Positions 1 through 64,000 of a stretch of DNA of 64,000 nt are shown piece by piece. Position 1 is the stretch's first letter, and each line of letters begins with the position of its first letter. Position numbers and translations under genes: made by a program. The notes beneath the pieces were generated by a model that saw only the letters and a list, made by a program, of their open reading frames with translations, did not search any database and was not told the origin of the DNA. This stretch comes from Pseudofrankia inefficax (GTDB lineage Bacteria; Actinomycetota; Actinomycetes; Frankiales; Frankiaceae), in assembly GCF_000166135.1 (NCBI RefSeq), contig NC_014666.1:3720001-3784000 (forward strand), written 5' to 3'.

Positions 1-20
1 CAGTTCTGTGCGCGTCCTGG

Positions 21-626
21 TCAGAGGGCGCCGAATCCCTGTTGGAGCCGGGCCAGGGCATCGTCGAGCACCGTCACCTGGTCCGGCTCCGGCTCCGGCG
101 AGGACCGCTCGGCCGCGGGGAGCTGGCTGATCATCAGGATGCCGATGATGGCGCCGCTCACGGCTACGACGTCGCCGTCGTCCGGTGTCCGTCCGGCCCG
201 TTCCGCCACGGCAAGGGTGAACTCGCGCAGGGCGGAGGTGAGGTGGTCCAGATGGGCCGCGCGGACCTCGGGTATCGCGGCGATGAGCTTGGCGCGGTGC
301 TGCTCCAGGTCACGCTGCTCGGAGGTCAGGGTGGCGTAGCCGGCCCGCAGGGCCGCGCGGAACGCCGTGAGGACGCCCTCGTCGGCGGGTCGGGCGCGGA
401 AGTGCGCCAGCAGGTCGTAGTCGGCCGCGTCCCACAGGACGAGGTCGGGCTTGGTCGGGAAGTGCCGGAAGCAGGTCCGCGACGCGATCCCGACCTCGTC
501 CGCGATCATGCCGACCGTGGTCTCGGCGTAGCCGCGTTCGGCGAACAGGCGCAGCGCGGCCGCCTGGATCGCCTGCTTGAGCGCGATCGTCTGCGTCTGG
601 CGCCACGACGGCCGATCCTGCGACAA
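21..626 (-). CDS. TetR/AcrR-family transcriptional regulator
   Basis: A 201-residue regulator of normal TetR length. Residues about 15-60 form the DNA-binding helix-turn-helix, with the typical LFAERGYAETTVGMIADEVG stretch followed by the recognition segment around TCFRHFPTKPDLVLW. The rest is an all-helical ligand-binding domain without a recognisable specificity signature. The start is a TTG at 626-624, directly after the TAG stop of the upstream MFS gene; a GGGAG sequence sits 7 nt upstream and no better in-frame start precedes the HTH. The gene is co-transcribed with the exporter, so it most likely represses its own operon through the palindrome at 2302-2332 and responds to a drug-like ligand or the pathway product. 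The family is clear; ligand and target are inferred. Confidence 0.9.
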   Translation of the reverse strand: MSQDRPSWRQTQTIALKQAIQAAALRLFAERGYAETTVGMIADEVGIASRTCFRHFPTKPDLVLWDAADYDLLAHFRARPADEGVLTAFRAALRAGYATLTSEQRDLEQHRAKLIAAIPEVRAAHLDHLTSALREFTLAVAERAGRTPDDGDVVAVSGAIIGILMISQLPAAERSSPEPEPDQVTVLDDALARLQQGFGAL

Positions 627-2288
627 CTACGCGCTCCCATCGCCCAGGGCTGGCTCGATCATTGTCGCGGCACCCGGCTGGGGCACACCCGACTGCCGCG
701 CGACCAGCGACACCGGTGGTGTCTCGACGTCGGCCTGGCTCCCGGCGGCAGCGGCGGCCGACGAGCCGATGGTCGCCCGGCGTGGGAACACCAGCAGCGC
801 GAGCAGCGCCCCGGCGAACGCTATCCCACCGCAGAGCAGCAGAGCGGTGTCGACGCCGTACACGAACGCCGAACGGACACCGGCCAGCAGGGCGGGGGAG
901 TGGACCTGGTCGGCCAGCGCCGCGCCGTCGAAGACCCCGCCACGCGCCACCCCGGCCTGAGCCGCGGTCAGCCCGGTGGTGTCGAGGTGCCCGCGGTAGC
1001 CGGCCAGCGCCGCGGTGCCGAGCACGGCGGCGCCGAACGGGCTGCCGGCGTCCTGCAACGCCTGGATGAGGGCTGACGCGGTACCGGCCCGGGCGACAGG
1101 GATGCGCCCGAGAGCCGCGGCGGTCGCCGTGGCGATCACCGTCCCGATCCCGACGCCGGTGATCGGGGTCCAGACGGACAGGAACCCGAGGCCGCTCGAC
1201 AGGTCCGTGGCCGCCCCGACCATCAGGCCCGAGCCCATCACGGCGAAGCCGCCGGCGAGCACCGCCTTCGCGCCGATCGCCTTCGCGAGTGGTTCGGCGC
1301 CGGCCGCGCCGACGGCGAGCCCGCCGAGCAGCGGGAGCAGGCGCAGGCCCGAGCCGATCGAGTCGACCCCGAGCACGGCCTGGAAGTACTGCGGCAGCGT
1401 GAACAGCAGCCCGATCATCGCCAGCGAGCACAGGAAGGCCAGGACCGTGCCCCAGACGTACTCGGGAATGCGGAACAGGCTGACGTCGACCAGCGGTTCC
1501 CGCACCCGGACCGCGGCCGGCATCGCGGCCGGTGTCGTGGCCGGGCCCGGGGTCGACGGGCGCTGCCAGACCGCGAAGGCCGTCAGCAGGACCGTGCCGG
1601 CGGCGAGCGCGGCGATCACGACCGCCGAGGCCCAGCCACGGGTGCCGGCCTCGGCGAACCCGTAGACCAGCCCGGCCAGCCCAGCGCCGAACAGCACCAT
1701 GCCGACGAGGTCGAGCCGGCCCTGCCGCGGGGCGCGGGACTCCGGCACCAGCGTGACCACGGCCACCAGAGCGATCACGACGACCGGCACGTTGATGAGG
1801 AAGACCCAGCCCCACCAGAACCGGTCGAGCAGCCAGCCCCCGAGGATCGGCCCGGTCGGCAGCGCCAGGAAGTTCACCCCGGCCCACACCCCGACCGCCC
1901 GGGGTCGCTCCTCCTCGGTGAACATGACCGTGACCGCCGACATCGCCATCACCACGATGCCGGCCCCGGCGACTCCGCCCACGGCGCGAGCGGCGATGAA
2001 CATCCCAGCCGATCCCGACCAGGCCGCCCAGGCCGAGGTCGCCCCGAAGGCGGCGAGCGACCCGATCATCACCCGGCGCCGCCCGTACCGGTCGCCGAGC
2101 GAGCCCAGCGGCAGCATCGCGGCGGCCCAGGTCAGCAGGTAGGCCGAGGAGAACCACACCAGATCGGTGGCCGAGCCGTGCAGCCTCGGCGCGAGCACCG
2201 GCAGTGCCACCGACAGCACCGTCCCGTCCAGGCCGACCACGAACACCGCCACCGCGACCCCGCCGAGCGCCCACCACTTCCGACCCAT
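627..2288 (-). CDS. MFS drug exporter, DHA2 (EmrB/QacA-like) family
   Basis: Integral membrane antiporter of 553 residues, the length expected for a 14-helix DHA2 transporter. Motif A is visible as GSLGDRYGRRRVM after the second helix. The antiporter motif C region reads LPTGPILGGWLL in helix 5, and an acidic residue lies in helix 1 (VVGLDGTVLSVALP). Proton-driven efflux of a hydrophobic compound is the family role; export of, or resistance to, the cluster product is an inference from position. The ATG at 2288 is preferred because GGGTGG lies just upstream; an in-frame GTG at 2306 has no ribosome site and would overlap the operator. The TetR gene begins at the base after the stop codon. Confidence 0.88.
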   Translation of the reverse strand: MGRKWWALGGVAVAVFVVGLDGTVLSVALPVLAPRLHGSATDLVWFSSAYLLTWAAAMLPLGSLGDRYGRRRVMIGSLAAFGATSAWAAWSGSAGMFIAARAVGGVAGAGIVVMAMSAVTVMFTEEERPRAVGVWAGVNFLALPTGPILGGWLLDRFWWGWVFLINVPVVVIALVAVVTLVPESRAPRQGRLDLVGMVLFGAGLAGLVYGFAEAGTRGWASAVVIAALAAGTVLLTAFAVWQRPSTPGPATTPAAMPAAVRVREPLVDVSLFRIPEYVWGTVLAFLCSLAMIGLLFTLPQYFQAVLGVDSIGSGLRLLPLLGGLAVGAAGAEPLAKAIGAKAVLAGGFAVMGSGLMVGAATDLSSGLGFLSVWTPITGVGIGTVIATATAAALGRIPVARAGTASALIQALQDAGSPFGAAVLGTAALAGYRGHLDTTGLTAAQAGVARGGVFDGAALADQVHSPALLAGVRSAFVYGVDTALLLCGGIAFAGALLALLVFPRRATIGSSAAAAAGSQADVETPPVSLVARQSGVPQPGAATMIEPALGDGSA

Positions 2289-2301
2289 CGCGACCACCCA
2301 T

Positions 2302-2332
2302 GTCACTCGACGTCTATCTGTCAGTGAGTGAC
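2302..2332. promoter_or_regulatory. Probable TetR operator upstream of the MFS-TetR operon
   Basis: A perfect 7-bp inverted repeat, gtcactc at 2302-2308 and gagtgac at 2326-2332, separated by 17 bp, lies 14-44 nt upstream of the MFS ATG. The right arm overlaps a second dyad, gtcagtgagtgac (2320-2332). Position and symmetry fit an operator for the co-transcribed TetR protein; binding is inferred. Confidence 0.5.
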
Positions 2333-2490
2333 TCTAATGCAGTCGATGACGAACGTCGAGACCGGCTGTCGCGGGGTCTCTGGCGGCTCTGACCGGACGA
2401 CGGCTGGCCCTCACCCGTCGACGGCGTAGGCCCGGATCTCGGGGCGCGGCGTCCGCGAGGCTCGGGGAGCCGACGCCGGCCCGGTCCGCG

Positions 2491-2565
2491 TGATCGCCGT
2501 TTGGACCCTCGAGTGGTCGTAGTCCGGGCTCGATCGCGACCACCGGAGGGCCGAAACGGCGATCA
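2491..2565. repeat. Long imperfect palindrome (hairpin, MITE/REP-like)
   Basis: The outer arms are a perfect 12-bp inverted repeat, tgatcgccgttt (2491-2502) and aaacggcgatca (2554-2565). The pairing continues inward with a few mismatches (for example gtggtcg at 2513-2519 against cgaccac at 2537-2543) to a loop of roughly 15 nt. It lies about 460 nt from either likely promoter, so terminator or operator roles are not obvious; a dispersed genomic palindromic repeat is the best guess. Confidence 0.6.
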
Positions 2566-2925
2566 TGCGCGAGTACGGCGCGTTCCTCGACGTCCGGGAT
2601 CTCGCGACCGCCGCCGAGCGCGCGCTGCTGGGCTGGACACCGCGTTTCCGGTGGCGCGGGGCGACGGGCGGCTGACGCGTCCCCGTTGTTCGCCATCATT
2701 CCGGCGGCGAGTGAGGAGGGCGGCTTCGGCGCGAGACCAGGCGATCCAGGATTCGATCAGCGGGTTTTCCTGGGATGCGGCGACTCGTGGTCGTGTCATT
2801 CTGCTCTCGCTGGTCACTCTCGAGAAACATTTCCGCAGCAGCTGGGCAATGAATTACCCGTCCGGTTGACCCGCCAACCTGGGGATCCGCTGCCCACGTG
2901 GCCCCAGAGGATCACGCCGGTGACT

Positions 2926-2958
2926 TAGGGGTCGGTAGGGGTAGGGCATTCATCCTAC
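2926..2958 (+). promoter_or_regulatory. TAGGGG direct repeats and inverted repeat upstream of ccr
   Basis: TAGGGG occurs at 2926-2931 and 2936-2941, exactly 10 bp apart, followed at once by TAGGGC at 2942-2947. A GTAGG-N8-CCTAC dyad spans 2941-2958. The array is 75-105 nt upstream of the ccr ATG. The same hexamer (as CCCCTA) is duplicated in the PKS/thioesterase divergent region at 49344-49362, suggesting a shared activator; the two LuxR-LAL proteins are the obvious candidates. This is an inference. Confidence 0.35.
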
Positions 2959-3031
2959 GCCGGCTAGCGTCCATTCTCGACCATCGGCGAACCGATTTCC
3001 CGCGTGCGCGGAATGGGAGGGTGGATAGGCC

Positions 3032-4381
3032 ATGGACCCGCTTTCTGAGGCGTTGGCGTCCGGTCTGGACGGGGCCGAGCTCGCGCGCTTCGCCCCGCCG
3101 AGCGAGTACCTCGCGGCACACCTGCGTGCCGAGGACACCGAGATGTTCACGGACGTGTTCGACAAGGATGTCCGCAAGTCGCTGCGGGTCGGCCGGGTGC
3201 CGATGCCGGAGCTCGCGCCGGACGAGGTGCTGATCGGGGTGATGGCCAGCTCGATCAACTACAACACGGTCTGGTCAGCCATGTTCGAGCCGATCCCGAC
3301 GTTCCGGTTCCTGCGCCAGCTCGGCGCCAAGGGAGGCTGGGAGGCCCGGCACGACCTGCCGTACCACGTCGTCGGCTCGGACGCGGCGGGCGTGATCGTC
3401 GGGGTCGGGGCCGGGGTGCGCCGCTGGCGGGTCGGCGACCACGTGGTCACCAGCCCGATGCACGTCGACAGCGAGGAGCCGGCGACCCAGGCCGACGGGC
3501 TGCTCGGGGACGAGCAGCGGGCCTGGGGATTCGAGACCAACTTCGGCGGCCTGGCCCACTACGCGGTCGTGCGGGCCACCCAGCTCCTCCCGAAGCCGGG
3601 CCACCTGACCTGGGAGGAGGCGGCCAGCAGCCCGCTGTGCGCCGGCACGGCCTACCGGATGCTGATCAGCGAGCGCGGTGCGCGGATGAAGCAGGGCGAC
3701 GTGGTGCTGATCTGGGGCGCGGCCGGCGGACTGGGCGCCTACGCGGTCCAGCTCGTGAAGGCCGGCGGCGGCATCGCCGTCGGTGTCGTCGGCTCGGACG
3801 GCAAGGCGGACCTCGTCCGCGCGCTGGGCGCGGAGGTCGTCATCGACCGCCGTGAGCTGGGCATGCCCGAGGGCGCGCCCACGCCGGCCGACACCCTGGC
3901 GGTCGGGCGCCGGCTCGGCGGCATCATCCGCCGCGAGGTGGGGGAGGACCCGCACATCGCCTTCGACTACGTCGGCCAGGCCACCTTCGGCACGTCCGTG
4001 TTCGTCGTCCGCAAGGGCGGCACGGTGGTGACCTGCGGCTCCAGCACCGGGTACCAGCACACCTTCGACAACCGCTACCTGTGGATGCGCCTGAAGCGGA
4101 TCATCGGCAGCCACGCCGCGAACCTCCAGGAGCTGGCCGAGTGCAACCGGCTGCTGTCGCTGGGCCGGCTGCAGCCCGCGCTCAGCGCGACCTACCCGCT
4201 GGCCGAGGTCGGTGAGGCCGCGCGCCTCGTCCAGAACAACGGCCACATCGGCAAGGTCGGCGTGCTCTGCCTGGCCCCGCGGGAGGGCCTCGGCGTCACC
4301 GACCCGGCCCGCCGGGCCCGGATCGGTACCGACCGCATCACCCCGCTGCGGCACAACGGCCTGGCCAGAGCCGCGGCCTAG
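3032..4381 (+). CDS. ccr: Crotonyl-CoA carboxylase/reductase
   Basis: A 449-residue medium-chain dehydrogenase/reductase that reduces enoyl-CoA with NADPH and CO2 to an alkylmalonyl-CoA, classically crotonyl-CoA to ethylmalonyl-CoA. The nucleotide loop is WGAAGGLGAYA (about residues 228-238). Residues corresponding to the CO2-binding pocket of characterised enzymes appear intact: Asn78 in the NYN segment, Phe167-Glu168 before TNFGG, and His361 in GSHAAN. Length is normal. GGAGG at 3016-3020 sets the ATG. The carboxylase beta-subunit gene follows after 33 nt, so the pair probably forms one extender-supply transcript. Module 6 of the PKS has an atypical AT that could be the consumer. The family call is firm; the exact substrate chain length is open. 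Confidence 0.93.
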   Translation: MDPLSEALASGLDGAELARFAPPSEYLAAHLRAEDTEMFTDVFDKDVRKSLRVGRVPMPELAPDEVLIGVMASSINYNTVWSAMFEPIPTFRFLRQLGAKGGWEARHDLPYHVVGSDAAGVIVGVGAGVRRWRVGDHVVTSPMHVDSEEPATQADGLLGDEQRAWGFETNFGGLAHYAVVRATQLLPKPGHLTWEEAASSPLCAGTAYRMLISERGARMKQGDVVLIWGAAGGLGAYAVQLVKAGGGIAVGVVGSDGKADLVRALGAEVVIDRRELGMPEGAPTPADTLAVGRRLGGIIRREVGEDPHIAFDYVGQATFGTSVFVVRKGGTVVTCGSSTGYQHTFDNRYLWMRLKRIIGSHAANLQELAECNRLLSLGRLQPALSATYPLAEVGEAARLVQNNGHIGKVGVLCLAPREGLGVTDPARRARIGTDRITPLRHNGLARAAA

Positions 4382-4414
4382 CCGCGATTTAGAGCGTGAG
4401 AAGACGGTGCTTCG

Positions 4415-5884
4415 ATGCCCCCTACCCATCTGCCGGAACAGCGGGCCCGGACCGAGGACCAGCGCGACGCGCGGGCCCGGCTCGGCCACGTTCTCGACCC
4501 GGGGTCGCTGACCCCGCTCGGCCCGTGGGACGACAGCGGCGTCCTGGCCGCCCGTGGCCGGATCCACGGCGTGGCGGTGACGGCCTACTGCACCGACGCG
4601 ACCCGCATGGGCGGGGCGCTGGGCGCCGCCGGGGCGGACCGGATCGTCGAGGCGATCGACACCGCGTGCGCCGAGGGCTGCCCGGTCGTCGGCCTGTGGC
4701 ATTCCGGCGGCGCCCGGCTCGCCGACGGCGTGGCCTCGCTGGACGGCGCCGGCCGGATGTTCGCCGCGATGACCAGGGCGTCCGGGGTCGTCCCCCAGTT
4801 CTCGGTCATCCTCGGCCCGGCGGCGGGAGCGGCCGCCTACGGGCCGGCCCTCACCGACCTTGTGATCATGGCCGACGAGGGCCGCCTGTTCGTGACCGGT
4901 CCCGACATCGTGCGCCGGGTCACCGGCGAGGACGTCGACATGCTCCAGCTCGGCGGCCCGGACACGCACAGCCGCGGATCGGGGGTCGCGCACCTGACGG
5001 CCTCGTCCGAGCGCGACGCGTTGAGCCGGGCCCGGCGGCTGGTGGACCTGCTGGGCCGGCCCGGCGTCTTCGGCCCGGCCGCCGGTACCGGCTCGGCCGC
5101 CGAGCCCGTCCGGGATCCGTCGGCCCGGCTGCCGGACAATCGCCGCCGGGCCTATGACGTGCGCCCGGTCGTCCGTGACCTGCTCGACCCGCCGGACAAC
5201 CCGCCGCCGCCCGGCGGCACCGCCGACGGCGAGCTGGTCGAGCTGCAGCCGCGCTGGGCGGCCAACGTCGTGATCGGGCTGGGCCGGCTGCGCGGCCGGA
5301 CCGTGGGTGTCATCGCGAACAACCCGCTGCGCCGCGGCGGCTGCCTCGACTCGGCCAGCGCCGAGAAGGCGGCCAGGTTCGTGCGCCTGTGCGACGCGTT
5401 CGGAGTTCCGCTGGTGGTGCTGGTCGACGTCCCCGGCTATCTGCCCGGCGCCCGGCAGGAGTGGGACGGCGTGCTGCGCCGCGGCGCGAAACTGCTGCAC
5501 GCGTTCGCCGGCGCCGTCGTGCCCCGGGCGACGATCATCCTGCGCAAGTCCTACGGCGGCGCCTACATCGCGATGAACTCGCGGTCCCTGGGCGCGGACG
5601 CCGTCTTCGCCTGGCCGGACGCCGAGGTCGCGGTCATGAGCGCGTCGGCCGCCGTGGAGGTCATCCGTCGGCGCGAGCTGGCGGCGGTCGGCGCCGAGGA
5701 ACGGCCGGCCCTGCTCGCCCGGCTGGCCGTCGAGCACGAACGCGAGGCGGGCGGGCTGGACCGGGCGGTCACGGCCGGGTTCGTCGACGAGGTGATCGAG
5801 CCGGTCCGCAGCCGGGACAAGCTGGTCGCCGCCCTGGCCGCGGCGCCCGCCCGCCGAGGGCGCCAGCCGAACATCCCGCTGTGA
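4415..5884 (+). CDS. Acyl-CoA carboxylase, carboxyltransferase (beta) subunit
   Basis: A 489-residue member of the propionyl/acetyl-CoA carboxylase beta family, which moves carboxyl from biotin to acyl-CoA to make malonyl- or methylmalonyl-CoA. Both oxyanion-hole signatures are visible: SGGARLADGV near residue 100 and SYGGAYIAMNS near residue 380. The residue after GGAY is Ile; in the Streptomyces pair PccB/AccB this position carries Asp in the propionyl-specific enzyme and Ile in the one that also takes acetyl-CoA, so broader substrate use is possible. It is somewhat shorter than the roughly 530 residues usual for PccB, mainly at the N-terminus. No biotin-carrying alpha subunit is encoded in the window, so it must partner with one elsewhere. 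Confidence 0.88.
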   Translation: MPPTHLPEQRARTEDQRDARARLGHVLDPGSLTPLGPWDDSGVLAARGRIHGVAVTAYCTDATRMGGALGAAGADRIVEAIDTACAEGCPVVGLWHSGGARLADGVASLDGAGRMFAAMTRASGVVPQFSVILGPAAGAAAYGPALTDLVIMADEGRLFVTGPDIVRRVTGEDVDMLQLGGPDTHSRGSGVAHLTASSERDALSRARRLVDLLGRPGVFGPAAGTGSAAEPVRDPSARLPDNRRRAYDVRPVVRDLLDPPDNPPPPGGTADGELVELQPRWAANVVIGLGRLRGRTVGVIANNPLRRGGCLDSASAEKAARFVRLCDAFGVPLVVLVDVPGYLPGARQEWDGVLRRGAKLLHAFAGAVVPRATIILRKSYGGAYIAMNSRSLGADAVFAWPDAEVAVMSASAAVEVIRRRELAAVGAEERPALLARLAVEHEREAGGLDRAVTAGFVDEVIEPVRSRDKLVAALAAAPARRGRQPNIPL

Positions 5885-5943
5885 CGAGCTGACGCCTCCT
5901 CAGCCGGAAGCCGCGGCCACCGGACCGGGTACCGGCAGAAAGA

Positions 5944-6001
5944 AGGAGGCCGTCCGCCACCGCGGCGAGTCCCGGGACCCGGCGGCCGCGGACGGCCTCC
6001 T
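5944..6001. terminator. Bidirectional terminator hairpin between convergent genes
   Basis: A perfect 14-bp inverted repeat, aggaggccgtccgc (5944-5957) and gcggacggcctcct (5988-6001), encloses a GC-rich 30-nt segment that can itself fold. It lies between the carboxylase stop at 5884 and the stop of the converging MFS gene at 6019. On the minus strand it is followed by a pyrimidine-rich run (CTTCTTTCT). Confidence 0.75.
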
Positions 6002-6018
6002 GAACCGCCCGGGGTCAG

Positions 6019-7512
6019 TCAGGCGGTCGCCTTGACGGCCTCGCCGGCCGTGTCGTCCACTGGGACGGCCGGCGGGGACGGGTCGCGGATCGCGAGCGCG
6101 GCGATCAGCGCCCCGACCACCAGCAGCGCCGCGATCAGCCCGAATCCCCAGGCCCAGGCGCTCGTCTGGGCGGACAGCAGCCCCGCCCGGCTCGTGGTGG
6201 GCGAGGTGAGGGCGTCGAAGCGGGCGTTGGCCACGGCGGTCAGCGCCGCGATGCCGAGCGAGGCGCCGATCGGCTGGACCGCGTTGACCAGGCCGGAGGC
6301 GATGCCGGCGTCCTCCGGGGCCGCGCCGGCCACGCCGGCCGACATCACGCTGACGAAGGCGATCCCGGTGCCGACCCCGGAGATGAGGAACGCCGGCAGG
6401 ACCACCCCGAGGTAGCCGCTGTCCGGAGTGATCCGGGCGAACAGCGCGATGCCCACCGCGGTCAGCAGCAGGCCGAGCACGGTCAGGGTCCTGGCGCCGA
6501 CCCGCCCGAGCAGGCCGGAGGCGATCTGCGCCGAGAAGGCGATGGCGAACGACAGCGGCAGGAACGCGAAGCCGGTCCGCAGCGGCGAGTACCCGTGGAT
6601 GGTCTGCAGGACGAGGCTGATGACGAACACGGTGCCCACGGAGGCGGCCGAGACGAACAGCATCGACAGGTCCGCCCCGGCGACGCTGCCCCGCCGGATC
6701 ACCGAGAGCGGCACGAGCGGGTTGCGAGCCTGGGCCTGCCGGACCCAGAACGCGACGAGCAGCACGACCGCGCCGACCAGCAGGCCGATGGTCTGGACGC
6801 TGGTCCACCCGGCCTCGTTCGCCCGCACCAGGGCGAAGACCAGCGCGCCCAGGCCCGCCGTGACCGTCACCGCCCCCAACGCGTCGAAGCCGCCGGCGGC
6901 CTCGTCGCGGCTCTCCTGGAGCACTCGGGGGGTGAGGGCCAGCACGAACACCGCGATCGGGGCGTTGATGAACAGCACCCACCGCCAGGACGCCTCGTCC
7001 GTGAGCACGCCGCCGAGCACCAGCCCGAACGCTCCGCCGGTGCCGGAGACGGCGGCGAAGATTCCCAGGGCCTTGTTGCGGGCCTCGCCCTCGGCGAAGG
7101 CCAGCGCGAGCAGGCTGAGCGCGGCCGGGGCCATGAGCGCTCCGCCCACGCCCTGGACGGCCCGGGCGCCGATCAGCAGGCCGGGCGTGCCGGCGAAGCC
7201 GCCGACCAGGCTGGCCAGGCCGAACAGCCCGACGCCGATCGAGAACAGCCGCCGGCGGCCGAACCGGTCGGCCACCTTGCCGCCCAGCAGCAGGAACCCG
7301 CCGAACGTCAGCGCGTAGCCGTTGACGACCCACTGCAGGTCGGACTGGTTGGCGAAGCCCAGGCTGGACCCGATGTCCGGCAGCGCCACGTTGACGATGG
7401 TCACGTCCAGGACGACCATGGCCTGGCTGGCGGCGATGACGGCGAGGACGAGCCAGCCGGGCGGTGCCGTGCGGCCGCGGGGCTCGGGCGCGTTCGGCGT
7501 CGCGTGGGTCAT
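6019..7512 (-). CDS. MFS drug exporter, DHA2 family (second copy)
   Basis: A 497-residue multidrug-type antiporter with 13-14 predicted membrane helices. Helix 1 carries the DVTIVNVALPDI motif, motif A is GGKVADRFGRRRLF, and the helix-5 region reads GTGGAFGLVLGGVL, as in motif C. The ATG at 7512 has GGGAG about 7 nt upstream. It is divergent from the TetR-type gene at 7601 across an 88-nt gap, the usual arrangement for a repressor-exporter pair. It is only loosely similar to the first exporter, so the two are unlikely to be recent duplicates. Product export or self-resistance is the likely role, inferred from context. Confidence 0.88.
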   Translation of the reverse strand: MTHATPNAPEPRGRTAPPGWLVLAVIAASQAMVVLDVTIVNVALPDIGSSLGFANQSDLQWVVNGYALTFGGFLLLGGKVADRFGRRRLFSIGVGLFGLASLVGGFAGTPGLLIGARAVQGVGGALMAPAALSLLALAFAEGEARNKALGIFAAVSGTGGAFGLVLGGVLTDEASWRWVLFINAPIAVFVLALTPRVLQESRDEAAGGFDALGAVTVTAGLGALVFALVRANEAGWTSVQTIGLLVGAVVLLVAFWVRQAQARNPLVPLSVIRRGSVAGADLSMLFVSAASVGTVFVISLVLQTIHGYSPLRTGFAFLPLSFAIAFSAQIASGLLGRVGARTLTVLGLLLTAVGIALFARITPDSGYLGVVLPAFLISGVGTGIAFVSVMSAGVAGAAPEDAGIASGLVNAVQPIGASLGIAALTAVANARFDALTSPTTSRAGLLSAQTSAWAWGFGLIAALLVVGALIAALAIRDPSPPAVPVDDTAGEAVKATA

Positions 7513-7600
7513 GAGCGCTCCCAGATTTCACTCAACATGTGGTAAGCAGATGTCCGGGCGACCGTACGGCCCGCCGGGCACCTTGGTCAACGAACGTAGA
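7513..7600. promoter_or_regulatory. Divergent promoter region of MFS exporter and TetR-like regulator
   Basis: This 88-nt gap must hold both promoters. The hexamer TCACTC at 7528-7533 recurs inverted as GAGTGA at 7599-7604; the same hexamer forms the arms of the operator at 2302-2332. The spacing here is wide (65 nt), so this may be chance. No clear -10 or -35 was seen. Confidence 0.3.
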
Positions 7601-8563
7601 GTGAGCAAAACTGTGACGCCGAACACACTTGTGGCCGAAGCCGAGAACGCCGGGAGCCGGGCCGACCGGCGGCTCAGGAGCCGGGCCGCCATCCTCGCCG
7701 CGGCCAGGTCGCTGTTCGGGGAGCGCGGCTTCGAGCGCACGACGATCCGGGCGGTGGCGGCCAGGGCGGAGGTCGACCCGGCGCTGGTCATGCAGCACTT
7801 CGGCTCGAAGGCGGCGCTGTTCGACGCCGCCTCCGACATCGGCCTCGGCCTGGCCGACGTGGTCGACGGCCCGATCGAGGAGCTCGGCGACCGAGCGGTC
7901 CGGCACGTGTTCGGCCAGGTCGAGGCGGCACCCGAGGCGACGCTGTCCATGCTGCGCTCGATGCTCACCCACACCCGGGCCGCCGAGGCTGTGCGCTGCG
8001 CGTTCACCCCGGAGGACGCGCCGCCGCCGCTGGCCCAGGCCCTGACCGGGAACGAGACCGAGCTGCGGGCGGGCCTGGTCGGCAGCGTGCTCATCGGCCT
8101 GCTCGTCGGCCGTTTCCTGCTGCGCTTCCCACCGGTCGACACCGCGTCGGTGGACCGGGTCGTCGCCCTGCTCAACCCCGCCCTGGCCGCGCTGATCGTC
8201 GAATCGCCGGAGGGCCGCCCTGGCCGCCAGGCCGGTCGGCCGGTCGTCGAGGCGTCGGGCCCGGCTGACGTGGTCGGCCAGGCTGACGTGGCCGGCCCGG
8301 CCGACGTGACCGGCCGGGCTCGCGTGGGCGCTGTGGTCGGCGGCGCCGGAGCGGCCGGACGCGAGGCTGGCGACCCGCTGGACGCGCTCGCCCGGGCCGA
8401 GGCCGAGCGCCGCCGCGCCGACGCGGCGCTCGACGACGCGGCCCGGGCGGCGCTGGCACGGGGCGCCACCTACGGGGAGGTGGGGCGGGTGCTCGGGATG
8501 AGCCGGCAGGCGGCCCGGCAGCGCTGGGGCCGGGCGGCCGTCGACCGGGCGGACGACAACTGA
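7601..8563 (+). CDS. TetR-family regulator with a second, C-terminal helix-turn-helix
   Basis: Starting at the GTG at 7601 the protein has 320 residues, long for TetR. Residues about 20-70 are the TetR DNA-binding domain (AARSLFGERGFERTTIRAVA, then VMQHFGSKAALFDAAS). Residues about 75-205 form a helical core. A Val/Ala/Gly/Asp-rich linker leads to a charged helix and a second HTH-like segment, GATYGEVGRVLGMSRQAARQ, close to the stop. That type of C-terminal HTH is seen in small actinobacterial proteins and sigma-like regulators; its joining to a TetR body is unusual. The start is uncertain: GTG at 7601 or 7613, neither with a good ribosome site, so a leaderless transcript is possible. It probably controls the divergent exporter. 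Confidence 0.82.
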   Translation: MSKTVTPNTLVAEAENAGSRADRRLRSRAAILAAARSLFGERGFERTTIRAVAARAEVDPALVMQHFGSKAALFDAASDIGLGLADVVDGPIEELGDRAVRHVFGQVEAAPEATLSMLRSMLTHTRAAEAVRCAFTPEDAPPPLAQALTGNETELRAGLVGSVLIGLLVGRFLLRFPPVDTASVDRVVALLNPALAALIVESPEGRPGRQAGRPVVEASGPADVVGQADVAGPADVTGRARVGAVVGGAGAAGREAGDPLDALARAEAERRRADAALDDAARAALARGATYGEVGRVLGMSRQAARQRWGRAAVDRADDN

Positions 8564-8602
8564 GATTGTCAATACCTCCGTCGCTTGACAATCTCAGTTG
8601 TC
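8555..8602. terminator. Perfect 18-bp inverted repeat, probable bidirectional terminator
   Basis: gacaactgagattgtcaa (8555-8572) and its exact reverse complement (8585-8602) flank a 12-nt loop and overlap the stop codon of the TetR-like gene. The SnoaL-like gene on the other strand ends at 8624, so the hairpin separates convergent genes. Each arm also contains its own dyad GACAA-N6-TTGTC, so it could double as a pair of operator sites. It is AT-richer than its surroundings. Confidence 0.7.
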
Positions 8603-8623
8603 ACCGTTGGGCGTTGGTGCTGG

Positions 8624-9151
8624 TCAGCCCACGATCCGGGGCTGGTTGGCCGGCGTCGGCTGATACAGCTCGGCCACCCCCGGCGGCAGCGGAACCGGGT
8701 CCTCCGGCCGGGGGAAGCGCACCAGGATTCGGCGGTAGGCGATCCGCCAGCCGTGGCCGTCCTCGGCCCGCTCCAGGACGTCGAGATAGTCGCCGTTGTG
8801 GACCTCGCCCGTGTCGGTCACCGCCAGGAACCGGCTGCGGGCCCGGACGATCCCGTCCGGGCCGACCAGGACGATCGTGTTCACGGTCTGGTGGTCCGGG
8901 GTCGTGCTCGGCCGCCGGCTCAGGTACTCGCGCCCGGCGTCCAGGCCGGTGACCACGGTGCCCGAGCTGTGGTGGGCCGAGGTGAAGCCCGGCGTGAAGA
9001 CCAGCGGCAGGGCGTCCAGGTCGTCGTTGTCGAAGACGTGCGCGAACAGCGCGATCGCCTGATGGATCCCGGCGATGTCCGCCGCGGTCAGGGTGACCGG
9101 CGCGACGGCCGCCACGCCGCCGGCGGGGGAGTGGTCGACGCCGGCCGTCAC
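8624..9151 (-). CDS. SnoaL-like / NTF2-fold protein (B)
   Basis: A 175-residue protein of the SnoaL_4 type (alpha+beta cone, NTF2 fold), with the usual opening helix IHQAIALFAHVFDNDDLDAL and the closing strands YRRILVRFPRPEDP. Members include polyketide cyclases, dehydratases and small isomerases, as well as uncharacterised proteins. The GTG start at 9151 overlaps the TGA of the preceding SnoaL-like gene by 4 nt (GTGA), so the two are translationally coupled and may work as a pair. The last gene of the PKS transcript, it stops just before the hairpin at 8555-8602. Action on the released or ACP-bound polyketide, such as cyclisation or dehydration, is plausible but not demonstrated. Confidence 0.75.
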   Translation of the reverse strand: MTAGVDHSPAGGVAAVAPVTLTAADIAGIHQAIALFAHVFDNDDLDALPLVFTPGFTSAHHSSGTVVTGLDAGREYLSRRPSTTPDHQTVNTIVLVGPDGIVRARSRFLAVTDTGEVHNGDYLDVLERAEDGHGWRIAYRRILVRFPRPEDPVPLPPGVAELYQPTPANQPRIVG

Positions 9152-9660
9152 CGCGCGACCTGGCCCGTCGCGACCCGCTCCTCGTCGGCCTCGTCGCCGT
9201 TGGCCCCGGGCGCCGGGTCGTCCGCCGCCGTGAGCTGGGCGATCACGCCGAGGCGGTCGGGCAGCACGCTGTACCGGGTGACCAGGCCGTCGCGGATGGT
9301 GAACGAGCTGATGCTGATGCCCTCGAAGTAGCGGCCGTTGCCCGGAACTCCGAAGACGAGGCCCTTCGCGTAGCCCGAGATCGTCCAGAAGGCCACCACG
9401 CGGTCGCCTTCCGCGACCAGCTCGGTGATCGTCGTGCGGACGTTGTCGGCGGTGGCGGCCAACCAGGCGGCGTGCTGCCGGAACCCCTCGCGGCCGAGCG
9501 TCGCCGCGTCCGGGCCCCGGGTCTCGTCGACGGCGTCCAGCGCGATGATCTCGTCGATCACCGTCGGGCTGGCCTGGTTCACACCCTCCTCGAAGTAGCG
9601 ACGCACGACGGCCTTGTTGGCCTCCAGCGTCTCGCTGTCGACGACGGCTCTGATGCTCAT
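9148..9660 (-). CDS. SnoaL-like ester-cyclase family protein (A)
   Basis: A 170-residue single-domain protein of the SnoaL-like family. It starts with the typical ANKAVVRRYFEEGVNQ helix, followed by the substrate-pocket region GREGFRQHAAWLAATADNV and ends with the curved sheet strands ISSFTIRDGLVTRYSVLPDR. The family was defined by aldol cyclases of aromatic polyketides, but many members are of unknown function, including epoxide-hydrolase-like and dehydratase-like proteins. The ATG at 9660 has GGAG 7 nt upstream. It follows the SDR gene after 131 nt that contain a triple 15-bp repeat, so it may have its own control point. Its location behind a type I PKS is notable because SnoaL proteins are best known from type II systems. 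Confidence 0.78.
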   Translation of the reverse strand: MSIRAVVDSETLEANKAVVRRYFEEGVNQASPTVIDEIIALDAVDETRGPDAATLGREGFRQHAAWLAATADNVRTTITELVAEGDRVVAFWTISGYAKGLVFGVPGNGRYFEGISISSFTIRDGLVTRYSVLPDRLGVIAQLTAADDPAPGANGDEADEERVATGQVAR

Positions 9661-9727
9661 GGGGTTTCTCCGTAACGGGCTGCGCCGCGCGGGCGGGTGG
9701 AACGGGCCGACGGGTGCCGGCCCGTTG

Positions 9728-9772
9728 TCGGAGGTCAGACCATCGGAGGTCAGACCATCGGAGGTCAGACCA
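9728..9772. repeat. Three tandem 15-bp repeats, each with a GGTC-A-GACC dyad
   Basis: The unit tcggaggtcagacca is repeated exactly three times (9728-9742, 9743-9757, 9758-9772) between the SDR stop and the SnoaL-A start. Each copy contains the palindrome ggtcagacc. The regular array of dyads resembles a multi-site operator for the downstream SnoaL pair; slipped-strand duplication of a neutral sequence is the alternative. Confidence 0.85.
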
Positions 9773-9791
9773 GGGGTCGGGGTGTGCTGGG

Positions 9792-10637
9792 TCAGCGCGC
9801 CGAGGCGGCGTCGGGGTCGTCCGCGTCCGCCTCGCGGAACACCCGGCCGGTGAAGATCTCCAACGGGTCCTGGCCGGGGTAGGTCGGGGTCGGCAGCAGC
9901 CGCGTCGCCGCCGACAGCCCGCCGTCGACCGGGATCGTGACCCCGGTGACGAACGAGGCCGCCGACGACGTCAGGAAGTAGATGACCTCGGCCTGCTCCC
10001 GGGCCGAGGAGAAGCGCTGCAGCGGCACCTCGCGGTTGAACGCGGCCGCGAGCACCGGGTCGGCCAGCAGCGGTGCCGTCATCGCCGTGATGGCCGAGCC
10101 GGGGGCGATGCTGTTGATCCGGATGTTCTCGGCCGCGTAGTCGAGCGCCAGGGACCGGACGAGGTTGATCACCGCGGCCTTCGCCGCGTTGTAGCCCCAG
10201 ATCCCGCCGGAGTCGCCGCGCAGGCCCGAGATGGACGACGTCGCGACGATCGAGCCGCCGCCGACCGCCCGCAGGGCCGGGACGACGGCCCGGACCCCGA
10301 GCGCCACCCCGCGCACGTTCACCGCCAGGACACGGTCCAGCCGCTCGATGGAGCCGTCGGACTCCAGCGGGCCGGTCCCGCCGCCGCCCGCGTTGAGCAC
10401 GGCCGCGTCCAGCCGGCCGAACCGGCTGATCGCCAGCTCGACGGCGGCCAGGTTCGTCTTCTCCTCGGCCACGTCGCCCACGAGGGTGGCGATCTCGCCC
10501 GGCCGCTCCAGGCTCTCCAGCCCGGCCTCGTACCGGTCCACGCCGACGACGCCGTAGCCGCGTTCGGCGTAGAGCTCGGCGGCGGCGCGGCCGATGCCGG
10601 ACGCCGCGCCGGTCACGATTACCACGGATCTCGTCAC
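9792..10637 (-). CDS. Short-chain dehydrogenase/reductase
   Basis: A 281-residue classical SDR. The NAD(P)-binding motif is TGAASGIG (residues 9-16), the structural NAG motif is at 82-84, and the catalytic set is a serine in TSSISG (about 134-135), Tyr149 and Lys153 in YNAAK. Asp34 after the second strand suggests NAD(H) rather than NADP(H). A roughly 35-residue C-terminal tail follows the usual end of the fold ([10 protein letters not shown]). The GTG start overlaps the TGA of the terminal PKS gene by 4 nt, so it belongs to the PKS transcript and is probably a tailoring oxidoreductase acting on a hydroxyl or ketone of the product. The substrate is unknown. Confidence 0.88.
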
Positions 10638-13600
10638 TGCTGGTTCTCCCTGTCGGTGTTCTGGCCAGACCAGTCCAGGCCCTCGATCCAGGTTTCGATC
10701 GCGGCCACGGTCGTCGCGCAGTGGTCTTCGAGGATGGTGAAGTGATCTCCGGGAACGTCCACGACGTCGGAGGCGCCGGGCCAGAACGCGCGCCAGTCCC
10801 GGGCTCCGGTGGGGTCGATGATCGTGCCCGGGATGGGTTCGGTGGCCCGCAGCAGCAGCACGGGGCTGCGCAGCGGCGGCGGGCGCCACCCGTCGAACAG
10901 GCGGATGTAGCCGCCCATCGTGGTGAGGCTGGAGTCGCTCCAGACCAGCTGGTACTGCTCGATCCGATCGAGCATCCCGCGCAGCATGGCGGCCAGCCAC
11001 CATTCGCGCAGTCCTTCGAGTGTCGCGGCCTCCAGGGGATAGGAGTCGACCAGCGCGAGCCCCGCCGGCCGGAGCCCGAGCTGCTCCAGGCGGTGGGCGA
11101 CGGCGTACGCGATCGTGCCGCCCATCGACCGGCCCACCAGCACGAACGGGTCCGAGCCCACCCACGGCACGACCGTCTCGGTGAGCAGGTGCACGTAGGT
11201 CTCGGCGCTGTCGGGCAGCAGGTCGTCCTCGGCGTAGCCGGGGCTGCGCGGCACCAGCACGTCCCGCCCGCCGCGCAGGAGGTTGCCGAAACGGGCGTAC
11301 TCGTGCGGCCCGGAGATCGCGCTCAGCGCCGGGAAGCAGACGATCCGGGGCAGCTTCGGGCCGCCGCCGAGCTGGGCCGGCCGCGGGGTGTTCTCGGCCA
11401 CCGCGGCCGCGTCGAACCTCTCCCGCAGCACCGAGGCCAGGCCGATCACGGCGCCGGCCTCGTCGTACCGGTCGGCCGCGCCGAGCGCGCGGAACAGGGC
11501 CGTGAGCGGCCCCTGCCGGGATCCGCCGGCCGCGGTGTCCGGCTGCCGGGAGCGGGCGTCGGCCGCGCGCAGGAGCTCCTCACCCACGAACGCGGCCAGC
11601 GCGGCCGGGGTCGGATGGTCGAAGGTGACGGTCGGCGCCAGCTCGAGGCCGGTGGCCGCGCCCAGCCGGTTGCGTAGCTGCACGGCGGCCAGCGAGTCGA
11701 CGCCGAGGTCGGCGAACTCGGCGTCGTCGTCGATCGCCTCGGCGTCGTCGTGGCCGAGCACGGCGGCGGTGTCGGTCACCACCAGCACGCGCAGCAGCTT
11801 CGCTCGCTCGTCCTCGGCTGCCTCGGCCAGCCGGCGCGTCCAGGTGCCCTCGCCGGCCGGGCCCAGCCCGTCCGGGCCGGCCGGCCCGAGGCGCGTCGGC
11901 CCGTCGGGCCTGGGCCGCGCGAGGCGGGGCAGCAGGACGATCGAGTCCCGGACGGCGAGCTGGATCTCGCCGTCGTCCCTGGCGAGCGCCAACGCGGTCG
12001 GCAGCGCCTGGAAGGCCGCCTCGGAGCCGTCCACGTCGACGAGCACCAGCCGCTTGGGCTCGTCGAGCAGCGCGGCGCGCAGGTGCTCCCAGGCCTGGGT
12101 GGCGGCGAGGTCGAGATCGAGGTCGGGGTCGGCGGCGACGGCTCGCTGGGTGACCGCTACTACGGTCGCGCCAGCCAGCGTCTCCTCGGCCAGCAACGTG
12201 GCGATGTCTGCCGGCGAGGAGCGGCCGCCCGGCCGGACGGCCGCGGGGCCGCCGCCGTCGAGTGTCTCGCCCGGGGGTGCGCCGGCCACCGGCACCAGCA
12301 GGTAGTCGGGTGGCTGCTCGCCGGCCGCGAGCGCGGCCCGCGTCGCGGCCAGGTCGGCGAACTCGACCACGTCGACGCCGACGATCCGCAGCGCCAGCCC
12401 GGCGGCGTCCGGGTCGGCGCCCACGACGGCCCACCGGCCGCGGGCGGGTCCGGCCGGCCGCCGGGCCGCCTCCCAGCGGACCTCGGTGAGATCGTCCACG
12501 GCCTCGGCCGCCGGCTGCCCGGCGCCCGAACCCGCCGGCCCCGACAGGGGCCGGCCGGCGCCACGGGGCCCGCGGGCGGGCTCCAGCCAGAACCGTCGGC
12601 GCTCGAAGGCATAGGTGGGCAGCTCGACGCGGGCCGGTGACAGGTCCTCGGTCAGCGCCGACCAGGTGACCGCCGCCCCGCGGACGTGGGCCTGGCCCAG
12701 GGCACGCAGCAGGCTCGCCACCTCGGGCCGGCCCTTGCGCAGCAGCGGGACGGTCGCGCCGGCGCGCTCGCGGGCCCCGAGGGTCCTGGCGGCCAGGCCG
12801 CTGAGCGTGGCGTCCGGGCCCAGCTCGAGGTAGGTCCCGGTCCGGGCCGCGTGGAGGCGTTCGACGACGTCGGCGAAGCGCACCGCCGCCCGGACGTGGC
12901 GCACCCAGTACTCGGGGTCGGTGAGCTCGCCGGGCCGGGGCGGCTGGCCGGTCAGCGCCGAGACGACCGGGATCGCCGGCTCCCGGTAGGTCAGGGTCGT
13001 CGCCACCGCGCGGAACTCGGCCAGCACGGCGTCGACGTGGGGCGAGTGGAAGGCGTGGCTGACCGCCAGCCGCCGGGTCCGCCGGCCGTCGTCGGCCAGC
13101 CGTGCCGCGAGGGCCAGGACCGCCCGTTCGTCGCCGGAGACGACGACGGAGCGCGGCCCGTTGACGGCCGCGATGTCGGCCGCCCCGCCGGCAGCCGGAC
13201 CAGACCCGTCGAACGCCTCCAGCGCGGACCGCACCTCAGCCTCGGCCGCCTCGACGGCGACCATCGCCCCGCCGGCCGGCAGCGCCTGCATCAGCCGGGC
13301 GCGCGCCGCGACCAGCGTCGCCGCGTCCGCCAGCGAGAGCACGCAGGCCGCGTGCGCCGCCGCCAGCTCGCCGATCGAGTGCCCGGCGACGTGGGCCGGT
13401 CGCACCCCCCACGCGGCCAGGAGCCGGAACAACGCCGTTTCCAGCGCGAACAGCACCGGCTGGGTGTAGAGCGTCTGATCGATCAGCGCAGGGTCGATCA
13501 CGCCGGCCGGGGGTGAGCCGGCCTCGGCCAGCGCGCCGGCGAAGGCCACCCGGGCGATCGGGTGCGCCGTGGCCCCGGCGAGGGCGGTGTCCAGCGCGGC

Positions 13601-15504
13601 CGCGGCCTCGTCGAAGGCGGCCGCGAAGACAGGGAACGTCCGGTACAGCTCGGCCCCGGCACCGGCGCGCTGGCTGCCCTGGCCGGCGAACAGGAAGGCC
13701 AGGCCCCCGGTGGGCGCGCCGACGGCGACGGCGGGATGCTCCTGCTGCCGTGCCAGCGCCAGCAGCCCGTCGCGGAACCCGCCGAGGTCGGCGGCGACGA
13801 CGACCGCCCGGTGGCCGAGGCGGGCGCGGGTGGTGGCCAGCGCGTGCGCCACGTCGAGCGGGCGGGGCGGCTCTCCCGGCTGGCCGTCGTAGGCCGCCGC
13901 GAGGCGCGCGGCCGACGCGCGCAGCGCCGGCGCGGTCTTCGCCGACAGCACCCAGGGCAGCGCTCCCGGGACGACCGGCGCCTCAGGCGGGCCCGGCTGG
14001 CCGGCCTGGGCGCTCCCGTCGCTCCCGTCGGTCTGGTCGGGCGGCCCGTCGCCGGCCGTCCCAGCCGCGCCCTCGGCGGTGGGCGGCGCCTGCTCCAGGA
14101 TGAGGTGGGCGTTGGTGCCGCTCACGCCGAACGACGAGACCGCCGCCCGCCGGGGCGCTCCCGTCTCGGGCCAGGGCCGGGCCTCGGTCAGCAGCCGGAC
14201 GGCGCCGGCGTCCCAGTCCACGACGGGAGACGGCGCGTCCACGTGCAGGGTCTTCGGCAGCAGCCCGTGCCGGATCGCGCCGATCATCTTGATGACGCCG
14301 GCCACCCCGGCGGCCGCCTGGGTGTGGCCGACGTTGGACTTGAGCGAGCCGAGCCAGAGCGGCGCCGCCTCCGGGCGGTCCTGGCCGTAGGTGGCCAGCA
14401 GCGCCTGGGCCTCGATCGGGTCGCCGAGCGTCGTCCCGGTGCCGTGGCCCTCGACCACGTCCACCTGGTCGGGGCGCAGCCGCGCGCTGGCCAGGGCCGC
14501 GTGGATCACCCGCTGCTGGGCCGGGCCGTTGGGGGCGGAGAGGCCGTTCGACGCCCCGTCCTGGTTGACAGCGCCGCCGCGCACCACGGCGAGGACGTCA
14601 TGGCCCAGCCGCCGGGCGTCGGAGAGCCGCTCCAGCAGCAGCAGGCCGACGCCCTCGGACCAGCCGGTGCCGTCGGCCGCCGCGGCGAACGCCTTGCACC
14701 GGCCGTCCGGGGCGAGGCCCCGCTGGCGGGCGAAGTCGACGAAGCCCTGGGGCGTCGTCATGACCGTCACCCCGCCGGCCAGGGCCAGGTCGCTCTCCCG
14801 CGAACGCAGCGACTGGGCCGCCAGGTGGATCGCCACCAGGGACGACGAGCAGGCGGTGTCCACGGTGACCGCCGGCCCCTCCAGCCCGAACGTGTAGGCG
14901 ATCCGGCCGGAGGCGACGCTGCGCAGGTTGCCCGTCCCGAGGTAGCCCTCCAGCTCCTGCGGGGTGTCGTACAGGCCGGGGGCGTAGTCGCCGCCGGCGA
15001 CGCCGGTGAACACGGCCGTGCGGGTGCCCCGCAGGGAGGTCGGGTCGAGCCCGCCCCGTTCGAACAGCTCCCACGCCTTCTCCAGCAGCAGGCGCTGCTG
15101 GGGGTCGGTCGCGAGCGCCTCGCGCGGGGAGATGCCGAAGAAGGCCGCGTCGAAGTCGGCCACCCCGGCCAGGAAGCCGCCGTGACGGGTGTAGGCGGTG
15201 CCCGGCGTGTCGGGGTCGGGGTCGTAGAGGCCGTCGAGGTCCCACCCGCGGTCGGTCGGGAACGGCCCGATGGCGTCCCTGCCCTCGGCCACCAGCCGCC
15301 ACAGGTCGTCCGGGCTGTCGACCCCGCCCGGCAGCCGGCAGGCGGCACTGATGATCGCTATGGGTTCCCGGCCGGCCGACTCGACCTCGCGCAGCCGCCG
15401 CTGGGCCGTGCGGGCGTCGGCCAGCGCGCGCCTGAGGTACTCGCGCAGTTTCTCGTCCTGTGCTGCCATGCGCGGTGCGCTCCTCGCGGGTTCAGGGTGG
15501 CTCG

Positions 15505-15508
<4 letters not shown>
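10634..15508 (-). CDS. Type I modular PKS, module 7 and release: KS-AT-(truncated KR)-ACP-TE
   Basis: A 1624-residue terminal PKS. After a docking helix (about 14-45) come KS (48-475, active Cys about 220 in VDTACSSS), AT (600-975; GHSIGE at 709-714 and HAFH at 818-821, the malonyl-type pattern), a lone KR structural subdomain (1006-1200), ACP (Ser about 1272 in GVDSL) and TE (Ser about 1461 in GRSMGG, a His in GDHFTIL). The catalytic Rossmann half of the KR, normally opening with TGGTG-LG, is absent and only about 35 residues separate the remnant from the ACP helices, so the beta-ketone should stay unreduced. The ATG at 15508 overlaps the upstream stop (ATGA); an ATG at 15469 has a better ribosome site (GAGGA at 15481-15485) and may be the true start. 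Confidence 0.95.
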
Positions 15509-24204
<8,696 letters not shown>

Positions 24205-24291
24205 TGCTGGCCGCTTCTCTTTCGCTGTCGGTGGCGGAGCCGTGCTGGGGGCCGCGCTCCCCGAGGGGGCGGCGGGGGCCCTGGCGGGGCG

Positions 24292-27200
24292 TCAGGAGAT
24301 GCCGAGTTCCTTGCCGATGAAGTCGATGAGCTCGTCGTCGGACGCGGCGGCCAGCTCGTCGGCGACCGCTGCCGTTCCCGTGCCGGCTGGGGCGCCGGGG
24401 GAGGCCGCCGAGTGGGCGGCGGCGGGCGCCGGGACGGTCACGGCCGGGCCGGCGGCCGGCGCCAGCTCGGCGAACAGGTGCTCGGCCAGCGCGGCTGGGG
24501 ACGGGTGGTCGAAGACCAGGGTCGTGGCCAGCCGCAGCCCGGTCTCGTTCCCGAGCCGGTTGCGCAGCTCGACCGCGGTCACCGAGTCGAAGCCCAGGTC
24601 GCGGAAGGGCACCCGGACGTCGACGGCGTCCGGGCCGCCGAACCCACCGATCGCGGCGACGTGCGCGCGGACCAGCCGCAGCACCGTGCGTCGCCCCTCG
24701 GCCTCGGGCAGGTCGGCCAGCCGGCCGGCCAGGCCCTGGCGGGGCGCGGCGGTGGGCGCGGCCGGCTCGATCGCGGCCGGCCCGGCCGGTGGCTGGCGCA
24801 GCAGGTCCCGGTAGAGCCGGTCGGGCTTGTCCCGCCACAGCACGTCCCAGTCGAGGTCACCGATGACGAGGTGGGTGGTGTCGTGGGTGAGGGGGTGGTG
24901 CAGGGCGGTGAGGGCGGTGGCGGGTGGCAGCAGCGTGAGGCCGCGGCGGGCCAGCTGGGCCTCGATGTGCGGCGCGGCGATCCCGCCGCCGGCCCAGTGC
25001 CCCCAGCCGATGCTGGTGGCGGGTTGGTGGTGGTGACGGCGGTGGTGGGCGAGGGCGTCGAGGTAGGCGTTGCCGGGGGCGTAGTTGCCTTGGCCGGTGA
25101 TGCCGGAGATGCCGGCCATGGAGCTGAAGAGGACGAAGTGGGTGAGGTTATGCGTGTCGGTGTGGTGGTGGAGGTTGCGGGCGCCGTCGACTTTGACGCG
25201 GGTGGTGTTGTTGATTTGGGTGAGGGTGAGGTCGGTGGTGAGGGCGTCGTCGAGGATGGCGGCGGTGTGGTAGATCGCGGTGAGGGGTGCGTTGGGTGGG
25301 ATGTGGGTCAGGGCGTGGGTGAGGTGGTCGGCGTCGGCGATGTCGCCGGCGATCAGGGTGGCCTGGGTGCCGGTGGCGGTGAGGTCTTTCAGGAGCTGGT
25401 CGGCGTCGGGGTGGTCGGGTCCTCGTTGGGAGAGCAGGAGGAGGTGGGGTGCGCCGTGGTGGGCGAGCCAGCGGGCGAGGTGCTGGCCGATCGCTCCGGT
25501 CGCCCCGGTGACCAGGCTGGTGCCGGTGGGGGTGAACGGGGTGAGGGCGGTGGCGTCGGGTTCGGTCATCGGCGCCCGCACCAGCCGGCGGACGCTCAGC
25601 CCGCCGGGCCGGACCGCCAGGTCGCACTCGTCGGTCTGCCCCAGGGCCGTGGCCAGCAGCTGAAGGCTGTCCTGGTCGATCGTCCCCGGTAGGTCGATCA
25701 GGCCGCCCCACCCGGCCGGGTTCTCCGCCGCCGCGCTGCTGCCCAGGCCCCAGACCATGGCCGCCTCGGGATCGGTCACCGGGTCGTTCGCCCCGGTCGT
25801 CACCGCGCCGCGCGTCACCGCCCAGATCGGCGCCGGGATGTCGCCGTCGTGCAGCGCCTGGATCAGGCCGACCGTGCCGGCCAGCCCCCACGGCACCGAC
25901 GGGAAGTCCGGGTGGCTGCCCTCCGCCAGGCCCAGCAGCGACAGCACACCGCGTGGCGGCCCGGTCAGACCGGCCTTGACCAGCCCGGCCAGGGCGACCC
26001 GGTCGGTCGCGTCGCGGGCCACCCGCACCAGGACCGGGCTCGCTTCGCGCCCGGTCAGCACGTCGAGCAGCGCGCGCACCCAGGGGGCGTCGGCCAGCTC
26101 GTCGGGGACGGTCACCAGCCAGTCGCCGGTCAGCGGGGCGGGCTCGGCGGCGACGCGCTGCCAGGCGATGCGGTAGCGCCAGCGGTCGATGGTGGCGCGG
26201 GTGGTGTGCGTCTGGCGCCAGGCGGTGAGGGCGGGCAGGGCGGTGCCGAGGGCGGTGCGGGTAACGGGGTCGGTCGCCCCGAGCAGGGTGGCGAGGGCGT
26301 CGGGGTCGCCGGTCTGGAGGGTGTTCCAGAACTGGTCGGCCTGGTCGGCGGTGGCGGGGAGGGGCGGCTGCGCGGTGGGGGCGAGCCAGTAGTTCTGGTG
26401 CTGGAAGGGGTAGAGCGGTAGGTCGACGGGTTCGGGCGTGGGGGCAGGGTCTGGGTTCCAGATGACGGCGGCGCCGTGGGTGTGGGCGTCGGCTAGGGAC
26501 GTGTGCAGGCGGGTCAGGGTGGCGTCGCCCCGGCGCAGCGTGGCGGTGATGGTGGCGGTGTTCTCGAGGATGTCGGTGAGGGCGGTGCCGAGGACGGGGT
26601 GGGGGCTGATCTCGACGTAGGTGGTGTGGCCGTCGGCCTTCAGGGCGTGGACGGCGTCGGTGAGGCGGACCGGTTGGCGCAGGTTGCGGTACCAGTAGTC
26701 GGCGGTGAGAGCGGCCGGGTCGGCGATCCCGGCGGTGACCGTCGAGTAGAGCGGCGTGTGGCCGGGGCGCGGGGTCAGGCCGCCCAGCTCGGCGAGGATG
26801 CGGGCGCGCAACGTCTCGACGGCTGGGGAGTGGGACGCGTAGTCCACCGGGATGACACGGGCGCGCAGCCCCTGGGCGGTGTAGCGCTCGACGATCGCGG
26901 TGATCGCGGAGGCCGGACCTGACACCACCGTGGTCGTTGGGCCGTTGACGGCGGCGATGCTCAGCCCGGTGCCGGGGTCCGCGTCGAGGTCGGCCTGGAC
27001 GGCGTCGGCGGGCAGGGCGATCGAGGCCATGCCGCCGGTGCCGGCGATGGTGGCGATGGCCTGGCTGCGTCGGGCGATGGCGCGGGCGGCGTCGTCGAGG
27101 GTGAGGATGCCGGCGGTGGTGGCGGCGGCGATTTCGCCTTGGCTGTGGCCGAGGACGGCGTCGGGGACGATCCCGTGGGCTTTCCACAGTTCGGCGAGGC

Positions 27201-29166
27201 TGGTGGTGACGGCCCACAGCGCCGGTTGGACGACGTCGACGCGGTCGAGGGTCGGGGCGCCGGGTCGGCGGTAGAGGACGTCGAAGAGCGACCAGTCGAC
27301 GTACGGCGCGAGGGCGTCGGCGGCCTGGTGCAGGTGGTGGGCGTAGCGAGGTGAGGTTTCGAGGAGGTCGGTGGTCATGCCGTCCCACTGGGCGCCCTGA
27401 CCGGGGAAGACGAACACCACCCGACCTGGCGCGGTGGCCTGGCCGCGCACGACGTTCGCCGGCTGTTCCCCGGCCGCCAGCCCGTCGAGCCCCGGCAGAT
27501 AGGGCGCCAGCCCTGGCTCCGAGCCGGGCTCGCGGCCAGGCGACGGCGGGTCGGGGATCACGACGGCCCGGTGGGACAGGTGGGCCCGGCCCCGGTCGAG
27601 GGTGTACGCGACGGCGGCCGGGTCGAGCTCCGGATGGGCCCGGACGTGCGCTGCCAGCCGGCCGGCCGCCACCGCCAGGGCATCGGGGTCGCGTGCCGAG
27701 AGCACCCACGGCGGGCGGACCGCCCCGACCGCGGCCACCGGCGGCAGCCCGGACGGCGCCGCCGCCGGCTCGGCGGGCGGCAGCGGCGCGGGTGCCTCCT
27801 CGATGATCACGTGGGCGTTGGTGCCGCTGATGCCGAACGACGAGGTGGCAGCTCGGCGTGGGCGCTCGCCCGCGGGCCAGGGCCGGGACTCGGTGAGCAG
27901 CCGGACGGCACCGGCGTCCCAGTCGACGTGCGGGGTCGGCGCGTCGACGTGCAGCGTCTTCGGCAGCACGCCGTGGCGCAGCGCCCCGACCAGCTTGATG
28001 ATCCCGGCCACCCCGGCGGCGGCCTGGGCGTGGCCGAGGTTGGACTTCAGCGAGCCCAGCCACAGCGGTGCGCCGGCCGGCCGGCCCTGGCCGTAGGTCG
28101 CCAGCAGCGCCTGGGCCTCGATCGGGTCACCCAGCGGGGTGCCGGTGCCGTGCCCGTCCACCGCGTCGACGTCGGCGGCCGTCAGCCCGGCGTCGGCCAG
28201 GGCGGCCCGGATGACGCGTTCCTGCGCCGGGCCGTTGGGCGCGGTCAGGCCGTTGGAGGCGCCGTCGGAGTTGACCGCGCTGCCCCGGACCAGCGCCAGC
28301 ACCTCGTGCCCGTTGCGCTGGGCGTCGGAGAGGCGCTCCAGCAGCAGCAGGCCGACGCCCTCCGACCAGCCCGCCCCGTCGGCCGCGGCCGCGAACGAGC
28401 GGCACCGGCCGTCGGGCGACATGGCCCGCTGCCGGGAGAAGAAGATGAACTCCTCCGGGGACGACATCACGGTCACGCCGCCGGCCAGTGCGAGCGTGCT
28501 CTCGCCGGACCGCAGCGACCGCAGCGCCAGGTGCAGCGCGACCAGCGACGACGAGCAGGCGGTGTTCACGGTCACGGCCGGCCCGGTGAACCCGTAGGCG
28601 TAGGAGATCCGGCCCGACGCCACGCTGGGGGCGTTGCCCAGGCCGAGGTAGGCCTCCAGCTCCCGCGGGGTGTGGTCGAGGCGGGCGTAGTCGTTCAGCG
28701 AGAGGCCGACGAACGCGCCGACGGGGCTGCCGCGCAGCGCGGTCGGGTCCACCCGGGCGTGCTCGAACGTCTCCCATGCCGTCTCCAGCAGCAGCCGGTG
28801 CTGGGGGTCGGTGGCGAGCGCCTCGCGCGGGGTGATGCCGAAGAAGCCGTTGTCGAAGCCGGCGACGTCCGGCAGGAAGGCACCGCGGTTGGTGTACGAC
28901 GTGCCGGGATGGTCCGGGTCGGGGTGGTAGAGGGCGTCGACGTCCCAGCCCCGGTCGCGCGGGAAGTCCCCGACGACCTCGCGGCCGGCGGCGACCAGCT
29001 CCCACAGACTCTCGGCGTCGCGCACCCCGCCCGGGAAGCGGCAGCCGATCCCGATGATCGCGATCGGCTCGCGGTCGCGGTCCTGGAGCCGGCGCAGCCG
29101 CTCCTGCGCGTCGTCCAGCTCGACGGTCACCCGCCGGAGCAGGCGGCGGATCTGGTCGTCGCTCAT
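24292..29166 (-). CDS. Type I modular PKS, module 4: KS-AT-KR-ACP
   Basis: A 1624-residue single-module PKS. Order: docking helix (1-32), KS (Cys about 204 in TACSSS), AT (GHSQGE about 673 and YASH about 777, the methylmalonyl pattern), a dimerisation-type element ([19 protein letters not shown]) as found in modules without DH, KR (TGATGAIG about 1220, LDD loop and Tyr about 1361, indicating an active B-type KR) and ACP (Ser about 1526 in GFDSV). It should add a methyl-branched unit and leave a hydroxyl. It is closely related to module 3, with long AT and KR stretches nearly identical in DNA. The ATG is 61 nt past the stop of the module-3 gene, with AGGAAGG rather far upstream. Confidence 0.95.
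24861..25326. repeat. KR-domain near-identical repeat, copy in module 4
   Basis: This segment of the module-4 KR is almost base-for-base identical to 29905-30391 in module 3, apart from a divergent patch around 24957-25012. It encodes His/Thr-rich sequence (for example [15 protein letters not shown]) with codon use unlike the flanking KS and ACP regions. Confidence 0.8.
27089..27407. repeat. AT-domain near-identical repeat, copy in module 4
   Basis: 319 bp covering the AT nucleophile elbow (GHSQGE) match 32157-32475 of module 3 with no length change and few substitutions by eye, pointing to recent duplication or gene conversion. Confidence 0.8.
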
Positions 29167-29227
29167 CGCGTGGGGCCAGCCTTCCTGGTCAGGGACGTCG
29201 GGGTCGGGGGAGCGGTGCGGCGGGTCG

Positions 29228-32200
29228 TCACGAGATGCCGAACCGGCGGCCGAGGAGGTCGATGAGCTCGTCGTCGCTCGTCTCGGACAGCTGGGCGCCG
29301 AGCGCCTCGGCCCGGCTCTGGTCTGGACGCCCGGACGGCAGGCCCCAGGCGTCGGCCAGCTCCCGCAGCCGGGCGGCCGCTCGTTCCTGGGTGGCGTCGT
29401 CCAGGCTGGCCGTCGCCAGCGCCGCCTCGAGGCGGTCGAGCTGGCCGAGCACGTCCTCGCCGCCGGCCGCGGCGTTCTCGGCCGCGTCGAGCGCCAGCCG
29501 TTTCGCCAGGTACTCGGCCAGCGAGTCGGGGGACGGGTAGTCGAAGATCAAGGTGCTCGGCAGGGCCAGGCCGCTCGCCGTCCGCAGGCGGTTGCACAGC
29601 TCGACCGCCGTGAGGGAGTCGAAGCCCAGGTCGCGGAAGCTCGTCGTCGGCTCCAGCCGGTCCGTCGACCGGTGGCCGAGGACGGCGGACGCCTCCGCCC
29701 GCACCAGGGTCCGCAGCCGTGCCGCCCGCCGCGCCGGGGGGAGCGTGGCCAGTTCCTCGGACAGCCGGCCCGCCGCGTCCCGGGCGCTGCCGGGCCGCGC
29801 GGCCTCGGTCGAGGCGGTCCCCGATCTCGGCGCGGGGGCGGTGCGCAGCTCGGCGGTCAGCTGTCCGGGCTGGTCGCGCCCGAAGGCGTTCCAGTCGAGG
29901 TCGGCGATGACGAGGTGGGTGGTGTCGTGGGTGAGGGGGTGGTGCAGGGCGGTGAGGGCGGCGGCGGGTGGCAGCAGGGTGAGGCCGCGGCGGGCCAGCC
30001 GCGTCTCGACGTGGGCCGGCGCGATGCCCCGGGCGCTGTCACCGGTTCCGTCACCGGCCTTGGCCCAGTGCGTCCAGCCGATGCTGGTGGCGGGTTGGTG
30101 GTGGTGGCGGCGGTGGTGGGCGAGGGCGTCGAGGTAGGCGTTGCCGGGGGCGTAGTTGCCTTGGCCGGTGATGCCGGAGATGCCGGCCATGGAGGAGAAG
30201 AGGACGAAGTGGGTGAGGCTGTGGGTGTGGTGGTGGAGGTTGCGGGCGCCGTCGACTTTGACGCGGGTGGTGTTGTTGATCTGGGTCAGGGTGAGGTCGG
30301 TGGTGAGGGCGTCGTCGAGGATGGCGGCGGTGTGGTAGATCGCCGTGAGGGGTGCGTTGGGTGGGATGTGGGTCAGGGCGTGGGTGAGGTGATGGGGGTC
30401 GGCGATGTCGCCCGCGAGGAGGGTGACGTGGGTGCCGTTCTGGGCGAGGTCGTGGGTGAGTCGTGCCGCGTCAGGGTGGTCCGGTCCTCGCTGTGAGAGC
30501 AGTAGTAGATGGGGCGCGCCGTTGTGGGCGAGCCAGCGTGCGAGGTGCTGGCCGATCGCTCCCGTGGCACCGGTGACCAGGGTCGTGCCGGTCGGGGTGT
30601 AGGTGGCCGTGTCGGTTTCGGTGGCGGGCGCCCGCACCAGCCGGCGGGCATGGACGGCGCCGGCCCGGATGGCCAGCTCGGTCTCGCCGTGGTGACCACC
30701 GAGGAGGTCGGCGACCCGCGCCGCGGCGCGTTCGTCCACCTCCGCGGGCAGGTCGATCAGGCCACCGAACCCGGCCGGGTTCTCGGCCGCCAGGACCGGC
30801 CCCAGGCCCCAGACCATCGCCTGCTCTGGCTCCCGGACCGCGTCTCCCGGCCCGGTGGTGACCGCGCCGCTCGTCGTCAGCCACACCGGGGTGTCCAGCC
30901 CGAGATCGTGCAGCGCCTGGATCAGGCCGACGGTCGCGCCGAGCCCCCACGGCACCGACGGGTGGTCCGGCAGCAGGTCGCTGCGGAGGCCCAGCACGGA
31001 CAGGACCCCGGCGACCCGCTCGGTCGGCGACGCGTCGGCGGCGGCGAGCGCGGACCGGATCGCCGCCGCCACGGCCGCCCGCTCGACATCAGCGCCGACC
31101 CGGACCGTCGTCACCCGCGCGCCCCGCTCGACCAGCGCGCGGACCAGGGCCTGGGTGGCCGGCGCGTCGGCGCGGTCGGCGGGCGCGGCCAGCAGCCAGT
31201 GGCCTGGCACCCGTCCCGGGGACGGGGTGACCGGCCGCCAGGCGACGCGGTAGCGCCAGTTGTCGATGGTGGCGCGGGTGGTGTGGGCGCGGTGCCAGGT
31301 CGTGAGCGCGGGCAGCGCGGCGTTGAGGGCGGTGTGGGTGGCGGGGTCGGCGCTGCCGAGGAGGGTGGCGAGGGCGTCGGGATCGCCAGTGTGGACCGTG
31401 TTCCAGAACTGGTCGGTGTGACCCGCGCGGGCGGCCTGGCTGGCGGGGGTGATCCAGTAGGGCTGGTGCTGGAACGGGTACGGCGGCAGGTCGACGGGTT
31501 CGGTTCTCGGCACGGGGTCGGGATTCCAGCCGACAGGGGTGCCGTGGGTGTGGGCGTCGGCGAGGGAGGTGTGGAAACGGGTCAGGGTCGCCTCGCCCCG
31601 CCGCAGGGTGGGGGCGACGGTGGCGGCGTCTTCGAGGGTGTCGGTGAGGGTGGTGGTGAGGACGGGGTGGGGGCTGACCTCGAGGTACGTGGTGTGCCCG
31701 TCGGCGAGCAGCGCGCGGGCCGTGTCGGCGAACCGGACCGGCTGGCGCAGGTTGCGGTACCAGTAGTCGGCGCTGAGGGTGCCCGGGTCGGCGACGGCGG
31801 CGGTGACCGTCGAGTAGAAGGCGACCTCGGTGGGCTGGGTGGTGATCTCACCGAGGGCGGCGACCAGGTCGGTGCGCAGCGGCTCGACGGCGGGGGAGTG
31901 GGACGCGTAGTCGACGGGGATGACCCGGGCCCGGATGCCCTGAGCGGTGTAGTGCTCGACCAGCTCGCCGACGGCGGTGGCGTCGCCGGAGACGACGGTG
32001 GTCCGGGGGCCGTTGACGGCGGCGATGCTCAGCCCGGTGACGCGGCCCGCGTCGAGGTGGGCCTGGACGGCGTTGGCGGGTAGCGGGATGGAGGCCATCG
32101 CGCCGGTGCCGGCGAGGCGGCTGATGATCTGTGACCGGCGGGTGACGATGCGAGCGGCGTCGTCGAGGGTGAGGATGCCGGCGGTGGTGGCGGCGGCGAT

Positions 32201-34297
32201 TTCGCCTTGGCTGTGGCCGAGGACGGCGTCGGGGGTGATGCCGTGGGCTTTCCACAGTTCGGCGAGGCTGGTGGTGATGGCCCACAGCGCCGGTTGGACG
32301 ACGTCGACGCGGTCGAGGGTGGGGGCCCCGGGTCGTTGGTAGAGGACGTCGAGCAGTGACCAGTCGATGTAGGGGGCGAGGGCGTCGGCGGCCTGGTGGA
32401 GGTGGTGGGCGTAGCGGGGTGAGGTTTCGAGGAGGTCGGTGGTCATGCCGTCCCACTGGGCGCCCTGACCGGGGAGGACGAACACCACGCGGCCGGGCTC
32501 GCGGGCCTGGCCCAGGACCAGGCCAGCCGGCTGCTCGCCCGCGGCCAGCCCGTCCAGCGCGGCCAGGTAGGCGTCCGCCGGCTCGGACCGTTCGGGGTCC
32601 GGGATGACGACCGCGCGCCGCGCGTGCCGGGCCCGCCGGTCCAGCGCGTGCGCCACTGCCGCGACGTCCAGCTCGGGGTGAGCCCGGACGTGCGCGGCCA
32701 GCTGGCCGGCCACCGCCGCCAGAGCGTCGGGGTCGCGTGCCGTGAGCACCCACGGCGGGCGGACGGCCCCCACCGCGGCCACCGGTGGCGGTCCGGACGG
32801 CGCTGCTCCCGCGTCGTCCAGCCGCGGTGACGGCGAGCCGCTGGCCGTGGCGGCCGCCGGGTCCGCCGTCCGCTGGGCCGGCACCGCCGCTGGGCGTTCC
32901 GCGCCCGGGAGGCCCGGCTCCGGTTCCGGCGCCTCCTCAAGGATGAGATGGGCGTTCGTACCGCTGACGCCGAACGAGGACACCGCCGCGCGCCGGGGCT
33001 CGGCGCCGGCCGGCCAGGGCCGGGGCTCGGTGAGCAGCCGGACGGCGCCGGCGTCCCAGTCGACGTCGGGCGTGGGCTTGTCGACGTGCAGCGTCTTCGG
33101 CAGCAGCCCGTGGCGCAGGGCACCGACCAGCTTGATGATGCCGGCCACGCCGGCCGCCGCCTGGGTGTGGCCGAGGTTGGACTTGACCGAGCCCAGCCAC
33201 AGCGGGGCCTCGGCCGGCCGGCCCTGGCCGTAGGTCGCCAGCAGCGCCTGGGCCTCGATCGGGTCGCCCAGCGTCGTCCCGGTGCCGTGGCCCTCCAGCG
33301 CGCTGACGTCGGCCGGCGACAGCCTGGCCGCCGCGAGGGCCTGGCGGATCACCCGCTGCTGGGCCAGGCCGTTGGGCGCGGTGAGCTGGCTGCTGGTGCC
33401 GTCCTGGTTGATCGCGCTGCCGCGGACCACCGCGTGAATGCGGTGGCCCAGCCGGCGGGCGTCGGACAGGCGCTCCAGCAGCAGCAGGCCGACGCCCTCG
33501 CCCCAGCCGGTGCCGTCGGCCGCGGCGGCGAACGACTTGCACCGCCCGTCCGGGGCCAGCCCGCGCTGCCGGCTGAACTCGATGAACGTGCTCGGCGTCG
33601 CCATGACCGTGACCCCGCCGGCCAGCGCCAGCCGGCAGTCACCGGCCCGCAGCGCCCGGCTGGCCTGGTGGATGGCGACCAGCGACGACGAGCAGGCCGT
33701 GTCCAGGCTGATCGCCGGGCCCTCCAGGCCCAGCGTGTAGGCGATCCGCCCTGACGCCACGCTGCCGGTCGTCCCGATCAGGGCGTAGCCCTCGGACTCG
33801 GCCGACGCGCCCGCGCCGTATCCCTGCGCGGTGATCCCGGCGAACACGCCGGTGTCGCTGCCGCGCAGGTCGGCCGGGTCGAGGCCGGCGTTCTCGATCG
33901 TCTCCCAGGCCACCTCCAGCAGCAGCCGCTGCTGCGGGTCCGTCGCCGCCGCCTCGCGGGGCGACATCCCGAAGAAGGCCGCGTCGAAGCCGGCCGCGTC
34001 GTAGAGGAACCCGCCGTGCCGGGAGTAGCTGGTACCGGTGTGGCTCGGGTCAGGGTGGTAGAGGCCGTCGACGTCCCAGCCGCGGTCGCGGGGCAGCTCC
34101 CCGACGGCGTCCCCGCCGGCGGCGACCAGCTCCCACAGGCTCTCGGCGTCGCGCACCCCGCCCGGGAACCGGCAGCCGATCCCGACGATCGCGATCGGCT
34201 CGCCGGCGGCGGCCTCGGTGTCGCGCAGGCGCCGCTGGGCGCGGTGCAGGTCGATGGTCACCCGCTTGAGCAGGTCGCGGATCTTCTCGTCGCTCAT
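29228..34297 (-). CDS. Type I modular PKS, module 3: KS-AT-KR-ACP
   Basis: A 1689-residue single-module PKS. Order: docking helix (1-33), KS (Cys about 202 in DTACSSS), an Ala/Pro-rich linker, AT (GHSQGE about 696 and YASH about 798: methylmalonyl), dimerisation-type element ([19 protein letters not shown]), KR (TGATGAIG about 1246, LDD loop, FSSMAG and a Tyr in GQGNYAPGN: active, B-type) and ACP (Ser about 1560 in GFDSL). It adds a methyl-branched beta-hydroxy unit. It starts 25 nt after the stop of the module-2 gene with only a weak GAAAG ahead of the ATG, so translation is probably coupled. The AT and KR share near-identical DNA with module 4. Confidence 0.95.
29905..30391. repeat. KR-domain near-identical repeat, copy in module 3
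   Basis: Partner of 24861-25326. The block around 30150-30345, which encodes the catalytic Tyr region through the LDD loop, differs from its partner at only a handful of bases plus a 6-nt length change. Confidence 0.8.
32157..32475. repeat. AT-domain near-identical repeat, copy in module 3
   Basis: Partner of 27089-27407; same length (319 bp), with differences scattered and mostly at third codon positions. Confidence 0.8.
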
Positions 34298-34322
34298 GTC
34301 GGCTGGCTGCTTTCGTCGCGGG

Positions 34323-37300
34323 TCATGAGATGCCGAGCTCCCGGTCGATGAAACTGATCAGTTCCTCGTCGGTGGCGTCGCTGACGGCGCTGGCCACGTC
34401 CAGGTCGTCGGGCTCGGCGCTGAGGCCGGCCAGCAGGGACTCCAGCCGGGTGACGAGCGCGGCGCGCGTGTCGTCGGTCGGCGGGGTGGCGGCCAGGGCG
34501 GCGGCGAGTGCTTCCAGGGCGGCCACCGGGTCCTCGACGGGACCGCTGGCCGGGGCGGCGCCCACCGGTCCGACCAGCCCGGCGAGGTGCTCGGCCAGGG
34601 CACGCGGGGTCGGGTGGTCGAACAGCAGGGTCTTGGGCAGCCGCAGGCCTGTGGCGACGGCCAGCCGGTTGCGCAGCTCGACCGCGCCCAGTGAGTCGAA
34701 GCCACCGTCGAGGAAGCCCCGGTCCGCCGCGACGGCACCAGCGTCCGGATGGCCGAGGATCGTCGCGGCGGCCGCGCGGATGTGCCCGAGCAGGAGCTGG
34801 CCGCGTTCCTGGCCGGACCGGCCGGCCAGTGCCTGGACGAGCTGGGGGATGGTGTCGTCGCCCGCGTTCGTCCTCGGCGCCGGGCCGCCGCCTGGCCCAG
34901 TAGGCGCGCGGCCCGGCGCCGCCAGCTCGCGCAGCGGCCCGTGGCTGACGTCGGCTCCGGCGGCGGCCGGGCCGGCCGGATCGAGGTGCGCGGCCACCAG
35001 CACCGGTTCGGAGGTGGTCAGGGCCTCGTCCAGCAGGTTCAGGGCCGCGGTCACGCTCATCGGGGCCACGCCGGCCCGGCGCAGGCGCGCGGCGTCGCCC
35101 GGCGTGAGCCGGTCGCCCATCCCGCCGGCCTCGGTCCACTGGCCCCAGGCGATGGAGGTACCGGCGCGCCCGGCCGCCCGGCGGCGGGTCGCGAGGGCGT
35201 CGAGATAGCTGTTCGCGGCGGCGTAGCTGGACTGGCCCGGTGTGCCCAGGATGCCGGCGACCGACGAGAACAGCAGGAACGCGGCCAGCTCGGCGTCGGC
35301 GGTCAGCGCGTCCAGGTGCCGCGCGGCGTCGGCCTTGGGCCGCAGCACGGCCGCCGCCCGGTCCGGGGTCAGCGCGGTGAGCACGCCGTCGCCGAGCACT
35401 CCGGCGGCGTGCACGACGGCGGTCAGCGGGGCGTCGGCCGGGATGGTCGCCAGCAGGTCGGCCACGGCCGAGTGGTCGGCGACGTCGGCGGCGGCGATCG
35501 TGACGGCCGCGCCGGCGGCGGTCAGCTCGTCACGCAGCTCGGCCGCTCCCGGGGCTGCCTCGCCACGGCGGCTGACCAGCAGCAGCCGGCGCACGCCGTG
35601 CCGGGCGACCAGATGGCGAGCCACCTGCGCGCCCAGGCCACCGGTCCCACCGGTGATCAGAACGGTGCCGTCGGGGTGCAACGGCCTCGGGCCGGCCGCT
35701 GTCCCCGGCGCCGCGGTTGGTTCGGCGGTCAGCCCCGGGTCCGACGCCGCCGTGCTCGGGACCAGCCGGCGCAGCCGGGGCGAGCGCGCGACACCGTCCC
35801 GGATCGCGATCTGGGCCTCGCCCGCGCCGAGCGCCGCCCGAACGGCCGCCACCACCTCGTCGCCGGTGGCCTGGCCGGCCCCGGCGGCGAGGTCCACCAG
35901 GAGGAAGCGGCCAGGGTGCTCGCTCTGGGCCGAGCGGACGAGGCCCCACACGGCAGCCCCGGCCAGGTCGGTGACGTCGGCACCGGGCTCGACGGCGACC
36001 GCGCCCCGGGTGGCCAGGGCGAGGACGGAGCCGTCCCGCGCGTCGTCGGCGAGCCACCGTTGGAGGAGCTCAAGCGTGCGTCCTACCGACACCGCGGCCT
36101 CCGGCGGCGCTCCACCCTGGTCAGCAGGCCCGGTCGGGGCGTCCACGACGACCACCTGTGGCAGCCGGCGCCCGTCCGCAAGCGCGGCGAGCAACACGGT
36201 CGTGTCGCCGAAACGGGCGATCTCCCCGGTGTGGCTGGCGCCAGCAGTGGCGATCGGCTCCCAGACGAGCCGATGGAGCTGGGGCCTGGCCCGGCCGGTG
36301 GACGGGCGGCCGAGCCAGAACCGGGTCCGCTGGAACGGGTACGTCGGCAGGTCGACGGCGCGGGCCGCGGCGCTGTCCGGCAGCAGCCGGTCCCAGACGA
36401 CCGGCACGCCGTGGGCGTGCAGCTCACCCAGCGCCGTCAGCAGCGCCGCCGGCTCGGGCCGGCCGTCCCGCAGCGTCGCGACGACCCTGGGCCGGTCTGT
36501 CCGGTCCTGGTCCGCGTGCTCTTCCAGGGTGTCGGCGGCCAGTGCCGTCAGCACGGCGTCCGGGCCGAGCTCCAGGTAGGTCGTCGTGCCCAGCCGGTCC
36601 AGCTCGCCGACGGCCTCGTGGAAGCGCACCGGCTGGCGGAGGTGCCCGGCCCAGTAGTCCGGGTCGGCGAGGCTCGCGTCGGTGGCCACCCGGCCGGTGA
36701 CGTCGGAGATCACGGGGATGGCGGCCGGGTGGGCGCGCAGGCCGGCGACCACCTCCCGCAACGCCGCCCTCGCCGGCTCCATCCGGTGGGAGTGGAAGGC
36801 GTGGCTGACGGTCAGCCGCTTCGCCCGGCCGCCCCGGGCCTTCCACTCCCGCTCCAGGACGAGGGCGGCGTCGAGGTCGCCGGAGACGACGACCGCGTCC
36901 GGCCCGTTGACCGCTGCCAGGCCCAGCCGGCCGGCCAGGCCGAGCTCGGCCACGGCCGCGAGCGCGGCGGCCTCGGTCGCCTCCAGGGCGACCATCCCTC
37001 CGCCGCTCGGCAGCTCGGCCATGAGCCGGCCGCGGGCCGCGACGAGCGTGGCGGCGTCGGCCAGCGAGAAGACCCCGGCGACGTGCGCGGCGGTGAGACC
37101 GCCGACCGAGTGGCCGACCAGGTGGTCGGGGCGGACGCCGAACGACTCGACGAGCCGGTACAGCGCGGTGCCCAGGGCGAACAGCGCCGGCTGGGTGAAC
37201 GCGGTCTGGTCCAGGAGCGCGGCCGGCTCGCTGCCGGCCGGCGCGAACACGACGTCGAGCAGCCGCCGGCCGAGCAGCGGGTCGAGGTGGCCGGCGACCT

Positions 37301-39172
37301 CGTCGAGCGCGGCCGCGAAGACAGGGAACGTCTCGTAGAGCTCCCGCCCGGCCGCGGGCCGCTGGCTGCCCTGCCCGGTGAACAGGACGGCGAGGCGCCT
37401 GTTCCCGACGGCCTCGCCGGTCAGCGCGGGTGAGCCGGCCGACCCGGCCGCGAGCAGGGCGAAGGCGTCCCGCGCGGACGGCCGGTCGGCGGCCACCACC
37501 ACGGCGCGGTGCTCGAGGTGCGCCCGGGTGTGCAGCAGCGCCGCCGCGGTCGCCTCCGGCGCGAGGCCGGTGGCCGCGTCGAGGTGCTCGGCCAGCCGGC
37601 CGGCCGCCGCCCGCAGCGCCGCGGGCGAGCGGGCGCTCAGCAGCCAGGGCAGCGAGGGGCCGGGCGTGGCCGGGTCTGCGGGGTGCGGGCCGTCAGCGGT
37701 GTCCGCTGCCGGCGCCTCCTCCAGGATGAGGTGGGCGTTGGTGCCGCTGATGCCGAACGACGACACCGCCGCCCGCCGGGGACGTCCGCCCGCGGGCCAC
37801 GGGCTCGCCTCGGTGAGCAGCCGGACCGCGCCGCCGGCCCAGTCGACGTGCGGGCTGGGCGCGTCGATGTGCGGCGTCGCCGGTAGCAGGCCGTGCCGGA
37901 GCGCCTCGACCAGCTTGATGATGCTGGCCACGCCGGCGGCGGCCTGGGTGTGGCCGAGGTTCGCCTTGACGGCGCCGAGCAGCAGGGGCCGGTCCGCCGG
38001 CCGGCCCTGGCCGTAGGTGGCCAGCACGGCGTGGGCCTCGATGGGGTCGCCCAGGGTCGTCCCGGTCCCGTGCGCGTCGAGGACGTCGACGTCGGCCGCC
38101 GTGAGCTGGGCCGCGGCCAGCGCCTGCCGGATGACCCGTCGCTGGGACGGGCCGCTCGGCGCGGTGAGCTGGCTGCTCGTCCCGTCCGAGTTCACCGCGC
38201 TGGACCGGATGACCGCGTGCACCCGATGGCCGCGCCGGCGGGCGTCGGACAGCCGTTCCAGCAGGAGGAGCCCGGCCCCCTCGGCCAGCGCGAAGCCGTC
38301 GGCCGCGGCCGAGAAGGGCTTGCACCGGCCGTCGGGCGCGAGCCCTCGCTGCCGGCTGAACTCGACGAACGACCGCGGGGTCGGCATCACGGTCACCCCG
38401 CCGGCCAGGGCCAGGCCGCACTCCCCGGCGCGCAGCGCCCGGACGGCCAGGTGGATCGCGACCAGCGACGAGGAGCACGCCGTGTCCACCGTGATCGCCG
38501 GGCCCTCCAGGCCCAGGGTGTAGGCGAGCCGGCCGGAGGCGACGCTCGGTGTCGACCCGATGAGCGTGTAGCCCTCCACCGCCGAGCTGCCCGGACCGTT
38601 GTCGGCCGCGCTGTCGGGGGAGTTGTCAGGGGCATAGTCGGCCGCGATGACGCCGGCGAAGACGCCGGTGTCGCTGCCGCGCAGGGTGGTCGGGTCGATC
38701 CCGGCCCGTTCGAGCACCTCCCAGCCCAGCTCCAGCAGGATCCGCTGCTGGGGGTCGGTGGCCAGGGCCTCCCGGGGCGGCAGGCCGAAGAACTCCGCGT
38801 CGAAGTCCGCGGCGTCACGGAGGAAGCCCCCGCGCCGCGCGTAGGAGCGGCCACGGGCGGCGGGGTCCGGGTCGTAGAGCTCCTCGACGTCCCAGCCCCG
38901 GTCGTCCGGGAGGTCGCCGGTCGCGTCCCGCCCGGCGGCCAGCAGCGTCCAGAGCTCCTCCGGGGAGCGCACGCCGCCCGGGTAGCGGCAGGCCATCGAC
39001 ACGATCGCGATCGGCTCGTCGCGGGCGGCGGTCAGCTCGGCCAGCCGGGCCTTGGTCTCCCGCAGGTCGGTCGCGGCCCGGCGGAGGTAGTCCCGCAGCT
39101 TGCGTTCGGTGGCGCCGGCCGCCGCGCCCGGTTCCGCGTGCGCGGCGGCCGGGCGGTCGAGATCAGGCGTGG

Positions 39173-39176
<4 letters not shown>
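34323..39176 (-). CDS. Type I modular PKS, module 2: KS-AT-KR-ACP
   Basis: A 1617-residue single-module PKS. A 21-residue leader and docking helix ([18 protein letters not shown]) precede KS (Cys about 234), AT (GHSVGG about 689, HAFH about 794: malonyl-type, though the usual Glu after GHSxG is Gly), KR (TGGTGGLG about 1174; FSSVAG and a Tyr in [12 protein letters not shown] in the loop region, B-type) and ACP (Ser about 1495 in GGFDSL). It adds an unbranched beta-hydroxy unit. The ATG at 39176 overlaps the TGA of the upstream loading-module gene (ATGA), so the two proteins are made in coupled fashion. The C-terminal tail ([19 protein letters not shown]) is a typical acidic docking end. Confidence 0.95.
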
Positions 39177-49141
<9,965 letters not shown>

Positions 49142-49513
49142 AGAACGTCGTGCCCCCTCGCGGTCAACCAGGCCCCGGCCGAAATGCCAGGATGTCGATT
49201 CGGGCCGCCGTGCCGGCTGTTTCGCCCCCGTCGCCCGGACGGCCGGCCGCGGCCGGCGTAGGCCACACCGACGGTTTGGCGAGAAGCCGTCAACGGCCGC
49301 GCGGCCCGCCTCGACTATTCGTCGAAGGGGGCGCGATGGTGAACCCCTATCTTTTCCCCCTATCGGGGGGATGTGACGGGGGTTACTCCACCGGCCCGGC
49401 GGGAATCGGCGATCTGGCGGCGCCGTTACCGTTGGCTCGCGTGAGATCGGCAGAGGTGGCGCCGGACGCCACCCGCCGGCTATAAATCGATTGGCAGAAA
49501 GGAACGTGTTCCT
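49142..49513. promoter_or_regulatory. Divergent promoter region of the PKS operon and type II thioesterase
   Basis: This 372-nt gap should hold the main PKS promoter. CCCCTA occurs twice (49344-49349 and 49357-49362), the second inside a CCCCC-TATC-GGGGG dyad (49356-49369), matching the TAGGGG array upstream of ccr. On the minus strand TTGACG (49293-49288) could be a -35 box for the PKS genes, but no clear -10 follows. On the plus strand TATAAA (49481-49486) could serve the thioesterase gene, which has its ribosome site AGAAAGGA at 49496-49503. All assignments are by eye. Confidence 0.45.
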
Positions 49514-50326
49514 ATGCCGCCGCCCACCAGGCAGCCACCGCCTGAGCCCGACCGCTGGATCCGTGGTTTTCATCGCGCGCCGGACGGCGCCCGTCAGCTG
49601 GTGTGCTTTCCGCACGCCGGCGGGGGCGCCAGTTACTTCTTCGCCGCGTCACGGGCGCTGGCGAACGCGCGGCCGCCCGTCCAGGTGCTGGCGGCGCAGT
49701 ATCCCGGCCGCCACGACCGCCGCCACGAGCCGGCCTTCGAGCGGGTCGACGCGCTCGCCGACGCCACGGTGGCCGCGCTGCTCGCCGGCGGCTGGCTCGA
49801 CCCGGCCCGGCCGCCCGCCCTGTTCGGCCACAGCATGGGCGCGGTCGTCGCCTTCGAGGTCGCGCGGCGACTGGAGCGGGACGCCGGCCTCGTCGCGGCC
49901 GGCCTGTTCGTCTCCGGCCGGCGCGCGCCGTCGACCCGGCGGGCCGAGCGAACCCACCTGCTCGACGACCGGGGCCTGGTGGACGAGCTGCGCAGGCTCA
50001 GCGGGACCGAGGGGGACCTGCTCGACGACGACGAGATCGTCGCCATGATCCTGCCGGCGGTGCGCGGCGACTACCGGGCCATCGAGACCTACCAGGCAGA
50101 CCCCAGTGCGCGGGTGAACGCGCCGGTCACCGCCCTGGTCGGGACCGACGACCCGCTGACCACGATCCAGGAGGCGGCGGCCTGGCGGGAGCACACGACC
50201 GCCGAGTTCGGGCTCCACGTGCTGCCGGGCGGCCACTTCTACCTCAACAGCCAGCTCTCAGCGGTCCTCGACATCGTCGCCGGCGCCGGCGTAGCGGTCT
50301 CCGCGCGACGCGACCATCGGGTATGA
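49514..50326 (+). CDS. Type II (editing) thioesterase
   Basis: A 270-residue alpha/beta hydrolase of the stand-alone TEII family that clears stalled or mis-primed acyl groups from carrier proteins of a PKS or NRPS. The FPHAGGGAS oxyanion-loop motif is at about 32-40, the nucleophile Ser107 lies in GHSMGA, the acid is in GTDDPLT (about 212) and the base His241 in GGHFYL. The ATG is set by AGAAAGGA 10 nt upstream. It is divergent from the loading-module gene and probably shares its control region. Such enzymes matter particularly for decarboxylating loading modules. Confidence is high. Confidence 0.94.
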   Translation: MPPPTRQPPPEPDRWIRGFHRAPDGARQLVCFPHAGGGASYFFAASRALANARPPVQVLAAQYPGRHDRRHEPAFERVDALADATVAALLAGGWLDPARPPALFGHSMGAVVAFEVARRLERDAGLVAAGLFVSGRRAPSTRRAERTHLLDDRGLVDELRRLSGTEGDLLDDDEIVAMILPAVRGDYRAIETYQADPSARVNAPVTALVGTDDPLTTIQEAAAWREHTTAEFGLHVLPGGHFYLNSQLSAVLDIVAGAGVAVSARRDHRV

Positions 50327-50712
50327 CCGGGCCGGCTGGCCGCGGCACCACCGCGTCCCTCGTCGGCGGCCACGTTTTGTCAACCCTAGAAAACCCTTAC
50401 TCGCCGCGCCCGCGGGTGGGGGGTCCGACCCCGGAACGCGGCAGGCCGCGGCCGCGGGCTGGCCGAGCCGCCGTCGCGGCGAACGGGCCTGGTCGGCTGG
50501 ATCCTGCCTGGTCAGACGGCCGCGCCACGGGCTCGGGACCGCTGCGTGAGGCCGGGCCTGCCTCGTGCTGCTGTGGCCGGCATCACAGATGGACCGGTAT
50601 CGGCGTCGATAGCGCTCTGGCTAGCCTCTGCGCCGTGGGGGTGAATGGATACGGCGCCCAGCGCGCCAGGCAGCCAGAACGGCTGTCTGGGCTCTTTGGG
50701 CCTGCCCAGGCG
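50327..50712. other. Non-coding gap between thioesterase and leader peptide
   Basis: No supported gene. An AT-richer patch at 50375-50402 contains caaccctagaaaaccc. A possible -10 of the form TAnnnT (tagcct) lies near 50622-50627, suitable for a transcript covering the downstream leader peptide, but there is no matching -35. Confidence 0.35.
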
Positions 50713-50853
50713 ATGCCGCGGGGATACCCGGCGGCCGTGCGCGTTCGCACGCCCGCCCCGGGGGGCGAGCCGCGCGCGCGTTTCCTCACCACTCGGCGGC
50801 ACATCGACCTGCTGCGGGTCGCGAGCGCCTCCTGTCCCGCCGGCCTCCGCTGA
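50713..50853 (+). CDS. Putative cysteine-type leader peptide (upstream ORF)
   Basis: A 46-codon frame (ATG 50713; a GTG at 50737 would give 38 codons) ending LTTRRHIDLLRVASASC plus six residues. This ending resembles actinobacterial putative leader peptides with an RRHIDLLRV-S-C core that precede transport and sulfur genes and are thought to respond to cysteine or arginyl/cysteinyl-tRNA supply. The single Cys codon is at 50833-50835. The next gene is a substrate-binding lipoprotein 366 nt downstream, with an intrinsic terminator between. No strong ribosome site is visible for either start, so the exact beginning is uncertain. The family resemblance is from memory, not a search. Confidence 0.6.
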   Translation: MPRGYPAAVRVRTPAPGGEPRARFLTTRRHIDLLRVASASCPAGLR

Positions 50854-50935
50854 TTTCTGATCACGGCGGTGCGTTCCGCCCGCTGAAATTCGGCGTGGGC
50901 TGCATGAAAACCCCGGCGCCCTCATCCGCGCGATG

Positions 50936-51002
50936 AACGGGCCGGGCTGGGTCACGGTCGAAAACTGAGGACCGGTCCCCTTGGCCCGTTGTCCCGGCCC
51001 GT
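50936..51002 (+). promoter_or_regulatory. Leader RNA with two mutually exclusive pairings
   Basis: The arm at 50936-50946 can pair perfectly with ggcccgtt (50983-50990, 8 bp) or with cccggcccgt (50993-51002, 10 bp), but not both. It lies between the leader-peptide stop and the terminator at 51183. Alternative folding of this type fits an attenuation leader; in so GC-rich a sequence some chance pairing is expected. Confidence 0.35.
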
Positions 51003-51182
51003 GCGCCGGAGGGTATTCGGGCGCGTCATTCCTGCCAGGTCCCGACCGTCGGGCCGGTGCCGCGCCGTGTTTTCCTCGTTGATTTCTCAACGAATGCTTC
51101 TCCATTCACGCGCCTCCTGACCCAGTCGCGTGCCGCTCTTCGAGCGCGGTGGAGAAGGCGCAGTGTCCTGGACATCTTCCCG

Positions 51183-51208
51183 CGCCGGGTTTCGGCCGGC
51201 GATTTTTT
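51183..51208 (+). terminator. Intrinsic terminator just upstream of the ABC importer (attenuator)
   Basis: Stem cgccgg (51183-51188) and ccggcg (51196-51201) with a 7-nt loop is followed directly by ATTTTTT (51202-51208). It sits between the leader peptide and the ATG at 51220, so it would cut off the importer transcript rather than end a gene. The sequence cccggcgc at 50912-50919 is complementary to 51182-51189 and could act as an antiterminator. Confidence 0.6.
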
Positions 51209-51219
51209 GTGGAGTACTG

Positions 51220-52866
51220 ATGCGTTCTAGACCTGTCCTGGCCGGTGCGGCCGCGTTGGCGGCCACGGCCGCGATGCTGCTCGCCGCGTGCGGCTCCGGG
51301 GGGAGCTCGGCGGCGGCGCCCGCCAGCCAGCCCCGCTCGGGGGGCAACCTCACCTACGCGCTCGACGTCGAGCCGCAGTGCTTCGACGCGGCGGTCAGCC
51401 CGCAGGACGTCACCGGGGAGGTGGATCGCAACATCCTCGACTCGCTGGTCTCCGAGGACACCAAGGGCACCTTCCACCCCTGGCTGGCCAAGTCCTGGGA
51501 CGTCTCCAAGGACCTGACGACCTACACCTTCCACCTGCGCGGCGGGGTGAAGTTCACCGACGGCACGGTGTTCGACGCGAACGCGGTCAAGGTCAACTTC
51601 GACCGGATCGTGGCGCCTACGACCAAGTCGCAGTACGCCTCCAACCTGCTCGGCCCGTACACCGGCACCAAGGTCATCGACCCCAGCACCGTCCAGGTCA
51701 GCTTCTCCAAGCCGTTCGCGCCGTTCCTGCAGGTGGCGGCGACGGCCTACCTCGGCTTCTACTCGCCTACCGCGATCAGGAACCACCCCGAGGGCTTCTG
51801 CGTCGGCGGCCCGTCCGCCGTCGGGACCGGCCCGTTCACCTTCACCAGCGCCACCAAGGGCCAGAGCATCCTGCTCAGCCGTAACCCGGCCTACAACTGG
51901 GGCCCGGCCGACAGCACCCACACCGGGCCGGCCTACCTGGACAAGGTGACCTACCGGATCCTGACCGAGGCGGCGACCCGGATCGGCTCGCTGACCAGCG
52001 GCCAGGTCGACGGCATCCAGTCCGTCCCGCCGTCGAACGTGGCCAGCCTGGCCTCGATCAAGTCGATCAACGTCTACAAGAAGGACGACCCGGGCGGCGT
52101 CTACAACCTCTACCTGAACGTCACCCGGCCGATCCTGTCCGACCAGCGGGTGCGCCAGGCCATCCAGCGCGGGATCGACATCGACCAGAACGTCAAGACG
52201 GTCTACTTCGGCCAGTACAGCCGTGCCTGGAGCCCGATCTCCCCGGCCACGCCCAGCTACGACGCGAAGCTCGAGGGCAGCTGGCCGTATGACCCGGCGC
52301 TGGCCAACAAGCTGCTCGACGAGGCCGGCTGGACCGGGCGGGACTCCGCCGGCTACCGGACCAAGGACGGCCAGCGGCTCACCGTGGTCTGGCCCTCGAC
52401 GCCCTCGGCCAGCAACCGTGACTCCCGTGACGTGCTGGCCCAGGCGATCGTCGCCGACCTGAAGAAGATCGGCATCGAGATCTCCCGCCCGAGCTTCGAC
52501 GTCACCACGTACCTCACCAAGGCCTACGCGAGCGAGTTCGACGTCCTCGACACGTCCTGGGCCCGCTTCGACCCCGACGTCCTGCGCCTGTTCTTCAACA
52601 GCGCGAGCCGTGGCTCGAACGGCCAGAACGGGGCCTTCCTGGCCGACGACCAGGTCGACCAGTGGACGAACGCCGGCGCGCAGACCCTGGACCCCACGGT
52701 GCGTAACGACGTCTACGCGAAGACCCAGCAGCGGGTCATCCAGCTCGCCGCGGACGTGCCGGTCTACGTCCCGCGGTCGCTGTTCGCCACCCAGTCCAGC
52801 GTGCAGGACCTGGCGTTCTCGCCGAACGCCTGGCCGGAGTTCTACGGAACCTGGCTGTCCAAGTGA
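51220..52866 (+). CDS. ABC transporter substrate-binding lipoprotein, peptide/nickel family 5
   Basis: A 548-residue extracytoplasmic receptor. Residues 1-22 are a signal peptide and Cys23 follows a LLAAC lipobox, so the protein is a membrane-anchored lipoprotein. The mature part has SBP_bac_5 hallmarks such as TFHLRGGVKFTDGTVFDA (about 105-122) and a long two-lobed body. The family binds oligopeptides, glutathione, nickel chelates or other amphipathic solutes; the ligand cannot be read from sequence. The ATG at 51220 has GGAG 5 nt upstream and gives a proper signal peptide; an upstream in-frame start at 51130 would bury it. The next gene starts within its stop codon (GTGA). The gene is probably under attenuation control by the leader region. 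Confidence 0.92.
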   Translation: MRSRPVLAGAAALAATAAMLLAACGSGGSSAAAPASQPRSGGNLTYALDVEPQCFDAAVSPQDVTGEVDRNILDSLVSEDTKGTFHPWLAKSWDVSKDLTTYTFHLRGGVKFTDGTVFDANAVKVNFDRIVAPTTKSQYASNLLGPYTGTKVIDPSTVQVSFSKPFAPFLQVAATAYLGFYSPTAIRNHPEGFCVGGPSAVGTGPFTFTSATKGQSILLSRNPAYNWGPADSTHTGPAYLDKVTYRILTEAATRIGSLTSGQVDGIQSVPPSNVASLASIKSINVYKKDDPGGVYNLYLNVTRPILSDQRVRQAIQRGIDIDQNVKTVYFGQYSRAWSPISPATPSYDAKLEGSWPYDPALANKLLDEAGWTGRDSAGYRTKDGQRLTVVWPSTPSASNRDSRDVLAQAIVADLKKIGIEISRPSFDVTTYLTKAYASEFDVLDTSWARFDPDVLRLFFNSASRGSNGQNGAFLADDQVDQWTNAGAQTLDPTVRNDVYAKTQQRVIQLAADVPVYVPRSLFATQSSVQDLAFSPNAWPEFYGTWLSK

Positions 52867-53849
52867 CCACTGGCACGGTCGAACGGATCGAAGCCCCGGC
52901 CGGCGGCGCCCTCTGGCGCCGCCGGCTGTGGCCGGTCGTGGCCCGCCGGCTGCTCGGGGCGGCCGCGGTCGTCTACGGCGCGGCCACCGTCGCGTTCGTC
53001 GCCCTGCAGCTCATCCCCGGCGACGCGGTGACGATCATGATCGGGTTCAACAACGCGGTCTCGCCGCAGGTCCGGGCCCAGATCCAACACGACCTCGGGC
53101 TGAACCACCCGGTGATCGTCCAGTACTTCCAGTACCTCGGGCACCTCGCCCACGGTGACCTCGGCACCTCCTACCAGCTGAACCAGTCGGTGGCCTCGCT
53201 GATCGGCGCGCAGTTCTGGCCGACGTTCCAGCTGATGCTGGCGGCGGTGGGCGTCGCCGTACTGCTGGCTCTGATCTCGGCGCTCGGCACCGCCAGCCGC
53301 CGGGGCGGCCTGCGCGCGGTCGTCGACGTCGTCGAGCTGGTGCTCGTCTCCACCCCGACGTTCTGGCTCGGCATCCTGCTGCTGACCGCGTTCTCGTTCC
53401 GGCTGCGGCTGTTCCCGGTGGCCGGCGCGCAGAGCGCGGCCTCGCTCGTCCTGCCGGCCCTGACACTCGCCCTCCCGATCGCCGGCGTGCTGGCCCAGGT
53501 GCTGCGGGAGGGCCTGGAGACGGCGCTGGGACAGCCGTTCGTGATCACCGCACGGTCCCGGGGGCTGCGGCGCTCGGCCGTGCGGCTGCGCCACGCGCTG
53601 CGCCACGCGGCGGCGCCGCTGGTGACCCTGGTCGGCTGGCTGAGCGGGAGCCTGCTGGGCAACGCGGTCCTGGTCGAGTCCGTCTTCGGCCGGCCGGGGA
53701 TCGGCGCGCTGACCCTGGAGGCCGTCCAGAACAAGGACATGCCCGTGGTCATGGGCGTCGTGTTCGTCTCCGCGGTGGCGTTCGTCGTCATCTCCACCCT
53801 GGTCGACCTGCTCTACCTGCTGATCGACCCACGACTGCGGACGGGGTGA
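52863..53849 (+). CDS. ABC transporter permease, DppB/OppB type
   Basis: A 328-residue inner-membrane subunit with six predicted helices. The N-terminal helix (LLGAAAVVYGAATVAFVALQ) is followed by the periplasmic loop and LGLNHPVIVQYFQYLGHLAHGD, a standard DppB segment. The cytoplasmic EAA-type loop reads TARSRGLRRS (about 225-235), where the ATPase docks. The GTG start overlaps the stop of the binding-protein gene by 4 nt. It forms a heterodimeric channel with the following permease. Confidence 0.92.
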   Translation: MTTGTVERIEAPAGGALWRRRLWPVVARRLLGAAAVVYGAATVAFVALQLIPGDAVTIMIGFNNAVSPQVRAQIQHDLGLNHPVIVQYFQYLGHLAHGDLGTSYQLNQSVASLIGAQFWPTFQLMLAAVGVAVLLALISALGTASRRGGLRAVVDVVELVLVSTPTFWLGILLLTAFSFRLRLFPVAGAQSAASLVLPALTLALPIAGVLAQVLREGLETALGQPFVITARSRGLRRSAVRLRHALRHAAAPLVTLVGWLSGSLLGNAVLVESVFGRPGIGALTLEAVQNKDMPVVMGVVFVSAVAFVVISTLVDLLYLLIDPRLRTG

Positions 53850-53853
53850 GGCC

Positions 53854-54759
53854 GTGACAGCGGTGGAGCGCTCCCTGGCGGAACTCGCGCCGCGGCCGGG
53901 ACCAGCGGCGCTGGGCCGGCGGCGCGGCCGGGACCGGGACGTGCCCGGCCTGGCCTTCGCGGCGTCGGCGGCCTTCCTGGTCCTGATCGCGCTGCTGATG
54001 ATCGCGCCGGGGCTGTTCGCCGGCCACTCGCCGACCGCGACCGACCCGGTCAACGCGCTGCGCGGGCCGAGCGGCACCCACTGGTTCGGGACGGACGCGC
54101 TGGGCCGCGACGTCTTCGCCCGGGTCGTCTACGGCGCGCGGCCCTCACTGATCGTCGGCTTCGGTGCCACGGTCTTCGCGGTCGTGGGCGCGACGGCCCT
54201 CGGCCTGACGGCCGGGATCGGGGGCCCGGCCCTGGACCAGGTGCTCATGCGGGTGGCCGACGTCCTGCTCGCCCTGCCGCCGCTGCTGCTCGCCCTGCTG
54301 GCGGTGGCGGTGCTGGGCCACGGCCAGGTCAACGTGATGGTGGCGGTCGCGATCGCGTTCGTGCCCGGCTACGCCCGGGTGGTGCGGGCCGAGACGCTGG
54401 TCGTGCGCCGCTCCGGCTATGTCGAGGCGGCCGTGGGCCTTGGGCTGCCCCGCTGGCGGCTGGTCGGGCGCCACGTCCTGCCGAACACGCTGGGCCCGCT
54501 GCTCGTGCTGGCCACGGTGGGCTTCGGCTCGGCCCTGATCTACGCCTCCAGCCTGAGCTTCCTCGGCCTCGGCGCGCAGCCCCCCTCCTCCGAGTGGGGC
54601 CTGGCGCTGTCCACCGGCCGCAACTACTTCTCCGTGGCCTGGTGGGTCGCGGTCTTCCCCGGGCTGGCGGCGACCCTGACCGTGATCGCCCTCAACGTGA
54701 CCGGCCGGCGCGCGCGAGCGCGGTTCACCCGCCGGCCGCAGGGAGGTGACCTGGCATGA
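53854..54759 (+). CDS. ABC transporter permease, DppC/OppC type
   Basis: A 301-residue permease partner. The hallmark HWFGTDALGRDVFARVVYGAR motif region follows the first helix (about 69-88), and the EAA loop is YVEAAVGLGLPRWRLVGRH (about 189-207). It starts with GTG 4 nt after the DppB-type stop, and the ATPase gene starts inside its own stop codon (ATGA). Five to six membrane helices are visible. Import direction is inferred from the lipoprotein receptor in the same operon. Confidence 0.92.
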   Translation: MTAVERSLAELAPRPGPAALGRRRGRDRDVPGLAFAASAAFLVLIALLMIAPGLFAGHSPTATDPVNALRGPSGTHWFGTDALGRDVFARVVYGARPSLIVGFGATVFAVVGATALGLTAGIGGPALDQVLMRVADVLLALPPLLLALLAVAVLGHGQVNVMVAVAIAFVPGYARVVRAETLVVRRSGYVEAAVGLGLPRWRLVGRHVLPNTLGPLLVLATVGFGSALIYASSLSFLGLGAQPPSSEWGLALSTGRNYFSVAWWVAVFPGLAATLTVIALNVTGRRARARFTRRPQGGDLA

Positions 54760-56699
54760 CCGGCCGACCACTGGTGACCGAGCCCGAGGCCGCGCCGGCC
54801 GGGACCGTCCTCGGCGAGACGCTGCTGGAGGTCGACGGCCTGGACGTGACCTTCCGGACTCCGGCCGGCCCGGTCCGCGCCGCCCGCGACGTCTCCTTCA
54901 GCGTCCGGCGCGGCGAGTGCCTGGCCATCGTGGGGGAGTCCGGGTCGGGCAAGAGCGTCACCCTGCGCGCCCTGGTCGGGCTGACCGGCGGGTCGGCCGT
55001 CCTCGGCGCCCGCACGCTCTCCTTCGACGGGGAGGACCTCAGCGGCGCCGGCGAGGCGCGCTGGCGGTCGGTGCGCGGCCGGCGGATCGGCCTGGTCCTG
55101 CAGGACGCGCTGGTCTCGCTCGACCCGCTGAGGACCGTCGGCGCCGAGGTCGCCGAGACGCCCCGGGTGCACCGGCTCCTCGACCGGCGAGCGGTGCCCG
55201 AGCGGGTGCGCTCGCTGCTGGCGGCCGTCGGCATCGACGACCCCGACCGGCGCGCGCGCCAGTACTCCCACCAGCTCTCCGGCGGGCTGCGGCAGCGCGC
55301 ACTCATCGCGTCGGCGATCTCGGCCGATCCCGAGCTGCTGCTGGCCGACGAGCCGACCACCGCGCTGGACGTCACGGTCCAGGCGCGGGTGCTCGACCTG
55401 CTGGGCGGCTTCCGCGCCGACGGCACGGCGATCGTCCTGGTCAGCCACGACCTGGCCGTCGTCGCGGGGCTGGCCGACCAGGTCGCCGTCATGTACGGCG
55501 GCCGGATCGTCGAACACGGGCCGACCGCCGCCGTGCTCGGCCGCCCGCGCCACCCGTACACGCGCGCCCTGCTGGCCGCCGTGCCGGTCGGCCGTCCCCG
55601 CGGCAGTCGGCTGTCGGCCCCGGCATCGGTCGCGCCCGGACCGCCCGCCTCGCCGGACGCCTGCCCGTACGCCGCCCGCTGCCCGCTCGCCGACGACCGC
55701 TGCCGCACCAAGCTCCCGCCGCTGTCGGGGCCCGCCGTGGCCGCCGGTCCGTCAGCCGCCGGGTCGTCAGCCCCAGGCTCGGCGGTCCCGGTCGAAGCCG
55801 GTCACGAGACGCTCTGCTGGTACCCGGGCCGGGTCCCGGCCGCGCTCGCCGAGCCTGTCGTCCCGGTGCCGTCGGCCCGCGAGCCGGACCGTTCCGGCCG
55901 GCCGCTGGTCGAGGTGGCCTCGATCAGCAAAGGGTTCCGTGACCCCGGCGGCGAGCGTCGGCTGGCGGTGGACGACGTGTCGTTCACGCTCAGCCCGGGG
56001 GAGGCACTGGGAGTCGTCGGCGAGTCCGGATCGGGCAAGACGACGGTCGCGCGCATCGTCCTGGGCCTGGTGGAGCCGGACGCAGGCTCGGTCCGGCTCG
56101 ACGGCGAGGCGTGGAGCGGGCGGCCCGAGGCCGAACGGCGGCCGCGGCGCCGACGGGTCCAGGCCGTCTACCAGGACCCGTTCGGCTCCTTCGACCCCCG
56201 GTACACCGTCGAGAAGATCATCGGTGAGGCGGTGGCGACGGCCGGCGTGCCACGCGGCCCGGCCCGCCGCGAGCGGGTCGCCGAGCTGCTGGCCGCCGTC
56301 GGGCTGCCCGACGACCTGGCCGGGCGGCGGCCGCTGGAGCTCTCCGGCGGCCAGCGCCAGCGGGTGGCGATCGCGCGGGCGCTGGCCCCGTCCCCCGACA
56401 TCCTCGTCTGCGACGAACCCGTGTCCGCCCTGGACGTCTCGGTACAGGCGCAGATCCTGGACCTGCTCCTCGGGCTGCGGCACGACACCGGGGTGGCCCT
56501 GCTCTTCATCTCCCACGACCTCGGCGTCGTGCATCACGTGAGCGACCGGTTGCTGGTCATGAAGGACGGCCGGGTCGTCGAGTCCGGCCCCACCGAACGG
56601 ATCTTCGCCAGGCCCGAGCATCCCTACACCCGGGAGCTTCTCGCCGCCGTGCCGCGCCCGCCGCGGGCGGACGAGGCGGCGGGAACGGCCGGCCGCTGA
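54756..56699 (+). CDS. Fused tandem ABC ATPase, DppD-DppF type
   Basis: A 647-residue protein with both importer ATPases in one chain. First half: Walker A GESGSGKS (about 59-66), signature LSGGLRQR, Walker B LLLADEP. After it comes a Cys-bearing oligopeptide-transporter C-terminal motif (CPYAARC, DDRC, ETLC). Second half: Walker A GESGSGKT (about 424), signature LSGGQRQR, Walker B ILVCDEP, and a truncated end HPYTRELLAAVP. Both ATP sites look intact. Fusion of D and F subunits is fairly common in actinobacteria. It completes the four-gene importer, whose genes all overlap or nearly touch. Confidence 0.93.
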   Translation: MTGRPLVTEPEAAPAGTVLGETLLEVDGLDVTFRTPAGPVRAARDVSFSVRRGECLAIVGESGSGKSVTLRALVGLTGGSAVLGARTLSFDGEDLSGAGEARWRSVRGRRIGLVLQDALVSLDPLRTVGAEVAETPRVHRLLDRRAVPERVRSLLAAVGIDDPDRRARQYSHQLSGGLRQRALIASAISADPELLLADEPTTALDVTVQARVLDLLGGFRADGTAIVLVSHDLAVVAGLADQVAVMYGGRIVEHGPTAAVLGRPRHPYTRALLAAVPVGRPRGSRLSAPASVAPGPPASPDACPYAARCPLADDRCRTKLPPLSGPAVAAGPSAAGSSAPGSAVPVEAGHETLCWYPGRVPAALAEPVVPVPSAREPDRSGRPLVEVASISKGFRDPGGERRLAVDDVSFTLSPGEALGVVGESGSGKTTVARIVLGLVEPDAGSVRLDGEAWSGRPEAERRPRRRRVQAVYQDPFGSFDPRYTVEKIIGEAVATAGVPRGPARRERVAELLAAVGLPDDLAGRRPLELSGGQRQRVAIARALAPSPDILVCDEPVSALDVSVQAQILDLLLGLRHDTGVALLFISHDLGVVHHVSDRLLVMKDGRVVESGPTERIFARPEHPYTRELLAAVPRPPRADEAAGTAGR

Positions 56700-56930
56700 C
56701 CACGGCTGACCGGGCTCCGGCGCCGGGGCGGCGGTCGACGACGTTCCGGAGTCCGGTCGGCGACCGGGTCGGCGCGGCTAGTGTCAACGGAACGAAAACC
56801 ACTCCCCGTCCGCGCGCGGTCGCGCAGGCGGAGGAGCCGAAGCGCCCAGATGAGGTCTGACGATGAACTTCGGTGGCTGTCGCCGTCGCCCCTGACGTGT
56901 GAACTGTCGGCGACAACGGAGTGGGAAGCC

Positions 56931-59795
56931 ATGCGTGAGATCAGGACTGTCCGTGCACCTCGCTCGTCCGGGCCGCGGACGGGGGAGGCCGCCGCGCTCA
57001 TCGAGCGCGTGGGCCCCATCGCCGAGCTGGACCGGATGCTGGCCGCCTGTTTCGCCTACCAGGGGGGCGCCGCCTTCGTCAGCGGCGCGGTCGGCTGCGG
57101 AAAGACCGAGCTGCTGAACGCGTTCCTGGGCCGGGCCGGCCAGGCGGGCGCCACGGTGCTGACGGCCTCGGCGTCGGCGCAGGACTCCGCGCCGGGCTCG
57201 GTCCTGCGGGCGCTGGCCGCTGGCCTGGGCGAGCAGGTCACCGGGCCGGCGGAACCGGCCTGGAACCGGCCAGACCCGGGCCGCTCGGCGCCCGAGACGC
57301 CACGGGAGCTGGGCGAGCGCCTGCTGGCCGCCGCCCTGCGCCGGCCCCTGGTCATCGGGGTGGACGACGTCCAGCACGCCGACGAGATCTCGCTGCGCGG
57401 CCTGCTCCAGCTCGGCGCGCGGGCCCGCTCGTCGCGGCTGCTGATGGTGGTCACCGGGCCCGAGGCGCCGCCGGGCGCCCCGAGCCGGATCGCCCGGTGG
57501 CGCGCCGACCTGACCCGGGCGACGAGCACCGTCGAGGTACCGGTCGCGCCGCTGACCCGGATGGGGATCCTCGAGGCGCTGACCCGCCAGCTCGGCTTCG
57601 GCCCCGCGCGGGCGCTCTCGGCCTGCTTCGCGCGCCTCAGCGGCGGCAACCCGCTGCTGGTACGCGCCCTCGCCGAGGACTACCTGGTGGAGGACCTCCG
57701 CCTCGCCGGGCCCCACGGCGGCGACCCGGACGTCCAGGACGGCGCGGCGGACCCGAGTGCCCCGCGGTCCTTCGACCCTCCCGGCCATGGAGCGTTCGGC
57801 CGCGCCGTGCTGACCTGCCTGCACCGCGCGGACGACCGCCTGCTCGCCACCGCCCGCGGCGCGGCCGTCCTGGAGACCGCCGGCTCGCCCGCGCTGTTCG
57901 CCGGCCTGCTGGAGATCGGCCTGACCGAGACGGGCGCGGCCCTCGACACGTTGGCCTCGGCCGGGGTCATGGTCGGCGGTGGCTTCCGGCATCCGGTCGC
58001 GCGGGCGGCCGTCCTGGCCGACCTGCCGCTGGACGAGGCCGTCGTCCTGCACCGCCGGGCGGCCCGGCTGCTACGCCGGTCCGGGGCCGCCCCCCGGCAG
58101 GTCGCCGCGCATCTGGTCGCGGCGGGGGAGGCTGACGAGTCCTGGTCGGTCGACCTGCTGCGCCGCGCGGCCACCGACTCGGCCGACGACGACGTCGCGT
58201 TCGCGGTCGAGTGCCTGCGGCTGGCCGAGCGGGCCAGCGCCGACGGGCGCGAGCGCCTGTCGATCCTGATCCAGCAGAGCCGGGTCGAGTGCCGGGTCAA
58301 CCCGGGCGGGGCGATCCGCCGGCTGCCCCGGCTGACCCGGGCGATCGAGGCGGGGGAGGTCAGCGACCGCGACCTGGTCCCGCTGGTGCGGGCACTGGCC
58401 TGGCACGGCCGGGTCGACGAGGCGGCGGCGGCGCTGCGGCGCCTCGACCGCGACGACGTGGACCTCGACGAGCGCGGCCACACGGAGCTGGCGGTGGCCA
58501 GGAACTGGCTGCGCTACTCCCATCCGGGCCTGCTGGTGGCGGCCGGGACGGTTCGGGCCGGCCACGGGCCCCGGCCGGCGGACCCCCACCCGACCCGCGC
58601 GGCCCAGGCCGTCGTCCTGCTGGGCACGGTCCTCGCGGCCGGCCCCGACGAGGCGACCGTGCCCGTCGCCGACGCGCTGCTGCGGGAGATCCCGCCGGCC
58701 GACGAGACGATCTGCCCGCTGGAGAGCGCCCTGGTCAGCCTGGTCTGCGCGGACCGGGCCGACCTGGCGGCGGCGCACTGCGACCGGCTGATCGGGGAGG
58801 CGGACCGGCGCGGCTTCCCGACCTGGCGCGGGCTGCTGGCCGGGCCGCGGGCCGAGATCGCGCTGCGCCAGGGCGACCTGGCGGCCGCCGAGCGCTTCGC
58901 CCGGTCCGCGCTGGACCTGATCCCGGCCTGGAGCTGGGGAGTGGGCATCGGCCTCCCGCTGTCCGTCCTGCTGCGGGTCGGCGCCAGGACCGGGACCGAC
59001 CCGGCCGGCGCGCGCGCGATCCCCGTCCCGGACGAGATGTTCCAGACCCGCTACGGGCTGAGCTACCTGTACGCCCGGGGCCAGCGCCATGCCGCCGTCG
59101 GACAGCCGCACGCTGCCCTGGACGACCTGCTCACCTGCGGGCGCCTCATGGTGCGCTGGGGTCTCGACCTGCCGGCCTTCCTGCCCTGGCGGCTCGACGC
59201 CGCCGCGGTGCTCACCGAGCTCGGCCGGCTGGCCCAGGCCCGCGACCTGCTGACCGAGAACCGGGGCCGCCCGTCGGCGACCAGCCCGCGGGTCCGGGGC
59301 CTGGCACTGCGGGTGGAGGCGTCGCTGGTCGAGCGCCAGCGCCGGTCGGGGCTGCTGCGTGAGTCGGTCCGGCTGCTCGGCGTGGCGGGGGACCGGCTGG
59401 AGCTGGCCCGGGCGCGGGAGGACCTCGACGCGCTCGACCGGGCCGCGGGCTCGCCCCGCCGCGGCAGCACCGGCCGGCCCGGGCTGGCCGCGCCACCCGT
59501 CGGCGCGGCACGCGAGCCGGGTTCCGCGCGCCTCTCGTGGCCGGCGCCCGAGCCGGCGGCCCCCACCGGCCCGGCCTTCGTTCTCACGGTGGAGGGCGAC
59601 AGCCAGGCCGGCGGCGGTGAGCTCAGCACAGCCGAGCTCCAGGTCGCCTCCCTGGCCGCGACCGGCCATTCGAACCGGGAGATCGCCCGGCGGCTCTACA
59701 TCACCGTCAGCACGGTCGAGCAGCACCTGACCCGGACCTACCGCAAGCTGCGGATCCGCGGCCGGGCAGAGCTGCCGGTCTTCCTGGGCGTCTAG
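56931..59795 (+). CDS. LuxR-family LAL regulator 1 (large ATP-binding)
   Basis: About 954 residues from the ATG at 56931, the usual size for a LAL pathway activator. Walker A is GAVGCGKT (about residue 53-60), Walker B VIGVDDV (about 142), followed by a long helical repeat region and a C-terminal LuxR HTH (LSTAELQVASLAATGHSNRE, then TVSTVEQHLTRTYRKL). Proteins of this type (PikD, RapH, FkbN and similar) activate macrolide PKS genes. Start choice: GGGAAG precedes 56931; ATG 56850 (after GGAGGAG) and GTG 56781 are possible longer starts that add only Arg-rich sequence. It likely acts on the PKS/thioesterase and ccr promoters. Confidence 0.9.
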   Translation: MREIRTVRAPRSSGPRTGEAAALIERVGPIAELDRMLAACFAYQGGAAFVSGAVGCGKTELLNAFLGRAGQAGATVLTASASAQDSAPGSVLRALAAGLGEQVTGPAEPAWNRPDPGRSAPETPRELGERLLAAALRRPLVIGVDDVQHADEISLRGLLQLGARARSSRLLMVVTGPEAPPGAPSRIARWRADLTRATSTVEVPVAPLTRMGILEALTRQLGFGPARALSACFARLSGGNPLLVRALAEDYLVEDLRLAGPHGGDPDVQDGAADPSAPRSFDPPGHGAFGRAVLTCLHRADDRLLATARGAAVLETAGSPALFAGLLEIGLTETGAALDTLASAGVMVGGGFRHPVARAAVLADLPLDEAVVLHRRAARLLRRSGAAPRQVAAHLVAAGEADESWSVDLLRRAATDSADDDVAFAVECLRLAERASADGRERLSILIQQSRVECRVNPGGAIRRLPRLTRAIEAGEVSDRDLVPLVRALAWHGRVDEAAAALRRLDRDDVDLDERGHTELAVARNWLRYSHPGLLVAAGTVRAGHGPRPADPHPTRAAQAVVLLGTVLAAGPDEATVPVADALLREIPPADETICPLESALVSLVCADRADLAAAHCDRLIGEADRRGFPTWRGLLAGPRAEIALRQGDLAAAERFARSALDLIPAWSWGVGIGLPLSVLLRVGARTGTDPAGARAIPVPDEMFQTRYGLSYLYARGQRHAAVGQPHAALDDLLTCGRLMVRWGLDLPAFLPWRLDAAAVLTELGRLAQARDLLTENRGRPSATSPRVRGLALRVEASLVERQRRSGLLRESVRLLGVAGDRLELARAREDLDALDRAAGSPRRGSTGRPGLAAPPVGAAREPGSARLSWPAPEPAAPTGPAFVLTVEGDSQAGGGELSTAELQVASLAATGHSNREIARRLYITVSTVEQHLTRTYRKLRIRGRAELPVFLGV

Positions 59796-59805
59796 CGCCG
59801 TCGTC

Positions 59806-59840
59806 CACCGGCCGGGCGCCAGCCGTGCGCCCGGCCGGTG
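59806..59840. terminator. Strong terminator hairpin after LAL regulator 1
   Basis: A perfect 14-bp stem, caccggccgggcgc (59806-59819) with its complement at 59827-59840, and a 7-nt loop, followed by tgtgtt. It begins 11 nt after the stop and separates the two regulator genes, implying that LAL 2 has its own promoter. Confidence 0.8.
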
Positions 59841-59932
59841 TGTGTTCCAGGCGGCCGTGGTGACTTTCCCGGCATAAGACCACTAAATCGACTAACTTTG
59901 TAGAGAAAGCCAACGGAGGAGGGCAGCATCCG

Positions 59933-62900
59933 ATGACGACGGCCCCGGCGAGCCGGAACCCGGCCCGGTCGCCCTGGCGCCCGGCCGAGGAGCCCCGCGG
60001 CCGCGGGCGCAGCGCCGCTGGCCCGTGCGCCGGGGCCCGGCTGGCCCCGCCGCGGACCTCGCACGTCCCGGCCCGCGACCGGCGCCTGACCGGCGATCTG
60101 CCCGACCGGGGTGAGGCACTGGCCCGGCTGTTGGCCGCCTTCGCGGACAGCCAGGCCGGCCGCGGCAGCGTCGTCGTCATCTCCGGCGGCCCTGGCTCGG
60201 GCCGTTCCACGGTTCTGGCGGCGCTGCTGGAGCGGGCCGGCGGGACGGGCGCGACCGTCCTCACGGCCTGCGGCTCGGCGGCCGCCGTCGGGCCGCCCGG
60301 GGACGCTCTGCGTCAGCTCTCGCGGGACGCCACGCGGGCGGCGGCGCTGGCCCGAGCCGGCAAGGACGCGACCGGGCGGCCAGTAGTGGCCGGCCTGGCC
60401 GAGGCCCCGCCGCTGCCCGCGCTGGTCGAGGCGCTCGGCGCCCGGATCCGCGCGCTCGCGGCCGCCGCGCCGGTGGTCGTCGCGGTCGACGACGTCCACC
60501 GCGCCGACGAGGCGTCGCTGCGCGGCCTTTCCCTGCTCGTGAGCCGGCTGGCCACCGACCGGGTGCTGCTGGTCGCGACGGTGCTGGACGGCGCGGTGAC
60601 CGAGCCGTCCCGCGCCGGCTGGCACACCGACCTGCTGCGCCATCCGCGCTACCGCCAGGTCTGGCTGCCCGGGTTGTCCCCGGCCGGGGTGGCGACCGTC
60701 CTCACCCGCCGCCTAGGCCCGGCCGCCGCGGCGGCCGCCCCCGGCTGGTGGGCGTTCAGCGCCGGCAACCCCACCCTGCTGCGGGCGCTGCTCGACGACG
60801 CCCGCGCCGCCCCGAGCCCGACCGGGGCACCGGAGGCGAACGGCGCGGCCGTCGGCCCCGAGCCGGGGCCCAGATACGTCGAGGCGGTCGCGCGCCTGGT
60901 GCACGCGGCCGGTGGCGAGGCGCTGGCCGTGGCGCGGGCCGTCGCGGTGCTCGGCGCGTCAGGAGCCTCGGCCGGCCTGGCCCACCAGGTGCTCGCGGAC
61001 CGCGCAGGAGCGGGCGCCGACCGCCGCGAGGCCGCGCTCGGCGCCCTCGCCAGGGCCGGCCTGATGGACCGCGACGGCTTCCGGCACCCGGCGGTCCGCG
61101 CGGCCGTGCTGGCGGACATCCCGGCCTCCGCGCGCCGCGAGCTGCACCGGCGGGCCGCCGAGGTCCGGTACCTCGCCGGCGCGTCGGCCGACGAGATCGC
61201 GGTGCACCTGGTCGCCGCCGGCTGGGCCGGGGAGCGCTGGTGCCTCGACGTGCTGCGCCGCGCGATCGAGTCGGCCCTGCGTGCCGACGACGTCGCCGGT
61301 GCCCTGGCCGCGCTGGATCTGGCCGATGTCACCACGACGGCGTCGCGGGAGGCCGACGCGGACGACCAGCGCGCGGAGTTCACCCTGCTGCGCCTGCGGG
61401 TGGCCTGCCGGGATGACGGCGCCGAGGTGATCGACCGGCTGGACCCGCTGCTGCGCGCCCTGCTGGCCGGCCGGCTGGGCGGCGCGCACGCCGTGACGCT
61501 GGCCCGGCTGCTGATGTGGTTCGGCCGGGAGGCGGACGCCGAGCGCGCGTTGGCCGAGCTGGAACGCCGCCGTGACCGGCTCGACCCGCGCTCGGCGCTC
61601 GGCCTGGAGCTCATCCACGACTATCTGCCGGTCAACCACCCGCGGCTCGCCGTGGCCAGCGGCTCGGCCCGGATGACCCGCCGGACCGCCGCCGGCGTGG
61701 CCGACGGCCAGACGGCCGCCGCGGTCGACGCCCTGCGCCTGGCTCTGCGGGGCGAGGCCGACGACGAGACGGTGCGGTCGGCCCAGCAGGTGCTCCAGGC
61801 GACGCTGCTCGACGACCAGTCCGTCGGGTCGGTCGAGTGGGCGGTGCTGGCCCTGGCCTACGCCGGGCAGCTGGAGCTGGCCGTCTCCTGGGCCGACCGC
61901 TACCTGGCCGAGGCCACCCGGCGGGGCAGCCGGGCCTGGCAGGCGCTGATGGCGGGGGTCCGGGCGGAGATCGCCGTCCACCAGGGCGACATCCGCGCCG
62001 CCGGCGAGAACGCCCGACTGGCGCTGACCGTCGTCCCAGCCTGGTCGTGGGGCGTCGGCATCGGGCGCCCGCTGTCGGCACTGCTGATGGCCGCCGCGGC
62101 CAGCGGCGCGCCGCTGGACGACGCCGACGTGCCGGCGGTGCCCGAGGCCATGTTCCGGTCCCGGTTCGGTCCCCAGTTCCTGCGCGGCCGCGCGAGCCTG
62201 CACGCGGCCCGGGGCCGCCTGCCGGCCGCGCTCGATGACCTGATGACGGCCGGGCGCCTGCTGGTCGAGTGGAACATCGACCAGCCCGGGTTCGTGCCAT
62301 GGCGGGTGGACGCCGCGCACGTGCTGGTCCGGCTCGGCCGCGTCGACGAGGCGCGGGCGCTGGCCGAGCAGCATCTCGCCCGCACGCACGGGGGCCGGCT
62401 GCGCGGGATCGGGCTGCGGGCGCTGGCGGCCACCCTGGAACCGCCACGGCGGCTGCCGGTGCTGCTCGCGGCGGTGGACCTGCTCGGCGCCCACAGCGAC
62501 CGGCTCGAGCTGGCCGGAGCGCTGGCCGACCTGAGTGAGGCGTACCTGGTGGCCGACCGGTCGGCCCGCGCCCGCGCGGTCGCGCGGCGGGCGATGCTGC
62601 TGGCCGGCGAGCTGGGGGCCGAGCCCCTGCGGTCACGGCTGGCCGGCGCGTACGACTGGGAGGACGGCTCGGTGCCGCCCCGGTCCGGCCCGGAGGCCGG
62701 CCGCGGCCCCGAGACGACGCCGGATCTGACGCCGCCGCGTGACCCCGGCGCCACGCCGTCGACGCGCGCCGGGCTGGCCGCGTTGTCCCCGGCTGAGCAC
62801 CGGGTGGCCACGCTGGCCGCCAGCGGGCGAACCAATCGGGAGATCGCCGCCAGCCTGTTCGTCACCGTCGGCACTGTCGAGCAGCACCTGACCCGGGTCT

Positions 62901-62956
62901 ACCGCAAGCTCGGCGTCCGGGGCCGCGCCGACCTGCGCGCCCGCGCGTCCGCCTGA
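59933..62956 (+). CDS. LuxR-family LAL regulator 2
   Basis: A 1007-residue LAL paralogue of the preceding gene: it shares the AWSWGVGIG-PLS--L and LPAALDDLMTAGRLL-type segments and the C-terminal LuxR HTH (LSPAEHRVATLAASGRTNRE, TVGTVEQHLTRVYRKL). The nucleotide-binding P-loop reads GGPGSGRST (about 85-93), with Arg in place of the invariant Lys; Walker B (VVVAVDDV) is intact. ATP hydrolysis may therefore be lost or altered. GGAGGAGGG (59915-59923) gives a strong ribosome site for the ATG, and an AT-rich stretch at 59877-59905 upstream is a likely promoter. Tandem LALs often act as co-activators or a hierarchy. Confidence 0.9.
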   Translation: MTTAPASRNPARSPWRPAEEPRGRGRSAAGPCAGARLAPPRTSHVPARDRRLTGDLPDRGEALARLLAAFADSQAGRGSVVVISGGPGSGRSTVLAALLERAGGTGATVLTACGSAAAVGPPGDALRQLSRDATRAAALARAGKDATGRPVVAGLAEAPPLPALVEALGARIRALAAAAPVVVAVDDVHRADEASLRGLSLLVSRLATDRVLLVATVLDGAVTEPSRAGWHTDLLRHPRYRQVWLPGLSPAGVATVLTRRLGPAAAAAAPGWWAFSAGNPTLLRALLDDARAAPSPTGAPEANGAAVGPEPGPRYVEAVARLVHAAGGEALAVARAVAVLGASGASAGLAHQVLADRAGAGADRREAALGALARAGLMDRDGFRHPAVRAAVLADIPASARRELHRRAAEVRYLAGASADEIAVHLVAAGWAGERWCLDVLRRAIESALRADDVAGALAALDLADVTTTASREADADDQRAEFTLLRLRVACRDDGAEVIDRLDPLLRALLAGRLGGAHAVTLARLLMWFGREADAERALAELERRRDRLDPRSALGLELIHDYLPVNHPRLAVASGSARMTRRTAAGVADGQTAAAVDALRLALRGEADDETVRSAQQVLQATLLDDQSVGSVEWAVLALAYAGQLELAVSWADRYLAEATRRGSRAWQALMAGVRAEIAVHQGDIRAAGENARLALTVVPAWSWGVGIGRPLSALLMAAAASGAPLDDADVPAVPEAMFRSRFGPQFLRGRASLHAARGRLPAALDDLMTAGRLLVEWNIDQPGFVPWRVDAAHVLVRLGRVDEARALAEQHLARTHGGRLRGIGLRALAATLEPPRRLPVLLAAVDLLGAHSDRLELAGALADLSEAYLVADRSARARAVARRAMLLAGELGAEPLRSRLAGAYDWEDGSVPPRSGPEAGRGPETTPDLTPPRDPGATPSTRAGLAALSPAEHRVATLAASGRTNREIAASLFVTVGTVEQHLTRVYRKLGVRGRADLRARASA

Positions 62957-62963
62957 GCCCGCG

Positions 62964-63000
62964 CGGCGCCCGCCGGCGGGATTCCGCCCGGCGGGCGCCG
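62964..63000. terminator. Bidirectional terminator between LAL 2 and the TauD-like gene
   Basis: Perfect 13-bp inverted repeat, cggcgcccgccgg (62964-62976) and its complement (62988-63000), 11-nt loop, between convergent stop codons at 62956 and 63013. Confidence 0.75.
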
Positions 63001-63012
63001 GAGACGAGTGGA

Positions 63013-63798
63013 TCAGCCGCCGATGACCTTGCGGTAGGCGCGCGGGCCGTCGTAGTCGTTGACGGCGTAGTGCCACGTCGCCTGGTTGTCCCAGATCACG
63101 AAGTCGCCGGGCTTCCAGCCGAAGCTGACGGTGTAGTTGGGCGACGAGGCGTGCGCGAGCAGGAAGGGCAGCAGGGCCTCGCCCTCGGCCGGGCTGACGC
63201 CCGTCAGCCTCAGCGCCGAGGCACTGAGGAAAAGGCCCTTGCGGCCGGTGTGGCGGTGCGTGCGCACGACGGGGTGCTCGACGGTCTCGGTCACCGGCGG
63301 CCGGTTGTAGGTTCCGTCGCCTGGATCGGCGTTGTAGACGGCGTTGACCGATTCCAGCAGCTGCTTGAACGGCTCGGAAAGCCCGTCATAGGCCGCCTGG
63401 AGGTCGGCCCAGAGTGTGCGCCCGCCGATTTCCGGAACCACCTGGTAGGTCAGGGACTCGATGGTGAACGGCGGGTTGCGCCAGGTACCCCCGACGTGCC
63501 AGGCCGCGGCGTTTCCCGCCTTCTCCAGGTTGAAGACGTACACAAGCCGGTTGTCCTCGTGGCGGTACAGCCACTGGGGGTGGTCGAAGGGCTCGTCGAA
63601 GATCCGGACGGCCCGCACATGCGCGTCGGGCGCGAGGTCCTGGTCACGGAAGACGAGGACCTTGTGCTTCCAGAAGGCCGCGCGCAGGGCCTCGGCGGTG
63701 GCGTCGTCGACGCCGCCGGCCAGGTCGACGCCGACGACCTCGGCGCCGAGGACGGGGCTTGCCGGGCGAATGTCGTGCGCGATGCGGGTAGCGGTCAT
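63013..63798 (-). CDS. TauD/TfdA-family Fe(II)/2-oxoglutarate enzyme with H-x-G in place of H-x-D
   Basis: A 261-residue protein that aligns well with taurine dioxygenase: GxxVxGVDL near the start, HPxVRTH--TG at 175-185, and WDNQATWHYAVNDY (236-249) with the distal His243, then Arg253/Arg256 for 2-oxoglutarate. The proximal metal motif, WHTDVTF in TauD, is WHVGGTW here: His101 is kept but the iron carboxylate is Gly103. Fe/2OG halogenases have Gly or Ala at this place so that a halide can bind iron, so this may be a halogenase; an inactive or repurposed enzyme is the alternative. The ATG at 63798 has GAGGGGG upstream and is preferred over TTG at 63834. It is convergent with LAL 2 at the cluster edge. 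Confidence 0.85.
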   Translation of the reverse strand: MTATRIAHDIRPASPVLGAEVVGVDLAGGVDDATAEALRAAFWKHKVLVFRDQDLAPDAHVRAVRIFDEPFDHPQWLYRHEDNRLVYVFNLEKAGNAAAWHVGGTWRNPPFTIESLTYQVVPEIGGRTLWADLQAAYDGLSEPFKQLLESVNAVYNADPGDGTYNRPPVTETVEHPVVRTHRHTGRKGLFLSASALRLTGVSPAEGEALLPFLLAHASSPNYTVSFGWKPGDFVIWDNQATWHYAVNDYDGPRAYRKVIGG

Positions 63799-64000
63799 AG
63801 TGACCCCCTCAGCGTGGGATGTGATGTCTGCCAAACGGGTCAGGCTCGTCGGCTGTCGCCAAGCGCGATACCAGCCCGGTACGGTCCCTGGAAAGAAAAA
63901 CGGGAGTATCGCGCCCGGTCGGCACGCGGACTTCCGGAATCGAAATCCGAATACGCGGAAGGCCGGCCCGGTGATCGGGTCGAGAATGCCGTTCGGCGTT
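63799..64000. other. Upstream region of the TauD-like gene to window end
   Basis: No gene is seen in these 202 nt. An A-rich patch (aaagaaaaacggg, about 63892-63905) is the only compositional feature; promoter elements for the TauD-like gene should lie here but were not identified. Confidence 0.4.

Follow-up and report, generated by a model that had tools for sequence, protein, structure and literature searches.

Gene and predicted fold of the H-x-G protein

The window, a stretch of 64,000 nucleotides of the Pseudofrankia inefficax genome (NC_014666.1, positions 3,720,001 to 3,784,000), carries near its right-hand end a gene for a TauD-like protein (Table 1). Genes of the SDR and MFS types lie upstream on the same strand, and peptide/nickel-type ABC genes lie on both sides. 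The two ABC importers that flank the gene are on the forward strand, one at 51130-56699 and the other just beyond the window (L099:12342-18357); the binding protein of each is nearest to NCBIfam TIGR04028, below the cut-off of that family. Two tandem forward-strand genes (56781-59795 and 59933-62956) separate the ABC transporter genes from the TauD-like gene; each encodes a LuxR-type regulator of about 1000 residues with an AAA_16 domain at the N-terminus and a GerE domain at the C-terminus.

The iron motif of the product reads W100 H101 V102 G103 G104 T105 W106, and the distal histidine is H243. A TauD-fold protein with the segment WHVGGTW, in which Gly103 replaces the Asp ligand and His101 and His243 are present, is what the sequence-only reading had described, and both the assignment and its numbering are correct. 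The alignment with TauD through the core, said there to be free of gaps, contains HMMER gaps of 11 and 2 residues around query positions 165-172 and of 1 residue near position 80. The protein belongs to the TauD family (Pfam PF02668, 171.5 bits for a cut-off of 27), where it ranks thirteenth by score among the 16 matches of the host genome, and it falls below the taurine dioxygenase equivalog NF007104 (169.3 bits for a cut-off of 313).

The TauD fold is predicted with confidence by an AF2 model of the window protein, the one of the 35 clade members that was modelled (pLDDT 94.4, pTM 0.91, alignment of 91 sequences). The best 50 of 285 PDB fold matches at E<=0.001 are TauD-family enzymes, including taurine dioxygenases, PlaO1, AtsK, RdpA, AAD-1 and their kin. 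For the predicted model the best Foldseek E-value is 5.3e-27, with an identity of 31-35% to the TauD and AtsK structures.

Table 1 Position of the H-x-G gene and of the residues aligned with the active site of TauD.
Feature	Position	Strand	Basis
CDS, H-x-G TauD-like protein, 261 aa	63013..63798	(-)	ATG at 63798, TGA at 63013-63015
gaggggg, likely ribosome-binding site, 5 nt upstream of ATG	63804..63810	(-)	position relative to ATG
H101-V102-G103, putative proximal iron His and Gly replacing the Asp ligand	63490..63498	(-)	alignment
H243, putative distal iron-binding His	63070..63072	(-)	invariant alignment column
E114, candidate second-sphere or replacement carboxylate	63457..63459	(-)	invariant in clade
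R253, aligns with TauD Arg266	63040..63042	(-)	R in 35/35 and 81/81
K257, aligns with TauD Arg270	63028..63030	(-)	K in 35/35 of clade
H73, aligns with TauD His70	63580..63582	(-)	H in 35/35
T128, aligns with TauD Thr126	63415..63417	(-)	T in 35/35 and 81/81

Loss of the carboxylate ligand is fixed in one clade

Relatives were drawn from whole genomes and from named genomes (best 80 of 557 kept), giving 117 distinct proteins: 35 in one clade (55-100% identical), a distant Streptomyces lineage (L115/L031, 41%) and 81 others. The clade occurs in Frankiaceae, Streptomyces, Mycobacterium, Pseudonocardia, Actinomadura and other taxa. Judged by MAFFT columns, position 103 is Gly in all 35 clade members and in L115, and Asp in each of the 81 other TauD proteins; with G103 in 35/35, the clade lacks the 2-His-1-carboxylate triad H-x-D...H. 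The longer motif H-x-G-G is shared by 35/35 clade members and L115/L031 and by 0/81 of the others, and all four Gly codons are in use at position 103 among the 36 H-x-G sequences.

A tree was built from 80 of these proteins, namely the full set of 36 H-x-G sequences and 44 of the 81 H-x-D sequences, and the columns of residues 100-115 were left out of it. The H-x-G proteins form a single clade (SH-aLRT 99; 96 with L115), with one state change on the tree; L115 is a long branch, and its placement is less sure. Ka/Ks is 0.08-0.24 in the 22 pairs compared. The sequence-only reading had named an alignment and a tree as the check on its proposal, and an outcome in which close homologues all carry H-x-D as the one that would speak against it. 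The close homologues instead carry H-x-G without exception (35/35 against 0/81).

The H-x-G clade protein is under purifying selection and constrained, because H-x-G-G is clade-wide, the tree contains one change, Ka/Ks is low and all four Gly codons occur. Apparently the carboxylate ligand was removed once and has been kept off across several actinobacterial families. From its sequence, the protein looks like a live, working enzyme with a two-histidine iron site. A lone mutation is ruled out by the presence of H-x-G in 35/35 clade members, and a pseudogene by the open frame together with the Ka/Ks values; the dead enzyme that had been offered as the alternative is accordingly unlikely, given a clade-fixed motif under purifying selection.

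Within the window's own family, 16 of 35 genomes have a match, one each at E<=1e-45, and the named kin are Frankia, Pseudofrankia and Protofrankia. A sample of the class has matches in 19 of 393 genomes, namely the same 16, the L115 genome and two with further clade members. Among 392 genomes of the genus of G071 (Streptomyces, judged by its kin), 9 have matches. In the family of G313 the count is 7 of 301; two of these matches (L128 and L129) are H-x-D relatives and the other five are clade members. A search of 72,556 plasmid records with the window protein gave no match at E<=1e-30, and the L031 protein, the only query used against viral contigs, has none there.

Residues around the iron and substrate sites

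Both histidines are invariant in 35/35 clade members. The C-terminal Arg residues listed by the sequence-only reading stand in part: R253 is present at the Arg266 column, and the Arg270 column holds K257. The latter column is Lys in the whole clade (35/35) and Arg in 80 of the 81 other TauDs, with a gap in the remaining one. Thr126 of TauD, which we take to have a role in 2OG binding, corresponds to T128. Arg266 of TauD holds the C5-carboxylate of 2OG (PMC7949033), Arg270 holds the sulfonate of taurine (PMC7949033, PMC9304159), His70 makes a hydrogen bond to taurine and Asn95 belongs to the network around its amine (PMC9304159). The Asn95 column is occupied by Ala97 in 35/35 clade members. Because H73 and K257 align with His70 and Arg270 and Asn95 is replaced by Ala97, the place for an anion, e.g. 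a sulfonate, seems to be kept and the amine site gone. The exchange of Arg270 for Lys, plus its loss in L115, could also mean a quite different substrate.

The further residues fixed in the clade are G104, F111, E114, S192 and W242. Among the 81 other proteins, S192 is found in 3, W242 in 6 and F111 in none. E114 is Glu in 35/35 clade members and in L115, and the column is Ser, Thr or Ala in 81/81 H-x-D relatives. Going by the topology of TauD, the strand that bears E114 presumably neighbours the strand that bears K257.

Luciferase-like and transporter genes near the H-x-G genes

The surroundings of 34 loci were compared over about 8 to 10 kb on each side, less at contig ends. Luciferase-like monooxygenases amount to 44 genes in 20 of the 34 loci (1.41 per 19 kb), counted with an HMM that was built from seven Pfam-confirmed genes of these same loci and favours them. 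Around other TauD-family genes of the window's genome, 4 such genes lie in 3 of 12 stretches (0.32 per 19 kb) that take in 14 of its 15 remaining TauD-family matches, and 8 arbitrary stretches of the same genome contain 0. A first look with PF00296 gave 2678 candidates in about 238 Mb from 30 genomes, a loose rate of ~0.21 per 19 kb, as no more than about 51 per genome were scored. The excess of luciferase-like genes near H-x-G genes is clear in direction and inexact in size, given the dependence among kin loci, controls from one genome and the self-trained HMM. The types that NCBIfam names among them are the NtaA/DmoA family, the CE1758 family, the MsnO8 family and the SsuD-like type. The loci lacking a luciferase-like gene number 14 of 34 and include the window's own, where neither luciferase-like nor Ssu-like genes were found.

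Searches of the 34 loci with tblastn detect NtaA-like genes in 14, peptide-type binding proteins in 9, CE1758-like genes in 8, SsuC-like and SsuB-like genes in 8 each, GST in 7 and old yellow enzyme in 4. The SsuB-like and SsuC-like genes share the same 8 loci, and the pair is absent from the other 26 of 34 at the cut-offs used. In the window's own genome the pair is found in 4 of the 12 stretches beside other TauD-family genes and in 0 of 8 arbitrary stretches. Because a rate of 8/34 loci is no higher than 4/12 stretches at other TauD-family genes, the linkage to SsuBC shows a TauD-like setting and nothing special to the H-x-G clade.

In the fullest arrangement, that of L141, a gene for an NMT1-type binding protein comes first, followed by those for an SsuC-like permease (210 bits) and an SsuB-like ATPase (249 bits), whose best match is 'aliphatic sulfonates'. 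The H-x-G gene starts 70 bases further on, and after it come an unassigned frame and a gene for an SsuD-like monooxygenase (247 bits). The SsuC-, SsuB- and SsuD-like scores are all below the curated cut-offs of NCBI, hence the suffix '-like', and the NMT1-type binding protein has no NCBIfam match at 1e-40. The same four genes recur in L148 at 91-96% identity, and the two loci are near-copies; the complete linkage with an SsuABC-type transporter and an SsuD-type gene is seen in this near-copy pair. Outside it, the SsuC-like proteins are 28-57% and the SsuB-like proteins 42-59% identical. In the genomes of both L141 and L148 a second TauD-family gene lies 7-9 kb off, and the extra TauD of L141, like that of L138, has the motif WHTDVTF. 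A sulfate permease-type gene is located near the H-x-G gene in L143.

The family scans of neighbours were run on chosen genes, some of which are unrelated (a kinase, a RecD-like helicase, a cellulase, an acetyl-CoA carboxylase-like protein, a catalase) or have no Pfam match. Taken together, the genes that recur nearby suggest catabolism or the scavenging of sulfur and not a polyketide cluster.

Two further gene types occur in smaller groups of loci. A GST-type gene adjoins or lies near the H-x-G gene in the 7 loci noted above, L019 (9012-9962) and six further Frankiaceae loci. Actinobacteria mostly use mycothiol, and a GST-type gene is odd there. An old yellow enzyme-type gene is directly upstream of the H-x-G gene in L102 (7381-8655), L130, L101 and L131, a subset of the Frankiaceae loci that has no luciferase-like gene.

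The polyketide synthase of the window

The sequence-only reading had placed the gene next to a type I PKS. The closest PKS frame, at 39173-49615, is 13.4 kb from it, with the peptide/nickel-type ABC transporter and the two LuxR-type regulators in between. The PKS frames of the window comprise KS, AT, KR and, partly, DH domains. With the window KS as the query, 35 loci yield one partial KS-like match (136 aa, 43%) within about 8-10 kb of the H-x-G gene, or less where a contig ends. Windows of this size are too short to reach a PKS as distant as the window's own, and eight other genomes were therefore extended by ~20 kb on each side, in which no KS is present; none is found either in 20 kb more on the far side of the window's own genome or in 20 kb of G003. 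Of the natural-product cluster types, the search covered PKS, by its KS domain. As far as tested, the PKS link is incidental. A role in PKS tailoring is weakened, with no conserved KS near the H-x-G gene.

Comparison with known Fe/2OG enzymes

The working of Fe/2OG oxygenases is understood above all from TauD, their archetype. TauD (1gqw, 1os7, 3pvj) and AtsK (1oih) share with the H-x-G protein the fold, both histidines, the 2OG anchors corresponding to R253 and T128, the His at the place of H73 (His70 in TauD) and a positively charged residue where TauD has Arg270. The H-x-G protein differs from them in the replacement of the Asp ligand by Gly, of Asn95 by Ala and of Arg270 by Lys, in Gly at the Val102 position and in the new E114. 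PlaO1 (7qtd), presumably an enzyme of the phenalinolactone pathway, has the same fold and matches the sequence best of all solved structures (E 4.5e-38), but its motif is the normal W-H-T-D.

The residue loss itself has precedents in other families. SyrB2, WelO5 and BesD, which belong to other Fe/2OG subfamilies than TauD, resemble the H-x-G protein in having H-x-G/A instead of H-x-D. H-x-G/A serves as a marker of Fe/2OG halogenases (PMC12871659), and for BesD an origin from a hydroxylase by loss of the carboxylate has been proposed (PMC10187165). Human AspH binds its iron through two histidines, lacks a carboxylate ligand and hydroxylates; a water molecule in the carboxylate site is held by D721 and the substrate, and the authors report no halogenation of that substrate (PMC13168262). 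The H-x-G clade, as judged from its alignment, is alike in having two histidines and no carboxylate. AspH is nevertheless a member of another family, its substrate consists of EGF-like domains, and D721 precedes the distal histidine by four residues, at a position that is Gln, Leu or Arg in the H-x-G clade. The three NCBIfam matches of the H-x-G protein at E<=1e-5 include no halogenase family, and the best 50 of 285 PDB fold matches at E<=0.001 include no halogenase. In the open-access literature, the titles and abstract openings among the matches listed mention neither a TauD-fold halogenase nor the H-x-G clade.

Proposed function and alternatives

The reading we tentatively prefer, at a probability of roughly 0.42, is that of a two-histidine Fe/2OG oxygenase of TauD fold acting on a non-taurine sulfonate or a similar anion. 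Iron would be held by H101 and H243, as the alignment suggests, and 2OG would be anchored by R253 and T128. Water may occupy the vacant Asp site, where a nearby group, most plausibly E114, would probably hold it as D721 does in AspH. Reaction of O2 and 2OG would generate a ferryl species that oxidises a small anion, the substrate, which H73 and K257 would bind. The likeliest role would be to free sulfur, or a different heteroatom group, from an organosulfonate other than taurine or a compound resembling one, and many members would act beside flavin monooxygenases and importers. Because the window's own locus has no luciferase-like or Ssu-like neighbours, the substrate is one that we infer.

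The retained site could also be read as that of a TauD-fold radical halogenase, in which the Gly would leave a place for chloride or bromide and a haloferryl would transfer the halogen to a substrate carbon. The marker motif H-x-G/A is there and fixed, with a second Gly adjoining it and the 2OG anchors kept, and BesD offers a precedent for a hydroxylase origin with loss of the carboxylate (PMC10187165). Yet AspH has the same site and is reported not to halogenate its substrate (PMC13168262), an invariant E114, should it point at the iron, would sit strangely next to a halide, neither the NCBIfam matches (E<=1e-5) nor the best 50 fold matches include a halogenase family, and the PKS is unconserved while the recurrent neighbours look catabolic. 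The step from H-x-G to halogenase made by the sequence-only reading is thus unsupported, AspH sharing the site and hydroxylating with it; halogenation is possible, not favoured, and on balance improbable. A bolder form of it, in which no natural TauD-fold group before this clade was known to transfer halide or pseudohalide and the clade would be an open two-histidine radical halogenase that arose in sulfonate or xenobiotic catabolism and not in antibiotic biosynthesis, would be a long shot.

E114 admits another arrangement, in which this residue on the next strand would replace TauD Asp101 and the iron would again have two histidines and one carboxylate in a new geometry. Its invariance in the clade and L115 and its absence from 81/81 H-x-D relatives speak for such a moved carboxylate, but E114 may only form a salt bridge with K257 on what we take to be the neighbouring strand, and we consider this arrangement rather unlikely, though slightly less so than a halogenase. 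It is a speculation that the substrate might itself supply an iron ligand. A pseudoenzyme or repurposed binding protein, which would bind a metabolite and no longer use iron and O2, is doubtful in turn. The normal set of metal ligands is broken, the L115 lineage also has no Arg or Lys at the Arg270 position, and a paralogue in the window's own genome without Asp and distal His is kept in 4 of 35 family genomes. Unlike that paralogue, however, the clade has both histidines and the 2OG anchors invariant in 35/35, Ka/Ks is low, and AspH demonstrates that two histidines suffice.

Whichever way it works, the H-x-G clade is a natural test of what decides between hydroxylation and halogenation. If the protein is an oxygenase, the H-x-G/A halogenase flag gives false positives in a large family; if it halogenates, halogenases gain a new fold group whose scaffold has already been studied in depth.

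Divergent relatives

The lone Streptomyces lineage L115 (L031:7986-8801), at 41% identity, has H-x-G-G and E114 together with a His at the Arg270 position. Its surroundings contain tRNA synthetase-like, GNAT, NUDIX, permease and other genes, with no clear pathway among these.

Outside the window, the same genome encodes a TauD-family protein with the motif W-H-S-V and no distal His (L156:15384-16190; G000:C1:4287783-4288589). It is the paralogue present in 4 of the 35 family genomes; the other three copies are 75-96% identical, and 4/4 copies have neither the Asp nor the distal His. In contrast to the H-x-G clade, which keeps both histidines and the 2OG anchors, this paralogue probably has the TauD fold but no iron site; it is conserved all the same.
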